This document shows, piece after piece, positions 1-64,000 of a stretch of 64,000 bases of DNA. The notes under the pieces were generated by a model. The model did not search any database and had not been told where the DNA came from. It saw only the letters and a program-made list of their open reading frames with translations. This stretch comes from Phycisphaeraceae bacterium (GTDB lineage: Bacteria; Planctomycetota; Phycisphaerae; Phycisphaerales; Phycisphaeraceae). The position numbers were made by a program, and so were the translations under genes. Where the stretch lies: the NCBI GenBank assembly GCA_028277745.1, contig JANQFR010000049.1, positions 62,001 to 126,000 on the forward strand. Reading direction: 5' to 3'. Numbering within the stretch: the first letter of the stretch is position 1; each line of letters begins with the position of its first letter.

Positions 1-480
1 GTGGTCAACGGCGAGGGCGCCGAGATCATCCTCACCGACCTCGGCGGCAACGACAGCATCCGCGTCACGAAGAAGGACGGGTCGCTTCTGGGAATCTCCT
101 CGTCGAACTTCATCAAAACACTGACGGTGAACGGCTCGGTGAACAGTTCTGTCGGGGTTGCCGTTGATATCATCCAACAGCCGGGCAACGACACGACGGA
201 CTCGCTGGCCGAGCTTGAATCGGCCGTGGGCGTGGTCGGCGCCAACTCGAGCCAGGATATCGGTTTTCTGCTGATCGACCTGACCGACCTGGGATACGGC
301 GTCGGTGAGTCGATCACTTCACTGGGCATCTCGTCGAGTCCGAACAATGGATTCGATCCGGGTTTCATTGGTGCGATCCCTGAACCCGCGTCGCTGGTGC
401 TGCTGTGCCTGGGCAGCCTCTGCCTGCTGACGAAACGGCGTGCGTTCCTGAACACACCCGTCGTTGTCCACCACTCCTGA
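1..480 (+). CDS. PEP-CTERM sorting-domain protein, 5' end cut by window
   Basis: Only the C-terminal 159 residues are visible. The frame is open from base 1, and the GTG there may be an internal valine codon. The last 30 residues form a PEP-CTERM signal: a P-E-P-A-S box, a hydrophobic stretch (LVLLCLGSLCLL) and a basic tail (TKRR). In this family the signal directs the secreted protein to an exosortase that processes it at the inner membrane. The rest is a Gly/Asn/Asp-rich beta-type extracellular sequence with no family I recognise. The following BNR-type gene starts 67 bases after the stop on the same strand and is also a PEP-CTERM protein, so they may be co-transcribed. Confidence 0.8.
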   Translation: MVNGEGAEIILTDLGGNDSIRVTKKDGSLLGISSSNFIKTLTVNGSVNSSVGVAVDIIQQPGNDTTDSLAELESAVGVVGANSSQDIGFLLIDLTDLGYGVGESITSLGISSSPNNGFDPGFIGAIPEPASLVLLCLGSLCLLTKRRAFLNTPVVVHHS

Positions 481-547
481 TGACCGCGCCGCCTCAAGCC
501 CCGGCCCGCATGATGACTATCGTTCCCGACGAGTGAAGCTCCCCATC

Positions 548-2149
548 ATGGCAAGCCGCCCAGAACCCACACGCACCTTCCCGTTTCTTGTCTTGTTCGT
601 GCTGATCGCCGCGGCCTCGCCCGGCGCCCGCGCCGTCGACGCTGTCCCCGCCGACGGGTTTACGGGGATCTGGTACGAAATCACCAGCGGCAGCGGCTGG
701 GGCGGCCCGTGGAACGCCAACAAATACGGCGGCGGCATGGCCACCTACCCCCAGCAGGTCGCGCCGCTGGCCATCTACCGCCCCGAGGTCGACAAGACCT
801 TTTTCACCGTCCAGCTCGACCCCGGCGACGGCAACATCCGCCACGCCCTGAGCTACTACGACCATCAGACCGGCCTCGTCGCCCGGCCGCAGGTCTGGCT
901 AAACAAAGGTACGGGCGACGCCCACGACGCCGCGGTCATCGCCATCGACGACGCCGGCTACATCTACCAGTTCAACATGACCCACGGCGAGACCCGCCGG
1001 GCCTACATCCGCAAGAGTGAGAACCCCTACGACATCTCCTCATTCACCGGCCTGCTGTCCAACGCCAGCGCCGATGACATGGCCGTCTTCGGCAACCCCG
1101 CCTCCAACCCCGGCTCCAGCGGCAGCCCGCGCTTCAGCTACGCCGCGGCGTGGCACGTCCCCAACGCCGACACCGACGACAAGTTCCTGCTCCTGCACAC
1201 CCGCTACCTCAGCGGGCAACGCGACCTGTTCACCTCGACCAGCGCAGACGGGGATTCCTGGAACCCGCGGCGGACCCTGGCGCAGATCGAACTGGGGCAG
1301 TACCAGACCAGTTGGATCAAGCTGGACGGCAAAACAGTGGGCACGATCTTCAACGTCCACCCCAGCAGCGGCTCTCAGACCGGCCTCGACGGGCGGACCG
1401 ACCTGTATTACCTCCAGACCCGGGACCAGGCCACGACCTGGCAGGCGGCGGACGGGACGACCGTCGTCGATCATTCGACGGGCAACCAGCCGTTGACCAG
1501 CCGGCCCACCGGCCACGCCCTGGTCTACGACGCCGCGGACGGCGAACGCGTCTACCTCAAGGACGTCAACTACGACGCCCACGGCAACCCTGTCATCATG
1601 TTCCTCACCAGCCCGACCCACACGCCCAGCGTCGATGACCGCACCGTCCGCGTCGCTCACTGGACCGGCTCCGCCTGGGTCGTCAGCACCGTCACCACCA
1701 CCGACCACAACTACGACCATGGTTCGCTGTACGTCGAAGAGGACGGGACCTGGCGGGTCATCGCCCCGTACCTCGACGGCCCACAGCAGAACGGGACCGG
1801 GGGCGAGATCGGCGTCTGGACCAGCGAAGATCAAGGCGCCAACTGGACCCTGACCGATCAACTGACCCACAGCAGTGTTTTCAATCACAGCTACGTCCGC
1901 CGACCGCTGAACGCCGACGACGACTTCTACGCCCTCTGGTCGGACGGCGACGCGTGGGACGAGTCCGCGGTAAAGCTGTACTTCAGCGACAAGGCCGGCA
2001 ATGTTTATCAACTGCCCACCGAGATCACCACCGATTTCGCTTCGCCGCTGCTGGTCCGCCCCATACCGGAGCCGGGCAGCCTCACGGTCCTCGCCGCGCC
2101 CCTCGTGGCGTTGGGGCGCGGCCGACGCCGCGGCGTATCCGCCCGCTGA
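548..2149 (+). CDS. BNR-repeat (BNR_4-like) PEP-CTERM protein
   Basis: About 533 residues. I chose ATG 548 over an upstream in-frame ATG at 464 because 464 overlaps the previous gene and a signal peptide (basic start, then FLVLFVLIAAASPGARA) follows 548 directly. The body is a beta-propeller type sequence resembling the BNR_4 sialidase-like family, with degenerate Asp-box motifs such as SADGDSWN and SEDQGANWT. The C-terminus carries I-P-E-P-G-S, a hydrophobic segment and RGRRRG, a slightly atypical PEP-CTERM signal. The inferred role is binding or cleavage of an exported glycan. The substrate cannot be read from sequence. Confidence 0.75.
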   Translation: MASRPEPTRTFPFLVLFVLIAAASPGARAVDAVPADGFTGIWYEITSGSGWGGPWNANKYGGGMATYPQQVAPLAIYRPEVDKTFFTVQLDPGDGNIRHALSYYDHQTGLVARPQVWLNKGTGDAHDAAVIAIDDAGYIYQFNMTHGETRRAYIRKSENPYDISSFTGLLSNASADDMAVFGNPASNPGSSGSPRFSYAAAWHVPNADTDDKFLLLHTRYLSGQRDLFTSTSADGDSWNPRRTLAQIELGQYQTSWIKLDGKTVGTIFNVHPSSGSQTGLDGRTDLYYLQTRDQATTWQAADGTTVVDHSTGNQPLTSRPTGHALVYDAADGERVYLKDVNYDAHGNPVIMFLTSPTHTPSVDDRTVRVAHWTGSAWVVSTVTTTDHNYDHGSLYVEEDGTWRVIAPYLDGPQQNGTGGEIGVWTSEDQGANWTLTDQLTHSSVFNHSYVRRPLNADDDFYALWSDGDAWDESAVKLYFSDKAGNVYQLPTEITTDFASPLLVRPIPEPGSLTVLAAPLVALGRGRRRGVSAR

Positions 2150-2369
2150 AACCATCGGTTGAAATTTCCGGCGCAGCGAGGCGATGTCACAGAACCGCCG
2201 AAACCGGCGGTGCGTACTATCAGTGGCAAGGAAGCTCCGCGGCTCACGCCCGCGAAAAAAAACGTCCGGGATGACGACAGCTCCCATCGCCCCCCAGCGC
2301 ACCCCCCGTCCCACGGAGTCAGGGAATCCCTCCGGTCCATCGGGCGCCAGCGAGGGGGGCGAGTCTTTA

Positions 2370-2465
2370 TGGTCAAACGACGGATCGCGCAGGTTGGCTT
2401 AGCCGGGCCGCTACGCGGCCCTGGACCAGGCGGGCGTAGCCCGCCGGCTAAGATGGTCAAAGCGA
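2370..2465. repeat. Intergenic hairpin repeat flanked by short direct repeats
   Basis: The 337-base gap 2150-2486 holds no convincing gene. Within it, 2399-2451 is an inverted repeat opening with TTAGCCGG and closing with CCGGCTAA, with further internal GC pairing. It is bracketed by direct copies of ATGGTCAAA (2370-2378 and 2453-2461). The convergent genes on either side suggest it could act as a bidirectional terminator. The similar TTAGCC...GGCTAA element at 5807-5870 suggests a dispersed repeat family. Confidence 0.6.
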
Positions 2466-2486
2466 TCAGCTGAAAGTTGACCTGCT

Positions 2487-4157
2487 CTACTCCAACCTGA
2501 AGTGCGCTTCGAGGTTGTTGACGAAGGCGGCCATGCCTTCGGGCCAGGGCGGGAAATCGAACGTGCGTCCGCGGTGCGACTGCGCAACGGTCTGTCGGGT
2601 CTGGGCGTTCTGAACCATGGCTGTGATTGCGCGGAGATGAGTGGCGATCTGCGCCCCGGCCTTGCGTCGTGCAGCGGGGTCGTCACTGTAAAGACGTTGG
2701 CAGCCGAGCAGGTACGCCATCGCGGCGTGGCCGCGGAAGACCAGCTCGCGTCGGGTGCGCTCGAGCTTGAACCGCAGGTAGGCCCACGGCTCGCCTGGAA
2801 CACGATCCCGAAGCGCATCGAACCGCGCGATGCTGCGGTCCATCGTGGCCCGGGCCTCAGTCAGCGCGTGGGCCTTGTCCGCCACGCAGCGCGGATGGCC
2901 CCGCCGTAGCCGGTGATATGAAGCTAACCACGCGGGGTCTTCGGGGTGATTGGATCGGCCGTGATGGAACGCGCTGGCGCGGCCCCAGGGGATGCCGCCC
3001 GCGGCGCCGTCGTGGTCGCCGCACCGCTCCGCTTCCTCATCGGTGTAACGCCGGGCGGGGATCACGGGGGTGGTTTGCCAGCCCCAGTCGCCGCCGGTGG
3101 TCCGCACGATCGGCACGCGGCTGCGGGCGTCGCCGAAAGGCTCGGGCCCGACATAGAGCGCCTCGGCGACGGCCCCGCCGGTCGGACGGAAGACCTCCAC
3201 GAGTTCATCCAGCGGAGCGTCGTCACCGAAAACGCTCGCGGCCCACCGATGGATCGGCGTCGACCGGGCGGCCTCGCCCTCCAGGGACTCCCGCATCCAG
3301 GCCGCGTACGCCCACAGGTGCGACTCCTGCACTTCGCCGTAGAGGCTGCCCTGGTGATTCCTCGCCATGTCCCAGCCGCGATTACAGCGCAACGTCAACC
3401 CGTGAAGCCCCATACGCCGCAGGGGAAGGAAACGATCGCGAAACGCATCCGCCATGCAGTTGGCGACACGGTTCTCGAGGTGATACTCCCCCGCGATGTC
3501 CTCCTCGACGATCTCCCGCCCGGGCGCGAGGTTGCCGATCCGCGGGTCGCGTATGCCCCGGAGGTGCCAGTCCCGGGGGTTATACTTGGTCATCAGCAGC
3601 ACATCGTCGGGAAGCGATCGCAGCACCCGCCCGACCGCCGCCCGCTGGCTTTCATAGGCGAACGAACGCACGATCAGCGTCCGGCCGTGCTCGCGGCAGA
3701 CCTGCGCCACGGTCTCGCACACCCGCGCGATCACCCGCGGGTCGTCGATCCAGGTGCTGCTCTCGGCGACCGTCATCGCGACGGCCTGCGCCTCGGGGAA
3801 GACCTCGGTGAACAGCCGGGCGTAGCGTTGGGCGAGCGCGGCGTAGAGGCGGGGGTTGTCAGAAGACAACGGCCCGTCACGATCGGGATCGTGGTCTTCG
3901 ATCTCGCGTGTCCACAGGACCACCCGCAGGCCCAGCCCACGCAGCGGCTGCAGCTTGCCCTGCCGCGTCAGTCGCTCACGGCACGCCCGCAGGCCGTCGA
4001 GCTGGCGGACCGGCTCGCCCGGCGCCAGCTTCAGCTCCTTGCGGAACTGCGGGTTCTCGGTCTGCAGCTCGACGTGATTAAAACCCAGGCCCGCCGCGAG
4101 CCGGCAAAGATCGAGGTCGGGGTTGGCCTGATGAAACGAAACACAGCGGAAGTCCAT
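2487..4157 (-). CDS. Putative glycoside hydrolase, TIM-barrel-like
   Basis: 556 residues from ATG 4157, chosen because it lies 16 bases after the sulfatase stop; the frame stays open to 4220 but that overlaps the sulfatase. There is no signal peptide, so it is probably cytoplasmic. The N-terminal half alternates strands and helices in TIM-barrel style (GLGFNHVELQTE, GLRVVLWTREIEDHD, FPEAQAVAMTVAESSTWI). The C-terminal third is Arg-rich and helical. This loosely resembles alpha-glucuronidase (GH67/GH115) organisation, but I could not place it in a family. Being last in the GH10-sulfatase run, it may act on oligosaccharides released by those enzymes. Real coding is well supported, the enzyme class is not. 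Confidence 0.6.
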   Translation of the reverse strand: MDFRCVSFHQANPDLDLCRLAAGLGFNHVELQTENPQFRKELKLAPGEPVRQLDGLRACRERLTRQGKLQPLRGLGLRVVLWTREIEDHDPDRDGPLSSDNPRLYAALAQRYARLFTEVFPEAQAVAMTVAESSTWIDDPRVIARVCETVAQVCREHGRTLIVRSFAYESQRAAVGRVLRSLPDDVLLMTKYNPRDWHLRGIRDPRIGNLAPGREIVEEDIAGEYHLENRVANCMADAFRDRFLPLRRMGLHGLTLRCNRGWDMARNHQGSLYGEVQESHLWAYAAWMRESLEGEAARSTPIHRWAASVFGDDAPLDELVEVFRPTGGAVAEALYVGPEPFGDARSRVPIVRTTGGDWGWQTTPVIPARRYTDEEAERCGDHDGAAGGIPWGRASAFHHGRSNHPEDPAWLASYHRLRRGHPRCVADKAHALTEARATMDRSIARFDALRDRVPGEPWAYLRFKLERTRRELVFRGHAAMAYLLGCQRLYSDDPAARRKAGAQIATHLRAITAMVQNAQTRQTVAQSHRGRTFDFPPWPEGMAAFVNNLEAHFRLE

Positions 4158-4173
4158 ACGCGATCGTGTCCGG

Positions 4174-5724
4174 TCATGGCGCGGCGTGGAAGACGACGTC
4201 CCGCAGCGCGCGGGGCGCATGTTTAACCACCGACAACGCGGGCGGCTGCACCCGGCCGTTGGAGCCGTCGATCGCGCAGAGCATGTGGTCGGCCAGCGCC
4301 TCGGTCAGCCGGGCCCGGGTGTCGGCATAAGCGGGGTCGCGCCAGAGGTTGCGGCGTTCGGCCGGGTCGGCGTCGCGGTCGTAGAGTTCGCCGTAGTCGA
4401 GGCCGGCGTAGCGGGTGAGCTTCCACCGCCGGGTGGTGAGGGTGCGCATCCTGACGCCCGCCATGTCGTCGTCGTTCTCGGTCATCGCGGCGTCCCGCGG
4501 CCAGGCGTAGGGGTCGGCCAGCCCGGCTCGCAGCGACAGCCCCTGCATCGCCTCGGGCTCGTCGATGCCGAGATAATCCAGCAGCGTGGGCGCGAGGTCG
4601 ATCAGGCTGGCGACCGCGTCGGTCTCGGCCTGGGCGGGGACGCCCGGGCCACGAAGGATCATGGGCGACCGGAGGACGCAGTCGTAATGCAGGCCCTTGC
4701 CGAACAGGCCGTAGTCGCCGAGGTAGTCGCCGTGGTCGGAGGCGAAGACAACGTAGGTGTTGTCGGTCAATCCGAGGGCTTCGAGCGCGTCCAGGACCTG
4801 TCCGATGCAGTCGTCGAGGAGGGACACCATGCCGGCGGTCACGGCGCGGACGATACGCCAGTCGCGAGGGGTGTAGCGGGTGTAGTCGTGGGGCGGAGTT
4901 CCGATGATGCGGCTGGCGGGCTTGCCGTCGGCCCGACGGACGCGGGCGCCCCGGCCGTGGTAAGCGTCGAGCCCGACGGGCGGCGGGTCGGTCGACTCGG
5001 TGATCGGCGGCAGGGGGTCGGGCATCGCGTCGGGGTCGTACCGGCTCGCGTAGGGCTCGGGCACGGTGAACGGATGGTGCGGGTCGGGGAACGAGCAGTG
5101 CAGGAAGAACGGTTGGTCGCGTGCGGCCGCGTCACGTAACGCCGCCACGGCGCGGTCGGCGATGTACCGGCTCGCGTGCGTCTCGGGCGGGAGGGGCCAG
5201 CGGTAGCACCCCGGGACCTCGCACAGCGGTTCGCGGCTGGCCCGTCGCTCGTCGAGGTCGGGCGTCTGCGCGCGGAGCCACGGCGTGTAGCGGGGGCCGA
5301 AGCAGAAGTCGCCGTGGCCGTTGACGAGCTCGACATCGCGGAACCCGAAATAGTCGACCGTTCCGTCGCCGCGGCGCGTCGCCTCGACGGCGGCCGCCTC
5401 CTCTCGCTGGGGGACGAGGTGGATCTTCCCCACCGACGCGGTGTGATAACCCGCTTCGGCCAGCACCCTGGGCAGGAACCGCGGGTCGTCGGGCGTGCGG
5501 CACCCCACCATCCGGCTACGCAACGCCGAGGGGTGGCAGCCCGTGAGCAGGCCCGCGCGGCACGGCGTGCATGTCGGCTGTGGGACGAAACACCGCGTCA
5601 ACCGCGCGCCCGCGGAAGCCAGCGCGTCGAGGCGAGGCGTCTGCGTCACCGGGTTGCCGAAGCAGCCCAACGCGTCAGCCCGCATCTCGTCGACCAAAAC
5701 CATCAGGACGTTGGGGCGTGTCAT
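4174..5724 (-). CDS. Type I sulfatase (formylglycine-dependent)
   Basis: 516 residues from ATG 5724 (MTRPNVLMVLVDEMRAD). The frame extends upstream to 5889 but there it only translates an intergenic hairpin. The N-terminus has the metal-binding DEMRAD pattern, and CTPCRAGLLTG at residues 52-62 is the sulfatase signature, with Cys52 in the C-x-P-x-R context expected to be oxidised to formylglycine. Further motifs are GYHTASVGKIHL, FFLHCSFPDPHHPF and VVFASDHGDYLGDYGLFGKG. No clear signal peptide is seen, so it may be cytoplasmic. It lies between the GH10 xylanase and a putative hydrolase on the same strand, which suggests desulfation of a sulfated, marine-type polysaccharide. No maturase gene is in the window. 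Confidence 0.93.
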   Translation of the reverse strand: MTRPNVLMVLVDEMRADALGCFGNPVTQTPRLDALASAGARLTRCFVPQPTCTPCRAGLLTGCHPSALRSRMVGCRTPDDPRFLPRVLAEAGYHTASVGKIHLVPQREEAAAVEATRRGDGTVDYFGFRDVELVNGHGDFCFGPRYTPWLRAQTPDLDERRASREPLCEVPGCYRWPLPPETHASRYIADRAVAALRDAAARDQPFFLHCSFPDPHHPFTVPEPYASRYDPDAMPDPLPPITESTDPPPVGLDAYHGRGARVRRADGKPASRIIGTPPHDYTRYTPRDWRIVRAVTAGMVSLLDDCIGQVLDALEALGLTDNTYVVFASDHGDYLGDYGLFGKGLHYDCVLRSPMILRGPGVPAQAETDAVASLIDLAPTLLDYLGIDEPEAMQGLSLRAGLADPYAWPRDAAMTENDDDMAGVRMRTLTTRRWKLTRYAGLDYGELYDRDADPAERRNLWRDPAYADTRARLTEALADHMLCAIDGSNGRVQPPALSVVKHAPRALRDVVFHAAP

Positions 5725-5806
5725 GCCGATCGTCGCACCACACAGTTCAACCGATACGCCCCCGAGTCCATCGACGCCAGTGGCGCGTTGCGCCTGGATT
5801 GCTCCA

Positions 5807-5870
5807 TTAGCCCCGGGCTCTGCCCGGGGATCGCGCCCATAGAAGCCCCCCGGGCGGAGCCCGGGGCTAA
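5807..5870. repeat. Long inverted repeat between xylanase and sulfatase genes
   Basis: A 23-base arm (5807-5829, starting TTAGCCCCGGGC) is followed by an arm (5848-5870) that is its reverse complement with one mismatch; the loop is 18 bases. It lies between two same-strand genes, so it could attenuate or terminate between them or stabilise mRNA. The same outer TTAGCC/GGCTAA boundary occurs at 2399-2451. Confidence 0.8.
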
Positions 5871-5908
5871 CGGAAAGAAACAACGGCAACGCATCACCAC
5901 CTCCCGCC

Positions 5909-8569
5909 TCACCACGTCACGGTGACGGTCTGGTCTTCGAGGTGGGCGAGGTCGACGGTCCGCGTCTCGCCGCCGTGCTCCACCTCGATCGTGTAGTCGC
6001 CGAGGAAGGCCCGCACGTCGGCCTGGCCGCCGGCGTTGGTGGTGAGCTGCTCATCGGTCCACCACTCGTTGAAGATCAGGTCGAGGTAGGCTTCTCCGGT
6101 GGGCTTGACGTTCCACTGCTCGTCATAAATCATGGCGCTGCGCTTCCAGTGGTTGCGGTCCCAGAAGCCCCAGATCTGCACGCCCGTGACCGACGGGTGG
6201 CTGAACACCATCGTGAGGAAGTCTCGCGTATAGAGCCCGGCGACGTTGGTTTCGACCTTGCCCTCGCCCTGAATGCCGGCCCGCACGACCTCCATCTCCG
6301 AGACGCTGCTGCCGATGTCCAGTTCGGTCACCTTGAGCTCGACCCCCACCGAGGCCAACTGCTCGAGGACGTCGTACACCCGACGCGGATCCGCCAGCGG
6401 TTTGCCGAGGTGGCCCTGCAACCCGATGCCGTGCACCGGGGCCCCGGCTTCGATCAGGTCGCGGGTGAAACGCTCGATCCAGTTCGTCGCCAACGTCGAT
6501 CGGCCGCCCTGGTTGAGCATGCGGTTGTCGTTGACGAAGAACTGGCACTCGGGGTCGGCCGCGTAGGCGATCTTGAACCAGTCGGCCACCTCCTCAACCA
6601 TGCCGTCGTAGCCCAGCGCCTGCTCGAACAGCATGCGGTGGAGGAACTCGTTGGCCATGTCCCACTCGTAGACCCGGCCGCGGAAGTCCACGGTCGTCTG
6701 ATGGACGTGCTCACGGATGACCCGCAGCAGGTACGCCATCGCCTGCTCCTGGCCCTCCTCCTGCTGCAGCCGCTTGTACTCGGCCTGCACCCACTTGGGC
6801 ACCGACTGGAAGTTGCCCCACATCATGGTGTGGCCGCGGACCTTGTCGATGCCGTTCTCCCGCAGCCACGCGATGGTGCGGAAGACGTGGGTGCGGTCGA
6901 GGTCGCCCTTGGCGTTGGCCTTGGCGCTGGCCCACTGCCGCATCTTCATGCCCACGCCGAAGCCGGCCTGGTTGAAGGTCCGGCCCGTGCCGCCCTTCTT
7001 GGCGAAACCTTCCATGCCGAGGTTCAGGTACCGCGGCTCGATCTGGCTCCACAGCTTGCCGCCGAAGTACCCCAGGTCGGCGCCGTTGCCCCACTCGAAC
7101 GCGTGCTTCTGCATGGCGACACGCACCCGGGCCTCGGGGATCGGTCGGCCCTGGGCGTCCACCACGCGGACGGTCAGGTCGGCCTTGCGGTGCTGGTCGA
7201 TCCGCTCCCGGGCCTCGACCCGCCACGCCGCGTCCTGCGGGTCGTCCATCCCCGGATAACCCGGCGGGTCGTCGTGCCGGGGCAGCGCGGCGACCCCGGC
7301 CGCCTCAGGCTCGAAACGCACCAGCGCGAAGCCGCCGAACTCCAGCGTCTGACGCTGATTGCCGACGTTGATCGCCATCGCCAGCCTGTCGCCCGACACG
7401 TCCCGCTTGACCGTGAACGGCACGGCGTAACGCTGCCACGTCGGACCCGCCCCCACCGTGACCCGGACCAGCGGCGGGAAGCGGCCGCCCACGCTGACAT
7501 GCGACAGCGCCCCGTCGATTTCGTTCTCCAGGCTACGCGCCCAGAAGCTCAACCACATCGGCTCGCCTTCCGCCACGGAAACGCCCAATGCGCCGGTGTT
7601 CAACTGCAACGACCAGTCCAGCCGACCCAGTTCCTTCGACCGGACGCGCAACGCCTTGTCGAAAGGCATGTCCTGCACATCCACGATCTCCCGCTCGACC
7701 ATGCCCGGCCCGGCGCCGTGATGGAACTTCCACACCAGCGCATCGAGCGTCGCGGTCTCGTCCGCGCCCATGATCCAGTCGCCCGGCGCCACGCCCAGCC
7801 CCGACAACTCCTCGCGGACCGACCGGGCGTGAGGCCCCAACGCCTCGGTCGGCGTGGAGGCCGACGCGGTCGACGAGCCGTCTCCGGTCGAGCCCAACGA
7901 TTCCACCCTTACGTCACGGAACCACAGAGCCCCGCCGGGCTCGGCTTGACGCTCCAGAAAAAAGAGCTTGACCTCCGCCGGCGCGTCGCCCGTGGCGAAC
8001 TCCGCCTCGAACGTCGACCACGACTCGGCCGGCTGCAACTCGTAACGGACCCGCTGTCCCTCGTGCTGCGACTGGACGCTGAGCGCGCCCCGCTGTTCAA
8101 CGGGCTCCAGCCGCCCTTGGTCTGTGCGGAGCTCAAACCGCCCTTCCGCGTTGCCGGCCGTCAGGTAATCGAACCGGACCGCGTACCGCTGGCCCGGGCC
8201 GAGTTTGACCGGCCGCCAGTTGTACACCTGGGCGCCCGCCTCGGGTCCCAGCGCATCGATGCGCCACGCCCGCCGGCCCTCGAGCCCCGGCGCATCGTCG
8301 ACGCCGATCAGGGCGGACGAGCCCGCGTGCCAGTGCCCGGCCGCCCACGGCGCCGGCATCCGCTCACGCCCCTCCGCCGCCTTGCCGCCTTCGTAGCGCG
8401 TCTCGAACTTCGGCAGCTTGTCGATGTCGGAGTCGAAGAGGTTCTCCACATCGGCGGCGTGCGCGCCACCCGTCGCGGCCAACGACGCCGCCAGCCCGGC
8501 CAGGAGGGCCGCCCGGGAGAGACGCGTCAGACGGTCGATCCGCCGATTCGTGCCAGTGCGTGTGTGCAT
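5909..8569 (-). CDS. Secreted GH10 endo-beta-1,4-xylanase with N-terminal carbohydrate-binding-like modules
   Basis: 886 residues. A signal peptide (residues 1-38, ending AHA) is followed by two beta-sandwich regions (about 60-225 and 285-425) resembling CBM4/9-type modules. The GH10 barrel spans about 450-835. GRVYEWDMANE gives the acid/base Glu641, GVELKVTELD gives the nucleophile Glu749, and KVRGHTMMWGN and GIGLQGHLG are further GH10 landmarks. The usual Val before Asn-Glu is Ala here. A roughly 50-residue C-terminal beta tail closes the protein. It should cleave xylan or a mixed beta-1,4/1,3-xylan outside the cytoplasm. It starts 49 bases after a pseudopilin stop and precedes the sulfatase, giving a polysaccharide-use operon. 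Confidence 0.95.
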   Translation of the reverse strand: MHTRTGTNRRIDRLTRLSRAALLAGLAASLAATGGAHAADVENLFDSDIDKLPKFETRYEGGKAAEGRERMPAPWAAGHWHAGSSALIGVDDAPGLEGRRAWRIDALGPEAGAQVYNWRPVKLGPGQRYAVRFDYLTAGNAEGRFELRTDQGRLEPVEQRGALSVQSQHEGQRVRYELQPAESWSTFEAEFATGDAPAEVKLFFLERQAEPGGALWFRDVRVESLGSTGDGSSTASASTPTEALGPHARSVREELSGLGVAPGDWIMGADETATLDALVWKFHHGAGPGMVEREIVDVQDMPFDKALRVRSKELGRLDWSLQLNTGALGVSVAEGEPMWLSFWARSLENEIDGALSHVSVGGRFPPLVRVTVGAGPTWQRYAVPFTVKRDVSGDRLAMAINVGNQRQTLEFGGFALVRFEPEAAGVAALPRHDDPPGYPGMDDPQDAAWRVEARERIDQHRKADLTVRVVDAQGRPIPEARVRVAMQKHAFEWGNGADLGYFGGKLWSQIEPRYLNLGMEGFAKKGGTGRTFNQAGFGVGMKMRQWASAKANAKGDLDRTHVFRTIAWLRENGIDKVRGHTMMWGNFQSVPKWVQAEYKRLQQEEGQEQAMAYLLRVIREHVHQTTVDFRGRVYEWDMANEFLHRMLFEQALGYDGMVEEVADWFKIAYAADPECQFFVNDNRMLNQGGRSTLATNWIERFTRDLIEAGAPVHGIGLQGHLGKPLADPRRVYDVLEQLASVGVELKVTELDIGSSVSEMEVVRAGIQGEGKVETNVAGLYTRDFLTMVFSHPSVTGVQIWGFWDRNHWKRSAMIYDEQWNVKPTGEAYLDLIFNEWWTDEQLTTNAGGQADVRAFLGDYTIEVEHGGETRTVDLAHLEDQTVTVTW

Positions 8570-8618
8570 GGATTTCCTTCGTCGCGTGAAGCCCGCGGAA
8601 GCGGGGCGGGGTGGGTCT

Positions 8619-9410
8619 TTACTTCGGCGCGTAGGCCGAGTTGGTCATTTCTGTGCGGGTGGACGGGTCGAGGGCCCGCCAGTCCTTCCAGCTCATGCCG
8701 CTGGCGCTGCCGTCGATGAACGCAAAGTTGTGAACGTAACCGGGGTGCCCCTCCCCCTTGGGCCTGGAAACCTGGTGGACGTCGGTCACAGATGGATCGA
8801 GGACCCAGTTCCACGGCGCCGCCGAGGCCTGGTTGGAGCTGAAGACGAACTCGAGCCAGGGCACGCGGTACCTGGTGGATCCGAAGTTGGTGTAGCCCAC
8901 CCCGCCGAACCAGATCGCCCGTGGCCCGACGTTGTCCAGCGTGGGGAGCCGGTAGACAGTGGGCGAAGCGGTGTTGCGGGGCTTGCGTCGCCCGCCGACG
9001 AAGATGTTCAGGCTGTAATCAAGGCCGTTGATGCTGCCTGCGCCCGAGGATTCGAGCGACTCACGGGCCTCGGGGCATTGGAGGGTGTCCCACGAGCCGT
9101 CGGAGATCGCCGCGTGGTCGCGGTACCGGACGTACCAGTAGTCGCCATCGTCGGTGTCGGGGGAGTAGAAGGCCGCCGCGATGCCGGGGTTGCTGTGAGT
9201 GCGGGCGTTGGCGGGCAGAACGCCCTGATGGTCGGCGGCGTAGGACGCGCCGAAGATCACGTGCTGCCGCAGGTTGGCGAGGCACGCCACGTTCCGCGCA
9301 GCCCGACGCGCGTTGATCAGGGACGGCAAAAGCAGCGCGACCAACAACGCAATAATGCTAATCACCACCAGTAACTCGATGATCGTGAACGCGGAACGGT
9401 GATGGCGCAT
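8619..9410 (-). CDS. Pseudopilin-like protein with H-Xn-DG C-terminal motif
   Basis: 263 residues from ATG 9410, preceded by AAGGAA. The prepilin signal is [11 protein letters not shown] with a hydrophobic helix ending LLLPSL, so a PilD-type peptidase would cut before the Phe. The rest resembles the large Planctomycete family of DUF1559-like, H-Xn-DG pseudopilins (here [13 protein letters not shown] near the end). Function in this family is unknown; a type II secretion-like pseudopilus or an envelope scaffold are possibilities. It is the first gene after a clear promoter and precedes the xylanase by 49 bases. Confidence 0.9.
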
Positions 9411-9528
9411 GAGTCATTCCTTCCGAAAAGGCCAGAGATGGGATTGGCTGCGACTCATTCATTCCATACGCGGGCGGAGGCCGTGAATCCGATAGGTGAC
9501 GTGAAAACGTCCGCAGAGCAAATTGATA

Positions 9529-9564
9529 CTGTGTGCATTTTATGCCACCGGTTTGTTTTGTCAA
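9529..9564 (-). promoter_or_regulatory. Sigma70-type promoter with GCACACAG box, pseudopilin-xylanase operon
   Basis: Read on the minus strand: TTGACA at 9564-9559, a 16-base spacer, TAAAAT at 9542-9537, then directly GCACACAG (9536-9529). The LacI gene of the same locus has the same arrangement at 11629-11664. The box just downstream of the -10 is a natural operator position for the LacI protein. About 120 bases of leader separate it from the pseudopilin start. Confidence 0.75.
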
Positions 9565-9661
9565 GGCCCCTTCCTCACCCCAGCCCGAGTTGGGGCCCGG
9601 AGAGCCGCCGCGCCCCTCCCCGGAAGAGCTGGGGAAGGGGCCTCGCGCGGAGACGGATCGA

Positions 9662-10453
9662 TCAGCCCACCAGGCCGCGGGCCGATGACAGCGTGCGGGC
9701 CATCCCCCGCGACAACAGCCCCTGATCGGCGCCCGACACCAGCAGACGGCAACCCATGTCCAGCATGGCCCGGGCCTGGGGCGGCTCGAAACCGAGCGTG
9801 CCGAAGATGCGGCCCGCCGCATGAGCCGCGTCCGCGACCGTCTCGGCGGCCCGGAGCACCTCGGGGTCGGTCATCCGCCCCGGCTTGCCGATCATGCACG
9901 AGTAGTCGCCGGGCCCGAAGAACACCACATCGACATGCTCGACGCGGGCGATCGCCTCGGCGTGCCGCACGCCCAGCGGCGTCTCGATCTGCACCGCCAG
10001 CCAGGTTTCGCGGTTCGCCTGCTCGACGTAGTCGGCCGCGGGGTAGCCGCCGTAGCCGTTGTCGCTGTTGCCCCCGTCGAACCCACGCTCGCCCAGCGGA
10101 GCGAACTTCATCCACCGCACCGCCTCGCGTGCCTCGGCCTCAGACTCGCAACGGGGGTAGAGGATCCCGTGAGCGCCGGCTTCGAGCAGCCGGCCCATCC
10201 GCATGAACTCACCCTTGCCCGGCCGCGCCAGCACGTCGGGCGCAGCCGTCGACGCTCCGATCGCCCCGGCGCGCACGGCCCGGGTCATCGTCTCCAATCG
10301 GGCGGTCGTCTTCGGGCTGTGCTCCAGATCGATCCACACCGCGTCCCACCCGACCCGGGCCGCGAGCTCCGCGACCCGCGGATCGGTCAGGTGCAGCAGC
10401 ACCGCATGAACCACACCCCCCTCGGCCCAGACCCGTCGGCAACGAGACGCCAT
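9662..10453 (-). CDS. HpcH/HpaI-family class II aldolase
   Basis: About 263 residues from ATG 10453; a GTG at 10456 is directly before it. The upstream BNR gene ends in TGA at 10455-10453, so the start overlaps its stop and translation is probably coupled. Family landmarks are DAVWIDLEHSPK, GAHGILYPRCES, the metal-ligand Glu in AVQIETPLG and the Asp in VVFFGPGDYS. This family reversibly cleaves 2-keto-3-deoxy acids (for example 2-keto-3-deoxyglucarate or heptenedioate) to pyruvate and an aldehyde, with a divalent metal in the cytoplasm. The context suggests catabolism of a keto-deoxy sugar acid from a sialic-acid-like or uronic-acid glycan. The exact substrate is not determined. Confidence 0.9.
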   Translation of the reverse strand: MASRCRRVWAEGGVVHAVLLHLTDPRVAELAARVGWDAVWIDLEHSPKTTARLETMTRAVRAGAIGASTAAPDVLARPGKGEFMRMGRLLEAGAHGILYPRCESEAEAREAVRWMKFAPLGERGFDGGNSDNGYGGYPAADYVEQANRETWLAVQIETPLGVRHAEAIARVEHVDVVFFGPGDYSCMIGKPGRMTDPEVLRAAETVADAAHAAGRIFGTLGFEPPQARAMLDMGCRLLVSGADQGLLSRGMARTLSSARGLVG

Positions 10454-11544
10454 CACGGCTGCATCTCCGTGTCAAAATCGAGCACAAAATCCTCTTTTCG
10501 CAAGGAATAACCGCGGATATACGCCAGGGGACGGTGATCGTCGACGATGTAGTTGACGATGTAGATCTCGCCGTCGTCGAACTGCGCCCAGCCGGAATAC
10601 CCCGTGTCGCACTGGCGGGCGCGGTCGTAATCCAGCGGCAGGATGCGGGCGCGGGCCTCCTTCCGGCTGTCGCTGAGGCACGACGCGACGTCGGTCAGCG
10701 CGGCGTAAAAATTCTGCGCCTGCCAGTTCCAGCCCTTGCCGCCCTGCCGATAGCGGTGTGTGATCATCACGTGGCCCGAATCCAGCATCCCCGCGACCGG
10801 GCGGTACCCCGCGGGGATCGGGAGCCGGACCGGCTCGCCCCAGCTCTCGCCGCCGTCACGGCTGAGAACCTTGAACATGTCGTACCCCATCGCCGAGTTC
10901 TCCCGTAGGAAACAGACGAGTTCGCCGCCGGGCAACTCGAGGACGCTCCCCTCACAGAACCAATACTCGGCCGACTGCGCCGCGACAGACGGCCCTTGCC
11001 AACTCGCGCCGCGATCGTCGCTCCACCACACCCGCTGAGCACACTTCATGCCGGGGCCGCAGTGCTCCTTGGAGTGAGCGCCGATCAGCCATCGGCCGGC
11101 CTTGGGGCCCCGACGCAGTTCAATCAACTGGTCCGGCACGATGCCCCGGACAGGCGTGGGCAGGGGGTCGCTCCAGGTCCGGCCTTCGTCGTCGCTGAGG
11201 TAGAGCCAGTTGGTCTGCTCGCCGCCGTCGCTGTGGTCCCGGCCGTGGCCGCGGATGCGGTCCACGACCGCCGCGAGCCGCCCGTCGCGGAGGGTGGAGA
11301 TGCGGGGGCAGTTCCAGAACCAGCCGTCGGGGTCGTCGTCCAGCAGTTCGGTCAGCGGCCGGGGCGTCGACCACGACCGGCCGCGGTCGACCGACTCGAC
11401 CCGCATGATCCGCGTGGCGGTCCGCCGGTGGTGATGGGTGCACTGGTTGTAGACGCACACCAGCCTGCCGCTGGGGGCCAGGGCCATGTCCGGGAAGGCC
11501 AGGTACCAGTCGCCGTCCTTCGCCACGGTCCATCGCTCAATCAT
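10453..11544 (-). CDS. BNR/Asp-box sialidase-like protein
   Basis: 363 residues from ATG 11544; the frame continues upstream but only into the divergent promoter region. Four Asp-box repeats (S-x-D-x-G-x-x-W) are readable: SVDRGRSWS, SDDEGRTWS, SDDRGASWQ and SRDGGESWG, marking a six-bladed sialidase-type propeller. There is no signal peptide, so it is either cytoplasmic or exported by another route. It is coupled to the HpcH aldolase and divergent from the LacI gene. Such proteins include exo-sialidases and other propeller glycosidases or lyases. Linkage to a keto-deoxy-acid aldolase hints at a non-2-ulosonic acid or uronate substrate, which is inference. Confidence 0.85.
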   Translation of the reverse strand: MIERWTVAKDGDWYLAFPDMALAPSGRLVCVYNQCTHHHRRTATRIMRVESVDRGRSWSTPRPLTELLDDDPDGWFWNCPRISTLRDGRLAAVVDRIRGHGRDHSDGGEQTNWLYLSDDEGRTWSDPLPTPVRGIVPDQLIELRRGPKAGRWLIGAHSKEHCGPGMKCAQRVWWSDDRGASWQGPSVAAQSAEYWFCEGSVLELPGGELVCFLRENSAMGYDMFKVLSRDGGESWGEPVRLPIPAGYRPVAGMLDSGHVMITHRYRQGGKGWNWQAQNFYAALTDVASCLSDSRKEARARILPLDYDRARQCDTGYSGWAQFDDGEIYIVNYIVDDHRPLAYIRGYSLRKEDFVLDFDTEMQP

Positions 11545-11628
11545 GGTTTTGCTTCGATTTACGAGAAAAAACGCCCGAATGGCGGTGAACGGCCGGCTTT
11601 CTGCGGACCGCCGCACGCGAAACAGGTC

Positions 11629-11664
11629 TTGACACGGAGGTTTTGCGGTGTAAACTGCACACAG
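11629..11664 (+). promoter_or_regulatory. Promoter of the locus 1 LacI gene with GCACACAG box
   Basis: TTGACA (11629-11634), a 16-base spacer, TAAACT (11651-11656), then GCACACAG (11657-11664). It matches in layout the element at 9564-9529 that drives the pseudopilin-xylanase operon, implying autoregulation and shared control by the LacI protein encoded 50 bases downstream. A short palindrome, CGTCA-N3-TGACG, lies at about 11679-11691 between the divergent genes and could be a second operator. Confidence 0.75.
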
Positions 11665-11716
11665 ATTCATATTATACCGTCAATCTGACGCATTCACCAC
11701 CTTGAAAACCGACGGC

Positions 11717-12775
11717 ATGATCACCGAACCCTCCACCACGGCCGAAATCCTGCGGGAAGTCGCGCGCCGCGCCGACGTGTCGGTCAGCACGGTCACGCGG
11801 GTCCTCAACGGCAAGACCCGGGGGGCGTATCCCAAGGTCGCCAAACGCAACCGCCACATCCAGCAGATCGCGGACGAGCTGAACTACCGGCCGAGCTACC
11901 GCGGACGGACGTTCCAATTGGGCAAGACGCTGCACGTCGCCCTGCTGTTCGAGAACGAAAACCCCATGCTCGGCACGACGTATGGGCAGATGATCGAGGG
12001 GGCCGTGCGTCGGCTCCACGCCGACGGGTATCACCTCACTCCCTGGGGATTGACGCCCGCCGACCTGGACCGGACAGACCTGTTCCTCGATCAACGGTTC
12101 GATGGCGTGCTGGTGCACCACCGGATCACCGACACGATGCGCGAGGCCATCAAGCGGGCCGGGTTGCCGGCGGTGGCGCTGAACACCGACGATGACGCCC
12201 TGCCCTGCGTCTGCCCCGACGACCGGCGCGGGGCCCGCGTGCTGACCCAGCACCTGATCGATCTCGGGCACCGCTCCCTGCTGTTTCTCAAGAACCGGTT
12301 CGACCGGCACATGAGCACGCGCGAACGCCTCCGCGGCTTCCGCGACGCGGCGGAACAGGCCGGGTTGAGCGGGGACCGGGCCCGCGTGTGCGAGCCGATC
12401 GAATCCTGGCAAAACCGCGACGCCCCGGCGGTGACCCGGCTGATCGACACGATCTTCCAAGCCACCCGGCCCGCGACGGCGGTGATCTGTTACCGCGGCC
12501 ACGACGCGCTGGGCCTGCACCGGGCCCTGCTTCACCACGGTGTGCGGGCGCCCGAAGACGTGAGCCTGGCCGTGTGCAGCGACGAGTTGTCGATCGACCT
12601 GCACACGCCGGCGATCACGGCGGTCCGCGTGCCGTTCATGGAGATCGGGGCCGAGGCCGCGGGCATCCTATTGCGTCTGATCGCCGGCGACGCGTCGCCG
12701 GCGGGCGCCCGCGTCATGCTGCCCGAGAAACTGATCGTCCGGGAGTCCACTACACCGCCCAAGGCTCAACGCTGA
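11717..12775 (+). CDS. LacI-family transcriptional regulator, locus 1
   Basis: 352 residues from ATG 11717; an in-frame TTG at 11702 is the alternative. The helix-turn-helix is at the N-terminus (EVARRADVSVSTVTRVLNGK) with the hinge ELNYRPSYRGR. A periplasmic-binding-like sugar sensor follows: LHVALLFENEN, FDGVLVHHRI, HLIDLGHRSLLFLKN and a C-terminal core ending in SPAGARVMLPEKLIVRES. It presumably represses or activates the polysaccharide genes on both sides in response to a released sugar. The PEP-CTERM gene starts 106 bases downstream on the same strand. Confidence 0.95.
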   Translation: MITEPSTTAEILREVARRADVSVSTVTRVLNGKTRGAYPKVAKRNRHIQQIADELNYRPSYRGRTFQLGKTLHVALLFENENPMLGTTYGQMIEGAVRRLHADGYHLTPWGLTPADLDRTDLFLDQRFDGVLVHHRITDTMREAIKRAGLPAVALNTDDDALPCVCPDDRRGARVLTQHLIDLGHRSLLFLKNRFDRHMSTRERLRGFRDAAEQAGLSGDRARVCEPIESWQNRDAPAVTRLIDTIFQATRPATAVICYRGHDALGLHRALLHHGVRAPEDVSLAVCSDELSIDLHTPAITAVRVPFMEIGAEAAGILLRLIAGDASPAGARVMLPEKLIVRESTTPPKAQR

Positions 12776-12881
12776 ACCCGGCGCATCGTCGCCGGCCTCG
12801 TTTCTTTTTGACCGTTGCACCGCCCGACGACTCTTCCCCTCGTCTCCCCAACCCGTCCGACCGCCCCAGGAGAACCGAACG

Positions 12882-13601
12882 ATGAGAAAGATATTGACCG
12901 CCATGACGCTGGTGGCGTCTCTGCCCGCGGCGACCGAGGCCGCGGTGATCTACACCCCCGCGCCGCTGACCGCCGACGGCGACGTGCAGAAGAACAACAC
13001 GGCCGCGGGCGGAGGGGCGACCAGCATCGCCGCCACCACGAACACCGTCTCCCGCATCGGACGCCAGAGCGCCCTGGTCAACCGTCATCCGGTCTATGTG
13101 TTCCAATTGCCGTCGTTGGGCGCCGGCGAGGTGATCGACACCGCGAACTTCGAGTTCACGGTGACCGGCGGCCGCGCCGGTGACTACGCGGTCAACGTCG
13201 ACTTGTGGGGCCTGGACTTCCGAGCCTCTTCGGCCATCCTCGCCACAGACCACTTCGCCGGGGCCTCGGACGCCGGCGCCACGCTGATCCAGGACACGAT
13301 CATCGCCTCGGGCGTCGTGTCGACCGGCGCGGTGTCCACCGACGGCGCGGGCGACGCCGCCCTGGCCGACTACCTCCAGGCCCAGTACGACGCGGGCGGG
13401 GCGGGCGGCTTCATCTTCCTCCGCCTGAACAACGACGCGTTCTACGCCACCAACCGCATCGAGACCGGCACGGCCGACAACGCGGACCCCTCGCTCCGCC
13501 CGGTGCTGACCTTCACGACCGTCATCCCCGAGCCGGCGTCGCTCGTGCTGGTCATGTGCGGCGGCCTGTGCCTGCTGGTCCGCGGCCGGCGCGGCGCTTA
13601 G
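12882..13601 (+). CDS. PEP-CTERM sorting-domain protein
   Basis: 239 residues: signal peptide (MRKILTAMTLVASLPAATEAA), a beta-rich Thr/Ala/Gly domain, then V-I-P-E-P-A-S, a hydrophobic stretch and RGRRGA. An AGGAGAA sequence precedes the ATG. The mid-part (VIDTANFEFTVTGG, NVDLWGLDFRA) resembles jelly-roll modules in exported Planctomycete proteins, but I cannot name a family. It lies directly after the LacI gene, the same order seen in loci 2 and 3. Confidence 0.85.
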   Translation: MRKILTAMTLVASLPAATEAAVIYTPAPLTADGDVQKNNTAAGGGATSIAATTNTVSRIGRQSALVNRHPVYVFQLPSLGAGEVIDTANFEFTVTGGRAGDYAVNVDLWGLDFRASSAILATDHFAGASDAGATLIQDTIIASGVVSTGAVSTDGAGDAALADYLQAQYDAGGAGGFIFLRLNNDAFYATNRIETGTADNADPSLRPVLTFTTVIPEPASLVLVMCGGLCLLVRGRRGA

Positions 13602-13654
13602 CCAATCTTTTTATCTGTGCTGTAAATACCGCAGATCAGATCACGGGCCATAGT

Positions 13655-14281
13655 TCACGCCCCGGAGACCGGTCGACCAGAATCACTTGGCGTCGCCGGA
13701 GCGACCAGGCTGCCGTCATCCATTGATTGTGCCGCCAATGCGTCCGGCTCGTGCTCATCGATTTCGTCAAGGCGCCTGAGTACGAGTTCCCGCTTGATGA
13801 TGCCTTGATTCGGATTGAACCAAAGCTGGTCATCGTCGCGGGTCACGACCGGGGCCAGCATGAACTCGCCGTGTTTTTCGTATTCGTCTTTGAACCGGCC
13901 GAGCATGTATGGCGCGTTGCCTAATGCCGGGTGCATCCGACGGACCCGGCCGATCTTCTCCGACCCGTCGCTCTGTTGATCCTCGTGCAGGTAATCGGCG
14001 AAAGATGGAGAGATGCGTACGCTGTAACCGGGGGCTTTTCCTGGCACGTCTCCCTCAATAATCGCAACCCGGAGGTCGTCGTGCTCATCCGCATGACCAA
14101 CCGCTTCGACCCAGGACCGGAACAACCTCACGCCCTGACTCCAATCCCCGAAGACCAGCCCCATGATGGGCGGGCTCTCGCTGGTTGGGCGCCATTGGTA
14201 GGTCGTTGCAATCCATTGAGCAGCTTTCCGCAGCGGGCTGCTGCAGAACTGCCGGGCTGCGATCTCGGTGGGGGTATGCAC
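13655..14281 (-). CDS. Hypothetical protein, 208 residues
   Basis: Starts at GTG 14281 with AGAGGA upstream. It is soluble, with no signal peptide or membrane segment. Readable features are an Arg/Trp-rich N-terminal part (KAAQWIATTYQWRP, GDWSQGVRLFRSWVEAVGHADEHDDLRVAIIEGD) and an acidic C-terminus. I recognise no family. It is first on the toxin/immunity side of locus 1 and oriented with the downstream small genes and the RHS tip, so an immunity or accessory role is possible but unproven. Confidence 0.6.
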   Translation of the reverse strand: MHTPTEIAARQFCSSPLRKAAQWIATTYQWRPTSESPPIMGLVFGDWSQGVRLFRSWVEAVGHADEHDDLRVAIIEGDVPGKAPGYSVRISPSFADYLHEDQQSDGSEKIGRVRRMHPALGNAPYMLGRFKDEYEKHGEFMLAPVVTRDDDQLWFNPNQGIIKRELVLRRLDEIDEHEPDALAAQSMDDGSLVAPATPSDSGRPVSGA

Positions 14282-14306
14282 CTTTTATCCTCTCTGAGCC
14301 GTTTAT

Positions 14307-14540
14307 TCACCTTGAAGTAACATTAAAGTGCGTTATTTCGCCGTTTTTGGAGTCGATATGAACAACGATATTCCCCCCCAGCCAATTCGCGTTGGTCCAC
14401 ACGACAATACTGCGCCAACGTCTACGAACCCATACTGGCTCATCCCAAGACAGGCCCCTTCGATCAACTTCCGCCTTGGCGATTTCCAAGGCTTTTGATT
14501 TTGTAATCCCCGATCTGAACGCACACATCTTGAGCTTCAT
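14307..14540 (-). CDS. Small hypothetical protein, PepSY/immunity-like fold possible
   Basis: 77 residues, ATG 14540. The pattern KSKALEIAKAEVDRRG, then a basic Trp-rich middle, then GGNIVVHIDSKNGEITHF recalls small proteins in which a helix is followed by a beta-sheet ending in V-x-I-D-x-x-x-G-E-I, as in PepSY-like or YrhB/NTF2-type immunity proteins. The local base composition is visibly lower in GC than the surrounding loci. It may be an immunity gene in the RHS-linked cluster; this is inference. Confidence 0.55.
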   Translation of the reverse strand: MKLKMCAFRSGITKSKALEIAKAEVDRRGLSWDEPVWVRRRWRSIVVWTNANWLGGNIVVHIDSKNGEITHFNVTSR

Positions 14541-14639
14541 AACGGAATCAATGGTCCAGCGGCAAAAGCATCTTCTTCATGCGGCGTTGGCTGCTTTATT
14601 GAGGCCGCAAGTCACGGTATTACCATAAGCTCGGATGAG

Positions 14640-15158
14640 TTAAGGCAGAGTCTCAGCCTTTGATGGTTTTGGTTCATTCAGATAATGAAAAACCCCCACC
14701 TCATCGTATGAACCTGTCTGAACGAATGATGGGCCATCCGACAACTGAATCGTAATATGGCCGCGTTGATGTGACAAAACAATCCGATCACTCTCCGCCC
14801 AACTACCTTCCCAATCAGGGTCGACATAGACGTTGGCAAGACCAACGCACTTGTCGTTTTCGTCAACGAGCACGATTTTAGAGGACCCGTGTGGACTGCC
14901 GGTTGCAGAACTGGACCATAAATAGGTCGCGCCATGAACAGCATAGGTCTCGCCGTCCAGCGTAACATCACCCAGTTTTGCGGCTTTGATAAGATTTATT
15001 TCCGTGGGCAAAATCGCCGGGCCATATTCTTGAAAAAGGCATCGAAGGACTTCAGAATCACTATTTGTCAGTGTTTGGCGGGCGCACCCGCTAAGCAGCA
15101 AGCACAAAATTAACCAAGGCGCGCCATTACCTCGAAGTTTGAAAATTAAATACTTCAT
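14640..15158 (-). CDS. Small lipoprotein, hypothetical
   Basis: 172 residues from ATG 15158 (MKYLIFKLRGN). The lipobox LLLSGC gives lipid attachment at the Cys after a short hydrophobic helix. The mature part has a beta-type region (YAVHGATYLWSSSATG, SSKIVLVDENDKCVGLANVYVD) and ends with a Lys/Glu tail. No family recognised. Same strand and same lower-GC patch as the neighbouring small genes and the RHS tip; a surface immunity lipoprotein is one possibility. Confidence 0.6.
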   Translation of the reverse strand: MKYLIFKLRGNGAPWLILCLLLSGCARQTLTNSDSEVLRCLFQEYGPAILPTEINLIKAAKLGDVTLDGETYAVHGATYLWSSSATGSPHGSSKIVLVDENDKCVGLANVYVDPDWEGSWAESDRIVLSHQRGHITIQLSDGPSFVQTGSYDEVGVFHYLNEPKPSKAETLP

Positions 15159-15278
15159 CTTTGTAAACAGTGTAAGTGCTGGTAGTGCGATGCGCCCGGT
15201 CACTGGGCTTCGGCCCAGAGCAGTCTTGTGCGGAAATGATGTGCCATGCTCTGGGAGGAGTTGTCGGCATGACGTCTC

Positions 15279-15563
15279 TTATAGCACCATGCGCATACCG
15301 AACGCAATTGCAACGACAACCAAGGCTAAAGTGACACACATCGCACAGTTTAGTATGTAGAACGGGATCGCAGGCTCGCCGACGTTAGGGTCTGGACCTC
15401 GTATTAGCACCGCAAGACAACCGGGTATGGCGCCAATCAAGGTGATAGCGATAAATGCACTAACCCCGATGTTTATCATTTGCACCGTCATAAAGAAGGC
15501 GCAAAGCAATGAGCTTGCAAGCGTCACGCCTAAGGATTCGATGTCATAAGTGGGCCATTTCAT
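15279..15563 (-). CDS. Small integral membrane protein
   Basis: 94 residues with three predicted membrane segments (about 10-30, 35-55 and 68-90). There is no signal peptide beyond the first helix and no catalytic motif. It starts 26 bases after the stop of the RHS-tip gene on the same strand, the usual position of a cognate immunity gene; a membrane-embedded immunity protein would fit a membrane-acting or periplasmic toxin. The assignment rests on position only. Confidence 0.6.
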   Translation of the reverse strand: MKWPTYDIESLGVTLASSLLCAFFMTVQMINIGVSAFIAITLIGAIPGCLAVLIRGPDPNVGEPAIPFYILNCAMCVTLALVVVAIAFGMRMVL

Positions 15564-15589
15564 CGCAACGCAAAAATGCCTTAGTCACT

Positions 15590-16606
15590 TTAGTTCAGAA
15601 GCCATTCCATGGCGCCCTCAACAGCGCGTGGAAGACCATACTCCAAACCGGTAATTCTTGCTACAACCCGCGCATTTGCCTGGACGGTCTGCAACGTACC
15701 GCCCGGAACGATCGTTGCCGACCAGACGACAATCTGATTGCCGCTCCGCGTAAAACCAACCATCTTAATATTGCCGGGCTGGATACTCTTGAACTGGCCT
15801 AGGACGCGTTTGAGCCCGGAATACCAACCAGCGACTGGATGACGCGCAAACAGCTTTGCCGCTTGGCCCGTCCATGTCACTATACCGCTCCCTGTCGCCT
15901 TCGAAGGCAGAGTACGCCAGATTGACGCATTCGCCGAAGCCATTCCATACACTGCGCCCTCGGTTCTTGCGATGTATGTGCCAGACTCCGCAATCTTTGG
16001 AATTGCTTGGCCTGGCACACGTGTGAACACAACTTCAGCGCCCTCGGAAGCCGCCACTTTCCCTAACGCTCGGAGTACAGAAGTTGCAAGAGCTTTGACA
16101 AGGAAGACGTCTGAAACAGCTATCGCTGTCCAGATTACACCCAAGCCGATGTTACCTTCTTGAAAGTTGTATAACACCTCCCAGCCTGAACCGACTATCG
16201 GCACTAATGACCACCAGCCCGGCTTGGGAATTGGGCCACTTGGACCGGTGCTCGTCTGTGCGAACGGATTTGCCCCTGGCGGGCGTCGTGGCGCGACAGC
16301 GAATAGTGAGTTCAACGATGAGAGTAGAATGCTCGTATTTGTCAGTCCGAGCGTTATGGCAAACTGCCCCGATGGGTCCACACGCATTACACTGTTAGCT
16401 TCTGCGTACAGGTATTTATGTAGTGAGAGCGGCTTCTGCGTGTTCCCCGAGAACGGGTCCAGCCGGTTGAATCGGCCCGTGCCCGGTTCGTAGTACCGGA
16501 TGTGCAGCATGCCCGCGGCTTCGAGCCGGTTGAGCAGTTGACCGGATGTGCAATCACTCAGGTCGATCGATGATGAGATTGGCGTTCTCGTCTCGCATAG
16601 AAGCAT
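15590..16606 (-). CDS. Orphan RHS C-terminal tip (RHS core remnant plus variable toxin-like domain)
   Basis: 338 residues. Residues 33-82 are a clear RHS-repeat-associated core end (LHIRYYEPGTGRFNRLDPF, then HKYLYAEANSVMRVDPSG). A hydrophobic pre-toxin segment follows (VPIVGSGWEVLYNFQEGNIG, SDVFLVKALATSVLRALG), then a variable C-terminal domain (about 195-338) with no motif I recognise. The N-terminal RHS cage, secretion signal and most YD repeats are missing. The ORF overlaps the end of the preceding transglutaminase-like pseudogene, so it may lack its own translation signals. This is either a displaced orphan toxin cassette, as in RHS/CDI loci, or a decayed gene. A candidate membrane immunity gene follows. 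Confidence 0.75.
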   Translation of the reverse strand: MLLCETRTPISSSIDLSDCTSGQLLNRLEAAGMLHIRYYEPGTGRFNRLDPFSGNTQKPLSLHKYLYAEANSVMRVDPSGQFAITLGLTNTSILLSSLNSLFAVAPRRPPGANPFAQTSTGPSGPIPKPGWWSLVPIVGSGWEVLYNFQEGNIGLGVIWTAIAVSDVFLVKALATSVLRALGKVAASEGAEVVFTRVPGQAIPKIAESGTYIARTEGAVYGMASANASIWRTLPSKATGSGIVTWTGQAAKLFARHPVAGWYSGLKRVLGQFKSIQPGNIKMVGFTRSGNQIVVWSATIVPGGTLQTVQANARVVARITGLEYGLPRAVEGAMEWLLN

Positions 16607-18032
16607 AAGGATCTACCTCCGGTTCAGGCGGGTTCTTGAAGATCAAATCGTAAGATGGTTTGATGCGCGTGCCGGCGCAGGTCTGGTTGACGATGTGCTG
16701 CACGATATCGCCGATGTTGGTGGGTGAGGGGCCGAAGGCCGAGAAAGGCCCACCGGTGGTGGGCCCTGGTTGGGCGGGGCTTTGAGGTTGGACATCGGGC
16801 CAATGGAAAGGCTGGCCGGACACCGAAACGCTGGGCGTCGTCGGATTGTGCCCGTTGTTTCCGGGGCCGGCCGGCTTTGGCGGGGCAAACTTCACAACCG
16901 GATCAACGGGTGTGGGGTCGTGCTGTGGGTGGAACGGGACCGCCGGAGCAGGCAAAGCGAACGACCCCGGCGCGGGCGTCGGCCAACAGCCCCCTTTAGC
17001 GAGGGCTTCGGCGACGGCCATGTTGCCGCGCTGAATGAACCACCTTCGCACGTCGTCGGGCTCGAACCCCGTCGATCGCATGATCTTCTCGGCCTTGTTC
17101 CGAAGCGACCTCCGCATGAAGTGGGCGTATCCGCCGTAGCGCGGATCGAGTTGACTGGCGTGATGGTAAGCGTTCGCGGATTCCGTGTACCGGCCGATCG
17201 CGTCGAGGCAGACCGCCCGCTCACCGAGACAATGGGCAAGTTCAGCTGCGGGGGTGAAGCTGTAGAGGAATTGACAGGCGGGGTCGCGTCGGCGGTGTTG
17301 CTCACGCTGCCAGTTGGGCCATTTGACGGGGAAGTCGAAGTAATGATCATCGTCAAACAGGCTCAGGCCGCCGTGGAACTCGATGTTAAAGTAGCCGCGG
17401 TAGTTCGGGCGCGGGTGCCGGGGGGCGTCCCATCGGCTGAACGAGTGGCCGGGGGCGCGGGAGAGGAACATCGGGTACCCGAGCCGCCGGCCGATGGCGA
17501 CCATGAGCGTCGGGAGCGAAGCGCAGGTGCCCCGGCGGCGTGGACCGATGAGCCCGTGGATCAGCAGGTCCTACGAATCGGTCCAGTCGGGGTCGGCGTC
17601 AATCCGGGCCTCGTGGTACTGGACCCCGTACTCTTTGAAAAGTGTCTTGGAGATACATAGCAAGCGCCAAAGCGGTTCGCTGTTTTCAAACGTGGCCGGG
17701 TCGTTGCGGAATACATGCAGGTGTCCGTCGGTCAGGCGTGCGATCCTTGTCGACCAACAATCAAGAGTGCGGACGTGGCTCTCGACATCCAGTTGCTCAG
17801 CCCCCGGCAACCCCTCGGCGCAAAGCAGGTTCATCCGGGCGACGTCGCATCGGACGATGTGCTCTGGAGGGACTTGTAACAATTCCGCCAGAGAACGTGG
17901 AGCGATGTCGCATCGCCTATGAAAATCGTTCGCGCCAATCGATCCCCCGCTTCGTTTGGCTTGCCGCCTTGCCAGTGCTGCTTCGTGTCGCCGCCTGGAC
18001 CGAATTGATAATGAACAAGTCCCCTGATTCAC
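16554..18032 (-). pseudogene. Transglutaminase-like/TPR-type protein gene interrupted by in-frame TAG
   Basis: The two halves lie in one frame: 18032 (possible GTG) to the TAG at 17573-17571, and on to 16554. The first half has RRCDIAPRSLAELLQVPPEHI and ARMNLLCAEGLPGAE. Right after the stop the frame continues DLLIHGLIGPRRRGTCASLP then MVAIGRRLGYPM, which includes the Cys (in GTCAS) and the following His/Asp region (APGHSFSRWD) of a transglutaminase-like fold. A TPR-like region (AVCLDAIGRYTESANAYHHASQLDPRYG, in two parts) and a Pro-rich tail follow. A separate restart at 17504 would lose the catalytic Cys, so the gene looks inactivated by a single nonsense change unless the amber is read through. 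The true start is uncertain (frame open to 18077). Confidence 0.8.
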
Positions 18033-18086
18033 GGAATAACCCCGGCTGGGCTCGCCAAGTGGAAGGCGAGCGGTCACTGAATCAGG
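18023..18086. repeat. Nested inverted repeat, possible terminator
   Basis: Outer arms CCTGATTCA (18023-18031) and TGAATCAGG (18078-18086) enclose an inner CTCGCC/GGCGAG hairpin at about 18051-18070. It sits downstream of the GH43-like gene and at the disputed start of the transglutaminase-like pseudogene. It could terminate the former or be a small dispersed repeat. No strong T-run follows it. Confidence 0.5.
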
Positions 18087-18159
18087 TGGGTCATGGTGGT
18101 TTTTTAAAGCCGTGTCAAGGACTTTTTGATATAGATTTCCTCTCGTCTTCCGCCGAACG

Positions 18160-19944
18160 TCACGCCGTGCGCGGGCGTCGCCGCACGAAGGTTGCCGCGG
18201 TCCACAGGCCGAGGAGCACCGCGGCGCTGGCGGGTTCGGGGATGGGGGTGACGGCGGTGACGAGGCCGAACAACTCCACGTCGTCGATCACCGTGTCGCG
18301 GCCGGGGCCGGGCACGTCGAAGGTGATCTCGATCAGCACCGAACCGGTCAGGCCGGAGATCTGATCGACGTTCTCGCCGGTGATCTCGAGGTAGACATCA
18401 TCATCGCCGCCGTTGGTGAAGACGTCGCCGAACACCTCGCCGTTGACGCGGACCTGGCCGAGGTGGTTAGGCTGATCGGCCATCAACCGGAGCGTGAAGC
18501 CGGTCAGCGCGAGGGTCTGGCCATCCTCGACCTCGAGGGTGAAGGAGAAGACCTGGGGGTCGGCGTCGTCGTTACGGAAGCCGCCTGAATCGAACCGCGT
18601 GTTGCCGTTGCCCGCAAGCGAGCTGGCGGATACGCCGTCCGCGGTGCTCGTCGCGGCCAGCACGCCGTCGACCGCGTAGTTGACGATGGAGACGGGGTCG
18701 GTCACGGGGGGATCGACGCCCGGATCGGAGGCGCTGAACAGTTCCGCGACGGCGATGCCGTACTCGCCCGCCACGCTGTAGTAGAGGAACTCCCGCCCGC
18801 TGATGGGGTCGAAGAAGTAGGCCGGGTCCCGCAGTTCATTGACCTGGCCCGTCGCGGTCGATCCGGGGACTTTGGGCCGGCCGCCGGTGCTGGGGATCAG
18901 GTCCAGGTTGGCGCCCTCATAGTCGAACTCGGGCCGAAGCACCTCCCGGACGTCGGTCACGGTCCACTGGGTCCAGTCGTCGCCGAGCGCGACCGTCGCC
19001 TCGTAAATCCGTTCGGGCGCCTCAGCCTTGGCGGTGTACCACCAGCTGAGCTTGTCGTTGGCCTCGTCGACCTTCACGGCGTTGTGGCGGAACACCACGT
19101 TGCCCTTCGCGTCGTTGTTCGGATCGTCGGCCCAGGTGTCGGGGTCGGCGGCCAGGGCCCGGAGGCTGTCGCGGAGTTCTTTGTTAAACGGCGCGTCTTG
19201 CCAATCGCCGTTGGTGTAAGGATTGGCCTGGTCGGTCGGCCGGACCTGCACGCCGTTCATGGCCAGACCGTATTTCAGGCCTTTGTATTCGAACTCGCGC
19301 AGGTAGGAGCCGTTGATCTCCGACCCGACGCCGTATTGCGTGTCGTTGAAGCTCAGGCCGTCGCTGCTGTAGGCCACGAACGTGCGTTGGTTGTTGCTTT
19401 TTTTCCACGAGCCGTCGGCCTGCTTGGTGAAGCGGTTGCCGTGGTAACTCATATTGAACAGGCCGGTGTCGGCGTCGAACGTGATGTCGGGCGAGGCGAT
19501 GTGGTCGCCCACGCCCAGCTCCGGGCCGATCGTGAGGACGCGGTTGCCGCCGGCGGCGAAGGTGTTGTTGCCGTTGAGGCTCAGCACGCCGGTGTTGGGC
19601 TGATAGAGCGTGAAAGGCCCTACGGGCGAGTCGCCGTAGGCCATCCGGATGTGATCCCCGCCGTGGTCGGCGAAGTAGAGGTAATAGTCGGCCAGCTTGT
19701 TCGGCGTGCCGTCGGGGATGTAGATCATCGACGGGCCGTTGATGCTGTCCGAGGCCGTGATCGTCTCGCCCGCGGCGGTCAGGTCACCGAAGGTGATCAC
19801 GCGGTTGTCAAACGCGTTGGGGTCGCGTACGTCGAGGCGCTGCACGTCGTGCTGCGCGAGAGCCTGAGCCGGGGCTGCGCCGCACAGGGCGATCAGGACA
19901 AGTTGTCGGACCATGCGGCGCTTCGAGGTATGAGCGGTGAGCAT
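18160..19944 (-). CDS. GH43/GH117-like five-bladed propeller PEP-CTERM protein
   Basis: 594 residues with signal peptide (VRQLVLIALCGAAPAQALA). Residues 60-420 look like a GH43/GH117-type propeller: GPSMIYIPDG, YYLYFADHGGDHIRMAYGDS, HIASPDITFDADTGLFNMSY and ELRDPAYFFDP, where the early and middle Asp residues would be catalytic candidates. A C-terminal beta-sandwich (about 435-565) resembles a carbohydrate-binding module, then I-P-E-P-A-S plus hydrophobic and RRRPRTA. The likely job is exo-type cleavage of an extracellular galactan or arabinan-like glycan. It is last gene of a LacI-led run. Confidence 0.8.
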   Translation of the reverse strand: MLTAHTSKRRMVRQLVLIALCGAAPAQALAQHDVQRLDVRDPNAFDNRVITFGDLTAAGETITASDSINGPSMIYIPDGTPNKLADYYLYFADHGGDHIRMAYGDSPVGPFTLYQPNTGVLSLNGNNTFAAGGNRVLTIGPELGVGDHIASPDITFDADTGLFNMSYHGNRFTKQADGSWKKSNNQRTFVAYSSDGLSFNDTQYGVGSEINGSYLREFEYKGLKYGLAMNGVQVRPTDQANPYTNGDWQDAPFNKELRDSLRALAADPDTWADDPNNDAKGNVVFRHNAVKVDEANDKLSWWYTAKAEAPERIYEATVALGDDWTQWTVTDVREVLRPEFDYEGANLDLIPSTGGRPKVPGSTATGQVNELRDPAYFFDPISGREFLYYSVAGEYGIAVAELFSASDPGVDPPVTDPVSIVNYAVDGVLAATSTADGVSASSLAGNGNTRFDSGGFRNDDADPQVFSFTLEVEDGQTLALTGFTLRLMADQPNHLGQVRVNGEVFGDVFTNGGDDDVYLEITGENVDQISGLTGSVLIEITFDVPGPGRDTVIDDVELFGLVTAVTPIPEPASAAVLLGLWTAATFVRRRPRTA

Positions 19945-20039
19945 CTTGGAAATCCATAAAGGGCGAGGGATCTACGGACACCGGGGTAGCTGATCGGTCG
20001 GGAAGGATGAACGCGAGCCGGGGCGTTGAGCCGGGCGCG

Positions 20040-20831
20040 TCACTTGGCGAGCAGCCGCCAGAGGCGGACCTGCTCGGTGTTGGCGGGGTCGGTCCACCAC
20101 GACGCGGGGGTGCTGACCTCGGTGGTCTCCCGCGGCCGGTTCTCGACGTGGCCGTCGAAGAACGCGGCGTTGGCCGACTCGCCGGGGTGGCGGAAGGCCA
20201 CAACCTCATTGCTGACGGCTTCGTTCACATAACCGCTCGACTTGCTGGCCCGCATGGTGGTGGCGTCGACGGCCGTGAAGTCGGCGAACATCAGTTTCAC
20301 CGACGGGACGATCAGGTCGTCCTTCGAGATGCCCAAAGACGCGCCGTCCGTGTTTCGATCGCCGAACGTATACAGGGCGGGGTTGTCGGCCCCGACGGAG
20401 GGGCTGGCGCCGACCACCTGTTCCATGTTGTACATGTACGCGGAGTACAGGGCGACCCCGCTCGCGGTGGCGTTCTCGATGGCTTTAACGGCTTCGGAGC
20501 AGATGTAGTCCTGGGGAACCCGCGGCGTGTTGGGGGCGAGTTGTTCGTGAATGTTCGCCCGCCACAACTCGTTCTGCGGCCACCACTGCGGACCCTCCGC
20601 CGCCCCCGGGGGGTTGAAGGTCGCTGGGAGGTACGCGCCGGAGGAATCGGTCGCATAAACCGCGTTGGCCAGGGCGTACTGCTTGAGCAGGTTGAGGCAG
20701 TTCAACTGCTGCGCCGTCCGTCTGGCGGCGGCGAGCGCCGGCAGCAGCAAAGCGATGAGCAACGCGATGATGGAAATGACAACCAGCAGTTCGATGAGCG
20801 TGAAAGCCCGTCGGAATGAGCGTCTTGGCAC
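20040..20831 (-). CDS. Pseudopilin-like protein with H-Xn-DG motif
   Basis: 263 residues from GTG 20831, chosen because AGGAG lies 7 bases upstream and the prepilin signal ([27 protein letters not shown], in pieces) follows directly; a longer frame to 21041 overlaps the upstream gene. The C-terminal half includes [20 protein letters not shown], an H-X10-DG variant. It sits between the PEP-CTERM gene (71 bases before) and the GH43-like gene (95 bases after), as expected for co-expression. Confidence 0.88.
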
Positions 20832-20902
20832 GGCTTGTCTCCTGAACAAGAGAAGAACCACTTCAACCCGAGAAACGCGGAAGTCCTCGCCCGGGGCGAC
20901 GC

Positions 20903-21598
20903 CTAGCGTCTGTAGCGGGCGAGGCAGAACGCCAGCCCCAGCCCGACGAGCGCGGTCGATGCGGGCTCGGGGACCACGGCGCCTTCCACGGTGAAATTGG
21001 TGAACGGGGTGGAGGCGTCGCTGGGGTCGGTGACAAACCACTGGTCGCCGAAGTTCGTGACGTTTCCATAGAGCCGGAACTCGATATTGGAGCTGACGTT
21101 ATCGAAGGTCGAGTCCAGGGTGATCTTGGTGAAGCCGGCGGAGTTGATGTTCTGGAAGCCGCTGGTGATCGTGCCGGTGGCGACGACGCTGCCGAAGCCG
21201 TCGAGGCTGGAGCGGAGCTCCCACGCGCCGGGACCGCTGGCGAAGGGGTTGTTGGCCGCTTCGTTGAAGTAGATGGCGTCGATGTCGAGGGCCAAGCCCG
21301 CGGCGGGGGCGAGGCTGAAGCCGATGTACTCGTCGTTGATGTCGAAGGCGGCGGAGTTCCAGCTGTTGCCGCCGAGCGACTCACTTTTGTTGCCGCTCGA
21401 GCTGATGTTGCTCACACCGACAACCTCCATCGCCTGGGCGGTGACATGGTCCGCGGTCGAGTTCACCGGGACGGGTCCGATGTAGGACGTCCCGGGCGAA
21501 TTGCCCTTGATGTCGTAATCGGCCAGGACATCGGCCCGGGCGGCGGGGCAAACGAGCAGGATCAAAACGGCACATGTTGCAAATTGTTCGATGTTCAT
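20903..21598 (-). CDS. PEP-CTERM sorting-domain protein
   Basis: 231 residues from ATG 21598 with AGGAGG nine bases upstream. Signal peptide [17 protein letters not shown]. The body is Ser/Asn/Gly-rich beta sequence ([21 protein letters not shown], then [12 protein letters not shown]) similar to LEA-like or exported sandwich domains common next to V-P-E-P-A-S signals. The tail is [13 protein letters not shown]. It is translated 43 bases after the LacI stop, so it belongs to the LacI operon of locus 2. Confidence 0.85.
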
Positions 21599-21641
21599 GA
21601 GGCGGCCTCCTGTCAGCATGAGGGAGAGGGAAATCAGGAAA

Positions 21642-22754
21642 TCAATCTAAAAGGCTGCGGACGGATTCACGGACGACCAGTTCGGCGGGCAGCAGCAGGC
21701 GGGTCGCCCCATGACCGCCGGCGACAGGGGCGTCGCCGTCCGGACGATTCAAATGATCAATCAAGAGTTGGGCGGCCTGGCGGCCCAACTCGGTGAACGG
21801 GATACGCATGACCGTCAGCGGCGGAACGGTGACTTCCCCCAGTCGGCTGCCGAAACTCATCGGCGTGTCGTTAAAACTCGCCGCGCTCAGGTCGTCGGGC
21901 ACCCGGACGCCGTCGTCTCGCAGCAGCTTCAGAACCATCGCGGCGGAACGGTCGTCCGACACGATCAGACCCGTGGGACGCGGAGAGAGACCTTTCAGCC
22001 AGTCGACGAGCATCGCCGGCTCGGCCACATCATAAGCCTTGTAGACAGCTTCGAGCCCCCCCGCCTCCATCGCGCGCCGGTAGCCGGCGAGACGTTCGCC
22101 CGAGCTGTAGTGACGCCAGCTCCCGTCCCCGACCGCCCCGGGGGCGGCGAAAGCGATGCGCCGATGGCCTTGTTCCAGAAGGTGTTTCGTGAGCAGGCAG
22201 GACGCTGACTCGTCGTCGGGACGCAGCTGCGAGATGGGCAGGTCGGACTTGCCGTTGACCAGGGCCGAAGGCAACTCCGCCCGCTGGATGCTCTGCCAGA
22301 CCGTCTCGTCGAGGTGGTTATGGACCAGATAGGCGTCAAAGCGACGATCGAGCAGGAACGACGAGTCGCAAGACTCCTCCGGGGTGACCGCGTGGAGGGC
22401 CAGGTCGTAGCCGGCTTTGCGGAAAACCTCGATCTCACCCTGGATGGTGCGGCCGTACACACCGTCAAGCATCGGATGCTCGACGTTGAACAGCAGCCCA
22501 ATGGTCTGAGTCCGTTTGGTATGGAAGGCCCTAGAGTGAAAACTCGGTCGGTAGTTGAGCTCCTCGGCGAGAGCCCGGATACGCTTGGATCGGCTGGCGG
22601 TGCTCGCCCACGCCTCCTTGACCTGCCCGTTGAGCACACGCGAAACCGTGCTGGGTGACACGCCTACACGACGAGCAATCTCACGGACCGTGACCGAACC
22701 CGACGAAGCGGCGTCGTCGGAGGCATCGCGGGATGTGTCGTCGTTGAGAGCCAT
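21642..22754 (-). CDS. LacI-family transcriptional regulator, locus 2
   Basis: 370 residues from ATG 22754; the open frame to 22856 covers the promoter. HTH: VTVREIARRVGVSPSTVSRVLNG, in two parts, then hinge ELNYRPSFHSRAF. Sensor core: TIGLLFNVEHPML, FDAYLVHNHLDE, HLLEQGHRRIAFAAPG, SPRPTGLIVSDDRSA and a C-terminal SVR region. First gene of a four-gene minus-strand run (LacI, PEP-CTERM, pseudopilin, GH43-like), so it probably controls its own operon. The 20-30 extra N-terminal residues before the HTH are Asp/Ser-rich. Confidence 0.95.
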   Translation of the reverse strand: MALNDDTSRDASDDAASSGSVTVREIARRVGVSPSTVSRVLNGQVKEAWASTASRSKRIRALAEELNYRPSFHSRAFHTKRTQTIGLLFNVEHPMLDGVYGRTIQGEIEVFRKAGYDLALHAVTPEESCDSSFLLDRRFDAYLVHNHLDETVWQSIQRAELPSALVNGKSDLPISQLRPDDESASCLLTKHLLEQGHRRIAFAAPGAVGDGSWRHYSSGERLAGYRRAMEAGGLEAVYKAYDVAEPAMLVDWLKGLSPRPTGLIVSDDRSAAMVLKLLRDDGVRVPDDLSAASFNDTPMSFGSRLGEVTVPPLTVMRIPFTELGRQAAQLLIDHLNRPDGDAPVAGGHGATRLLLPAELVVRESVRSLLD

Positions 22755-22799
22755 GAGGTGGTAGTAATTATAGTCGATCGATTTCAGGACATGTTTCAA

Positions 22800-22828
22800 A
22801 TTGTAGTTCACGCCCCACCGGGCGTCAA
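22800..22828 (-). promoter_or_regulatory. Sigma70-type promoter of locus 2 LacI operon
   Basis: Minus strand: TTGACG at 22828-22823, 17-base spacer, TACAAT at 22805-22800. About 45 bases of leader precede the ATG at 22754. The leader contains AATCGATCGA, a partial palindrome that could be the autoregulatory operator. Confidence 0.65.
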
Positions 22829-23113
22829 GCTTTTTCCCATCCGTGACGTCGACCACACCCTAGGTGAATTTCGCCCCGATCGAAACAAGCGGCAAATGTT
22901 TAATTTAAATTTATTTATAAGGATTTTAGAAAACTACAAGCAAAGAAAAACTACCGGACATATTGCTGACAAGAAGATGAGTTCGCGCCAAGCACGACCC
23001 GGAACGGGCTCATTCAACGTATCATCGACAATTTTCAAAAAGGAATATGTCCCATTATGGACGCCGGCCGCCGCTTCGACGGCCAATCGTGACTTCGAAA
23101 ATCGGCTCACGAT
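22829..23113. other. AT-rich intergenic region, no gene seen
   Basis: Between the LacI promoter and the stop of the receiver-like gene. 22890-22960 is visibly AT-rich (long A/T runs) against a GC-rich background, and GTAGTTTT occurs twice on the minus strand near 22933-22950. Forward ORFs here are short and unlike proteins. It probably holds terminator and promoter signals for the flanking minus-strand units. Confidence 0.5.
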
Positions 23114-23512
23114 CTAGCCGCGGCGTCCGAGCCGACGCAACAACGCCTCGATCCTGGCGGCGACGACGCGGGGATAGAACAGGTCTGACTCGCTGATCAT
23201 GTCGTCGGCGCCGGCGTCATACGCGGCGAGCATCTCGGCCGGCTCGACGGCGTGCGTCATGATCATCACCGCGGGGCGCGGGGCACGGTCGAAGTGTTCG
23301 TCGATAATCCGGCACAGGATCAGAGGCGTGGCGTCGAGCCGCGGCGTATGGATCAGCACCAGCCGGAAGCAGCGCTGCGTCAGCCGTTGCAGCGCGGCCG
23401 CCTGGCCGTGGACGGTTTCGGCCAGGCGGCCGAACTCGGCCATCGCCCGGATCAGCCGGTCGTGTCGGGGGTGCGGCGATGATGAGACCAGCAGCACCGA
23501 CGGGTCGTCCAC
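23114..23512 (-). CDS. Degenerate receiver-domain protein
   Basis: 132 residues from GTG 23512; the frame remains open upstream, so the start is not certain. The overall pattern is a response-regulator receiver domain (SVLLVSSSPHPRHDRLIRAM, then RLVLIHTPRLD, then AVMIMTHAVEPAEMLAAYDAGADDMI). The segment where the phospho-accepting Asp should sit reads LVLIHTP, so the Asp appears replaced by His, and there is no output domain. It may bind a partner without phosphorylation. It lies downstream of a pseudopilin gene, and the similar full-length regulator at 29024-29770 heads the neighbouring pseudopilin array. Confidence 0.7.
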   Translation of the reverse strand: MDDPSVLLVSSSPHPRHDRLIRAMAEFGRLAETVHGQAAALQRLTQRCFRLVLIHTPRLDATPLILCRIIDEHFDRAPRPAVMIMTHAVEPAEMLAAYDAGADDMISESDLFYPRVVAARIEALLRRLGRRG

Positions 23513-23608
23513 GTCGACCAGGAGCCCGAAGCCGTTGCGGGCAAGCGGGTCGCGCCCGTCCCGCGGCTCCGGCAGGGTCTGGAGTTGGGGATCACGGATG
23601 GGCCGCCT

Positions 23609-24397
23609 TCAGCGCAGGAGTTGAGCGTCTTCGCCGGTCGCCGCGCCGTCGTCGGCGTCGGTGAACAAAGCGTCGTCATCGAGAGTCGGGCCGTCGGCGT
23701 ACCGGGTCTCGAAGCCCTGGTCGGTGCTCTCAAAGCCGGTGCTGCCGTCGTTGCGCGTCACCGTGCCTTTCCATTGGCCGCTGCCGGAGTCGGACCATAC
23801 GCTCTCCGTCTCGGCTTCAAGAACGCCGCTGCCGGTGTTGCGGTCGCAGAGCACGACGGCCTGGGTGTTGAGGGTTTCGCGCCATTCGTTGCGGCGGGCG
23901 TATTGGACGCCGCTGGAGTCCTCGGTCACCAGGGTGGCGTACGAGAAGTTCTCGTTGGGCCCGGTGAAGGTGAGTTGGTTGTTGGTGGTCGGGTCGGCCG
24001 GGGTGAACGAATCGGCCGGGCTGATGAGGTACTCGGGCGTGAAGGCGTTGGCGTTGAGGAGGATCGCGAAGCGCGAGGAGGAGTTGCGGCCGTTGGAGGT
24101 CCCGGCGTGGCCCTGATAGTCGCCGGTGTCGTTGACCTCGGCGACGGTAAGGGTCTCGCCGTCGGAGTCGACGCCGGGGTACCAGCCGTCGCCGCCGCCC
24201 TTGTTGGACTGGGCGAAAATCACCAGCCCCTGGTGGATGCCGCGGAGCTGCGAGGAATTCTGAATCTGGCGGGCGGTGCGTCGAGCCGCGCCTAACGCCG
24301 GCAGCAGGATGCCGATCAATAAAGCAATGATGCTTATGACCACTAGCAATTCAATCAAGGTGAAACCACGGACGGAACGGTGCAGGTTTACAGGCAT
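23609..24397 (-). CDS. Pseudopilin-like protein
   Basis: 262 residues from ATG 24397 ([20 protein letters not shown]). An in-frame start 12 bases upstream exists. Standard prepilin N-terminus and helix to ILLPALGAARRTARQIQNSSQLRGI. The C-terminal part is acidic (TLDDDALFTDADDGAATGED) and lacks the usual H-Xn-DG motif, so it may be a distinct subtype. The receiver-like gene follows after 96 bases. Confidence 0.85.
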   Translation of the reverse strand: MPVNLHRSVRGFTLIELLVVISIIALLIGILLPALGAARRTARQIQNSSQLRGIHQGLVIFAQSNKGGGDGWYPGVDSDGETLTVAEVNDTGDYQGHAGTSNGRNSSSRFAILLNANAFTPEYLISPADSFTPADPTTNNQLTFTGPNENFSYATLVTEDSSGVQYARRNEWRETLNTQAVVLCDRNTGSGVLEAETESVWSDSGSGQWKGTVTRNDGSTGFESTDQGFETRYADGPTLDDDALFTDADDGAATGEDAQLLR

Positions 24398-24936
24398 GGG
24401 CGGACTCACTGTGGGGCGGGTGAAAACGGGGGACGACCGTTACGAGTCGGATCATCTAGCCGCATACATTGTGACAATCGAAATACACCAACCCGACACA
24501 ACGGCGTTAACCTTTGATAAACAATCCGGCGACTTTCGGTAGCGCGGACGTCTCCCTCGGGACAGGCCGGAGTTCCGCCGCGCTCCCGTATCCCAAGCCG
24601 CCCGTGATTAAAACTCCGACCTTGCTGCTGGGCGCATGAAAGCACACCGCGGCGGGGCCGGTGGATCCCGCCGCGATGCGCGACAAATCGAGAGGAATCG
24701 GCAGCGACCCGGCCAAGACGTGCGCCTCCCTCAAAGCCGTTTGACGTACTCAGCGCACCGAACTGAGCGTGGGCGGCCGGGCGCTGACCGCCGGAGGTAA
24801 CACTGAACGAAGATTCATCCTCTCGATCATCGTGAGGTCGGGACCATGACAACCCGGGGTCACGCTTCGATTCCAGGTTGAAAAGGAGCGCCCGGCGGTC
24901 AGGCCAGGCGCTTCTGGAGACAGATCAGCCGGGTCT
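24398..24936. other. Gene-poor interval with a terminator-like hairpin
   Basis: 539 bases without a convincing gene; short minus-strand frames here have no recognisable protein pattern. At 24887-24911 an AGCGCC/GGCGCT stem is followed on the minus strand by CCTTTT, suitable as terminator of the PEP-CTERM gene ending at 24937. The part near 24440-24540 lies upstream of the pseudopilin gene and probably contains its promoter. Confidence 0.5.
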
Positions 24937-25653
24937 TCAGCCGCGTGTGGTGCGGCCGCGCGAGCGGGCGAGCGTCAACAGGCCGCCCAGGCCCAGCAAC
25001 GCCAGCGACGCCGGCTCGGGGATCGGGTTTCCGTCGTAAAAACGGATGCCGGACACAAGCGTTACATTGTCTGGGCTTGAAGCGGTTGGGGTCAGAAGAA
25101 TCTCCAATGCACCATTGACAGATCGCACGTCTGTGATCACGGTGACCTCCTGATCGGTAATGAATTCCGTGTCGGTTGAAACACTCGCACCGACCATCAG
25201 AATGTCTAACGGGCGCCCGGCTGAGTTACTATGGTGGAAGCCCACGATTTCAAAGGTGTACGAAGCGTTATCGTCCAGGCCCGACAGTTGAAGGATCAAC
25301 GCTGGGGTTCCTCCCCGATTGCCATACATGAAGAAGTGGTCCGACACCACTTCATTCCCCGGGAAATCGGCGATGTCGGCATATGTTTGCGAAGAGTTCC
25401 AAAATCCATTGCCGGTCCAATCGTTTTCTCCTTCGTAGACCAGCCCCACCTCCGTGCTGCCGCCTGTTGAATTGATGAGGTTGCTGATAGACCCTCCCGT
25501 CAAGTTGGGGTCGCCCGGATCAACCATGTTCCATCCCGGCGATGTGCCACGGGTGCCGAAGTCGAGTTGCCAGACCTCGGCCTGCGCGGAGCAGGCGAGG
25601 CTTAACCCCAAGGCCGACGCGGCGACGATAACCGACACACATGAAGTCTTCAT
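24937..25653 (-). CDS. PEP-CTERM sorting-domain protein
   Basis: 238 residues from ATG 25653 (MKTSCVSVIVAASALGLSLA). The frame is open to 25692 but the signal peptide fits the internal ATG. The mature domain has aromatic- and Asn-rich strands (VWQLDFGTRGTSPGWN, GLVYEGENDWTGNGFWNSS). C-terminus: [19 protein letters not shown] then RSRGRTTRG. It follows three tandem pseudopilins by 85 bases and may be the exported partner of that array. Confidence 0.85.
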   Translation of the reverse strand: MKTSCVSVIVAASALGLSLACSAQAEVWQLDFGTRGTSPGWNMVDPGDPNLTGGSISNLINSTGGSTEVGLVYEGENDWTGNGFWNSSQTYADIADFPGNEVVSDHFFMYGNRGGTPALILQLSGLDDNASYTFEIVGFHHSNSAGRPLDILMVGASVSTDTEFITDQEVTVITDVRSVNGALEILLTPTASSPDNVTLVSGIRFYDGNPIPEPASLALLGLGGLLTLARSRGRTTRG

Positions 25654-25738
25654 GCAAAACACTTTCCAGCTCCTTTGTCGTCTACGACACATAATGGTGG
25701 GCGATACAACAGGATCGGCCCGAATACATTGGTGGTTT

Positions 25739-26740
25739 TCAACGAATCACATCACCGTCCCTGACGTCCGGATCGGCCAGTAGCGACGCCTGTCTGACCA
25801 CCGAGCCGGTGGGAAAGAACTTGTCCACGTCGCGGCTGTCGGCATCGGAGAGCAGTTCGGCGTGTCCATCGAAGTAAACGGCGTTGACCGCCGGGTTGCT
25901 CCGCGGGCCGTGGCGATAGGTGATGTCGCGGGCGACGCCGTGGACCCTAAACTGTCCGCCGACTCTGCGCGCCTTGTAGGGGTTGCCGTTGTTGTTGAAG
26001 GTGGCGTTGAGGACGGGTCCGCGGGTGGAGAAGTTGTCGCCGAAGTTGGTCCCGCCGTCGGTGTTGAACGAAACCTCGCCGCTGCTGAAGGTGAGGTAGC
26101 GTGCCCCGTCGAGGGCGAAGACCTTCATCGACGGGGCGCCGATGGTGGTCGTCTTGAAGGTGTTGCGAGCCGGGACCGTGTTGACGGCTTGGTCTTCGGT
26201 GCGGCCGAAGCGTCGACCGCGGCTGTCGCCCATGCGCGTCGCGTGATCGGCGTTGTAGTAGTAGCTGAAGCCCGAGGGCATCGAGTAGGAGTTATAAGGG
26301 ATGGTCGAGGCGTCGGGCCAGCCCGCGCCGCTGGGATAGATGAAGTCGTAGAACTTATCGTTGGACGCGCAACGGAACTCTTCGCCGAAAATCTGCAGCA
26401 GCCGTTCGTTGCGATTCGACGACAGCCCAAGGTCGTCGCCAAACATGGGCGAGTACCAGTCGCCCTTCATGGTCGGCGAGGTTGGAGAGGCATTGGCGTT
26501 GAAGGACCGGCCGGAAGTGTTGGGCCCGGGGTAATAGCGATTGTGGTTAGCGGCGTAGTTGCCCAGCCCGTTGCCGATCTGCTTCATATTAGAGAGGCAC
26601 ACGGCGTCGCGGGCGGTCGCGCGGGCCAAAGCCAAGACCGGCAGGAGGATGCCGATGAGCAACGCGATGATGCTGATGGCCACGAGCAACTCGATGAGGC
26701 TGAAGCCGTGGGATCTGGAGGCGGAGGACGTGCTTATCAT
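25739..26740 (-). CDS. Pseudopilin-like protein, array member 1
   Basis: 333 residues. Prepilin signal [20 protein letters not shown]. It shares with the next two genes an ordered set of motifs: PGPNTSG, a GDWxSPMFGDDLGL block, NERLLQIFGEEFRC, PSMKVFALDGARY, ITYRHGPRSNPAVNAVYFDG (H-X13-DG), RDVDKFFPTGSVV and the terminal RDGDVIR. Its ATG overlaps the stop of the upstream paralogue (26737-26740), indicating translational coupling. Confidence 0.9.
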   Translation of the reverse strand: MISTSSASRSHGFSLIELLVAISIIALLIGILLPVLALARATARDAVCLSNMKQIGNGLGNYAANHNRYYPGPNTSGRSFNANASPTSPTMKGDWYSPMFGDDLGLSSNRNERLLQIFGEEFRCASNDKFYDFIYPSGAGWPDASTIPYNSYSMPSGFSYYYNADHATRMGDSRGRRFGRTEDQAVNTVPARNTFKTTTIGAPSMKVFALDGARYLTFSSGEVSFNTDGGTNFGDNFSTRGPVLNATFNNNGNPYKARRVGGQFRVHGVARDITYRHGPRSNPAVNAVYFDGHAELLSDADSRDVDKFFPTGSVVRQASLLADPDVRDGDVIR

Positions 26741-27795
26741 CGGATGATGTCTCCTATGCGGATGTCTTCGTCGGCGATGTAGAAGCTGCTGCGGGCCACC
26801 GAACCGCTGGGGAACCAGAGCTCGGCGTCCCGGGATCGCTCGACAGACATGTTCTCGACGTGGCCGTCCCAGAACACGGCGTTGATCGTCTTCTCGTGGC
26901 GGTAGGTGATTTCCTCGGCGAGGGGGTGAATCGACTTGGCGAGAAAACTGGAGCCCTGGCGGTATGGGTTGATGGCGGAGGCGAACGAGACGACGTTCAG
27001 GGTCGCCCCGCGAGACATGAACGCCCGGCCGTCGGGCATCGAGTTGTAGTTGGTGTCGAGGATGAGCTGGTTGGTGGTGTAGCGGATCCAGTTGGAGCCG
27101 TCGGCGAGGAGGACCTTCATGCTGGGGTTGCCGAGGGTGTCGAGCCGGAAGCGGTGGCGGGCCGGACCCAGGTCAACCGCGGAGAGATCGCGGCCGCTGA
27201 GGGGGAAGCCGCCGGTCGCCGGGGTCTCGGCCGCCGAGGGGTAGGCGTGGAAGGTGTAGGGCATCGAGTAGCTGGCGTAGCGGATCGTGCCGATGGTGCT
27301 GTTGATGGAGAAGTAGACGGGCCCAGTGCGGGCCTCGTAGCGGAACTCGTTGGCGGGGCAGTGCAGCTCGTCGCGGTTCATGACGGCCTTGATCTTCAGC
27401 CCGCGGTCGCTGCGGCGGATACCCCATCGGTCGCCGAAGACGGGAGAGACCCAGTCGTCGGGGGAGACCGGGGTCGAGGGGCTGGAGAGGGCGAAATTGT
27501 CGAGGGGCGTCGGACTCTGCAGCCACACAAGGCCCGAGGTGTTCGGCCCGGGCATGTGGTCCTTGTGATCGACAGCGTAAACCAGGACCGCCATGGCGAT
27601 CTGCCGCTGGTTCGACCCGCACCGCGCCTGGTCCGCCATCCGCTGTGCCTTATCCACCACGGGCAGCAAGATGGCGATCAACAGAACAATGATGGCAACG
27701 ACGACCAGGAGCTCGATGAGGGTGAAGCCCGGGGCGGCCGGCGTGCGGGGGTGGAGGATGCGTCTCGAGAGGGCGTGGTGCGGGACGATCTTCAC
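26737..27795 (-). CDS. Pseudopilin-like protein, array member 2
   Basis: 352 residues from GTG 27795, which has AGGAGAGAG upstream; the frame is open to 27870. Prepilin signal [20 protein letters not shown]. Shared motifs with its neighbours: PGPNTSG, DDWVSPVFGDRWGIRRSDRG, ELHCPANEFR, PSMKVLLADGSNW, ITYRHEKTINAVFWDGHVEN (H-X9-DG), ELWFPSGSVA and RIGDIIR. It ends inside the start of array member 1. Confidence 0.9.
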   Translation of the reverse strand: MKIVPHHALSRRILHPRTPAAPGFTLIELLVVVAIIVLLIAILLPVVDKAQRMADQARCGSNQRQIAMAVLVYAVDHKDHMPGPNTSGLVWLQSPTPLDNFALSSPSTPVSPDDWVSPVFGDRWGIRRSDRGLKIKAVMNRDELHCPANEFRYEARTGPVYFSINSTIGTIRYASYSMPYTFHAYPSAAETPATGGFPLSGRDLSAVDLGPARHRFRLDTLGNPSMKVLLADGSNWIRYTTNQLILDTNYNSMPDGRAFMSRGATLNVVSFASAINPYRQGSSFLAKSIHPLAEEITYRHEKTINAVFWDGHVENMSVERSRDAELWFPSGSVARSSFYIADEDIRIGDIIR

Positions 27796-27923
27796 GGGTC
27801 TCTCTCCTTGCTTGCGTCGGCCGCCGGGCGTGTGGAGGCGGTCATCCCTCGATTGAATGCGAAGATACAAACCGACTTACATAGCCTTGAAACGCGCCTG
27901 TTAGAACACGGCTAAATCGCGGG

Positions 27924-27949
27924 GTTGACGCCGCGGCCGCGGCGTCAAC
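27924..27949. repeat. Perfect 26-base palindrome at a stop codon
   Basis: GTTGACGCCGCGG (27924-27936) is directly followed by its exact reverse complement (27937-27949), with no loop. It overlaps the stop codon of array member 3 (27945-27947). No T-run follows on the minus strand, so it is not a standard terminator; a protein-binding site or mRNA-processing hairpin is possible. Confidence 0.85.
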
Positions 27950-28988
27950 GGATGCGGTCGCGGTTGCGGAGGCCGCCGGTGACGCGTGAGGCCGCGACGA
28001 CTTCAGAGCCGGTGGGCCAGTAGAGGTTGGGGTCGCGCGACTCGGCGTTGTTCAGGGGTTCGGCGTGGCCGTCGAAGAACAGCGCGTTGATGCGGCGCCC
28101 CGGGTGGCGGTAGGTGTAGGCGGCGGCGGTGGGGGCGAGGTCGGGGTCGGAGCGGCTGACCATTTTGTAGGGGCTGCCGTTGTCGAGGCCGAAGGGGTTG
28201 AGGGCGGGGCCGCGGGTGATCCAGTTGTCGCCCTTGACCTGGCCGTCGTGGATATTGAAGGTGACGCGGCCGGTGGTCGTGACGTAACGGGCGCCGTCCA
28301 TGGCGAAGACCTTGCGCGACGGCGGGCCGACCTGGGTGACTTTGAAGTTGTAACGGGCCGGGTCGGTGCGCACGGCTAATTCGTCGGCGGTCATCGACCA
28401 GCCGTGCAGCTTGTAGCCACGGCCATACTTGGTGCGGGTGAGCTTGTCGTCGAAAGCGTGGAAGCCGATGGGCGAGGAATAGCTGTTGTAGCGGATGGCC
28501 GACGGGTGGGGCCAGCCGGGCAGGCTGTCGTAGATGGTGTTGCCGGTGCTGCCGACGAAAATGCCGTTGTAAGTGAACTGGTTCCCCGGGCAGCGAAACT
28601 CCTCATCAAAAATCTGAAGCAGACGGGTGTTACGGTCGCTCGAGAGCCCAAGCCTCTGGCCGAGCAGCGGAGACATCCAGTCGCCCTCCATGACCGGACG
28701 ATCGGCGCCCTGGGACGCCCGGTTGAGGACTTGGCCACGGTATGCTTCGTAGCCGCTGGTGTTGGGCCCGGGGATGATCTTGTCGTTGTCGTGGAAGTAG
28801 ACGGCCAGCGCCACGCCGGTCTGCCGGAGATTGCTCGCGCAGGCCGCGGTATAGGCTTGCCGCCGCGCCATGGCCATCGCGGGCAGCAGGATCGCCAGGA
28901 TGAGCGCGACGGTGGCCAGCACCACGAGTAACTCAATAAACGTAAACCCCCGTGGCCCCCGGCCGAGGCCCCCTTGAATAGCGTGCAT
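27945..28988 (-). CDS. Pseudopilin-like protein, array member 3
   Basis: 347 residues from ATG 28988, preceded by GGGAGG; the open frame to 29141 runs into the regulator gene. Prepilin signal PRGFTFIELLVVLATVALI. Shared motifs: PGPNTSG, GDWMSPLLGQRLGL, NTRLLQIFDEEFRCPGNQF, PSRKVFAMDGARY, YRHPGRRINALFFDG (H-X10-DG), LYWPTGSEVV and NRDRIR. The start lies 35 bases after the response regulator stop, so the array appears to be read from the kinase-regulator unit. Confidence 0.9.
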   Translation of the reverse strand: MHAIQGGLGRGPRGFTFIELLVVLATVALILAILLPAMAMARRQAYTAACASNLRQTGVALAVYFHDNDKIIPGPNTSGYEAYRGQVLNRASQGADRPVMEGDWMSPLLGQRLGLSSDRNTRLLQIFDEEFRCPGNQFTYNGIFVGSTGNTIYDSLPGWPHPSAIRYNSYSSPIGFHAFDDKLTRTKYGRGYKLHGWSMTADELAVRTDPARYNFKVTQVGPPSRKVFAMDGARYVTTTGRVTFNIHDGQVKGDNWITRGPALNPFGLDNGSPYKMVSRSDPDLAPTAAAYTYRHPGRRINALFFDGHAEPLNNAESRDPNLYWPTGSEVVAASRVTGGLRNRDRIR

Positions 28989-29023
28989 GCCTGTTTCCTC
29001 CCGATACCGCCACACCAACTCCG

Positions 29024-29770
29024 TTAATCCGGGTCCATCTTGAATCCCACGCCGCGCACGGTGCGTATGTAGCGGCCTACGCGGCCGAGCTTGCGACGAA
29101 GGGTGTAGACGCGGGAATCGATGGCCCGGCTGTCTTCGCACCGCCCCTCAGCGGGGTCGTCCGCGTTGCACAACGCCTTGCCGATCTCCACACGGCTGAA
29201 GACCTGCTTCGGGCGAGAGGCCAGCAGCGTGAGCAGCCGGAACTCGCCGAGCGAGAGTTGGACCGGCTCACCGCCGACAAACACCTCATACTCGCCCAGC
29301 CGGATGGTCAGCTCCCCGACGCGTAGAACGTTGGCCAGCGGCGGGCCCATCTCGCGCAGCTCGTCGCAGGCGGCGCGGCGGCGGATCAGCGTCTTGATTC
29401 GGGCGACGACGACGCTGTGCCGCATGCCGAGATTCACGAAATCGTCGGCGCCGGCGCGGAGGCTCTCGATGTACGACTCGCCATCGGGGTCCTCGTCGAC
29501 AATGAGGATAGGCACAAGGCTGGCCCGTGGGTTGCGGCGGATAGCGCGGCAGAGGGCCGTGGCGGTACGAGGCCGGATCGTGTGGTCGAGCAGCACGACG
29601 TCGATCCACGACACCTCCAGCGCCGTGGAAAGGTCCTCGGGGCTGCGGTAGAGAACCTCGAAACCCTCGTCGCCAAGTTCACGCGCGATGCGCTGATAGG
29701 CCGAAGGATTGTTGCCCACCACCATGATGTGGCAGAGGCGGGACAGGAAGCTGGAGTCCATGGTCTTCAC
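29024..29770 (-). CDS. OmpR/PhoB-type response regulator
   Basis: 248 residues from GTG 29770, which overlaps the kinase stop as GTGA; ATG 29761 is an alternative. Receiver domain 14-130 with the phospho-acceptor Asp62 in VVLLDHTIRP. Winged-helix domain about 150-246 with LRVGELTIRLGEYEVFVGG, LSLGEFRLLTLLASRPKQVF and the C-terminal VYTLRRKLGRVGRYIRTVRG. No histidine kinase is nearby; its upstream partner is a Ser/Thr kinase. It presumably controls transcription of the pseudopilin array. Confidence 0.93.
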   Translation of the reverse strand: MKTMDSSFLSRLCHIMVVGNNPSAYQRIARELGDEGFEVLYRSPEDLSTALEVSWIDVVLLDHTIRPRTATALCRAIRRNPRASLVPILIVDEDPDGESYIESLRAGADDFVNLGMRHSVVVARIKTLIRRRAACDELREMGPPLANVLRVGELTIRLGEYEVFVGGEPVQLSLGEFRLLTLLASRPKQVFSRVEIGKALCNADDPAEGRCEDSRAIDSRVYTLRRKLGRVGRYIRTVRGVGFKMDPD

Positions 29771-31386
29771 GGGTGATTGGCCTCGGGGTGGGGGAATCGC
29801 AGGCGGGGCGGTTCATGCGTCGCCAAGGTCGGCCGGGTTTCCGCGGGGCTAAGGGGAGGCGCGGGTTGACTGCTTCGCAAACCTTCGAGGGCGGAAGGCA
29901 GCAAGACGACCTGTGTTGGGCTGGTGACGATGATTTGAGGAGCGCCCTGATACTGCGTGACCTGCCCCTTGACGAAGATCCGCCGCCCGGTGATGCGGTC
30001 GGCGTCGAACGCACCGAACGCGTCGCGCATCGCGTCGAATGTTTCAGGGAAGAAGACACAGTCGAACGTCGCGTGTCGGGCGAGATCGGTCAGGATCAAC
30101 CGCCCGACCTTACCGTTGGCGGCCACGCTCAGCTCCAGCACGCGCCCTTCGATGCCGACCACACGCCCCGGGTCTTCGATGCTCAGCCGGCGGAGGGTGT
30201 CGATGTCGCCGGGAGAAGTGACCAGCCCAACGTCCTGGCCGAGCCAGTTAAGCCCGCGGAGACGGTCGGCTTCGACAAACTCACGGAAGAGGGCCGCTTC
30301 CGAAGGTTCGCCGTTGAGCTGAGAAACCGCCGAACGGCGCTGGGTCCTTTCAATCTGATAGAGCCCCGCCACCGCGCCAAAACCAGCCAGAACGGCCACG
30401 AGCGCGGCAAGCATCAAGCCGGCGATGAGGGCGCGAACGCGCAACGGCTTGGCCCGCCGGTCGATCAAGGCCTCCAGCGCGCGGGCGAACCGCCGGCCTT
30501 CCGGAGAAGCGGCCGCCACCGTGTCCAGCGGGATCGAGTGGACACGCAGCAGACGCACGAGATCGTCCAGGTCCGACCAGCGCCGGCCTGGGTCGAGCTC
30601 AAGCGTCTGTTGAATGACCCCGGCGAGCGCTTCGGGCACATCGGGCCGCAACTCGCTGAGCCGCGGAAGCTTGGGATCGGCCGTGGCCATCTGCGCACCG
30701 GCGTACGGCGGCGCGCCGGTCAGCAAGTGCCAGAGCGTCGCCCCAAAGCTGAAGACGTCCGCCACGGGTTTCGCGGCATACCCCGCTTCAACCTCCGGGG
30801 CCATATAACTCGCGGTCCCGACGCGCAGATGCTCCTGCCCCTCGGCCGATTCCGCCGGGTGGGCCGCGGCCAGCCCGAAATCGGTGACCTTGCACCGGCC
30901 CGATCGGGTCAGGATGAGGTTCGCGGGCTTGATGTCGCGATGCAGGATGCCTTCGCGGTGGGCGTAAGCCAGCGCCTCGGCGACATCGGCCATGATCTGG
31001 CAGCCCCGCACAAGATCGAACGCGCCGTTCGACGCAATGAGTTGCTTGAGGTTATGGCCTTCGATCAACTCCATGGCGATGAAGTGCCAGCCGCCCTGCT
31101 GGCCGACTTCGTAGATGCGGACGATGTTTTCATGGTCCAGCGCCGCGGCCGCCCGGGCCTCGTTACGAACGGCCGATGACAGGTCGGCCCACGCCGAGTC
31201 TTCCAGACGCGGGATCAGCTTGAGGGCGATCTTCCGGCCAAGTTCGTCATCCCACGCCGCGTAAACCGCCCCGACCTTGCCCGACCCGATGAACCGCAGC
31301 AGCCGATAACGCCCGATCACCTGGCCAAGCAATGGATCGCCAATCGGCCCGGAGGCGAAGCTGGGATCGGGCGTCGCAGCCACCAT
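29767..31386 (-). CDS. Membrane Ser/Thr protein kinase
   Basis: 539 residues. Kinase domain about 27-300: Gly loop GSGKVGAVY (34-42), Lys56 in ALKL, HRDIKPANLIL with Asp151, DFG 169-171 and the VGTASYMAPEVEAGY activation segment. One membrane helix at about 325-347 (ALIAGLMLAALVAVLAGFGA) puts a 190-residue C-terminal domain outside the cytoplasm; that domain has a beta-rich region (GRVVGIEGRVLELSVAANG) like an OB-type fold. It is translationally coupled to the response regulator, so it may phosphorylate or sense for that protein. Confidence 0.94.
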   Translation of the reverse strand: MVAATPDPSFASGPIGDPLLGQVIGRYRLLRFIGSGKVGAVYAAWDDELGRKIALKLIPRLEDSAWADLSSAVRNEARAAAALDHENIVRIYEVGQQGGWHFIAMELIEGHNLKQLIASNGAFDLVRGCQIMADVAEALAYAHREGILHRDIKPANLILTRSGRCKVTDFGLAAAHPAESAEGQEHLRVGTASYMAPEVEAGYAAKPVADVFSFGATLWHLLTGAPPYAGAQMATADPKLPRLSELRPDVPEALAGVIQQTLELDPGRRWSDLDDLVRLLRVHSIPLDTVAAASPEGRRFARALEALIDRRAKPLRVRALIAGLMLAALVAVLAGFGAVAGLYQIERTQRRSAVSQLNGEPSEAALFREFVEADRLRGLNWLGQDVGLVTSPGDIDTLRRLSIEDPGRVVGIEGRVLELSVAANGKVGRLILTDLARHATFDCVFFPETFDAMRDAFGAFDADRITGRRIFVKGQVTQYQGAPQIIVTSPTQVVLLPSALEGLRSSQPAPPLSPAETRPTLATHEPPRLRFPHPEANHP

Positions 31387-31522
31387 GACGTAATTTTTGC
31401 GAAAGAATCACATAACCGCGCAACAGAATTGTTCAAAGCCGATGAGTCTGCGCATAAAAACACGTGAATACATGAGCAGGACACCCCGGGAGGGTGTTTC
31501 GTACTCGAACCGACAGGGACCC

Positions 31523-31978
31523 TTAAAAGCAGTCATCCCCGGGCAACTCTGACGCCTGCCGAATCCAGCTTTCCCAAAGCCCCTCGTCGAACGAATCGTC
31601 CTCGCGGATATGGCAGTATCGCGTCCCCTCATGCTTGGATTCAACCGGAGGAGCAGGACGCAGCGACGCACCTCGGAAGAAAGTGACCTTGACATACTTC
31701 GTAAAGCAATGGAAAGCGAGGAACCAGCCGCGGCCCTCGATGCCATAGAAAGGTGTGTTCCACCTCACCGCCTTTCGGACAGTGGGCACGCTACGCACGA
31801 TGAGCGCGTCGAGCCGACGCCCTGCGTCGCGTTTCCAGCCCGGCATGGCCATGATGTAGGCCTGCACGGGCGCGTCGCCATCAGCCTTCGCGATCTGCGG
31901 GTTGCCCCCCGCCAGGAGCTTCGGCTTTTCGCCCTCGGCCTGGCCCTTGCCCCTGGCTGGCGTGGGTTTCTTGCTCAT
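31523..31978 (-). CDS. DUF1801 (YdhG-like) protein
   Basis: 151 residues. After a Lys-rich start, the DUF1801 pattern is clear: VQAYIMAMPGWKRDAGRRLDAL, VRKAVRWNTPFYG, GWFLAFHCFTKYVKVTFFRG and a C-terminal DSFDEGLWESWIRQA. Proteins of this cytoplasmic family have unknown function, with a cystatin-like alpha/beta fold. It lies 135 bases downstream of a DoxX-like gene in an ArsR-led run, an association often seen for DUF1801 with SRPBCC/ArsR genes. Confidence 0.85.
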   Translation of the reverse strand: MSKKPTPARGKGQAEGEKPKLLAGGNPQIAKADGDAPVQAYIMAMPGWKRDAGRRLDALIVRSVPTVRKAVRWNTPFYGIEGRGWFLAFHCFTKYVKVTFFRGASLRPAPPVESKHEGTRYCHIREDDSFDEGLWESWIRQASELPGDDCF

Positions 31979-32113
31979 ACCGCCCGGCTCCTTGCACGTC
32001 GCTTTGTAGCGGCCCCGGCGCAGAAAACGGACTCGGAAGCTCTAGCGTTGATCCGATGAGATATTGGTGCGCTTTTCCGTGATCGACGCCTTTTCACAAT
32101 CGTTCTTTCTCCT

Positions 32114-32482
32114 TTAATGAGGATTCAGCACAAACCTGCCGAAAGAGATAAATGCACTTATGACCGCCACAACCATCCAATAAATCACAGGACCAGGCTC
32201 CACATGACTCGAACGAACATGCAATACGCAAAAGAACAGCATCTCCGCAGCGACGCAGGCCGCCGCAATAGGGACAAGGATGGCCAGAGGTTGATAAAAC
32301 GCCGGGAGGATGAGGCATAGGCTGAGAAGCAATTCAAACACACCCATTCCCAGCCATATCCCGTTGGGAATCGCCTTTAAGGAAGGCATGGTTTTCTCGG
32401 CGGAATTGGAAAACTTCCAAACTGCGCCGATGGCGGTGTGTAAGGCGAGCAAGGCCTGAAGAACCCACAAGAATATGTTCAT
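32114..32482 (-). CDS. DoxX-like membrane protein
   Basis: 122 residues with four membrane helices (about 1-20, 42-65, 68-90 and 100-118) and the DoxX-like pattern VWKFSNSAEKTMPSLKAIPNG between helices 1 and 2. This family is small and integral, with a possible role in redox or stress, not settled. It starts 24 bases after the SRPBCC stop, so it is in the ArsR-led operon. Confidence 0.8.
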   Translation of the reverse strand: MNIFLWVLQALLALHTAIGAVWKFSNSAEKTMPSLKAIPNGIWLGMGVFELLLSLCLILPAFYQPLAILVPIAAACVAAEMLFFCVLHVRSSHVEPGPVIYWMVVAVISAFISFGRFVLNPH

Positions 32483-32506
32483 TGTCTATCGCCTGTCAGC
32501 ATCTAT

Positions 32507-32947
32507 TCATAAAATCCTGACGAGCAGGTCGATGAGTCTCTCGCTCATCATCTTCCAGCCGTAGCGTGCGCCCGCAGCGTTCTGCTTTTGGTCCGGCCTG
32601 AAGCCCGACTGCACGAGGGATAAGCGCGTCCCCGACGACGTGGGCGTGAGCGTAAACGTCACGACGGTGTCGATGTCGCCGACAACCCAGCTCCAACTGA
32701 GCTTCCTCTGCGCCTCGATCTCAAGCATCCGGCAGTTCACGATGCCATCCCAACCGGGTTTCGGTTGCGACTCGAACGTGAAGGCCGCTCCCGACTCGAG
32801 TTTGAAACCGACAGCAGGCAGGAGCCACTCCGCAAGCAGCACGGGATCGGTGAGCGCACGCCATACCTTCTCTGGCGGGTGAGGCAACTCGAGTTCAAAC
32901 GCAAGAGACTCCGTTTGCGGAGGCGGGGTCTTGTCGGCGTGAGTCAT
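32507..32947 (-). CDS. SRPBCC/AHSA1-family protein
   Basis: 146 residues with the AHSA1-type START fold pattern: AFELELPHPPEKVWRALTDP, LAEWLLPAVGFKLESGAAFTF, NCRMLEIEAQRKLSWSWVVG and a C-terminal long helix. These bind hydrophobic ligands. The ATG overlaps the ArsR stop (32944-32947), a common pairing in which the ArsR repressor and SRPBCC protein are co-expressed. Confidence 0.92.
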   Translation of the reverse strand: MTHADKTPPPQTESLAFELELPHPPEKVWRALTDPVLLAEWLLPAVGFKLESGAAFTFESQPKPGWDGIVNCRMLEIEAQRKLSWSWVVGDIDTVVTFTLTPTSSGTRLSLVQSGFRPDQKQNAAGARYGWKMMSERLIDLLVRIL

Positions 32948-33267
32948 GGATCCATCTTCTCCAGCAGTTGTTCAAGGCGGCCGAGGTGCTCCGCCCAGAA
33001 GACGCGGTGGTGGGCGATCCAGTCGATCAGTGGCTTGATCCCACGTGGCTCCACCCGGTAATAAGCGCATCGCCCCTCCCGGCGGTCCTTCACCAGGCCG
33101 GCATCCTTCAAGGTGGTGAGATGTTGCGAGACCGCCGGCTGCGAGATGTCAAAACGCGCCGTGAGGTCCTTCACCGCCGCTTCACCACGCGTGAGCGACT
33201 CGAAGATCGCCCGCCGGCTGGGGTCCGCCAGCGCCTTGAAAATACGGTCTTCGGCCACACTTACCAT
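32944..33267 (-). CDS. ArsR-family transcriptional regulator
   Basis: 107 residues. Winged helix: IFKALADPSRRAIFESLTRGE, DISQPAVSQHLTTLKDAGLV and DRREGRCAYYRVEP. It lacks the Cys pair of metal-sensing ArsR proteins and so belongs to the SRPBCC-associated subgroup. The palindrome ATAAGTG-AA-CACTTAT begins 10 bases upstream of the start (33277-33292), an obvious autoregulatory operator. Confidence 0.95.
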   Translation of the reverse strand: MVSVAEDRIFKALADPSRRAIFESLTRGEAAVKDLTARFDISQPAVSQHLTTLKDAGLVKDRREGRCAYYRVEPRGIKPLIDWIAHHRVFWAEHLGRLEQLLEKMDP

Positions 33268-33276
33268 CCCCTAAAT

Positions 33277-33292
33277 ATAAGTGAACACTTAT
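33277..33292 (-). promoter_or_regulatory. ArsR operator palindrome
   Basis: Perfect 7-2-7 inverted repeat, ATAAGTG then AA then CACTTAT, 10 bases before the ArsR start codon. It overlaps the likely -10 region (TATATT on the minus strand) and the ribosome-binding region. It matches the usual size of ArsR-type sites. Confidence 0.8.
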
Positions 33293-33344
33293 TGATTATC
33301 AAGCACGCTGATAAATTGACCGCGCACAGCCCCTGCTCAACGGC

Positions 33345-33434
33345 CAGCTATGCGATCCGGGTTATCTCGTCCGGCAATGCGAACACGAGAAGGTCAGCGA
33401 TACCCTTCGGGTTTAACGGGGCACGTGATCGCGA
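33345..33434 (-). pseudogene. Fragment of a second copy of the zinc-ribbon gene
   Basis: On the minus strand DFSRSRAPLNPKGIADLLVF can be read, matching DFSRPRVPLNPQTICDLLVF of the intact gene at 46050-46430 at most positions. The reading then stops after a few more codons and the rest of the gene, including both CxxC motifs, is absent. It is joined at GAGAAATCG to a copy of the tRNA-Pro downstream region. Confidence 0.75.
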
Positions 33435-33540
33435 GAAATCGTGTGTTTGAACTATTCACTTGACGGCGCAAGTCTTGATTACACAATAAGAAAACCCATC
33501 GATGGCTCACTGAAGGGGCTCTTTCTGACACAGATCGGGG
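33435..33540. repeat. Copy of the tRNA-Pro 3' flank / recombinase end
   Basis: About 106 bases aligning with 47354-47460 at roughly seven in eight positions by eye, from GAAATCG to GATCGGGG. It includes a recombinase C-terminus coding sequence in one direction, a weakened version of the tRNA terminator and the last 6 bases of tRNA-Pro. It could be an attachment-site duplication or a relic copy. Confidence 0.75.
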
Positions 33541-33600
33541 TAGCCGGACACCAGTTGAACTTTTCGTGGCTGGCGTACCGAAAACGGGGCTTGCCACCAC

Positions 33601-33678
33601 TTAGGCGCCTGTAAACTCGCCATGGGACGAGATTGCTCGCAGCTTCCCGCTGGTCTGCTCCGCGGTGTAACGCTTGCC
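33601..33678 (-). pseudogene. IS3-family OrfA transposase fragment
   Basis: Minus strand GKRYTAEQTSGKLRAISSHG resembles the start of IS3-type OrfA (KRYTAEQIxxKLREAE...). Only about 25 residues remain before a TAA; the helix-turn-helix end and OrfB are gone. Remainder of the 33541-33811 interval has no recognisable gene; GGACACC-TTGAAC-like bases near 33546 resemble 45848. Confidence 0.45.
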
Positions 33679-33811
33679 TTGTGCCGTGACCAGCTTGTTT
33701 TTTAAGGTCGAACCGCCAGGAGTACGGAATCCGGAGTCGGACTGGGGTTGGGTGCGGAGGCCGGTGCTAATATTATCCGCCTGATGCCGCGACCGTGTCG
33801 AGAACGAACTT

Positions 33812-36334
33812 GTGGTCACACGTGTACACCAAACTTTGATCGTCGCGCTGATCGCGTTAATGTTCGTGGACTCTGGCGTTGCGGAAGAGGCCCCTTCGCT
33901 CGACGTTTTGCAGGCCGAGATTCAAACCACGAATCGGCGGCTTGAGCAAGTCCGGGCGAGCGCTGCGGCGGTGGACCAGATCCTCGACATCGGGCTGGCC
34001 AGCGATGAAGTGGGTGAACTCCTCCACGAGTCGCGCTCCCGGCTACCCCTTCAGCAAGACCTCCTGTCGCGCGTTGCCGCGCGGGAGCGAACGGTCGCTG
34101 AGGCGAAGCTCGACCTTGTCCGAATGCTCGACCAACACCGGCTCGCAGAAGCGGCCGATAAGCCCGGGCTGAAAGAATCCATTCTGGCGCAGGAGGCCTA
34201 CGTCGCTGCGGTGGAAGAAGCGCTGGAGGCCGAAAAACAGCTCGCAACAGAGGCCTCGGCTTTAACATCACGCCTGGACGAAAAGCTTCTCTGGATCAGG
34301 AGTGCGAGCCCCATCGACGTCCAGTGGGTCAACGATGTGGGCGCGGGGGTCGCGTGGTTGGCGGCCCCCGGTCAATGGCGTCTTGTCGGTCAAGCGGCGT
34401 TACGCGGCGCGGCCTCTCATCCCGTCCTTTCCGGGCTTGGCGTTGTGGGCATCCTCGGATTGCTGATTGGGAAGCGTAGATTCAAGCGCCGCGAGGCGCA
34501 ACTGGCTGAGTTGACCCGCCGCTTCTCCACCGACACTTTTTCGCTCACACTGCGTGCATTCCTCCTCACGGTGTTGCGTGTCTTGCCGGGTCCGGCGGCT
34601 TTGCTGGGTGTTTGCGCTTTGCTGCTTGGCGCAGGCGGGGGGTTCCCGGTCGCGATCGCCTGGGGTTCGCTCGCTGCGAGCGTGGTTTGGTTCGGGCTGA
34701 GTTTTTCGCGCGCCATTTGTCGGGAGGGTGGGTTGGCGGCGGCGCATCTGGGGTGGGACGCCCGGAGTTGCCACGTGCTGGCCCGGCACCTTCGGTGGCT
34801 CATCCCGATCCAAGTGTCCGCGGCGTTTGTCGATGCCTGCACGCGGGCCACGAGCGATGAGCTTTACTCCTTCGGGTTGGGACGGCTGGCGTTTTTGCTG
34901 GCCACCCTCGCGTTAGTGGTCTTTCTCGCCCTGGTCTTCCGGCCCCGCAACGGCGTCTTGAGTCCGTTCTTGTCCAGAGACGGTTGGGCATGGCGTCTTC
35001 GCCGCGTGTTGTACATCCCATTGGTGGCCTTACCGTTGGGGCTAGCCGTTGCTGCAAGCGTGGGCTACTACTACACCGCGACCGTCATTCAGACGCGGCT
35101 CTTCCTGAGCGGCTTGATCGTCCTGCTGGGCGTCGCGGCGTACAGCCTGTTTGCCCGCTGGATATCGATCGCCCGGCGGCGGGTCGCCCTGAAGCAGGCC
35201 CGTCAGCGTCTCGCCGAGGAGCGGGAAGCCCGTGAACGAAGCGAAGACGCCGATGCGCCGGTCAGCGGCGAGGCGACACCGGAACTCGATCCACAGGTCC
35301 TCGACGTAGAAGCGGCCAGCGAACAGACCCGCACCCTGTTGCGGATCGGCGCCATCGCCGGGATCGCCGCATCGCTCTGGGCGGTCTGGGCCGACGTGCT
35401 GCCCGCACTGGCGGTGCTCGAAAGCGTGAAGTTAACGGGCGCCACACTGGACGCGGAAAGCGAGGTGATCGTCCCGGCGGTCACCTTGTGGTCATTGACG
35501 CTCGTGGCCCTGCTGATTGCGGTGACCGTGGTGGCCGCCCGTAACCTGCCGGCGCTTTTGGAGCTGGTGGTCCTTGCGCGCTTCCCGATCGATGGAGGGA
35601 CACGCTACGCGATCGTGACGCTCGTGCGGTACGTCGTCATCGCGGGGGGCGTGATCTGGGCCTCACACCTCATCGGCATCGACTGGGGCCGGGCCCAATG
35701 GATTATCGCCGCACTTGGCGTCGGCCTGGGTTTCGGACTTCAGGAAATCGTGGCGAATTTCGTGAGCGGACTCATCATCCTTTTTGAGCGGCCCGTGCGC
35801 GTCGGCGATGTCGTGACCGTGGGCGAGATCAGCGGGACGGTCAGCCGCATCCAAATCCGCGCCACGACCATCACCGACTGGGACAACAAAGAAATCCTGG
35901 TCCCAAACAAAGCATTTATCACGGACCGGGTCATCAACTGGACATTGAGCAGCCCCATCACCCGGCTGCTCATCCCGGTCGGCGTCGCGTACGGGAGCGA
36001 CGTGGTCAAGGCCCACGACGCGATCGCCAACGCGGTGCGGTCGGTGCCGGCCGTGCTCGACGACCCCGCGCCAAGCATTTTGCTCATCGGCTTCGGGGAT
36101 AGCTCACTGGATTTCGAAGTCCGAGCCTTCGTCGGTCAACTCGCTCAACGGCTGCCGACCACGCACGATTTGCACACGGCGATCGAGTCGTCACTGCGGG
36201 AGGCGGGCATCGAGATACCCTTCCCGCAGCACGACCTGTGGTTGCGTGCCAAAGACACTTCAGAGCTGGCGACGGATACGCTGGGCGGTCAACCCAACGA
36301 GGCTTTAGGCCCTGAAGGAAGCCCTCCTCGGTAG
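33812..36334 (+). CDS. Large MscS-type mechanosensitive channel (MscK-like)
   Basis: 840 residues, start GTG 33812. Signal peptide or first helix at 5-25, then a helical periplasmic domain to about 165 (LDVLQAEIQTTNRRLEQV, VEEALEAEKQLATEASAL). About ten membrane helices span 185-630. The pore helix and MscS beta domain are clear: WIIAALGVGLGFGLQEIVAN, FERPVRVGDVVTVGEISGTV, ATTITDWDNKEILVPNKAFI and VINWTLSSPITR. The C-terminal alpha/beta domain ends near 810. It releases solutes upon membrane tension. It stands alone between mobile-element debris and the rhamnosidase. Confidence 0.93.
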   Translation: MVTRVHQTLIVALIALMFVDSGVAEEAPSLDVLQAEIQTTNRRLEQVRASAAAVDQILDIGLASDEVGELLHESRSRLPLQQDLLSRVAARERTVAEAKLDLVRMLDQHRLAEAADKPGLKESILAQEAYVAAVEEALEAEKQLATEASALTSRLDEKLLWIRSASPIDVQWVNDVGAGVAWLAAPGQWRLVGQAALRGAASHPVLSGLGVVGILGLLIGKRRFKRREAQLAELTRRFSTDTFSLTLRAFLLTVLRVLPGPAALLGVCALLLGAGGGFPVAIAWGSLAASVVWFGLSFSRAICREGGLAAAHLGWDARSCHVLARHLRWLIPIQVSAAFVDACTRATSDELYSFGLGRLAFLLATLALVVFLALVFRPRNGVLSPFLSRDGWAWRLRRVLYIPLVALPLGLAVAASVGYYYTATVIQTRLFLSGLIVLLGVAAYSLFARWISIARRRVALKQARQRLAEEREARERSEDADAPVSGEATPELDPQVLDVEAASEQTRTLLRIGAIAGIAASLWAVWADVLPALAVLESVKLTGATLDAESEVIVPAVTLWSLTLVALLIAVTVVAARNLPALLELVVLARFPIDGGTRYAIVTLVRYVVIAGGVIWASHLIGIDWGRAQWIIAALGVGLGFGLQEIVANFVSGLIILFERPVRVGDVVTVGEISGTVSRIQIRATTITDWDNKEILVPNKAFITDRVINWTLSSPITRLLIPVGVAYGSDVVKAHDAIANAVRSVPAVLDDPAPSILLIGFGDSSLDFEVRAFVGQLAQRLPTTHDLHTAIESSLREAGIEIPFPQHDLWLRAKDTSELATDTLGGQPNEALGPEGSPPR

Positions 36335-36478
36335 GACGGGCGCCCCGATTGACGCCCACCGGCGCCGGTGACAGACAGCTGGATTTTAAATCCTTCAAAC
36401 TTTGATATTCAATGTTTTACGTTGCGCCTGGCGTTCGGCCCCACGAACTGCGTTGCGTTTTGAAATGGCATGGCGGGG

Positions 36479-38836
36479 CTACGATCGTGTGACGCGCATC
36501 GCACGCGGCGCGTCGATGTCGATCTGGCCGGCCTCCTGGCAGACCGTGATCGGGCCCAAGGGGGTGGGACAGACCACGCGGTAGTCAATGTCGAGCACGG
36601 CCGGCGCCAAGAGGACGTGGCCACAGCCGGGCTCGAGGATCTCTAGCCCGATGAGACGGTGAATAAAATACTGCGCAGGCCCGGCGGACCAAGCATGGCT
36701 ATGGCTTCGCATGAACCCGCGGTAAGTCCCTTCCCGCCACGAGCCGTTTTCACCCCATTCTTCAAAGCAGGTTGACATGCCGCGGCCGACCATTCGCCTG
36801 CCCCAGCGATCACGGATGAGCTGGATCGCCAAGTCGTGTCGCCCCAAGCGGGCCAACGCGTGCAGCATCACGGTGGTGTAGAACGGCGAGGCTTCGATCA
36901 GCTTCAGCGAATGATCGAGGAGCGTCTTTTGAATGATGTGCTCAATCTGCGCGTCGCTGACCAAGCCCCATAGGATGGCGGCGTAGTTGCCGTGTTCACT
37001 GACTCGTTTAGAGATGTAGCCGTCGCGCCAGGCGTCGTGGATCAGTCCGGTGTCGGGATCAGTGAACCGGGAGGCGAAGTTGCCGTGAAGCTGACGTCTG
37101 GCATGATCAAGACGTTCGATCGATGCCGGGTCGCCCACTTGCTCAGCCATGCTTCGCACCGTCCCCATTGCTCCATAGAACAATGCGTTGAGCGCGGCGC
37201 ACTGGCCTCGACGATCAATAAAGGCCCAATCAACGAAAACCCAGCCGGGCATGTCCTGAATCAGTCCCTGAGCGTTTGTGTGGCGGGCGAAGGCCCCGAT
37301 CACCCGCAGCGCGGCGGGATACATGGCTTCAAGCAGAGGTCGGTCGCCCGTGAAAAGGTAATGGTCCCAGAGTGCCAGCGTCCACCAGAGTGAGTAGTCG
37401 GGGATGTTCCTCTCCCGATCAACACTACCGGTGGTGATCATCTGAAGGATGCCTGAAGGCAACGGATTGGCTTCTGCCTGGCGCAGGAACTTGGCTGGCA
37501 GCAGGACATCACCGAAACAGGCGTGGACCCCTCCGATGGTCACTGCCGACACGTCGCCGACCCATTGAGCCTGCTCCCGCCACGGCGTATCGACCATCGA
37601 GTCGCCGCAGCACAACTGAATGGTATTTCGGCACATTTCGAACGTACGGGTCAGCCGGTCGTCTGTGCCGGTGAAGTCACCCCGGTTCTCGAACGGATAC
37701 TCATAGGTTCGGGCCCGCACCGCATGAATCCGGACCGGTTCGAAACAATGGTGCAGGCGTAGCTTCAGGTGCCGGAAGCTTCGCCAGACAAATGATTGCC
37801 ATGTCTGCCTGCCTTCAACGGCTGTGTAGCTGAAGCAGTATTGCGCTTCCAGCGCGTTATGGAAGTACCCATCGATCAATCGCTCCGCCAGGCCGATGGT
37901 GATGCGCGCGCCGGCCGGGGCTTCGATATCCAGTTCCACATAAGCGGCGATCGGTCTGCCAAAATCCAGCAGGACGGTTGGTTCGTAATAGCCGTCGAAG
38001 TCGCGGTCCCGAAGATGCCCGGTGCTGCAGCAGAGCGTCGTGACGCCCGCTTCGGATAGCAAGTTGTCCGACTCGCGTACCGCTGTCCACCGAGTGGGCT
38101 GGCCTGGCATGGAAAGGACGATGGACAGATCATTGGGACGGCCGCGGTTTTCCAGCGCGATGTTCTCTTCGACCCGGGTAACGCTGACAGGGGGCAGCGG
38201 AGTGTGCCTGCGTGGCGGGATTGGCGATTTCACCAGCCGATGCCAGGGCCCCGCCGCGTGTGGTTCGGTGTCCGCACTGCCGCCGGGGATTCGACGGCGC
38301 ATGACAACGGGGGTGCGCCAACAAGAATCATTAAAGCCCGGCTGCATCCAACCCGAGGGCATGAGCCGAGCGTCATGGATTTCCTGAAACGGATCGAGAT
38401 GATTCATCCACCACTCATGCCCCTTGTCGGACCAGGCGTCGCCCGGCAGGCATCGCCAGCCGCGACCCGTGGCGGTGATGAGTTTGCCGGTTTCATCGAC
38501 CACTTCCGCGAGGAATCCAGGACGATGCCCTTCCGGGCCGCCCACGTCGTGGACCACCACCGCGAGACACGCGGTCGAACCGCTCGGGCGTGATGGCAGA
38601 TCGTGTTCATCGAAGAACCAGTAATCCGGCTGGCCGTGTGGCGGGCCGTCAATAAGCCATTGGCCGTCGAGGTAGAGCCGATATCGCGAAGCCGCCGTCA
38701 CCCGCAGCTTTGAGGCGTGGTGAAGCGTGATCTCTGTTCGGAACAGTGCATATCGATTGGGCTTGGGTTCGACTTCGTCGAGCCAGATCCATTGGCATGA
38801 CCAGTGGTGCGAGGTGATCGGCTCAATAGTACTCAC
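36479..38836 (-). CDS. GH78-like alpha-L-rhamnosidase
   Basis: 785 residues from GTG 38836 with AAAGGAA upstream; the frame opens at 38869. No signal peptide, so cytoplasmic or exported otherwise. N-terminal beta-sandwich parts (RYRLYLDGQWLIDGPPHGQP) are followed by the all-helical (alpha/alpha)6 domain with MVDTPWREQAQWVGD (catalytic acid candidate Glu), NIPDYSLWWTLALWDHY, STCFEEWGENGSWREG and SHSHAWSAGPAQYF, typical of GH78. It would release L-rhamnose from glycans or sulfated polysaccharides. It is divergent from locus 3 and may share its regulator. Confidence 0.88.
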   Translation of the reverse strand: MSTIEPITSHHWSCQWIWLDEVEPKPNRYALFRTEITLHHASKLRVTAASRYRLYLDGQWLIDGPPHGQPDYWFFDEHDLPSRPSGSTACLAVVVHDVGGPEGHRPGFLAEVVDETGKLITATGRGWRCLPGDAWSDKGHEWWMNHLDPFQEIHDARLMPSGWMQPGFNDSCWRTPVVMRRRIPGGSADTEPHAAGPWHRLVKSPIPPRRHTPLPPVSVTRVEENIALENRGRPNDLSIVLSMPGQPTRWTAVRESDNLLSEAGVTTLCCSTGHLRDRDFDGYYEPTVLLDFGRPIAAYVELDIEAPAGARITIGLAERLIDGYFHNALEAQYCFSYTAVEGRQTWQSFVWRSFRHLKLRLHHCFEPVRIHAVRARTYEYPFENRGDFTGTDDRLTRTFEMCRNTIQLCCGDSMVDTPWREQAQWVGDVSAVTIGGVHACFGDVLLPAKFLRQAEANPLPSGILQMITTGSVDRERNIPDYSLWWTLALWDHYLFTGDRPLLEAMYPAALRVIGAFARHTNAQGLIQDMPGWVFVDWAFIDRRGQCAALNALFYGAMGTVRSMAEQVGDPASIERLDHARRQLHGNFASRFTDPDTGLIHDAWRDGYISKRVSEHGNYAAILWGLVSDAQIEHIIQKTLLDHSLKLIEASPFYTTVMLHALARLGRHDLAIQLIRDRWGRRMVGRGMSTCFEEWGENGSWREGTYRGFMRSHSHAWSAGPAQYFIHRLIGLEILEPGCGHVLLAPAVLDIDYRVVCPTPLGPITVCQEAGQIDIDAPRAMRVTRS

Positions 38837-39013
38837 AAAGACATTCCTTTCATCACAGGACCCGCGCACATCAACAGAAAATGATCCTAAGTGAACTGGG
38901 CCGATCCGCTCATTGCTTCAGCGGGGCGGGGCGCAGTCGTGTTATTTTCAAGTTCTCCAAAACGGGTTGTGACAAGCATTCTTCAGTTCGTCAGGCGCAC
39001 CCCCGCCGGTGGT

Positions 39014-39385
39014 TCATCTTTTCGCGGGCTGTCCGAAGCGGATGAACCGTGGCCCCAACCAGGTCAAATGATCAAACAGACGGGCCCACCGCCGCTCATC
39101 ATCCGCAGCCGGGTAAGCGCCTCCCCGCCAGCCCGAAAACCAGTTGGTTCCCAGCCCTTCGCGCATGGTGTGGCGTTCCCGGTCGCCGACTTGGATCGTG
39201 AAATGGCCGCCGCGCGAGGATTGATATCTAGCCAGGTTCATGCATTGATCGGATTCCATTCGTTGGTTCACGGTCATTCTCGGCCTTGGCTTTGAGCGGT
39301 AGTGCGTTTCCGTCGCGGTTGCCATCGACCCGCATGCCGTTGTTGGGGTCAATCGGGCCAGCGGGCCAAAGCCGGTTTGATTCAC
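39014..39385 (-). pseudogene. N-terminal remnant of a glycosidase-like gene
   Basis: An open frame of 123 codons. Its C-terminal part (TMREGLGTNWFSGW, then ERRWARLFDHLTWLGPRFIRFG) resembles the first strand and helix of a TIM-barrel hydrolase found in Planctomycetes next to LacI genes. The frame stops where the barrel should continue, and nothing similar follows before 38870. I read it as a truncated gene; a genuine short protein cannot be excluded. Confidence 0.45.
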
Positions 39386-39394
39386 GAATAAACC

Positions 39395-39452
39395 TTGACA
39401 AGCAGGTCGACCGCATTATAATCGAAGCGTTACGACTTCGCAGCGCTTCGAT
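39395..39452 (+). promoter_or_regulatory. Promoter and palindromic operator of locus 3 LacI gene
   Basis: TTGACA (39395-39400), 16-base spacer, TATAAT (39417-39422). Directly over and downstream of the -10 lies ATCGAAGCG (39421-39429), a 14-base gap, and its exact reverse complement CGCTTCGAT (39444-39452). The LacI ATG follows at 39468. The position fits autorepression. Confidence 0.8.
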
Positions 39453-39467
39453 ATTGAGCTTGTCTCT

Positions 39468-40517
39468 ATGGCATCTTCAACACCCGCGCCAGCCCAATCC
39501 GCCCGGTCAGCGACCTTGAGTGACGTCGCCAGCCGTGCCGGCGTGTCCCTCAACACCGCTTCACGCATGCTCAATGGGCGGGTCAAGGGGTCATATCCCA
39601 AGGTTAGAGAGAGAGTTAGGCGCATTCAGCGGATCGCGGACGAGTTGGGTTATCGGGCCAACACCGCCGCCCGCGCAACCGCATCGGGGCGATTCCACGC
39701 CGCGGGGCTGTTGTTTCGCGACGACGGTGCGGTCGGGCGGAGCCTGGTTTACGGGATCAACAAGGTGCTCTATGAACAGGGCATGCGGCTGATTTTGTCG
39801 CCGCTGCACCACCGGGCCGAGGCCGCGGACCCGCCCGCGATCCTGCGTGAGATGTCGGTCGATGGCCTGCTGGTCAACCTGATGCAGGACGTGCCCGAGG
39901 GGTTGTTGGATTTGGTCGGCCGGGCCGGGACACCCGCGGTTTGGATCAACGCCAAACTGGACCAGGACTGCGTCTATCCCGACGACGCGGGTATGGTCCG
40001 CCAGGTTACCGAGCGGCTGCTCACGTTGGGTCACCGGCGGATCGCGTACTTGGCGTACGACCACACGCAGGGGCTGCATTACTCGGGGCATGCACGCCAC
40101 GACGCGTATGTCGCGGCGATGCGGGATGCCGGGCTCGAATCCATGATCCTGCTCGAAACCCACGGCAAACTGCCGCCGCATTGCCCGGCGATCAATCGGC
40201 TTCTGGATGCAGATGACGCTGATCGTCCCACGGCGGTTGTCTGCGGGCATTCGGCTTTGGCGCACCCGCTGCTCTACGCGGCCGCGGTCCGGGGCATGCG
40301 CGTGCCGGACGAGTTGGCGGTCGCCGCGGTGATGGACGACATGCAGGACCCCAACGGGGCCGGGCTGTCCGGCGTCGCGGTCCCGTACCGCGAGATCGGC
40401 GAGTGTGCCGCCACCATGCTGCGGCAGCGAATCGAAACCCAAGCATCTCAGCCCGTACAGGTCGTACGCGGCCAGCTCGTGGCCGGGCGTACGGTCAACG
40501 AACAACCCATTGTCTGA
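39468..40517 (+). CDS. LacI-family transcriptional regulator, locus 3
   Basis: 349 residues. HTH TLSDVASRAGVSLNTASRML, hinge ELGYRANTAARATASGR, sensor core GLLFRDDGAVGRSLVYGINK, VTERLLTLGHRRIAYLAYD and VCGHSALAHPLLYAAAVRG, with the usual PYREIGECAATML near the end. It heads a plus-strand run: PEP-CTERM gene 34 bases later, then pseudopilin and GH10 xylanase. It probably responds to a xylo-oligosaccharide or its metabolite. Confidence 0.95.
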   Translation: MASSTPAPAQSARSATLSDVASRAGVSLNTASRMLNGRVKGSYPKVRERVRRIQRIADELGYRANTAARATASGRFHAAGLLFRDDGAVGRSLVYGINKVLYEQGMRLILSPLHHRAEAADPPAILREMSVDGLLVNLMQDVPEGLLDLVGRAGTPAVWINAKLDQDCVYPDDAGMVRQVTERLLTLGHRRIAYLAYDHTQGLHYSGHARHDAYVAAMRDAGLESMILLETHGKLPPHCPAINRLLDADDADRPTAVVCGHSALAHPLLYAAAVRGMRVPDELAVAAVMDDMQDPNGAGLSGVAVPYREIGECAATMLRQRIETQASQPVQVVRGQLVAGRTVNEQPIV

Positions 40518-40551
40518 TCGCGTTTCACTTCACGCCGTCTCGGAGGACATC

Positions 40552-41667
40552 ATGCACACCCGACATGCTTTGAGCGCACTCACCCTCGGCCTGGCGATCG
40601 CTTCGGTCGGCTCGGCGAATGCCGCCACGCTGACGTGGACCAACGGCGACACCGGCAACAGCAACATCACCGATGCCGACAACTGGAGCCCGATTGCGGC
40701 TCCGGGCAATTCCGACACCCTCGTGTTTGACAACCTCGCCGCCGGCAACCCGACTTGGAACAACAGTAGCAACAGCTTCCGCCCGACCGCCCAGTTTGAT
40801 TCGTCCGGCTGGGATGTCGACGTGACCGCGCGGTTCTACGCCTCGGTCGACCTCGACACCACGACGCCAGTGGGCCTGGTCACCGTCACCACGGCCAACA
40901 CCGGCGCCCGGATCGGCGCGCAGAACGCCGCCAACTGGAACATCAGTGCCGGCAACACCCTGCATTACACCGGGGTTGGGCGGTTCGAACTCGCCCAGCA
41001 GCCCATCAAGAACGGGGGCGGCGTCCTGGTGATCGACATGACCGGCGCCGTCACCGGCAACCGGGGGATCACCGTCAACGCGGGGACAGTGCTCATCAAC
41101 AGCGGCGGGACCGCCGTCACCGGCGGCGGCGCCCCGCGGGCGACTAATCAGTCGTGGTCTATCGGGGCCGACGGGACGCTGGGCGGGACCGGGTTGGTCC
41201 GCAGCAACCGGCCGGATGGAATCGCCGTGGATGGCACGATCGCGCCGGGCGGCAATGGCGCCTTCGGCGCACTGATCGAGTCCCTCGAAATCGAGGACGA
41301 CATCGAGATGAACCCCGGATCGGTTCTTGCGATCGATTTCGGCGCAGCCGGCGTGTCGGACGTACTCCGGTTGGTTGAAGGGGCCGCCCCAGCCGGCACG
41401 TTCAATCTCAGTGACCTTGACAACACGCTCTCGATCACCGGCGCCGCCATCCCGATCGTCGGCAGCTACACCATCGTCGATGGCGCCAACACCGGGACAT
41501 TCGAGACCATCCTCTACAACAACGTGGACGTGACATCCGATCCCACGTTCTCCATCACCTACAACGCAGATAGCATCGTGGTCGGCGTCATCCCCGAGCC
41601 GGCGTCGCTGACGCTGCTGGGGCTTGGAGGCCTGTTGATTCTCGGCGGCCGCCGCCGCGGAGTGTGA
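40552..41667 (+). CDS. PEP-CTERM protein with autotransporter-like beta repeats
   Basis: 371 residues from ATG 40552 with CGGAGG upstream. Signal peptide [20 protein letters not shown]. The body ([70 protein letters not shown]) resembles autotransporter-associated beta-strand repeats, suggesting a beta-solenoid. C-terminus: [20 protein letters not shown] then GRRRGV. A strong terminator follows, but the pseudopilin gene begins 104 bases on. Confidence 0.88.
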
Positions 41668-41680
41668 AGTCGATACACAC

Positions 41681-41716
41681 GAGAGCCCGCGGGTTAACGC
41701 CCGCGGCTCTCTTTTT
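41681..41716 (+). terminator. Intrinsic terminator after the locus 3 PEP-CTERM gene
   Basis: GAGAGCCCGCGGG (41681-41693) pairs with CCCGCGGCTCTC (41700-41711) with one bulged C, and a run of five T (41712-41716) follows. It may partly limit read-through from the LacI-PEP genes into the pseudopilin-GH10 pair. Confidence 0.88.
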
Positions 41717-41771
41717 GGGAGGCGGAGCCGCGCATATCAATCCGTCAGCGGATCAACCCGAGGCCTGCAGC

Positions 41772-42437
41772 ATGAATCACCCACCACTCCGAAACGCCTT
41801 TACGCTCATCGAGTTGCTGGTGGTCATCAGCATCATTGCGGTGTTGATCGCCATCCTGCTGCCCGCGCTGGAGGGGGCCCGCGCCGCGGCGCGTTCGGTG
41901 CAGTGCCAGTCCAACCTCAAGCAGATCGGCATCGCCTACTACCTCTACGCCGAGGATAACGACAACAGCCTGCCCTGGAGCAAGTTCGGCAGCGGCCCCC
42001 GGCTCTGGCACCAATATCTCGCCTCCTATATCGAGTCCGCCAAGTCGAACCCCGGCGGCAACCGGCCCGAGGACTTCTTCCGAAGTTGCCCTGAATGGGA
42101 TGGATATACCGGCGGATCCAACCGCGTCGGCTACGGCCCGCCGCAAGACTTTCGCGGCATCCAGCCCAATCCGTCCGGCCCCGACGCCACCCGTAGCGGC
42201 GTCATCGATAACGCCCCGCCTCGGTTCGAAGACTTCAAACTCCCGTCCGGCAACATGATGCTCGGCGACTCCGGGTCCAGCGAATACCTCACCCCCTTTG
42301 GCGCGTTCAACTCGTTCCAGGATGAACTCCCGCCTCGGCACCTTGGCCGTGTCTTCAACTACCTGTTTGTCGACGGCCACGTCGAGTCGCTCGAGCCTGC
42401 AGCCGCAGAAGCGGCATTCATGAACCCCGACGGATAG
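41772..42437 (+). CDS. Pseudopilin-like protein with H-Xn-DG motif
   Basis: 221 residues from ATG 41772; the frame is open from 41664 but that part covers the terminator. Prepilin signal [21 protein letters not shown] and [21 protein letters not shown]-terminal region: [19 protein letters not shown] (H-X10-DG). It precedes the GH10 gene by 74 bases, the same order as in locus 1. Confidence 0.9.
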
Positions 42438-42511
42438 CGAACCCACTTGCCTACAGCCCTGATTAGCACCCGTACGCAACCGATCAACCAGACACCCACC
42501 CGGACCCCAAC

Positions 42512-44920
42512 ATGCGCTTGATTTCTGCATTAATGTTTGTGTTGTTTACCTCCGCCGCCTACGCGGCCGCGCCCAACACACCCCTGCCCACCGGCGCCGA
42601 CTTGATCTCGCTCGACGACCTTGAGCCCGGCGGGTACTGGGCCCGGGGGCAGATCGTCGAGGTCAAGGGGCAGCCGTTCGAGCGAGCCTGGCGGGTGCAG
42701 ACCCGACGGAAGCCCGGTGACCCGTGGGGTGTGCTGCTCAAGGGCGTCCTCACCAAGGATGTCCCCGCTGGACACCTGGTGTGGGTGACGTTCATGGCCC
42801 GATCGGCCGTGGAGGCGGGCTCGCCGCCGGCGGCGATGGCGTTGGTCAAGGCCCAAGGCGGGGCGCTGGACCAGCGGTTCTCCGTCGGCAACGACTGGCG
42901 CCGGATGGGGTTCGCCTACCGGCTGAAGAAGCCGATCGAGGCGGGCCAGACCAAGTTCGAGTTTTTCCTGGGGTACCAGGCCCAGACGATCGAGATCGGC
43001 GGCCTGGAGGTGCTGGACCTCGGGCCGGACGCGAAGGCGGAGACGCTGCCGAAATTCCCGCTGTGGCGCTACGACCCGCGAGACGGCCGCGAGCCCGCCC
43101 CGCCGAGTCGGTACCGCGAAGCGTTATTCGAGAACGAGTTGGCGAAACTGCCTCGGCCCAGGTTCCTGGTCGATGAGACGGAAGAATCCGCCCGCGAGCG
43201 TTACGACGTGACCGCGCAGTTCGTCCGCTACAAGATCGTGCCGGCCAACAACCGGCCCTACGGCGAGGCCGTGGAACTCAAGGTGTTCAATCGCCCGGGC
43301 AAGCACTGGCAGGCTCAGTTTGTCGCTGAGAACACCGCCCCGATCAAGGCGGGCGATCCGATCCTGATCGCCTTCGACGCCCGGGCGACCTCCTCCGCGC
43401 ACGCCTCGGGGAACGGCCGGGCGACGGTGATGCTCTCGAAGAACCGCAAGCCCTACACCAAGAGCTTCAGCCACCCCATCGAGATCGAGCCCGGCTGGCA
43501 GCGGTACCTGCTCCGCGGCGTCGCGCTCGAGGACTACGCGCCAGGCGAAGCGAAGGTCGAGTTCTGGGTCGGCAACCTCCGGCAGACGCTGGAGATCGGC
43601 GGGCTCACCGTGATGGCGTTCGACCCCAGCGTCCCGGTGACCGACCTGCCCACGATCGACCTGGGGCTGGACTACCCCGGGCGTGAGCCCGACGCATCCT
43701 GGCGGAGGAAAGCGCTCGAACGCATCGAAGCCATCCGCAAGTCCGATCTCACGATCGAGGTCCTCGACGCCGAAGGCAACCCGGTGAAAGATGCGGAGGT
43801 GCGCGTCGAGCAGACCCGCCAGGACTTCGTCTTCGGCACCACGCTCGACACCCGCCAGCTGCTGCCCAGCCAGGTCGGCGAAGAGAGCGCCAAGAAGCAC
43901 GAGGAACTGCTGACCAGCGGCATGTTCAACCTGCTGATCCCGGGCAACGAACTGAAGTGGGCGGCGTTCGCCGGGAGCTACGGGCCGTTCTACCGCCCGA
44001 AGCGTGCGGACTGGGCGGTCGAATGGGGGGAGGAGCGTGGCATCACCATCAAGGGCCACGTCATGGTCTGGAACCTGCCGGGCCCGGTCCGGCGCAGCCT
44101 GGGGGACAAGGCCAGAGACCCGGCGGTCGTGCAGCAGGCCGTGAAGGACCGGATCTTCGAGATCGGCGAGCGGTTCAAGGGCCGGCTGCCGGTCTGGGAC
44201 GTGATCAACGAGAACTACAAGCACCGTGGGCTGGTCGAGATCGTCGGGCACGACGCGGTCGCCGACTGGTTCCGCTGGGCCAAGGAAGCCAGCGGCGGGG
44301 CGAAGTTGTTCTGGAATGAGATCCACGTCCTGCCCGAGACCGAGCGAGGCGCCAACGTCCGGGCCTACACCATGGAACGCATCAAGCACCTCCAAAAGCT
44401 CGGCGCCCCCATCGACGGCTTCGGCATCCAGGGCCACCTCAGCGTCAGCTCCGCACCGCCCCCCGAAGTCATCCTCAAGCGCCTCGACGAGTTCGCCACC
44501 CTCGGGCTGGAGATCCAGGCGACCGAGTTCGATGTCAACATCCGCGACACCCAGGACCCCGATCAGCTCGCATTCCAGGCCGACTACGTGCGGGACTTCA
44601 CGACCGTGATGTTCAGCCACCCGTCGGTCACCGGCGTGATCTACTGGACGCCGTCCCCGTACAAATGGATCCCCAATTCGGCCCTGACCAACAAAGACTC
44701 TACGCTCCGCCCCCACGGCGAGGTGTGGAAGCGGCTGGTCACCGAAGACTGGCGGACCGACGAATCCCTCGCGACCGACGACCAAGGCCTCGCCACACTG
44801 CGGGCCTTCCACGGCGATCACCGCATCACGGTCAAGCACCACGGTAAGACCGCCAAGGCGACGGCTCGCCTCACAGCCGATGGCGGCACGGTGGAGATCA
44901 CGCTACCGGCCCTGCCCTGA
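42512..44920 (+). CDS. Secreted GH10 endo-beta-1,4-xylanase with two repeated N-terminal modules
   Basis: 802 residues. Signal peptide 1-19 (ending AYA). Two beta-sandwich modules (about 30-170 and 228-372) end in similar sequences: FFLGYQAQTIEIGGLEVLDL and FWVGNLRQTLEIGGLTVMAF. GH10 barrel about 395-745: IKGHVMVWNLPGP, VWDVINEN with acid/base Glu567, GFGIQGHLS and IQATEFDVN with nucleophile Glu672. A short beta tail follows. It should depolymerise xylan outside the cytoplasm. It is similar in plan to the locus 1 xylanase but shorter by about 80 residues. Confidence 0.95.
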   Translation: MRLISALMFVLFTSAAYAAAPNTPLPTGADLISLDDLEPGGYWARGQIVEVKGQPFERAWRVQTRRKPGDPWGVLLKGVLTKDVPAGHLVWVTFMARSAVEAGSPPAAMALVKAQGGALDQRFSVGNDWRRMGFAYRLKKPIEAGQTKFEFFLGYQAQTIEIGGLEVLDLGPDAKAETLPKFPLWRYDPRDGREPAPPSRYREALFENELAKLPRPRFLVDETEESARERYDVTAQFVRYKIVPANNRPYGEAVELKVFNRPGKHWQAQFVAENTAPIKAGDPILIAFDARATSSAHASGNGRATVMLSKNRKPYTKSFSHPIEIEPGWQRYLLRGVALEDYAPGEAKVEFWVGNLRQTLEIGGLTVMAFDPSVPVTDLPTIDLGLDYPGREPDASWRRKALERIEAIRKSDLTIEVLDAEGNPVKDAEVRVEQTRQDFVFGTTLDTRQLLPSQVGEESAKKHEELLTSGMFNLLIPGNELKWAAFAGSYGPFYRPKRADWAVEWGEERGITIKGHVMVWNLPGPVRRSLGDKARDPAVVQQAVKDRIFEIGERFKGRLPVWDVINENYKHRGLVEIVGHDAVADWFRWAKEASGGAKLFWNEIHVLPETERGANVRAYTMERIKHLQKLGAPIDGFGIQGHLSVSSAPPPEVILKRLDEFATLGLEIQATEFDVNIRDTQDPDQLAFQADYVRDFTTVMFSHPSVTGVIYWTPSPYKWIPNSALTNKDSTLRPHGEVWKRLVTEDWRTDESLATDDQGLATLRAFHGDHRITVKHHGKTAKATARLTADGGTVEITLPALP

Positions 44921-45057
44921 GCCTGTCGCAACCGGCACGTCAGACGCACACGCCCAGCCCGGCCCGTACGGCCTCGCTGCGCCCCCTCGCATTCGCCTTT
45001 CATTCCGCAACCTGGCGGGCGCCGCCGCCCATCTGCGAGGCCCTTTCTTGAAGCCGG

Positions 45058-45642
45058 TTATGGCAAGCGGATGCCGGGATTGATCAGTGGGGTCAGGTCT
45101 ATATGTTCAACCCGCGAGATACCTCGCTCCTTGAGCCCACGCACCAGCAACTCCGCGTCGAACCCATGGCACTGCATGAACTGCCAGATAGGGACATAGC
45201 GATCTGCTCGCCCGCGGGCCAGTTCTGTCAGCAAGCGAAGCTCGAGGGCCACAACGGGAGCGGACCTGCGGCCGCACCTGATCATGGCGAAATGGTTCCA
45301 GGGGCCAGTGCCGATGCATTCGGTGGTATCCGACTCGCTCTCAACCTCAACTGTGCTGAACTCGATCCGGATGCCTTGCACCTCGAATGATGCGAAATAC
45401 TGCTTGGAGCCGTCCAGATACTGTGGTGGCGACAGGCACTCATGCCGGGAAAGCGCTGCGCTGAACGCATCGACATCTGCACGTTCTCTCAGGAGCACGT
45501 CCACGTCTTCGGCAGGCAGAAGCACCCCCCGCATCGCTGCAGCCGCGGTCCCGACCAACCGGTAGTCGATGTCCGCAATTGCATCACCGCACCCATCAAG
45601 AACACCGGAAAGCACAGCTTCGATCTGACGTGCTGTAATCAC
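45058..45642 (-). CDS. Nucleotidyltransferase-like protein
   Basis: 194 residues. DYRLVGTAAAAMRGVLLPAE followed by DVDVLLRERADVDAFSAAL matches the G-[ST]...D-x-D core of minimal nucleotidyltransferases (AbiEii/MNT-like). The rest is helical with PVVALELRLLTELARGRADRYVP. The biological role is unclear: such stand-alone proteins include toxin-neutralising or tRNA-modifying enzymes. No obvious HEPN partner is adjacent. Confidence 0.75.
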   Translation of the reverse strand: MITARQIEAVLSGVLDGCGDAIADIDYRLVGTAAAAMRGVLLPAEDVDVLLRERADVDAFSAALSRHECLSPPQYLDGSKQYFASFEVQGIRIEFSTVEVESESDTTECIGTGPWNHFAMIRCGRRSAPVVALELRLLTELARGRADRYVPIWQFMQCHGFDAELLVRGLKERGISRVEHIDLTPLINPGIRLP

Positions 45643-45795
45643 CTAGCGCTCCTTCGCGAATGACGCGATACATGTTTGGCAGATATCAGCTGGTTGCCGA
45701 CCTGCGGAATAGCTCTCCAATCCCATCAGCGCGCAGGCGAGTTGGCGCCAAGAGCCTTTCATGAATATGACTTTAACCCCTTCCTGAGCAAGAAG

Positions 45796-45824
45796 AGAGC
45801 CTCCCGTTTTCAGCGGAAGGCTCT
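45796..45824 (-). terminator. Terminator-like hairpin
   Basis: AGAGCCTCCCG (45796-45806) and CGGAAGGCTCT (45814-45824) pair with one mismatch; on the minus strand TCTTCTT follows. The 45643-46049 interval has no convincing gene, only this and the next hairpin, and a stretch at 45848-45868 resembling 33546-33566. Confidence 0.6.
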
Positions 45825-45984
45825 TGTGTAAAAAATCGAAGTGACAGGACACCGGCTGAACTATTTGTCGTCGGAGTGTCAACCTTGCTCCCCGACACGG
45901 TTTGCGTCATCCCGGAGCTATCGTCAACCGTCTGATGACCGAAACGGAGATTGATGTTGGTGGATGGAGGCGGGTTTGCCTTGG

Positions 45985-46021
45985 AAGCCCGCACGGCCTC
46001 GTCCACAAGCCGTGCGGGCTT
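45985..46021. terminator. Strong hairpin, probable bidirectional terminator
   Basis: AAGCCCGCACGGC (45985-45997) and its exact complement GCCGTGCGGGCTT (46009-46021) form a 13-pair stem with an 11-base loop; short T runs are on both sides. It lies downstream of the zinc-ribbon gene ending at 46050. Confidence 0.75.
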
Positions 46022-46049
46022 TCGGCGCCTTGCGTTGGCGAGTGTGATG

Positions 46050-46430
46050 CTACTGACCCGGCGGCGAATCGTCTGAGCGACGTTTATACAACCAGTCCAG
46101 TTCATCGATCGGGCTGACAGGCGGCAAGTCGTCCTCGTCGGGCGTATCGCCGCTTGTCAGCCCGTTCTCAATGCGCTCCTCAACGGCCCGACGATCCGGA
46201 TGGTCTTCGGGCAGCACAAATACCAAGAGATCACAGATCGTTTGCGGATTCAGCGGGACACGGGGCCGTGAGAAATCGCCGGCCAAGTCTGATCCTATTG
46301 GGGGTTCGAAGACGACGGCGCGACAGTTCGGACAGCGGTGAAACCGGGGCCAATCCGGCGGGTCATCATCGGTCCAGGGACGAACCTCAATCAGAGTAGA
46401 GCAGAAGCGACAGGTGGCGTGTTTCGTCAT
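46050..46430 (-). CDS. Small zinc-ribbon protein, hypothetical
   Basis: 126 residues from ATG 46430 (MTKHATCRFCSTLIEVRPW); the frame continues to 46505. Two CxxC pairs (CRFC and CPNC, about 20 residues apart) form a rubredoxin/zinc-ribbon knuckle; the C-terminal half is acidic. Unknown function, likely DNA- or protein-binding. It starts 4 bases after the stop of the upstream gene. A fragment of a second copy is at 33345-33434. Confidence 0.7.
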   Translation of the reverse strand: MTKHATCRFCSTLIEVRPWTDDDPPDWPRFHRCPNCRAVVFEPPIGSDLAGDFSRPRVPLNPQTICDLLVFVLPEDHPDRRAVEERIENGLTSGDTPDEDDLPPVSPIDELDWLYKRRSDDSPPGQ

Positions 46431-46434
46431 GATG

Positions 46435-46800
46435 CTACTCCCGGAAAAGCCGGGACAGGGCGCCGTGCCCCAACGAAGGACGGCCCTGCGCACCCTGCCC
46501 GGCATCCAGGGGTCTGACAGAACGCCCTAGCCCCCCTCGGGGGGGTAGCCGACCCCCATGGCGTCCTGCTCGACCCGTCGGGTCGCTCAGTTCCATGAGC
46601 CGTGTCGCCGCGGCAATCATCACACCGCGCGGCGTGGCGGGGTCGGTCAACCGGATACATTGAGCGACGGGCGCAGGGGGGAGCACGATGTCCAGGCCCT
46701 TGCCTCCGTACACCTTGTAGTGAACCAACAGCGAGAAGATCGTGTTGTGTTCGTCCTGCCTAGCTGTCGGGTTGAGTTCTTCTGAATCAGAGGTCGTCAT
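46435..46800 (-). CDS. Hypothetical protein, accessory region
   Basis: 121 residues from ATG 46800. The first 70 residues look protein-like (NTIFSLLVHYKVYGGKGLDI, VAQCIRLTDPATPRGVMIAA); the last 50 are Gly/Arg-rich and may be out of frame with the original sequence. No family recognised. Divergent from the XRE gene and coupled with the zinc-ribbon gene. Confidence 0.5.
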   Translation of the reverse strand: MTTSDSEELNPTARQDEHNTIFSLLVHYKVYGGKGLDIVLPPAPVAQCIRLTDPATPRGVMIAAATRLMELSDPTGRAGRHGGRLPPRGGLGRSVRPLDAGQGAQGRPSLGHGALSRLFRE

Positions 46801-46855
46801 CACCCGGTCTCCCGGAACCAGAAACTTCAGACCCTACGCCTCGAATAATACTCAT

Positions 46856-46867
46856 AGTCTCTGGACT
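46856..46867. promoter_or_regulatory. Palindrome in the XRE divergent region
   Basis: AGTC-TCTG-GACT, a 4-4-4 inverted repeat between the divergent XRE regulator and the hypothetical gene, next to TATAGT-like boxes. Size suits an XRE dimer site. Short, so it could be chance. Confidence 0.4.
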
Positions 46868-46896
46868 GATAGTATAGCTTGCGGTCCTATGACTGC

Positions 46897-47112
46897 GTGG
46901 CATCCGCGTCCGTCAAACACAAGTTAGGTCGCCGTGTTCGTTCGCTGCGCGAGGCGCAAGGCTGGTCCCAAGAGGAGTTAGCCGCCCGTGCGAAACGGCA
47001 CTGGACATACATTGGCGGCGTCGAGCGCGGCGAGCGCAATCCAACCCTCGTGGTGATCGTCGATCTGGCGCGGGCGTTGAAGGTGCCGCCTTCTGAGCTG
47101 TTTGATTGGTGA
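46897..47112 (+). CDS. XRE-family helix-turn-helix regulator
   Basis: 71 residues from GTG 46897; TTG 46879 is the alternative. It is a single HTH_3 domain: KLGRRVRSLREAQGWSQEEL, then YIGGVERGERNPTLVVIVDL and LKVPPSELFDW, matching the usual XRE length. It ends 13 bases before the recombinase remnant, and is probably left over from a mobile element. Confidence 0.9.
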   Translation: MASASVKHKLGRRVRSLREAQGWSQEELAARAKRHWTYIGGVERGERNPTLVVIVDLARALKVPPSELFDW

Positions 47113-47353
47113 TGCGATCGCATGCAACCAGCAAGACCGCTTGCTCAACCTGCGGTTGTTAGACGAGATCGACGCCGACACGTTCGCCACCAAGAGCATC
47201 GAGCTACGCGACCGGATCGAAGACCTGAAGGTGTCGGCGGATAACCGCCGCCGCGCGGAGGACGGCGAGATTGCTTAAAAAGCGTTTGAGCTCTCTCAAG
47301 TGCTTCAGGACAAGTGGCTTACCGCCGATTACCAAGCCAAACGCCGAATCCTC

Positions 47354-47460
47354 GAAATCGTGTGTTTGAACTTTTCTCTCGACGGCGCAAGTCTTGATTT
47401 CACAATAAGAAAACCCTTCGACGCACTCGCCGAAGGGTCTCTTTCTGACAAAGATCGGGG
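47354..47460. repeat. Second copy of the tRNA-Pro flank repeat
   Basis: Aligns with 33435-33540 from GAAATCG to GATCGGGG. Here it overlaps the recombinase remnant, the tRNA terminator and the tRNA 3' end. See the copy at 33435. Confidence 0.75.
47402..47438 (-). terminator. Intrinsic terminator of tRNA-Pro
   Basis: On the minus strand ACCCTTCG (47438-47431) pairs exactly with CGAAGGGT (47420-47413), followed by TTTCTTATT. It starts 17 bases after the tRNA 3' end. Confidence 0.85.
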
Positions 47461-47528
47461 CGACAGGATTTGAACCTGCGACCTCTTCACCCCCAGTGAA
47501 GCGCGCTACCAAGCTGCGCTACGCCCCG
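47455..47528 (-). tRNA. tRNA-Pro (GGG)
   Basis: 74 bases. Acceptor arms CGGGGCG/CGCCCCG with discriminator A; D arm GCGC-AGCTTGGTA-GCGC; anticodon stem CTTCA/TGAAG with loop CTGGGGG giving anticodon GGG; T arm GCAGG-TTCAAAT-CCTGT. CCA is not encoded. The 3' end is followed by a terminator. All stems pair perfectly. Confidence 0.97.
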
Positions 47529-47586
47529 ATGCAAGACCCAGCAGTGTAACGAGCCCCCGCAACCGCAGCAAATGCGTCCAAATACG

Positions 47587-49098
47587 TTATGGCGTCAATG
47601 CGTAGACCGTGATCGCCGGGTTGGCGTACAGCGGCGTCGGCGTGTCACCGCCGCTGGCCCAGACCCGCGTCGCCCGATCGGGCAAGGTCCGGTACCACTC
47701 CCGGACACGCTCGTATTTCGCTTCGTAGCCTGGTGTTGGACGCATCTCGCCCCGGATGTAACGGTCGTAGATCAACGCGCAGACGACCACGTGCGTGAAT
47801 CCCCGGCGGCGGAGTCGGGGCAACGGGCCCATGTCGGCGGCGCGCCAGCGGGTCGAGATGAAATACCCCTGCTCCCGTAAGTCCCCGGCCGGCAACCCGG
47901 CGTAGGTGTCCTGCAGGATCCGCGCCCCGGGCTCGAGCTCCTCAACCACCCAGGCCGCCAGCCGGTCGCGGCTGTCGTCGGCAAACTGATCCAGCCAATC
48001 GGCGCAACGCCACGCGCTGACCGCAACCAGCGCCCCGCCGATCACCGTCAGGGCGACGCCCCGTCGCCACGCCAGACGAGGCCAGAGCGACCAGCCGGCC
48101 GCGCCGACGCCTGCGAGGTAGGTTACCCCGACAACCAGGGGCAACATATATCGCGGAAAGAAGATGCGGGAAGACATCACGACCCCGAGGTAGACCAGCG
48201 GGAAGAGGAGCAACAGCCACGCCACGTAGCGTTGCCGCCGGGCGGTCACCGCGAAGTAGACCGCCGCCGACGCCGACGCGGCCAACACCAGCCACGGGGT
48301 CTGCTCCATCAGCACCCGCAGGTAGGCGCCGCTCCACCACGGCTTGTACAGGCCGCCGTGATCGGTCGTGGCGTGCTCGTATTCCCGGTCAAAACCCTTG
48401 CGAAACGTCCCCCAGTCCGCGACGGCCTCGTAGTTGACCGCGGCCCACACCGCCACGCCCGCCGCCGCGGCCGCGAGCACGGCGATCGGCCGGGTCCACC
48501 AGCGGCGATAGATCGGCCCGATCAGCACCGCCGCCAACGCCGCGGCCGCGACCAGGACCCCCGCGTACTTCCCCGACGCCGCCAGCCCGCACCCCACCCC
48601 GATCAGCAGCGCCGCCCACCAGCGCGGCCAGCGCTGCGCGATCGCCAGCGTCAACGCCAGCACCGCTAGGCCGAACACCAGCGACGCGTCTTCCTTCAAG
48701 TAGTGCGCCAGCCCCACCAGGCTCGGGCAGAGCATGACCAGCAGCCCGACCAGGCACCCCGCCGCGTAGCCGTGCAGCAGCGCAGCGGTGATCGCCAGCG
48801 CCGCGACCGCCAGGGCGGCCAGCGCCGCCGACGCCCCCCGGCCGACCCGCGCCACCGCTTCGCCATCCCCCGCCCCGTCTCCCGCCACTTTGTCGGGGCC
48901 GAAGCCCGCCAGCCCCACCCGCGCGGCGGCCATCATCAGGTGAGGATGGTTAAAGTTCCATTTCCCGTCCATGAGTTGACGCACCTTCCCCGGCTCGTCG
49001 GGGTGGTACGACATGGGAAAGTCGTTGTACGCCGTGTTTAACGCAAACGAGACGATCGTGACGACGATGAGAAACAAGGCGAATGCCAAACGTTGCAT
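47587..49098 (-). CDS. GT39-like membrane glycosyltransferase
   Basis: 503 residues from ATG 49098 (MQRLAFALFLIVVTIVS). About ten to eleven membrane helices. The first loop carries SYHPDEPGKVRQL, matching the acidic DE pattern of GT-C enzymes such as ArnT/PMT-type (family 39). The C-terminal part is soluble with GARILQDTYAGLPAGDL and ends in a short extracellular-type beta region. It would transfer a sugar from a lipid-linked donor on the outer face of the inner membrane. No cognate genes are adjacent. Confidence 0.8.
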   Translation of the reverse strand: MQRLAFALFLIVVTIVSFALNTAYNDFPMSYHPDEPGKVRQLMDGKWNFNHPHLMMAAARVGLAGFGPDKVAGDGAGDGEAVARVGRGASAALAALAVAALAITAALLHGYAAGCLVGLLVMLCPSLVGLAHYLKEDASLVFGLAVLALTLAIAQRWPRWWAALLIGVGCGLAASGKYAGVLVAAAALAAVLIGPIYRRWWTRPIAVLAAAAAGVAVWAAVNYEAVADWGTFRKGFDREYEHATTDHGGLYKPWWSGAYLRVLMEQTPWLVLAASASAAVYFAVTARRQRYVAWLLLLFPLVYLGVVMSSRIFFPRYMLPLVVGVTYLAGVGAAGWSLWPRLAWRRGVALTVIGGALVAVSAWRCADWLDQFADDSRDRLAAWVVEELEPGARILQDTYAGLPAGDLREQGYFISTRWRAADMGPLPRLRRRGFTHVVVCALIYDRYIRGEMRPTPGYEAKYERVREWYRTLPDRATRVWASGGDTPTPLYANPAITVYALTP

Positions 49099-49179
49099 GA
49101 GCGTCCCTCGGATCAAACGGCCATTCCACCGATCACGATACCATGAAGCTCCAACATCCCTCATTCAGGAGACGCACCC

Positions 49180-49689
49180 ATGAGTGATTTGTTGCATTCC
49201 ATGGCCGACGCCTCAAACAACGCCGCGGCGCGGCACGCGATGATGGTGCACCTTCCGATCGCGATCAGCCTGCTGGGCGTGCCGCTGGTGATCGCGCTGC
49301 TCCTCAGCGGCGGGCGGGCGAAAGCGCTGCGCTGGATGACGTTCGCCCTGTTTGTCATCGGGGCGGTCGGCGCGTTTGCCGCGGAAAGGTCGGGGGAGGA
49401 CGCCTACGCCCGGCTCGACACCGCACGCATGACCGAAGCCGCGCTCGACACGCTCAACCGGCACGAATCGATGGGCGAGAAGGTCTGGCTCCTGATGGGC
49501 GCAGCCGCGGCGTTGTCGCTGGTCACCGCGGTGAAGGCCAAGGCCTGGCGCTGGGCGGCGTTGGTGCTGCTGCTGGCGGTGTCGCTGGCCGGGGCGGGGT
49601 GGACCGCCGTCACCGCCCACGACGGCGGGCAGTTGGTCTATGAACAAGGCGTGGGCGTGCCGACCTCGCCGAACAATGTGAATCCGTAG
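49180..49689 (+). CDS. DUF2231-like membrane protein
   Basis: 169 residues with four membrane helices. The N-terminal AARHAMMVHLPIAISLLGVP carries the conserved (M)VH-F/L-P-I-A pattern of DUF2231 (often linked with haem/redox membrane functions). The C-terminal helix pair is followed by HDGGQLVYEQGVGV, typical of the family tail with a His-Asp-Gly-Gly. Divergent from the glycosyltransferase by 81 bases. Confidence 0.8.
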   Translation: MSDLLHSMADASNNAAARHAMMVHLPIAISLLGVPLVIALLLSGGRAKALRWMTFALFVIGAVGAFAAERSGEDAYARLDTARMTEAALDTLNRHESMGEKVWLLMGAAAALSLVTAVKAKAWRWAALVLLLAVSLAGAGWTAVTAHDGGQLVYEQGVGVPTSPNNVNP

Positions 49690-49733
49690 CCGATGCGCCG
49701 GGCTCGCGCCTGGCGCTTATGAGGAATCACGCA

Positions 49734-50576
49734 TCACTGGCGGTAGGGGTCGCCGTAGCCGTTGTAGTGGCCGTTGTCGAGGACGCCGTCGTCGTTGGAA
49801 TCGTCGAGTTCCCCGGCGGTCACGGCTTCACCGTGGCCATCGAGGAAAAGGACGTTGGCGGCGCCGTTGTTGCGCTCCATGGTCCAGGACCGCCAGAGAT
49901 AGGTGTCGGGCGTGCCGTTGGGTTCGTTGACCGAGCCGCCGGCGTAATAAGCCCGACCGTCAGGGTGGGCGGTGCGGGCGGATATCAGCGGGGGGTCGAT
50001 GGCGTAGACCGCCTGGCTGGAGTGGCCGGGCATGGCGCCTGACGCGCCGGCGCGAGAGCCCGAGCAGTCGCCGACGGCGACAGTGCCGCTGGCGTCGATG
50101 ACGTCGCTGAGGTTGCGGTGGAAGGTGGGATTGAAGCGCGAGTTGCCCAGGTACTGGAAGTTGTAGCCGTAGCCGGCGAACGGGACGGGCCCGCCGGGGT
50201 AGCCGCTGGTGTTGGTGTGAGCGAAGTAGCGGGTCGAGGCTTCGAGCTGCTCGGGGTCGAGGTTGGGGCTGACGTAGACGTCGATGGTTTCGAGGTAGGG
50301 AAAGAGGTAGTCAAACCAGCGGGTGCGCGGATCGGCGTAGGCGGGGTGGCTCGGATCGGAGGAGGACGAGTGCATCGGCAGAAAGTCGCGGTGCTCGGTC
50401 GCGTAGATAGCCAGGGCGGTATTGAGATTCCGGATCTGGCTCATCGAGACGGTGGACCGTGCGACGGCGCGGGCGCTGCCGAGAGCGGGCAAAAGGATGC
50501 CGATCAGAAGCGCGATGATCGAGATCACAACCAGCAGCTCGATCAAGGTGAAAGCAGGCCGGACGAGACGAGTCAT
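49734..50576 (-). CDS. Pseudopilin-like protein
   Basis: 280 residues. Prepilin signal [20 protein letters not shown] and ILLPALGSARAVARSTVSMS. C-terminal ANVLFLDGHGEAVTAGELDD keeps the DG but with Asn where the His usually stands. Not next to a hydrolase or LacI gene, unlike the others. Divergent from bioD. The leader 50577-50720 contains AATGAGAATGA and TGATAGTGATTGAG, weakly Fur-box-like; see rejected items. Confidence 0.88.
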   Translation of the reverse strand: MTRLVRPAFTLIELLVVISIIALLIGILLPALGSARAVARSTVSMSQIRNLNTALAIYATEHRDFLPMHSSSSDPSHPAYADPRTRWFDYLFPYLETIDVYVSPNLDPEQLEASTRYFAHTNTSGYPGGPVPFAGYGYNFQYLGNSRFNPTFHRNLSDVIDASGTVAVGDCSGSRAGASGAMPGHSSQAVYAIDPPLISARTAHPDGRAYYAGGSVNEPNGTPDTYLWRSWTMERNNGAANVLFLDGHGEAVTAGELDDSNDDGVLDNGHYNGYGDPYRQ

Positions 50577-50720
50577 GTCATTCTCCGAGGTTAAGTGACG
50601 TCACGGGCCCGGCGATCATAATGAGAATGAATCACAATTCAAGGCCATATGATAGTGATTGAGAAAAAATCTCAAAAACTGCCCCCGCCACGACCCGCCC
50701 CGTCCGCTATCATTCGGGCC

Positions 50721-51500
50721 ATGCTGGACCTGCCGATACGTTTGCAGAAGCCTGGGGTGGTCATCACCGGCACCGACACGGACGTCGGCAAGACGGTGGC
50801 GAGTTGCGCGATCGCCGCCGCGTGGCGGCTGCAGAACCCCGGCGGCCGGCTGGGGGTGTCCAAGCCGTTCGCCAGCGGCTGCCGCAAGGAGCGCGAGGGG
50901 CTGGTCAGCGGCGACGCCGAGGCGCTGGCCCACTTCGCCGACTGCCGCCAGTCGCTGGACGTCGTGAATCCGATCCGTTTCCTGCCCCCGCTCGCCCCCG
51001 CGGTCGCCGCCGAGCAGACGCGCAAGCCAATCGACTGGGACGGCCTCTGGCGCAGCCTCACGCTCCTCGACGAGGCCAATGACGCCCTCCTGATCGAAGG
51101 CGTCGGCGGCCTGATGGTCCCGCTCGACCCCGACCGGCCGAAGCTCACCTTCCTCCACTTCATCCGGGCCCTGGACTACCCCGTCGTGGTGGTGGCCCGC
51201 TCCATCCTCGGGACGCTCAACCACACCGCCATGACCATTGAACTGCTCCGCCTCGCCGGCTGCCGCATCGCGGGCATCGTCATGAACGGCTACGAGGCCG
51301 ACGCCGCCCTGAGCGAAGACCCCAGCATCGCGAGCAACCGGGAGTGGCTCCAGAAGCTGACCGACACGCCGATCCTGGCGGTCCTGCCCCGCGTCGCGCC
51401 GGACCAGGCCCGGCCCGAAACCGGCGAGATGCACACCGACCTCGTCGCCGCCGCCGCCGCCATGAACTGGCGCAACGTCATGACCCCGCCCGGTTCGTAA
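50721..51500 (+). CDS. bioD: Dethiobiotin synthetase
   Basis: 259 residues from ATG 50721; the open frame from 50649 is AT-rich leader. P-loop GTDTDVGKTV at residues 17-26, GVSKPFASGCRKE, VEGVGGLMVPL-like sequence (LIEGVGGLMVPLDPD) and VVVVARSILGTLNHTAMTIE are BioD landmarks. It makes dethiobiotin from 7,8-diaminopelargonate, CO2 and ATP in the cytoplasm, the penultimate step of biotin synthesis. No other bio gene is beside it. The C-terminus, ending MNWRNVMTPPGS, is slightly long. Confidence 0.92.
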   Translation: MLDLPIRLQKPGVVITGTDTDVGKTVASCAIAAAWRLQNPGGRLGVSKPFASGCRKEREGLVSGDAEALAHFADCRQSLDVVNPIRFLPPLAPAVAAEQTRKPIDWDGLWRSLTLLDEANDALLIEGVGGLMVPLDPDRPKLTFLHFIRALDYPVVVVARSILGTLNHTAMTIELLRLAGCRIAGIVMNGYEADAALSEDPSIASNREWLQKLTDTPILAVLPRVAPDQARPETGEMHTDLVAAAAAMNWRNVMTPPGS

Positions 51501-51538
51501 AGCCAGCCCACCAACGATCACCCACGGCGATCCCTACC

Positions 51539-51607
51539 GCCATCCGCCATCCGCCATCTGCCATCTGCCATCTGCCATCTGCCATCTGCCATCTGCCATC
51601 TGCCATT
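51539..51607 (+). repeat. 7-base tandem repeat
   Basis: About nine tandem copies of CCATCTG (the first ones CCATCCG), between bioD and the HhH-GPD gene. It is a microsatellite likely to vary in copy number by slippage. Confidence 0.9.
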
Positions 51608-51650
51608 CAGGATAGCCCGACCCCACCGGCCGCCTAAGATCGTTCACCCC

Positions 51651-52595
51651 ATGACGCCGACCCGACCCGCACGACTCACCCTCCCGGTCCCCGACGACTT
51701 CCAGCTCGAACGCGCCGTCTGCTCCTACGGCTACTTCCTGCTCGCCCCCAACCACTGGGCGCCCGACACCCAGACCTTCTCCCGGCCGATGCGCATCGGA
51801 CGCCGGCTGGTCCATGTCCGGATCACCCAGCGCAACGGCCGGCTCCAACTCGCGTGCGACCGGCCGGTCAAGCCCGACGAACGCCGCGTCATCAAGGACC
51901 GAACCGCCCGCATGCTCCGGCTCGATGAAGACCTCGCCGGCTTCCACCGCCTGCACCCCGCGGCACGCTCCGCCGGCTTCGGCCGCATGTTCCGATCGCC
52001 CACCCTCTTCGAAGACATCATCAAGACCATCACCGGCTGCAACGTCACCTGGACCAACACCCGGACGATGAACCGCCTGCTCTGCCAGCACGTCGGCAAA
52101 CGCGGCTTCCCCACCCCCCAGCACCTCGCCAAATGGTCGCCCGAGGACCTCAAGGCCGCGTGCAAGGTCGGTTACCGGGCCGAACGCATGATCCGGCTGG
52201 CCCGCGACGTGGTCGACGGCCGGCTCGACCTCGACTGGTTCGAGCACCCCGACCGCACCACCGACGAACTCTACCGCGCCCTGCTCGCGATCCACGGCCT
52301 GGGCCCCTACGCCGCCGCCAACCTCCTCCAGCTGCTAGGTCACTACGACCGCGTCGCCATCGACACCGAAACCTACCGCCACTACTGCAAGACCTACGAC
52401 GTCCCCCGCCCCAAGGACCCCACCAAGCTCCACCCCCGGATCATCGCCCACTACAGCCGCTACGCCCCGTACGACTTCCTCGCGTACTGGTTCGAGCTCT
52501 GGGTCGGCTACGAAGACGCCATCGACAAGCCCGCCCACGACTGGACCCACGCCGACGGCTCCGCCTTCACCGTCGCCAACCTCAAAGACACGTAA
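51651..52595 (+). CDS. HhH-GPD DNA glycosylase (AlkA-like)
   Basis: 314 residues. The helix-hairpin-helix is LLAIHGLGPYAAANLLQLLG and the catalytic Asp lies in YDRVAIDTETYRHY; upstream FRSPTLFEDIIKTITGCNVTW is the usual start of the HhH-GPD domain. There is an AlkA-type N-terminal beta domain (about 10-90). It lacks the four-Cys cluster of MutY/Nth proteins. It probably excises alkylated or other damaged bases. Confidence 0.88.
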   Translation: MTPTRPARLTLPVPDDFQLERAVCSYGYFLLAPNHWAPDTQTFSRPMRIGRRLVHVRITQRNGRLQLACDRPVKPDERRVIKDRTARMLRLDEDLAGFHRLHPAARSAGFGRMFRSPTLFEDIIKTITGCNVTWTNTRTMNRLLCQHVGKRGFPTPQHLAKWSPEDLKAACKVGYRAERMIRLARDVVDGRLDLDWFEHPDRTTDELYRALLAIHGLGPYAAANLLQLLGHYDRVAIDTETYRHYCKTYDVPRPKDPTKLHPRIIAHYSRYAPYDFLAYWFELWVGYEDAIDKPAHDWTHADGSAFTVANLKDT

Positions 52596-52645
52596 CCCCC
52601 ACAACTTCCCCCACACCCTACACCCTTACACCCTAAACCCTCTCT

Positions 52646-53476
52646 TCACACCCCCACCACCGCGATCCCCGCCGCGTTGGCCGCGTCGATCACCTTGGGC
52701 TTCTCGGCCATGATCACCCGGCCCGCCTTCACCACCACCGCCGCCGCCTTGGCCTGGCGCAGGTTCTCGATCGTCTGCACGCCGATCGTCGGCACGTCGA
52801 ACCGCATGTCCTTGCGCTCGTCGGGCGCCTTGAGCAGCGTCCACCCGCCCGACCGGCACAGCTCGCCGGCGCGGAGGATCATCGCGTCGGTCCCCTCGAT
52901 CGCCTCGACCGCGATCACGTCGCCCCCCTTCACCGCGACCGCCTGGCCGACCTGCAGCTCGTTCATCCGCATCAGCACCGGCCAGCCGAAGTCGATGTCC
53001 GCCTGCACCTTCGCCGACAGCGGCTTGGCGGTCATCACGCCCTCGTCGGCCAGGTGCTCGGGCAGGTATCGGGTGGTGTCGATCAACTTCACGCCTCCAC
53101 GCGCCAACTCGTCCGCGACGGCGCCCAACAGGGTCTGCGACTGCTTGGAATGACGCAAGTCCCACAGCCAGACCTTGGCCGCGTGCAGGTCCGGCACCTG
53201 CCGCACCAACGCCAGCGGCTCGTACATCCGCTGCTTGCGCACCATCCCGATCATCACCGCCTCCTGGGCCCCCCACCGCCGCAGCGTCCGCATCCACTGG
53301 CCGATCCGCACCAGCCCCACCGCCTTGAACCGGTCGCACATCCCCGGCAGCCCGTCCTCGTACTGCCCCGCCAGCCCCGCGCACACGACCTCCCGCCCCG
53401 CCGCCCTGATCCCCGCCGCCGTCAACTCCGGCAGCGCCCCGCCCCCCGCAATCAACCCAATCGGCCGTTCCGCCAT
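52646..53476 (-). CDS. lpxI: UDP-2,3-diacylglucosamine pyrophosphatase LpxI
   Basis: 276 residues from ATG 53476; an in-frame ATG at 53488 is equally possible. N-terminal IGLIAGGGALPELTAAGIRA, the middle QTLLGAVADELARGGVKLID and YLPEHLADEGVMTAKPLSAK, and the C-terminal RFDVPTIGVQTIENL plus KAGRVIMAEKPKVIDAAN are the LpxI (DUF1009) pattern. It hydrolyses UDP-2,3-diacylglucosamine to lipid X and UMP in lipid A synthesis. It replaces LpxH in such bacteria. Confidence 0.92.
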   Translation of the reverse strand: MAERPIGLIAGGGALPELTAAGIRAAGREVVCAGLAGQYEDGLPGMCDRFKAVGLVRIGQWMRTLRRWGAQEAVMIGMVRKQRMYEPLALVRQVPDLHAAKVWLWDLRHSKQSQTLLGAVADELARGGVKLIDTTRYLPEHLADEGVMTAKPLSAKVQADIDFGWPVLMRMNELQVGQAVAVKGGDVIAVEAIEGTDAMILRAGELCRSGGWTLLKAPDERKDMRFDVPTIGVQTIENLRQAKAAAVVVKAGRVIMAEKPKVIDAANAAGIAVVGV

Positions 53477-53640
53477 GGGTATTATCATAACTCCGCCCGC
53501 CCGGACACACGGCCGGCCGGCGGGAGCAGCGAGCCGGAAGGAGCAGAAAGCCAGAAAAAGACCAGTCAGACCGATCCCCGGCTCCTCGCCCGCTCCGGCC
53601 CCCGGCTCAAGCCCAGACACATTGCTTACAAACGTCAGAT

Positions 53641-53702
53641 TGTCAAAGAGCAAACGAAGCACAAACCACTCATATGTTAGGTTTTTGATTGCATTTTGTC
53701 AA
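53641..53702 (-). promoter_or_regulatory. Strong promoter and boxA-like element upstream of lpxI
   Basis: Minus strand: TTGACA (53702-53697), 17-base spacer, TAACAT (53679-53674). Then GCTCTTTGACA (53651-53641), nearly matching the rrn antitermination boxA (TGCTCTTTAACA). The lpxI start is about 170 bases further on. An unusually long, rRNA-like leader. Confidence 0.6.
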
Positions 53703-54007
53703 GCCTTATTTGCCAAGCGATAAGCCGGCAGAAACCGCGCGATACGCCCCACGCATCATCTGCGGGCCGGGAAGCGATCACCCTTCGGTGCTGATTTAGA
53801 AGAACGGGGCATGCAACCGTTATCCTCGTAATGTGGAACCCGACGACTGCCGGGTCAACCCGGTCGAGTTCTGCACCTGGTGCAAGGCTTGCTAGGTCAA
53901 ACCCACCACCGCCCTCGCCCCGTCACCCAGACGAGTACCTGAAACAATTCAGAACATGGAAATCCATGGAACACAGCATGTCTTCGTGATTCAGCGCCAT
54001 CAGTCTT
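53703..54007. other. Interval with small hairpins, no clear gene
   Basis: A 20-codon frame GTG 53833 to TAG 53895 encodes a Cys-rich peptide ending CTWCKAC, over a CCGGGT-CA-ACCCGG palindrome. CATGGA-AA-TCCATG lies at 53955-53968, just downstream of the large gene. Base composition falls towards the large gene. Confidence 0.4.
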
Positions 54008-57000
54008 CTACAAATCACATAATTCTTCGAATAATGTGATCCTGACACGGCTCAATGCGACTGCTCGCGAGTAGGTAACAGGAACAGGGTTTCTAAAAAC
54101 TAACACACCTTCTAAACGACTTTTAACAATACCCAGTTCTTGCCGCAGATTCTCCAAATACTTAGTCAGAACGTTAATTCGCATAAGATGCTTTCTCAAG
54201 CGATCGGGTCCACCTTGCTCGTCTAGCTGTCCACGAAACTCATGAAGTTGTTTCGCCACTTCACCCGGCGTCTTTGCGAACATCAAGTCTTTACATTCAA
54301 TCACTAACACGCGACCACTATCCGGCCGCCAAGCCAACACATCAATGTCACCATAGTCACGCTCTAACTTTAATTTGAGTATTTCGTTAATTTTAACTTC
54401 AGCTTGGGTGTTCCAACCTAGACCATGCAATCGATCTGCTACTTCGATATTGAATTGATGCCCAAACTCGTCTCGTCGGCGCCCGATCCAAGACTTCATG
54501 CGGCTGGTTGTATAATGCGACCCATCAAATTCGGCAGATTTCGAACGATCAACAAGGTAATTGAAGCCTTCACGCACAAAAGCAGGTGCAATCAAAACAA
54601 GAGGATCATCATCGCTCGTTATCTGCAATATCGGCCTCCGCACCGAAGAGAGTCGACGACGGAAACGCCACGGAACAATATCGTTGTAGCTCATGCCGTT
54701 TGGCAAGGAATCCCATCCATTTCGTGAATGGAACAGCAATGTCTCAATAATCTTCTTTCGTATCTGGCCATCTAGTGATCTGTCAAGCGAATATAGCTCG
54801 CTATACCGCATAAAAATCACTGCTCGTTTATTGGATATCGCATAGTCTTCAAGTTTGTCAAGGAAACAGATCCCGTCATCGAGCGAAAAACCAAATTCTA
54901 TGGCCCAAGCACTCAAAAAATCCGGATCAAAAAACTTCGCGACCGACGTAGTAGGTTTTGATTCTTCAAATAACGAATCATAGTCTTCTGATTTGAGTGC
55001 GATATTCCGAGAAGCAAAATCTTTGCCATATGGCTGAATCACCTGATCGAAGAACTCAGGATCAACACGTATATGCCCGTGCGATGTGACCTCTAACTTC
55101 GCATCCATAACTTCATATTTGATCGCATCAGACCAGCCCCCTAACTCAACCATCAAGTATACTGATGCCATTAATCTCGACATGTCCAGTTGGCCTGGTA
55201 TCGCTCCACCTTCGGTCGGACATTCACATATCGCCATTTCCATGAGATTACGTGATGCCAAGGAACTGGACGAACGTTTAGTCATTTGTTGTGTGATACT
55301 TTGCCGAGTTTGCTCTGTATCACCTTTAAGCTCAAGGATGGCCCTCGTCGTGCGTTCCCAATGCATCGATATACTTCGAATACATTCAATGTTTTCTAAC
55401 AATGCCTTGACAAATGCTTGCCGATCAAGCGAATGTAACGTCACACGAATGTCGTGCCAATAAGATTCAACAACCTCATTGAGCAGCCTGCAACATGCTT
55501 GAATGCCATTGATTTCTGATTCACCGGAATATGAGTCGGCTCGATTTGCCATGCCAATTCGACAAAAGGTATAGTCGAAGTCAGATAGATAGACAGGTTC
55601 GTTTGGTAATGACTTCTTAACGTAGTCTGTAAAGAATCGACTCAGGAAAACATGTAAGTTTCTTGCGCCTACGCTGGCCACCGTTTGACTGATTACTCTT
55701 GAAATATCAATTTCGGTGTCCGCTAGAACGCCCGTACCTTCTGACAAGCGCTGGAGAACGGCGACCTCTGCATGATTCGCTGGTTGATGCAAAGCGTCAA
55801 GAACGCTCCGCGGCAAGTCGAGATGTACCGTTTGAGTATTTTTGTTTGTATTGAGGGCAATTATAGCGGCAAGACTTTCAGGGCTTGTCTCTAGATTCGG
55901 AATGCTGCTTGCAGTATCGTCATATTCAGGAAAATTAATGTGCCATTGTTGCGAAGCAATACGTTGGTCTGGTAATTGCTCTACTATTGCAGGAACAAGC
56001 ATAGGAAGCCAATTGATAAATGCTTCCCATAATGTAAATAGCTCTTCATGTTCGGGATTGGAGTTAATCGATGCAGTAAACCAAACGTCAAGTTTTTCAG
56101 ATTCAAAAACAGCTTTGAGCCGCCCTCTCAACACGTCGTCACGCGAGCCATATAACGGCTTGTGGCGTCTTCTATCAAAGTACGACTGAGGAGTAAATCG
56201 TTGTACAACAACAGCAGTGCCGTCGGGTTGCATGGCAAGATGAAGATCTTGATCTTGAGTGGCTTCGATTCGTGGAACCAGCAGAAAGGTGTCCGGTACC
56301 ATTAAAGTGATTTGTGTTGACCGCGCTTCAGGATCAGTACTCAATCGATTATGAGGAAGAAGATTGTGATCAAGCTGCTTTGCGTAACCATAGAGATTGA
56401 GAAATCCACCGATATTCATGATTCTAACATTACGGCGTTCTAACTCACTTACATGATCTTCAAGACGGAAAATGTCAAGTGGACTCATGTCATGAGTCAT
56501 GCTCAAAGTAGTCAGATGGTAAGCATTAATACTTATAATCCGCCAGTTTTCCTCCGAAGGTCTGGGTAACGAGGTGACGAAGCCACGGCCCCATCCGCAC
56601 GAAACAACAATCGAAATACCTTCACGCAAACTACGCTGTTTCTTTGCATTCGAGATAGCCTGGAAAACACACGTTTCTACAATTCCATCACATGCTTTGA
56701 GAACAGAACTTAGGCCCTCCAACCTAACACCTTCTGGATCGCTAAAGTCGTCCAGCAAGAAGACTAGGTGAAGGTGTCGGCCAGGATCAACTTCGATCGT
56801 AAGCTGGCTCACAAGACTGGTGCCTATATCGTCCCACCTTACGGATGCGCCAATTTCTCTGCCTAAAAGAGGCAAATCGCGGAATAATAAAGAGTAGGCA
56901 CGCGATAATCCAGTCCTTAAAGCTTCAGTTTGCTTTTCTCGTACTGCGAAATCGATTACGTGATTCCGGATCGCAACGGATATGTATGAACAAGCAAGCA

Positions 57001-57868
57001 CAATTATGCCATTCTTGGTGACAAGAAGCGGCTTGTGTTGAAGGAAGGATTCATCCGCAGATCGCCAATCTGATAAACTACAACAGAAAGGCGCCAAGCT
57101 TTCGACACCAATGCCGAGTACAGCAAGCTCTTCGAATGAAAAAACAACAGATTTTGACAGTTCGCTAAGATTGTTAAGAACATCCCGAGGTATTTTTTTT
57201 TGTGGAATTTCTGCGCCTTCGAGATAGCGTTCAAGTTGCCGACGGTTCGCTACTTCATCAGATATAATCAGGATGTTAGCGACTTGAAGTCTTAGTGTTT
57301 CATAAACATTGGAATCAGGCATAGCCTCAAGAATATCTAAGAATCGCTGCAGATAGAAGCCATTGCCTTCCCAAAGACCTTCAAAGATTCGGAAGTTTTT
57401 TCTGCGATACATTGCAAGCGTAATAAAGAGATCTTCGGTAGGGTCTTCTTGGAGAGCATATCCACACGCTCCGAGTTGCGTAAACATCCATGCAAGATCA
57501 GATCTATCAATGTGTTTATTGCCTCGGCTATCGGTTAAAACATGGAACAGAAGTTTTTCAAGCCTATATGCATTTGCAGCTAAATCAGGTACCGTTAGGA
57601 TGCCACTTATTGTCGCAACGGCCCGTTCTAGATCGAGAGCATGAAGTTTTCGTTTTAAGTTCGCAACGCTTTCCGGCACTTCTGAAAGTGTTATTGACTG
57701 TTTAAGGAATTTATTTTTCTTCGCCCCGTAGACGTCAGCTTTCTGCTTTCTTCTTCGCTTGTTCTTCTTGTTAAGTCTTCGTGCCACGACTTCCTCCCGA
57801 AAATTGTCGGATGATTTCCGTTCCGCAGTTCGGACTTTTAACTGTTGGCTCAGAAGAGATGAGTCCAC
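54008..57868 (-). CDS. Large protein of unknown function with C-terminal PD-(D/E)XK nuclease-type domain
   Basis: 1286 residues from GTG 57868 (other starts possible). N-terminal basic patch VVARRLNKKNKRRRKQK. The central 1000 residues are mixed alpha/beta without a P-loop, helicase, HEPN or HNH motif that I can see. The last 170 residues look like a restriction-type nuclease: EFGHQFNIEVADRLHGLGWN, then YGDIDVLAW (Asp1176), then VLVIECKD (Glu1191, Lys1193), the D...E-x-K core of the PD-(D/E)XK fold. The gene is visibly AT-rich against GC-rich neighbours and stands alone, so it was probably acquired. A single-gene defence or toxin system is plausible; a role in DNA processing cannot be excluded. 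Not a known family to me. Confidence 0.85.
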   Translation of the reverse strand: MDSSLLSQQLKVRTAERKSSDNFREEVVARRLNKKNKRRRKQKADVYGAKKNKFLKQSITLSEVPESVANLKRKLHALDLERAVATISGILTVPDLAANAYRLEKLLFHVLTDSRGNKHIDRSDLAWMFTQLGACGYALQEDPTEDLFITLAMYRRKNFRIFEGLWEGNGFYLQRFLDILEAMPDSNVYETLRLQVANILIISDEVANRRQLERYLEGAEIPQKKIPRDVLNNLSELSKSVVFSFEELAVLGIGVESLAPFCCSLSDWRSADESFLQHKPLLVTKNGIIVLACSYISVAIRNHVIDFAVREKQTEALRTGLSRAYSLLFRDLPLLGREIGASVRWDDIGTSLVSQLTIEVDPGRHLHLVFLLDDFSDPEGVRLEGLSSVLKACDGIVETCVFQAISNAKKQRSLREGISIVVSCGWGRGFVTSLPRPSEENWRIISINAYHLTTLSMTHDMSPLDIFRLEDHVSELERRNVRIMNIGGFLNLYGYAKQLDHNLLPHNRLSTDPEARSTQITLMVPDTFLLVPRIEATQDQDLHLAMQPDGTAVVVQRFTPQSYFDRRRHKPLYGSRDDVLRGRLKAVFESEKLDVWFTASINSNPEHEELFTLWEAFINWLPMLVPAIVEQLPDQRIASQQWHINFPEYDDTASSIPNLETSPESLAAIIALNTNKNTQTVHLDLPRSVLDALHQPANHAEVAVLQRLSEGTGVLADTEIDISRVISQTVASVGARNLHVFLSRFFTDYVKKSLPNEPVYLSDFDYTFCRIGMANRADSYSGESEINGIQACCRLLNEVVESYWHDIRVTLHSLDRQAFVKALLENIECIRSISMHWERTTRAILELKGDTEQTRQSITQQMTKRSSSSLASRNLMEMAICECPTEGGAIPGQLDMSRLMASVYLMVELGGWSDAIKYEVMDAKLEVTSHGHIRVDPEFFDQVIQPYGKDFASRNIALKSEDYDSLFEESKPTTSVAKFFDPDFLSAWAIEFGFSLDDGICFLDKLEDYAISNKRAVIFMRYSELYSLDRSLDGQIRKKIIETLLFHSRNGWDSLPNGMSYNDIVPWRFRRRLSSVRRPILQITSDDDPLVLIAPAFVREGFNYLVDRSKSAEFDGSHYTTSRMKSWIGRRRDEFGHQFNIEVADRLHGLGWNTQAEVKINEILKLKLERDYGDIDVLAWRPDSGRVLVIECKDLMFAKTPGEVAKQLHEFRGQLDEQGGPDRLRKHLMRINVLTKYLENLRQELGIVKSRLEGVLVFRNPVPVTYSRAVALSRVRITLFEELCDL

Positions 57869-57981
57869 CGCTCTTGCTGTCGGACGCTGGAAAATTCAAC
57901 CCGACATAGAAAAGATCACTCAGTCCATCTCAGTCGATGTTAGTAGCGAAGCGTGGACGGTGCAAGAATGCAACGGTCGCT

Positions 57982-58920
57982 TTAGTACAAGTGCCTTGGA
58001 TCTGCTCTGTCTGACACAATCAGATTGGGTGCGTCCGGCCGGCTGCGTTGCTGGGCCCACTGGAGGAGGGCGACGCCGGCGAAGGCGATTGTGGCGCCGA
58101 GGTAGAAGCCGCGGGAGGGGTCCTTGTTCAGGAACGCGGCGGAGAGGAGGATGCCCCAGATCGGGGCGAGGTAGCCGTAGAGGCTGACGAACACCGCGCC
58201 GGTTCGCTTGAGCATGATGAAGAGCACCAGGACCGGCAGGGCCGAGGCGAACAGGCCCAGGCCGGTCATGTGGAGCCAGTCGACGGGCCTGGGCGTGACC
58301 GCGAGGGGGGACTCGAAGGCGAAGGTGAGGGGCCAGAGCATGACGGCGCCGTAGAGCATCGTCACCCCGGCGGCCGCGCTGGGGGCGAGGCCGCGCATGA
58401 ACTGCTCGCTGAGCACGCAGTAGAGGGCGTAGGAGAAGAACCCGCCGGCGATGAACCCGACGCCCAGGGCGGTGGTGCGCTGGTCGACCAGCTGGGCGGG
58501 GCCGATCGCCAGGACCAGGCCCGCGACGCCGACGGGGGCGCCGATCCAGACCGGCCACCACATCTTCCGCGACAGCGGGGGCAGGGCCGACACGATCATG
58601 GTCGAGATCGGCACGATGCAGACCAGGAGGGTCGCCAGGTCGGAGTCGATCCGGCGTTCGCTCAGCGCGACGCCGCTCCACGCGAAGACCGGCCCGACCA
58701 GCGCGAGCAGGGCCATGCGGCCCAACGCCCGGAACACCGGACGCAGCGGCTGACGCGTCGCGACGCAGAACAACAGGATCGCCGCCGCCCCCAGGGTCCC
58801 CCGCCCCGCCGCGATCATCAGCGGCGGGAACACGCCTTCGAGCAGCTTCACCCAGAAGTACCCCAACGCGAACCCGAGCGACACGACCAGCAGCAGCACG
58901 ATGTTGATGAACACCCGCAT
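57982..58920 (-). CDS. EamA-family (DMT) transporter
   Basis: 312 residues, ten membrane helices in two EamA repeats (GFALGYFWVKLLEGVFPPLM and SLYGYLAPIWGILLSAAFLN). Such proteins export amino acids, nucleotide or drug-like metabolites; the substrate cannot be told. The C-terminal tail (SRPDAPNLIVSDRADPRHLY) is long and lies at the junction with the AT-rich gene, so it may have been altered by insertion. Confidence 0.92.
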   Translation of the reverse strand: MRVFINIVLLLVVSLGFALGYFWVKLLEGVFPPLMIAAGRGTLGAAAILLFCVATRQPLRPVFRALGRMALLALVGPVFAWSGVALSERRIDSDLATLLVCIVPISTMIVSALPPLSRKMWWPVWIGAPVGVAGLVLAIGPAQLVDQRTTALGVGFIAGGFFSYALYCVLSEQFMRGLAPSAAAGVTMLYGAVMLWPLTFAFESPLAVTPRPVDWLHMTGLGLFASALPVLVLFIMLKRTGAVFVSLYGYLAPIWGILLSAAFLNKDPSRGFYLGATIAFAGVALLQWAQQRSRPDAPNLIVSDRADPRHLY

Positions 58921-59018
58921 CCGTCGCGGATTCTATCGGGATCAGCGCAACGTGGGGTTTCACCAGGCCGAACGTCATGCGGGAACCGCGGATCGCCGCG
59001 ACGCACGAGGTCTGATGA

Positions 59019-59987
59019 TCACGAAGCGAAGCCGGTGCGCCTGACCCGGGGCGCGGGGGCGGGGGCGTTCGTCAATGCGGGGCTGGGCAGAACGGCCCTG
59101 ACTTCCTCGACGGCGGCGGGCAAGCGGCTGATCATGTTGCTGAGATGAGTGGGGGTCAGCGCCAATTCGTCGAGCAGCTCCGAGCGGATCTCGGTGTGCT
59201 CCATCAACTCGGGGATGGCCGGGTCCTGGCGCAGGGCCAGGATGTCGGCGACGTGTACGAGGGCGGCGAGCGGCCGGCGTTCGGGGGTGAGGTCCCAGGG
59301 GTGATGGTGATAGCCGGCGACGTGGGTCAGGTTGTGCGGGAGCTTCCAGAGTTTGCAGAGCCCGGCGCCGAAGTGCTCGTGCGTGGCGCCGATCTTCTCC
59401 ATCTCGATGGCCCGGAAAGGCGTCTGGGGATGGCGGCGTGCCGTGGCGATCGCCTCGATGAACTGCGGCTGGCGGGACTGGACCTCGACGATGATGCCGA
59501 TGTCATGAAGCAGGCCGGCGAGGAAGGCTTCGTCGAGCAGCCGGCTCTTGCTCTGCTGGGCGAGGAACTGGGTGGCGACCGCGACGGTGATCGAGTGGGT
59601 CCAGAGGTTGTTGATATCGAAATGGGGGCCGACCTTCCCGCCGTGGATCAGCTTGGCGAGACTGGCGGCGACCGCGATGTTCTTGATGGCCTTCATGCCC
59701 AGCAGGACGATGGCGCGATCGATCGAGCCGATCTGTCGGGGCATGCCGTAGAGCGAGCTGTTAATGACTTTCAGGATCCGCGCGGTGAGGGCGGGATCGT
59801 TGGCGATGACATCGCTCAGGTCGCGAGAGGTCGAGTTGCGGTCCTCGACGAGCTGGATAATGCGCAGGGTAACCTCGGGCAGGGTGATGAGGTGGCGGAT
59901 CTCATGGATCGCCGAAGCGATGGTGTGGCTCATCTGCTCAACATCGGCGGCGGCGATGATACGTTCAGGGTCTACTTCTTCCGGCAT
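59019..59987 (-). CDS. HDOD-domain protein
   Basis: 322 residues from ATG 59987, which has GGAGA upstream; the frame is open to 60287. HDOD domain about 25-235: LPEVTLRIIQLVEDRNSTSR, LSDVIANDPALTARILKVIN, SSLYGMPRQIGSIDRAIVLL and AFLAGLLHDIGIIVE. The helical C-terminal part has HEHFGAGLCKLWKLPHNL and HHHPWD. These proteins act in signalling, commonly with c-di-GMP or phosphorelay partners. Pro/Ala-rich tail. Confidence 0.9.
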   Translation of the reverse strand: MPEEVDPERIIAAADVEQMSHTIASAIHEIRHLITLPEVTLRIIQLVEDRNSTSRDLSDVIANDPALTARILKVINSSLYGMPRQIGSIDRAIVLLGMKAIKNIAVAASLAKLIHGGKVGPHFDINNLWTHSITVAVATQFLAQQSKSRLLDEAFLAGLLHDIGIIVEVQSRQPQFIEAIATARRHPQTPFRAIEMEKIGATHEHFGAGLCKLWKLPHNLTHVAGYHHHPWDLTPERRPLAALVHVADILALRQDPAIPELMEHTEIRSELLDELALTPTHLSNMISRLPAAVEEVRAVLPSPALTNAPAPAPRVRRTGFAS

Positions 59988-60339
59988 AAGGTCTCCATAG
60001 GATCGTGATGCAAGCCAATCACCCCTGAACGTGATGGAAGCCCCGGCCTCACCCCGTGGAGGCTGGGCGCGCACCACGAAGCGGGATTCGCCAGAATGGT
60101 CCAGCAATCCGTAATCCGCAATTCCTGGATCGTTAAAAGGGGCATGCGATCCTCTAACAGTCCTTAAACATACACTCGCCGTTAACGGACAAAACTGGAC
60201 AAGTGATTTGGGAAATTTTGGAAAGATGAGCATGGTGGACAGCGCCGGCGTTACCGGACGATGCCGGTCGGGGGGCGGGAGCGGCATGATCCGCTCGTTC
60301 TGTCCGCCATGAGTGTAGGGAGCGTTTTCAACGGGGCCG

Positions 60340-60368
60340 TTGACCGCCGAGGGTCTCTATTTGATACT
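60340..60368 (+). promoter_or_regulatory. Promoter upstream of small membrane protein gene
   Basis: TTGACC (60340-60345), 17-base spacer, GATACT (60363-60368). The ATG 60427 with AAGGAG upstream follows. The rest of the 59988-60426 interval (438 bases) shows no gene; GAGCGG...CCGCTC hairpin near 60280. Confidence 0.5.
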
Positions 60369-60426
60369 GACGTTTTGCAGATCGATTCTGCTCAACGGCG
60401 ACTCATTCTCATCAAGGAGCGGTCTG

Positions 60427-60690
60427 ATGAAAACACTTCAAACGCTGCTGACCGCACGTATCGGTTCGGAACGATCCAGCGCCCGCTTCGCCCAAGGGGT
60501 TTTGTTTGCTTGTGGCATTGTGATGATGGTTGTCGGGGTTCTTCGATTACCCTCGCTGCGGTTAACCGAGGGGCAGCTTTTCATCGCGGTGTTCCTGCTC
60601 ATCGCGGTGATGCTGCTTTGCGTGACCGTCGGTCTTCTGTTGCCGATCGCTGAAGACCTCAAGACGCTCCGCAAACAGCAGGCCCCCTGA
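60427..60690 (+). CDS. Small membrane protein
   Basis: 87 residues from ATG 60427. Two membrane helices (about 20-40 and 50-72) with a basic N-terminus and C-terminal EDLKTLRKQQAP. No family recognised. Convergent with the VTT-domain gene, ending 13 bases from its stop. Confidence 0.6.
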   Translation: MKTLQTLLTARIGSERSSARFAQGVLFACGIVMMVVGVLRLPSLRLTEGQLFIAVFLLIAVMLLCVTVGLLLPIAEDLKTLRKQQAP

Positions 60691-60703
60691 CCGCCCGCCG
60701 GCG

Positions 60704-61480
60704 TCATGTCGCTTGGCGGGCCGCCCGTTTCAGGATGCGCCAGGACCACGCGCCGAGGATGGTGAGGCTGACGATTGCGATCGCGAGCCCGCCGATGAAC
60801 AGGCGGGGGTCGCGGTCGGCGTGGAGGCGGGCCAGTTCGCTTCCGAGCCAGGCGACGATGGCGACGCGGGGGAGCATGCCCAGCGCGGTGCCGAGCAACA
60901 GCGGCCCGAGGCGCACGCCCGAGGCGGAGGCCAGGACCGTGCCCATGGCGAACGGCAGTTGGGGGGGCAGGCGCACGAGGGTCACGGCGAGGACCGCGCG
61001 CCACCCGCGGGCGTCGATCATCGCGGCGGCGATCGCCCGGCCGGGCCGGGTGCGGTCGATCCCTTCGCGCAGCCGCCGACCGACCGCGAGGCGGGACACC
61101 CGCCACCCGATGGCGGTCCCGCCGACCACCGCGGCGAGCGCGGCGGCCGATCCGAGGACCGGGCCGAACACGAACCCGGCCGCGAGGCTCACGGCGTGGG
61201 TCGGCAGCAAGGCCAGCCCACACGCCGCCGCGGCGACGATGACAAACGCCGGCCACCACCACGCCCCGCCGGCGCGCATCCCCGCGGCCGCCTCCCGCAG
61301 CGGCTCGTACAACCCGAGCACCCCCAGCCCCGGAAGCAACGCCGCGACAACCATCAGCAGCAGTACGCCGCGGTGTCTGTTCAGTGCGCGCACGAGCCGG
61401 GCCCGCATCGGTGCGGGCGGCGGCGGTGCGACTTCAAGGGCGGACTCGCGGATGAGAGGTGGAGGGGCCTCACGATTCAC
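60704..61480 (-). CDS. TVP38/TMEM64 (VTT-domain) membrane protein
   Basis: 258 residues with a Pro-rich N-terminus, about six helices, and the conserved LLPTHAVSLAAGFVFGPVLG then VTLVRLPPQLPFAMGTVLAS of the SNARE-associated (DedA-like) fold. These proteins may scramble lipids or transport small solutes. It is cytoplasmic membrane located. ATG at residue 25 (61408) is an alternative start. Confidence 0.88.
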   Translation of the reverse strand: MNREAPPPLIRESALEVAPPPPAPMRARLVRALNRHRGVLLLMVVAALLPGLGVLGLYEPLREAAAGMRAGGAWWWPAFVIVAAAACGLALLPTHAVSLAAGFVFGPVLGSAAALAAVVGGTAIGWRVSRLAVGRRLREGIDRTRPGRAIAAAMIDARGWRAVLAVTLVRLPPQLPFAMGTVLASASGVRLGPLLLGTALGMLPRVAIVAWLGSELARLHADRDPRLFIGGLAIAIVSLTILGAWSWRILKRAARQAT

Positions 61481-61525
61481 GTCGAATGATAGGCGGGGTT
61501 TGGCGGCGGAAACGGGCGGTCAGGA

Positions 61526-61567
61526 AATAGCCTGCCTTGACCGGGGCCGCGCAGCGGCCCGGCTATT
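61526..61567. repeat. Hairpin repeat, probable terminator
   Basis: Outer AATAGCC (61526-61532) and GGCTATT (61561-61567), inner CCGGG-GCCGC/GCGGC-CCGG. Downstream of the lipoprotein gene on the minus strand. Related in shape to the TTAGCC...GGCTAA elements at 2399 and 5807. Confidence 0.65.
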
Positions 61568-61582
61568 GAATCGACCTCGCCG

Positions 61583-62074
61583 TCAGCTTGCGGGGCTTGG
61601 GTCCTGGAGGGGCAGGTCGTCGGTGTGCGGCGCGGGACGGCCGGGGTTGTCAGCGAGTCGGTTGAGCACGGCTTGGCGACTGTTGTCGAAATTCAATCGG
61701 CGGACCTGGTCGAGGATCGCGACACGCGCCTCGGGGAACAGTGTCGGGTTGCCGGCCATCGCCATCAACACGTCGCGCCGGAACAAATCGAAGTTCAGCA
61801 CGCTCATCGCGGTCCGCACGAGATGGGTCTGGGCGCGGGGGCCCAGGTCGTAACGCTTGGCAAAGCCCATCAGGTATTGTCGCCGGCCGTTGTCAAAAGT
61901 CAGGTCGTGAACCGCGTCGATCTCGCGGATGGTCGTCGCGTCGTCGACGACATAGACGACCTCCACCCCATCGGGGGCCTCAGTGGGCGGTTCATTAACC
62001 ACGATGACGGTCGTCTTGCCGGCGCATCCGGCCAGAGCGAGAAACAGGACGGCGGGGACCAGTGCAGCGCGCAT
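61583..62074 (-). CDS. Small lipoprotein, hypothetical
   Basis: 163 residues from ATG 62074; lipobox LALAGC near residue 17, AAAGGAG before the start. Mature part has an acidic strand region (VEVVYVVDDATTIREIDAVH) and a helical, repeat-like second half (LNFDLFRRDVLMAMAGNPTL, then RRLNFDNSRQAVLNRLADNP), suggesting a HEAT-like solvent-exposed structure. Function unknown. Confidence 0.75.
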   Translation of the reverse strand: MRAALVPAVLFLALAGCAGKTTVIVVNEPPTEAPDGVEVVYVVDDATTIREIDAVHDLTFDNGRRQYLMGFAKRYDLGPRAQTHLVRTAMSVLNFDLFRRDVLMAMAGNPTLFPEARVAILDQVRRLNFDNSRQAVLNRLADNPGRPAPHTDDLPLQDPSPAS

Positions 62075-62329
62075 GAGCAACTCCTTTCCTCTCGAACAGG
62101 ATACCCGATGTCCATGGATAGAGGCGCCGACGGCCCGGGCGGAACGGAGAAAACGGAGAAACGGGCGGGCGTTTTCCGTGCTTCCCCCCGAGAACGGGCC
62201 GTGGCGCCGGATGCGGCCGGGGCCTTATAATCAGCTCCCTGCGGGAGCGGCGTGACAAAAACCCGAGTAAGATCGTTCGGGCTCGATCCAAAGCCGCGAT
62301 TTGGTGACACAAAATGGACGAGGGATGAA

Positions 62330-63634
62330 ATGCCCAAGCATGTTCTTTGCTGCCTGATCCCAGCCATGCTGCTTCTGTCGGGGTGCGAGGATAAACCGCC
62401 GTCTGATCGCCCCCTGATGGCGACGCCTGTGCTTTATCAGGCCGGGGTCGATCCTTTTGAACAGGTCCCCCCCGAACGGCGGCGGTCGAGCATCAACCTC
62501 TTTTACGCCACAGACCGCGCCGCCGACCCCAACGCCGCCTTCGGGTACGGCGCAGACCCCAGTGATGTGCTCTCGCTGGGTCAATGCACGGTCGAGATCG
62601 TGCCGGAGACCAGGTCCTGGCTGCATCTGAGCCAGCTGTCGCTCAAACCGGACCGAACAGATGATCTTGCCCTCAAGCTGGGCCCCGTCAAGCCCGAAGC
62701 CCAGATCCGCATCGCGTCGGACAGATCCGCCGCCCACGACCTCGACCCCGCGACTCAGCGCTTCATCGATCAACTTAACGCCGACATCCGCCTCCACCCC
62801 GACAAGATGCTCAACATCTACGTGCACGGGGCCACCATGGATTTTGATGACGCGATGACCCTCGCCGCCGAATTCCACCACTTCACCGGCCGGCGGGCGA
62901 CCTGGATCGCCTTCGCCTGGCCGGCCCATCCCCATGTCTATCAGTACGCCCTCGGCGAAGACGGGCCGCGCATCAACCAGAGCTCCGTCCACTTTGCGCA
63001 GCTGCTCGAACTGCTCGGTCAACACAGCGACGCCCCGGCCGTCAACATCATCTGCTGGAGCGCCGGGAGCCGGATCGTCAGCGACGCCCTCATGCTCCTC
63101 CACCAACGCCACCCCGACCTGAGCCCTGACGAGATCGGCCGGTTCTGCCGGCTCGGCGACATCGTCTTCTGCGCCAGCGATGAGTCTTTCGGCGACTTCC
63201 TCACGAAGATGAAGACCTGCCACGGCATGCTCCAGTCTATCACCTACACCGTCTCCGACGGCGATATCCTGCTCGAACTCTCCAGCCTGATCCACGATGA
63301 CGCGCAACGCGTCGGCGAGGCCGACAGCGACGACACCAGCGCCTTGGCCACGGCGATACAGGCGATGAACAACATCACCGTGCTCGACGTGTCCTACCAG
63401 AAGGAACAACGCGGCTTCGACATCACCGGCCACCGGTACTGGTTCCGCAACCCCTGGGTCAGCAGCGATATCATCCTCGATCTGCTGACCGACTGGCCCG
63501 CGAACCGGCGCGGGCTCGACCCCACGTCCCATCCGCAGGTCTGGGGCATGACCGACCGCTACCCCGGCCGGGTTCAACAGGCCGCCTCGCGGTTTTTTGA
63601 GAGCAAGCCGGCGACCACGGCGTCTTCGCCTTAA
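62330..63634 (+). CDS. Lipoprotein alpha/beta hydrolase (DUF900-like)
   Basis: 434 residues from ATG 62330 (MPKHVLCCLIPAMLLLSGC, a lipobox). The pattern SSINLFYATDRAADPNAAFG at the start, then MLNIYVHGATMDFDDAMTLA, a core with RATWIAFAWPA and the nucleophile motif IICWSAGSRIVSD, matches the DUF900/esterase family; the Gly before the Ser elbow is replaced by Trp. Outer-membrane lipoprotein expected. Substrate unknown. Confidence 0.8.
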   Translation: MPKHVLCCLIPAMLLLSGCEDKPPSDRPLMATPVLYQAGVDPFEQVPPERRRSSINLFYATDRAADPNAAFGYGADPSDVLSLGQCTVEIVPETRSWLHLSQLSLKPDRTDDLALKLGPVKPEAQIRIASDRSAAHDLDPATQRFIDQLNADIRLHPDKMLNIYVHGATMDFDDAMTLAAEFHHFTGRRATWIAFAWPAHPHVYQYALGEDGPRINQSSVHFAQLLELLGQHSDAPAVNIICWSAGSRIVSDALMLLHQRHPDLSPDEIGRFCRLGDIVFCASDESFGDFLTKMKTCHGMLQSITYTVSDGDILLELSSLIHDDAQRVGEADSDDTSALATAIQAMNNITVLDVSYQKEQRGFDITGHRYWFRNPWVSSDIILDLLTDWPANRRGLDPTSHPQVWGMTDRYPGRVQQAASRFFESKPATTASSP

Positions 63635-63654
63635 CGGGTCGATCAACGAGGCGT

Positions 63655-63888
63655 CTACAACTGCCAACGAGATCGGATCGGGCCGCGGATATCCGTGGGA
63701 TGATTCATCGCCGTGTCGATCCGCTCGGCCACCGACGGGATCATGTCTTTGAACACTGAGGGCGCGATATGGATGTCCACCCCTGCCCCCACGATCGTTT
63801 CCCCCGCCAGCGTTCGGGCCACCTTCTCCGCGGTGTTGCAGTTGCTCTCCGCCTAGTCACCGAAACCTGTCAGCAACACCTTGGTCAT
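63655..63888 (-). pseudogene. Pyroglutamyl-peptidase I (Pcp)-like gene, broken
   Basis: MTKVLLTGFGD is followed by TAG (63855-63853), after which AESNCNTAEKVARTLAGETI and VDIHIAPSVFKDMIPSVAER continue in the same frame, as in peptidase C15. The frame ends at codon 78; the family needs about 210 residues, so the catalytic Cys and His are missing. A decayed copy. Beyond 63889 to the window end nothing is seen. Confidence 0.7.
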
Positions 63889-64000
63889 AACACGCACCAT
63901 ACGCGATCACCGAGATTCGGCAAGAGATCAACCGAGGATGGCGGGAGCCGGCGCCATAAAACGTGTCGAAAAAAGATTGACTTTGATGGATGACATGATT

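Follow-up and report, generated by a model that had tools for sequence, protein, structure and literature searches.

In the general view, an RHS toxin depends on its large protein shell both for holding the toxin and for delivering it. Among the described systems closest to the locus reported here are the orphan rhs-CT/immunity modules of enterobacteria, which consist of a truncated RHS C-terminus, a variable toxin and an adjacent small immunity gene (PMC3150448, PMC3967940), and the polymorphic RHS toxins with an inactive transglutaminase domain at the N-terminus, in which at least one catalytic residue has been lost (Zhang et al. 2012, PMC3482391).

The locus lies within a window of 64,000 nucleotides, the whole stretch of DNA analysed, from a Phycisphaeraceae bacterium. 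It centres on a gene for a stand-alone RHS tip, with a transglutaminase-like gene (TGL) upstream and four small genes downstream (Table 1). A truncated RHS C-terminus, a variable toxin domain and an adjacent small candidate immunity gene are common to this locus and to the enterobacterial modules; the upstream partner is a full RHS gene there and TGL here, and the pair found here recurs across the phylum, with many copies carrying their own signal peptide. As in the toxins described by Zhang et al., a transglutaminase-fold module accompanies RHS toxins, with a signal peptide or transmembrane (TM) helix close by, and C-termini are variable; there, however, the module is fused N-terminally to an RHS repeat array, whereas here it is a separate gene and no array is present, and, unlike in the inactive domains, Cys and His are invariant in TGL (PMC3482391). 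The full-length RHS effector WapA (PMC12704120) and the T6SS effector Tse15 (PMC11461821) likewise combine a core stub and a variable toxin with an immunity gene next to them, but the RHS shell that encapsulates the toxin in those effectors is absent here. Of the features that define RHS toxins, the cassette has the core stub and the interchangeable C-terminus, and lacks the repeat shell.

The window locus probably belongs to a recurring type of polymorphic-toxin cassette, one with a shell-less RHS tip. Such a cassette would comprise, in order, a conserved TGL, the shell-less tip gene, interchangeable immunity genes and a conserved last gene (ORF5). This suggests that bacteria employ the tips of RHS toxins even where the usual shell is missing; if so, the pair of stub and TGL would be an alternative mode of deploying these exchangeable tips, and a TGL next to a stub could serve as a marker for new toxin and immunity families in little-known phyla. 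In the literature searched, most subscription journals lying outside it, nothing was found on a TGL gene that pairs with RHS tips lacking the shell, and the gene set is apparently undescribed so far.

Table 1. Features of the cassette in the window (positions in the window; aa, amino acids)
Feature	Position	Strand	Basis or remark
TGL, N-terminal half, Transglut_core2-like	17571..18077	-	TGL HMM 133.7 bits; true start uncertain
TGL, C-terminal half, TPR-like with Pro-rich tail	16554..17504	-	TGL HMM 135.3 bits; weak TPR_2
Stand-alone RHS tip gene, 338 aa	15590..16606	-	intact ORF
RHS-core stub, residues 34-81, ...GRFNRLDP...DPSG	16364..16507	-	TIGR03696, 2.1e-9
C-terminal domain (CT), putative toxin, residues 195-338	15593..16024	-	relatives end RHS proteins L104 and L105
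94-aa protein, 3 predicted TM segments	15279..15563	-	hydropathy; 26 bp after tip
Lipoprotein, lipobox LLSGC	14640..15158	-	ORF to 15203; ATG 15158 is the better start
77-aa PepSY / Imm-NTF2-2-like protein	14307..14540	-	weak Pfam matches (0.012 and 0.03), below cutoff
ORF5, conserved cassette-end gene, 208 aa	13655..14281	-	42-54% identical in 4/4 sister cassettes

Anatomy of the tip gene

The original prediction described a 338-residue protein followed by four genes, and all five ORFs were confirmed at their positions, closely packed on the minus strand. A GGAGGT motif is found 8 nt 5′ of the ATG of the tip gene, within the 3′ end of the preceding TGL gene, with which the tip gene overlaps by 53 bp. 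The encoded protein features a short leader, the RHS-core stub, a hydrophobic linker without relatives among the fetched loci, and then the putative toxin domain. The match of the stub to TIGR03696 (Rhs_assc_core) is above cutoff (37.7 bits against 32.5) and extends over 48 residues directly before the variable C-terminus, and stubs of sister cassettes are 41-58% identical to it. The prediction that the protein starts inside an RHS core thus holds for the end of that core, and YD repeats are missing: the 338-aa ORF contains no YD/RHS repeat array, and the gene upstream is TGL.

The C-terminal domain, also correctly predicted to be unlike any recognised family, gave no match in Pfam, NCBIfam, PADLOC or PDB sequences, and AlphaFold2 (AF2) run on three sequences of it yielded no usable model (pLDDT 36). 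The original prediction proposed looking for the same C-terminus on full RHS proteins in related genomes; it was found on RHS proteins of other phyla. A pattern scan of one genome per species (84,980 species) detected two relatives sharing the motif TEGAVYGM...G.AA..F..H.V.G..SG.K..LGQ.K with the window copy. The first (L104, 39% identity) comes from an Akkermansia metagenome-assembled genome (MAG); it is an RHS protein, incomplete because its gene runs off the contig, that terminates in this domain, and a 75-aa protein with several hydrophobic segments begins 3 bp 3′ of its gene. The second is a 2001-aa full RHS protein from a Bradymonadales MAG with the domain at its end (L105, 32%); no clear small membrane-protein gene was seen behind it. 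The domain is absent from 392 genomes of the phylum, the window genome aside, from the 284 and 289 genomes searched in the other two phyla, apart from those that carry L104 and L105, and from the plasmids, phages and viral contigs searched, so that the family is rare, with three examples including the window copy. It is a genuine RHS C-terminal domain carried also by RHS proteins of two other phyla, and a candidate for a new toxin domain. Its presence on RHS proteins, together with the small membrane-protein gene after L104, supports the toxin-immunity reading.

Recurrence of the cassette

Searched for on its own, independently of the tip, TGL yielded 18 strong loci from 13 genomes, of which three are in the window genome, two each in G060, G041 and G071, and one each in G057, G030, G053, G034, G036, G314, G257, G197 and G311. 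A stand-alone RHS tip adjoins TGL on the same strand in all 18, compared with none of five control loci with weaker TGL-like genes. In 15 of the 18, TGL comes before the tip, overlapping it or within about 30 bp, and the order in L096, L097 and L098 is tip, small gene, TGL. A signal peptide precedes the stub in 11 of the 18 loci, and the TGLs of nine of these 11 carry an N-terminal TM helix (the call is borderline in L095), versus none of the TGLs in the seven loci with tips lacking a signal peptide, i.e. those of the window type together with L093 and L094 (hypergeometric 0.001). Neither a signal peptide on the tip nor a TM helix on TGL is present in the window type. The existence of this exported form, in which a tip with a signal peptide mostly goes with a membrane-anchored TGL, suggests that the two work as a unit.

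Pairwise BLASTP comparison of the C-termini of 16 tips gave nothing below E 0.01, and TGL and stub are conserved; C-termini are interchangeable between members on this evidence and on that of the window domain on RHS proteins of other phyla. One C-terminus, in L042, is a transglutaminase (PF20085, protein-glutamine gamma-glutamyltransferase, 7.7e-25). Below cutoff are a peptidase C25-like match on the second tip of L043 (7e-4), a match to an EC869-type CDI nuclease in L024 (0.0097) and a Zn-phospholipase-C-like match in L096 (0.01); in L098, a metalloprotease-like sequence, HEFMH, was recognised by eye. In L016, a tandem pair of paralogs coding for 268 and 275 aa lies right 3′ of the toxin tip (L016:7684-9346); these probably arose by duplication of an immunity gene and would form a new family. 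Anatomy, linkage, conservation and variability are observed properties of the cassette.

The original prediction likened the window locus to displaced toxin tips with their immunity genes. A classical displaced tip, as in enterobacterial rhs loci, would be the replaced C-terminus of a full RHS gene, left with its immunity gene and able to recombine back. The window stub does closely resemble RHS proteins of relatives, among them giant ones (protein identity about 42-56%, DNA identity about 76% over 60 nt), and tips stand behind full RHS genes in relatives, as at G057:C1:4576981 and G041:C54:46198. Displaced tips in enterobacteria, however, stand behind a complete RHS gene whose core is homologous, and the window locus is not arranged in this way: neither an RHS gene nor a YD-repeat remnant lies upstream, and TGL occupies that place in this and 17 other loci. 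The stub matches the genome's own RHS C-termini (C84, C66) over at most 24-26 nt, too little for ready recombination, and the giant RHS genes in G057 and G030 have no member of the TGL family next to them. Displacement of this kind is therefore unlikely, and since the tip belongs to a recurrent cassette of TGL and tip, "displaced tip" is not its best description.

Giant RHS frames of about 7503, 7756 and 4419 aa occur at G057:C1:4574987 (L010), G030:C1:3802801 (L007) and G041:C54:42240 (L012), and the separate tip genes found behind some of them have the classical displaced-tip layout. The two full RHS C-termini of the window genome (G000:C84 and G000:C66; L018 and L051) are at contig ends, where RHS repeats probably broke the assembly. 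A small gene follows each, coding for 87 aa and for a 138-aa membrane protein, respectively. Two further side observations concern the tips of the cassette: the L016 tip has a possible PD-(D/E)xK-like end, and at L042:5314-6315 a signal-peptide RHS tip with a transglutaminase C-terminus adjoins the transglutaminase-like cassette gene.

The transglutaminase-like gene

In the window, TGL is split upstream of its conserved Cys by an in-frame TAG (17571-17573). The two ORFs are halves of one gene, as a tblastn alignment with an intact 417-aa paralog from the same genome (L016:10246-11499) reads through the TAG (35% over 292 aa, 2e-48). The split window gene is itself below the cutoff of PF13369 (Transglut_core2; 23.5), yet it is a homolog of the L016 gene, which is above it (26.0 bits), as are those of L022 (30.1) and L097 (65.1). 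No TGL relatives were found in plasmids or viral contigs. Residues C164 and H190 are invariant in nine aligned TGL sequences, and an invariant N-x-E follows; conservation of the Cys and His makes an enzymatic role on the tip plausible.

In-frame stops are also present in two of four sister TGLs, TGA in L017 (10937 region, G000:C6) and TAG in L024 (8534 region, G057:C1), both at the same conserved Trp of an RWD motif. A shared position in TGLs of different genera may be due to chance at a TGG codon, or may have been selected; alternatively, stops in MAG copies of TGL may be sequencing errors. Taken together, the TAG in the window and the stops in the two sisters indicate that this subtype may be able to do without TGL or may be losing it. 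They would also fit an old cassette losing its function as a whole, in which TGL has already become a pseudogene and the tip and immunity genes are on the way there. Against such general decay, the reading frames of the tip and of the four genes after it are intact, a strong ribosome site precedes the tip, and dN/dS for the TGL paralogs of L016 and L017 comes to about 0.17 on either side of the L017 stop, so that this stop is recent or tolerated and any decay recent. We consider this explanation improbable.

In the recurrent toxin cassette that we favour, the toxicity of the tip, its pairing with immunity genes, its delivery and the action of TGL are what we infer from these arrangements. TGL would handle the tip by cleaving, linking or holding it. 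A more specific proposal, which we put forward tentatively and to which we give rather less than even weight, is a two-component system in which a dedicated TGL, anchored in the membrane in most exported pairs, would process, cross-link or present a shell-less tip exported by Sec, the window copy being a cytosolic derivative. The window version, with export signals absent and its own TGL broken, could hold toxin and immunity genes that persist as an orphan pair, or a toxin released by a novel route; the putative toxin domain itself belongs to a rare, uncharacterised family carried also by full RHS proteins in other phyla.

Downstream genes and surroundings

As predicted, the tip is followed by a small membrane protein, with three hydrophobic segments, a lipoprotein, with its lipobox, and two small proteins. 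The immunity role would fall first to the 94-aa membrane protein, which is the likeliest candidate, a small membrane protein also following the same domain in L104; protection by a protein in the membrane would suit a toxin that acts on the inner membrane or crosses it. The lipoprotein is a possible second immunity protein and the 77-aa protein a possible further one. The 94-aa and 77-aa genes have no relatives in 60 related genomes, where the lipoprotein has a single weak one, in G030 (E 0.003), that is not beside a tip. Among the fetched loci, too, the three middle genes have no relatives beyond this weak match. Such a lack of counterparts is the expectation for toxin-specific immunity genes.

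ORF5 is different. Its family comes last in all five window-type cassettes, in which the genes between tip and ORF5 differ, and relatives occur without RHS or TGL in three loci (G000:C7, G394 and, as a longer fusion, G333). It is not, therefore, the private immunity gene of this toxin, and may be a general conflict-locus gene; AF2 on five sequences gave no usable model (pLDDT 43). The original prediction of a line of small possible immunity genes accordingly stands for the three middle genes and not for the conserved 208-aa ORF5. Conservation of immunity-type neighbours without RHS genes, which it had named as evidence to the contrary, was likewise found for ORF5 only and not for the other three. 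The copy of ORF5 in G000:C7 (L090, G000:C7:45097-45669) is the fourth in the window genome, and lies behind a 275-aa gene with no RHS or TGL.

The occurrence of ORF5 relatives without RHS could also be taken to mean that the small genes have nothing to do with the tip, and that the tip is a secreted or structural fragment without toxicity. This is very improbable given the swappable C-termini, enzyme domains among them, the tandem paralogs of L016 and the sharing of the window domain with full RHS proteins.

A lower-GC patch had been noted here and is confirmed (0.48-0.55, with surroundings at about 0.66-0.70). GC content is lowest in the 94-aa, lipoprotein and 77-aa genes (0.48-0.49), followed by the toxin domain (0.55), and is nearer to the genome in TGL (0.59-0.63) and ORF5 (0.61). 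A search for flanking repeats of mobile elements returned short imperfect matches only, and promoter and terminator predictions at the locus were at chance level. The cassette is flanked by a LacI-type regulator with a PEP-CTERM protein (11702-13601, plus strand) and by a PEP-CTERM-like secreted protein (18160-19944, minus strand), in an otherwise ordinary neighbourhood of carbohydrate type.
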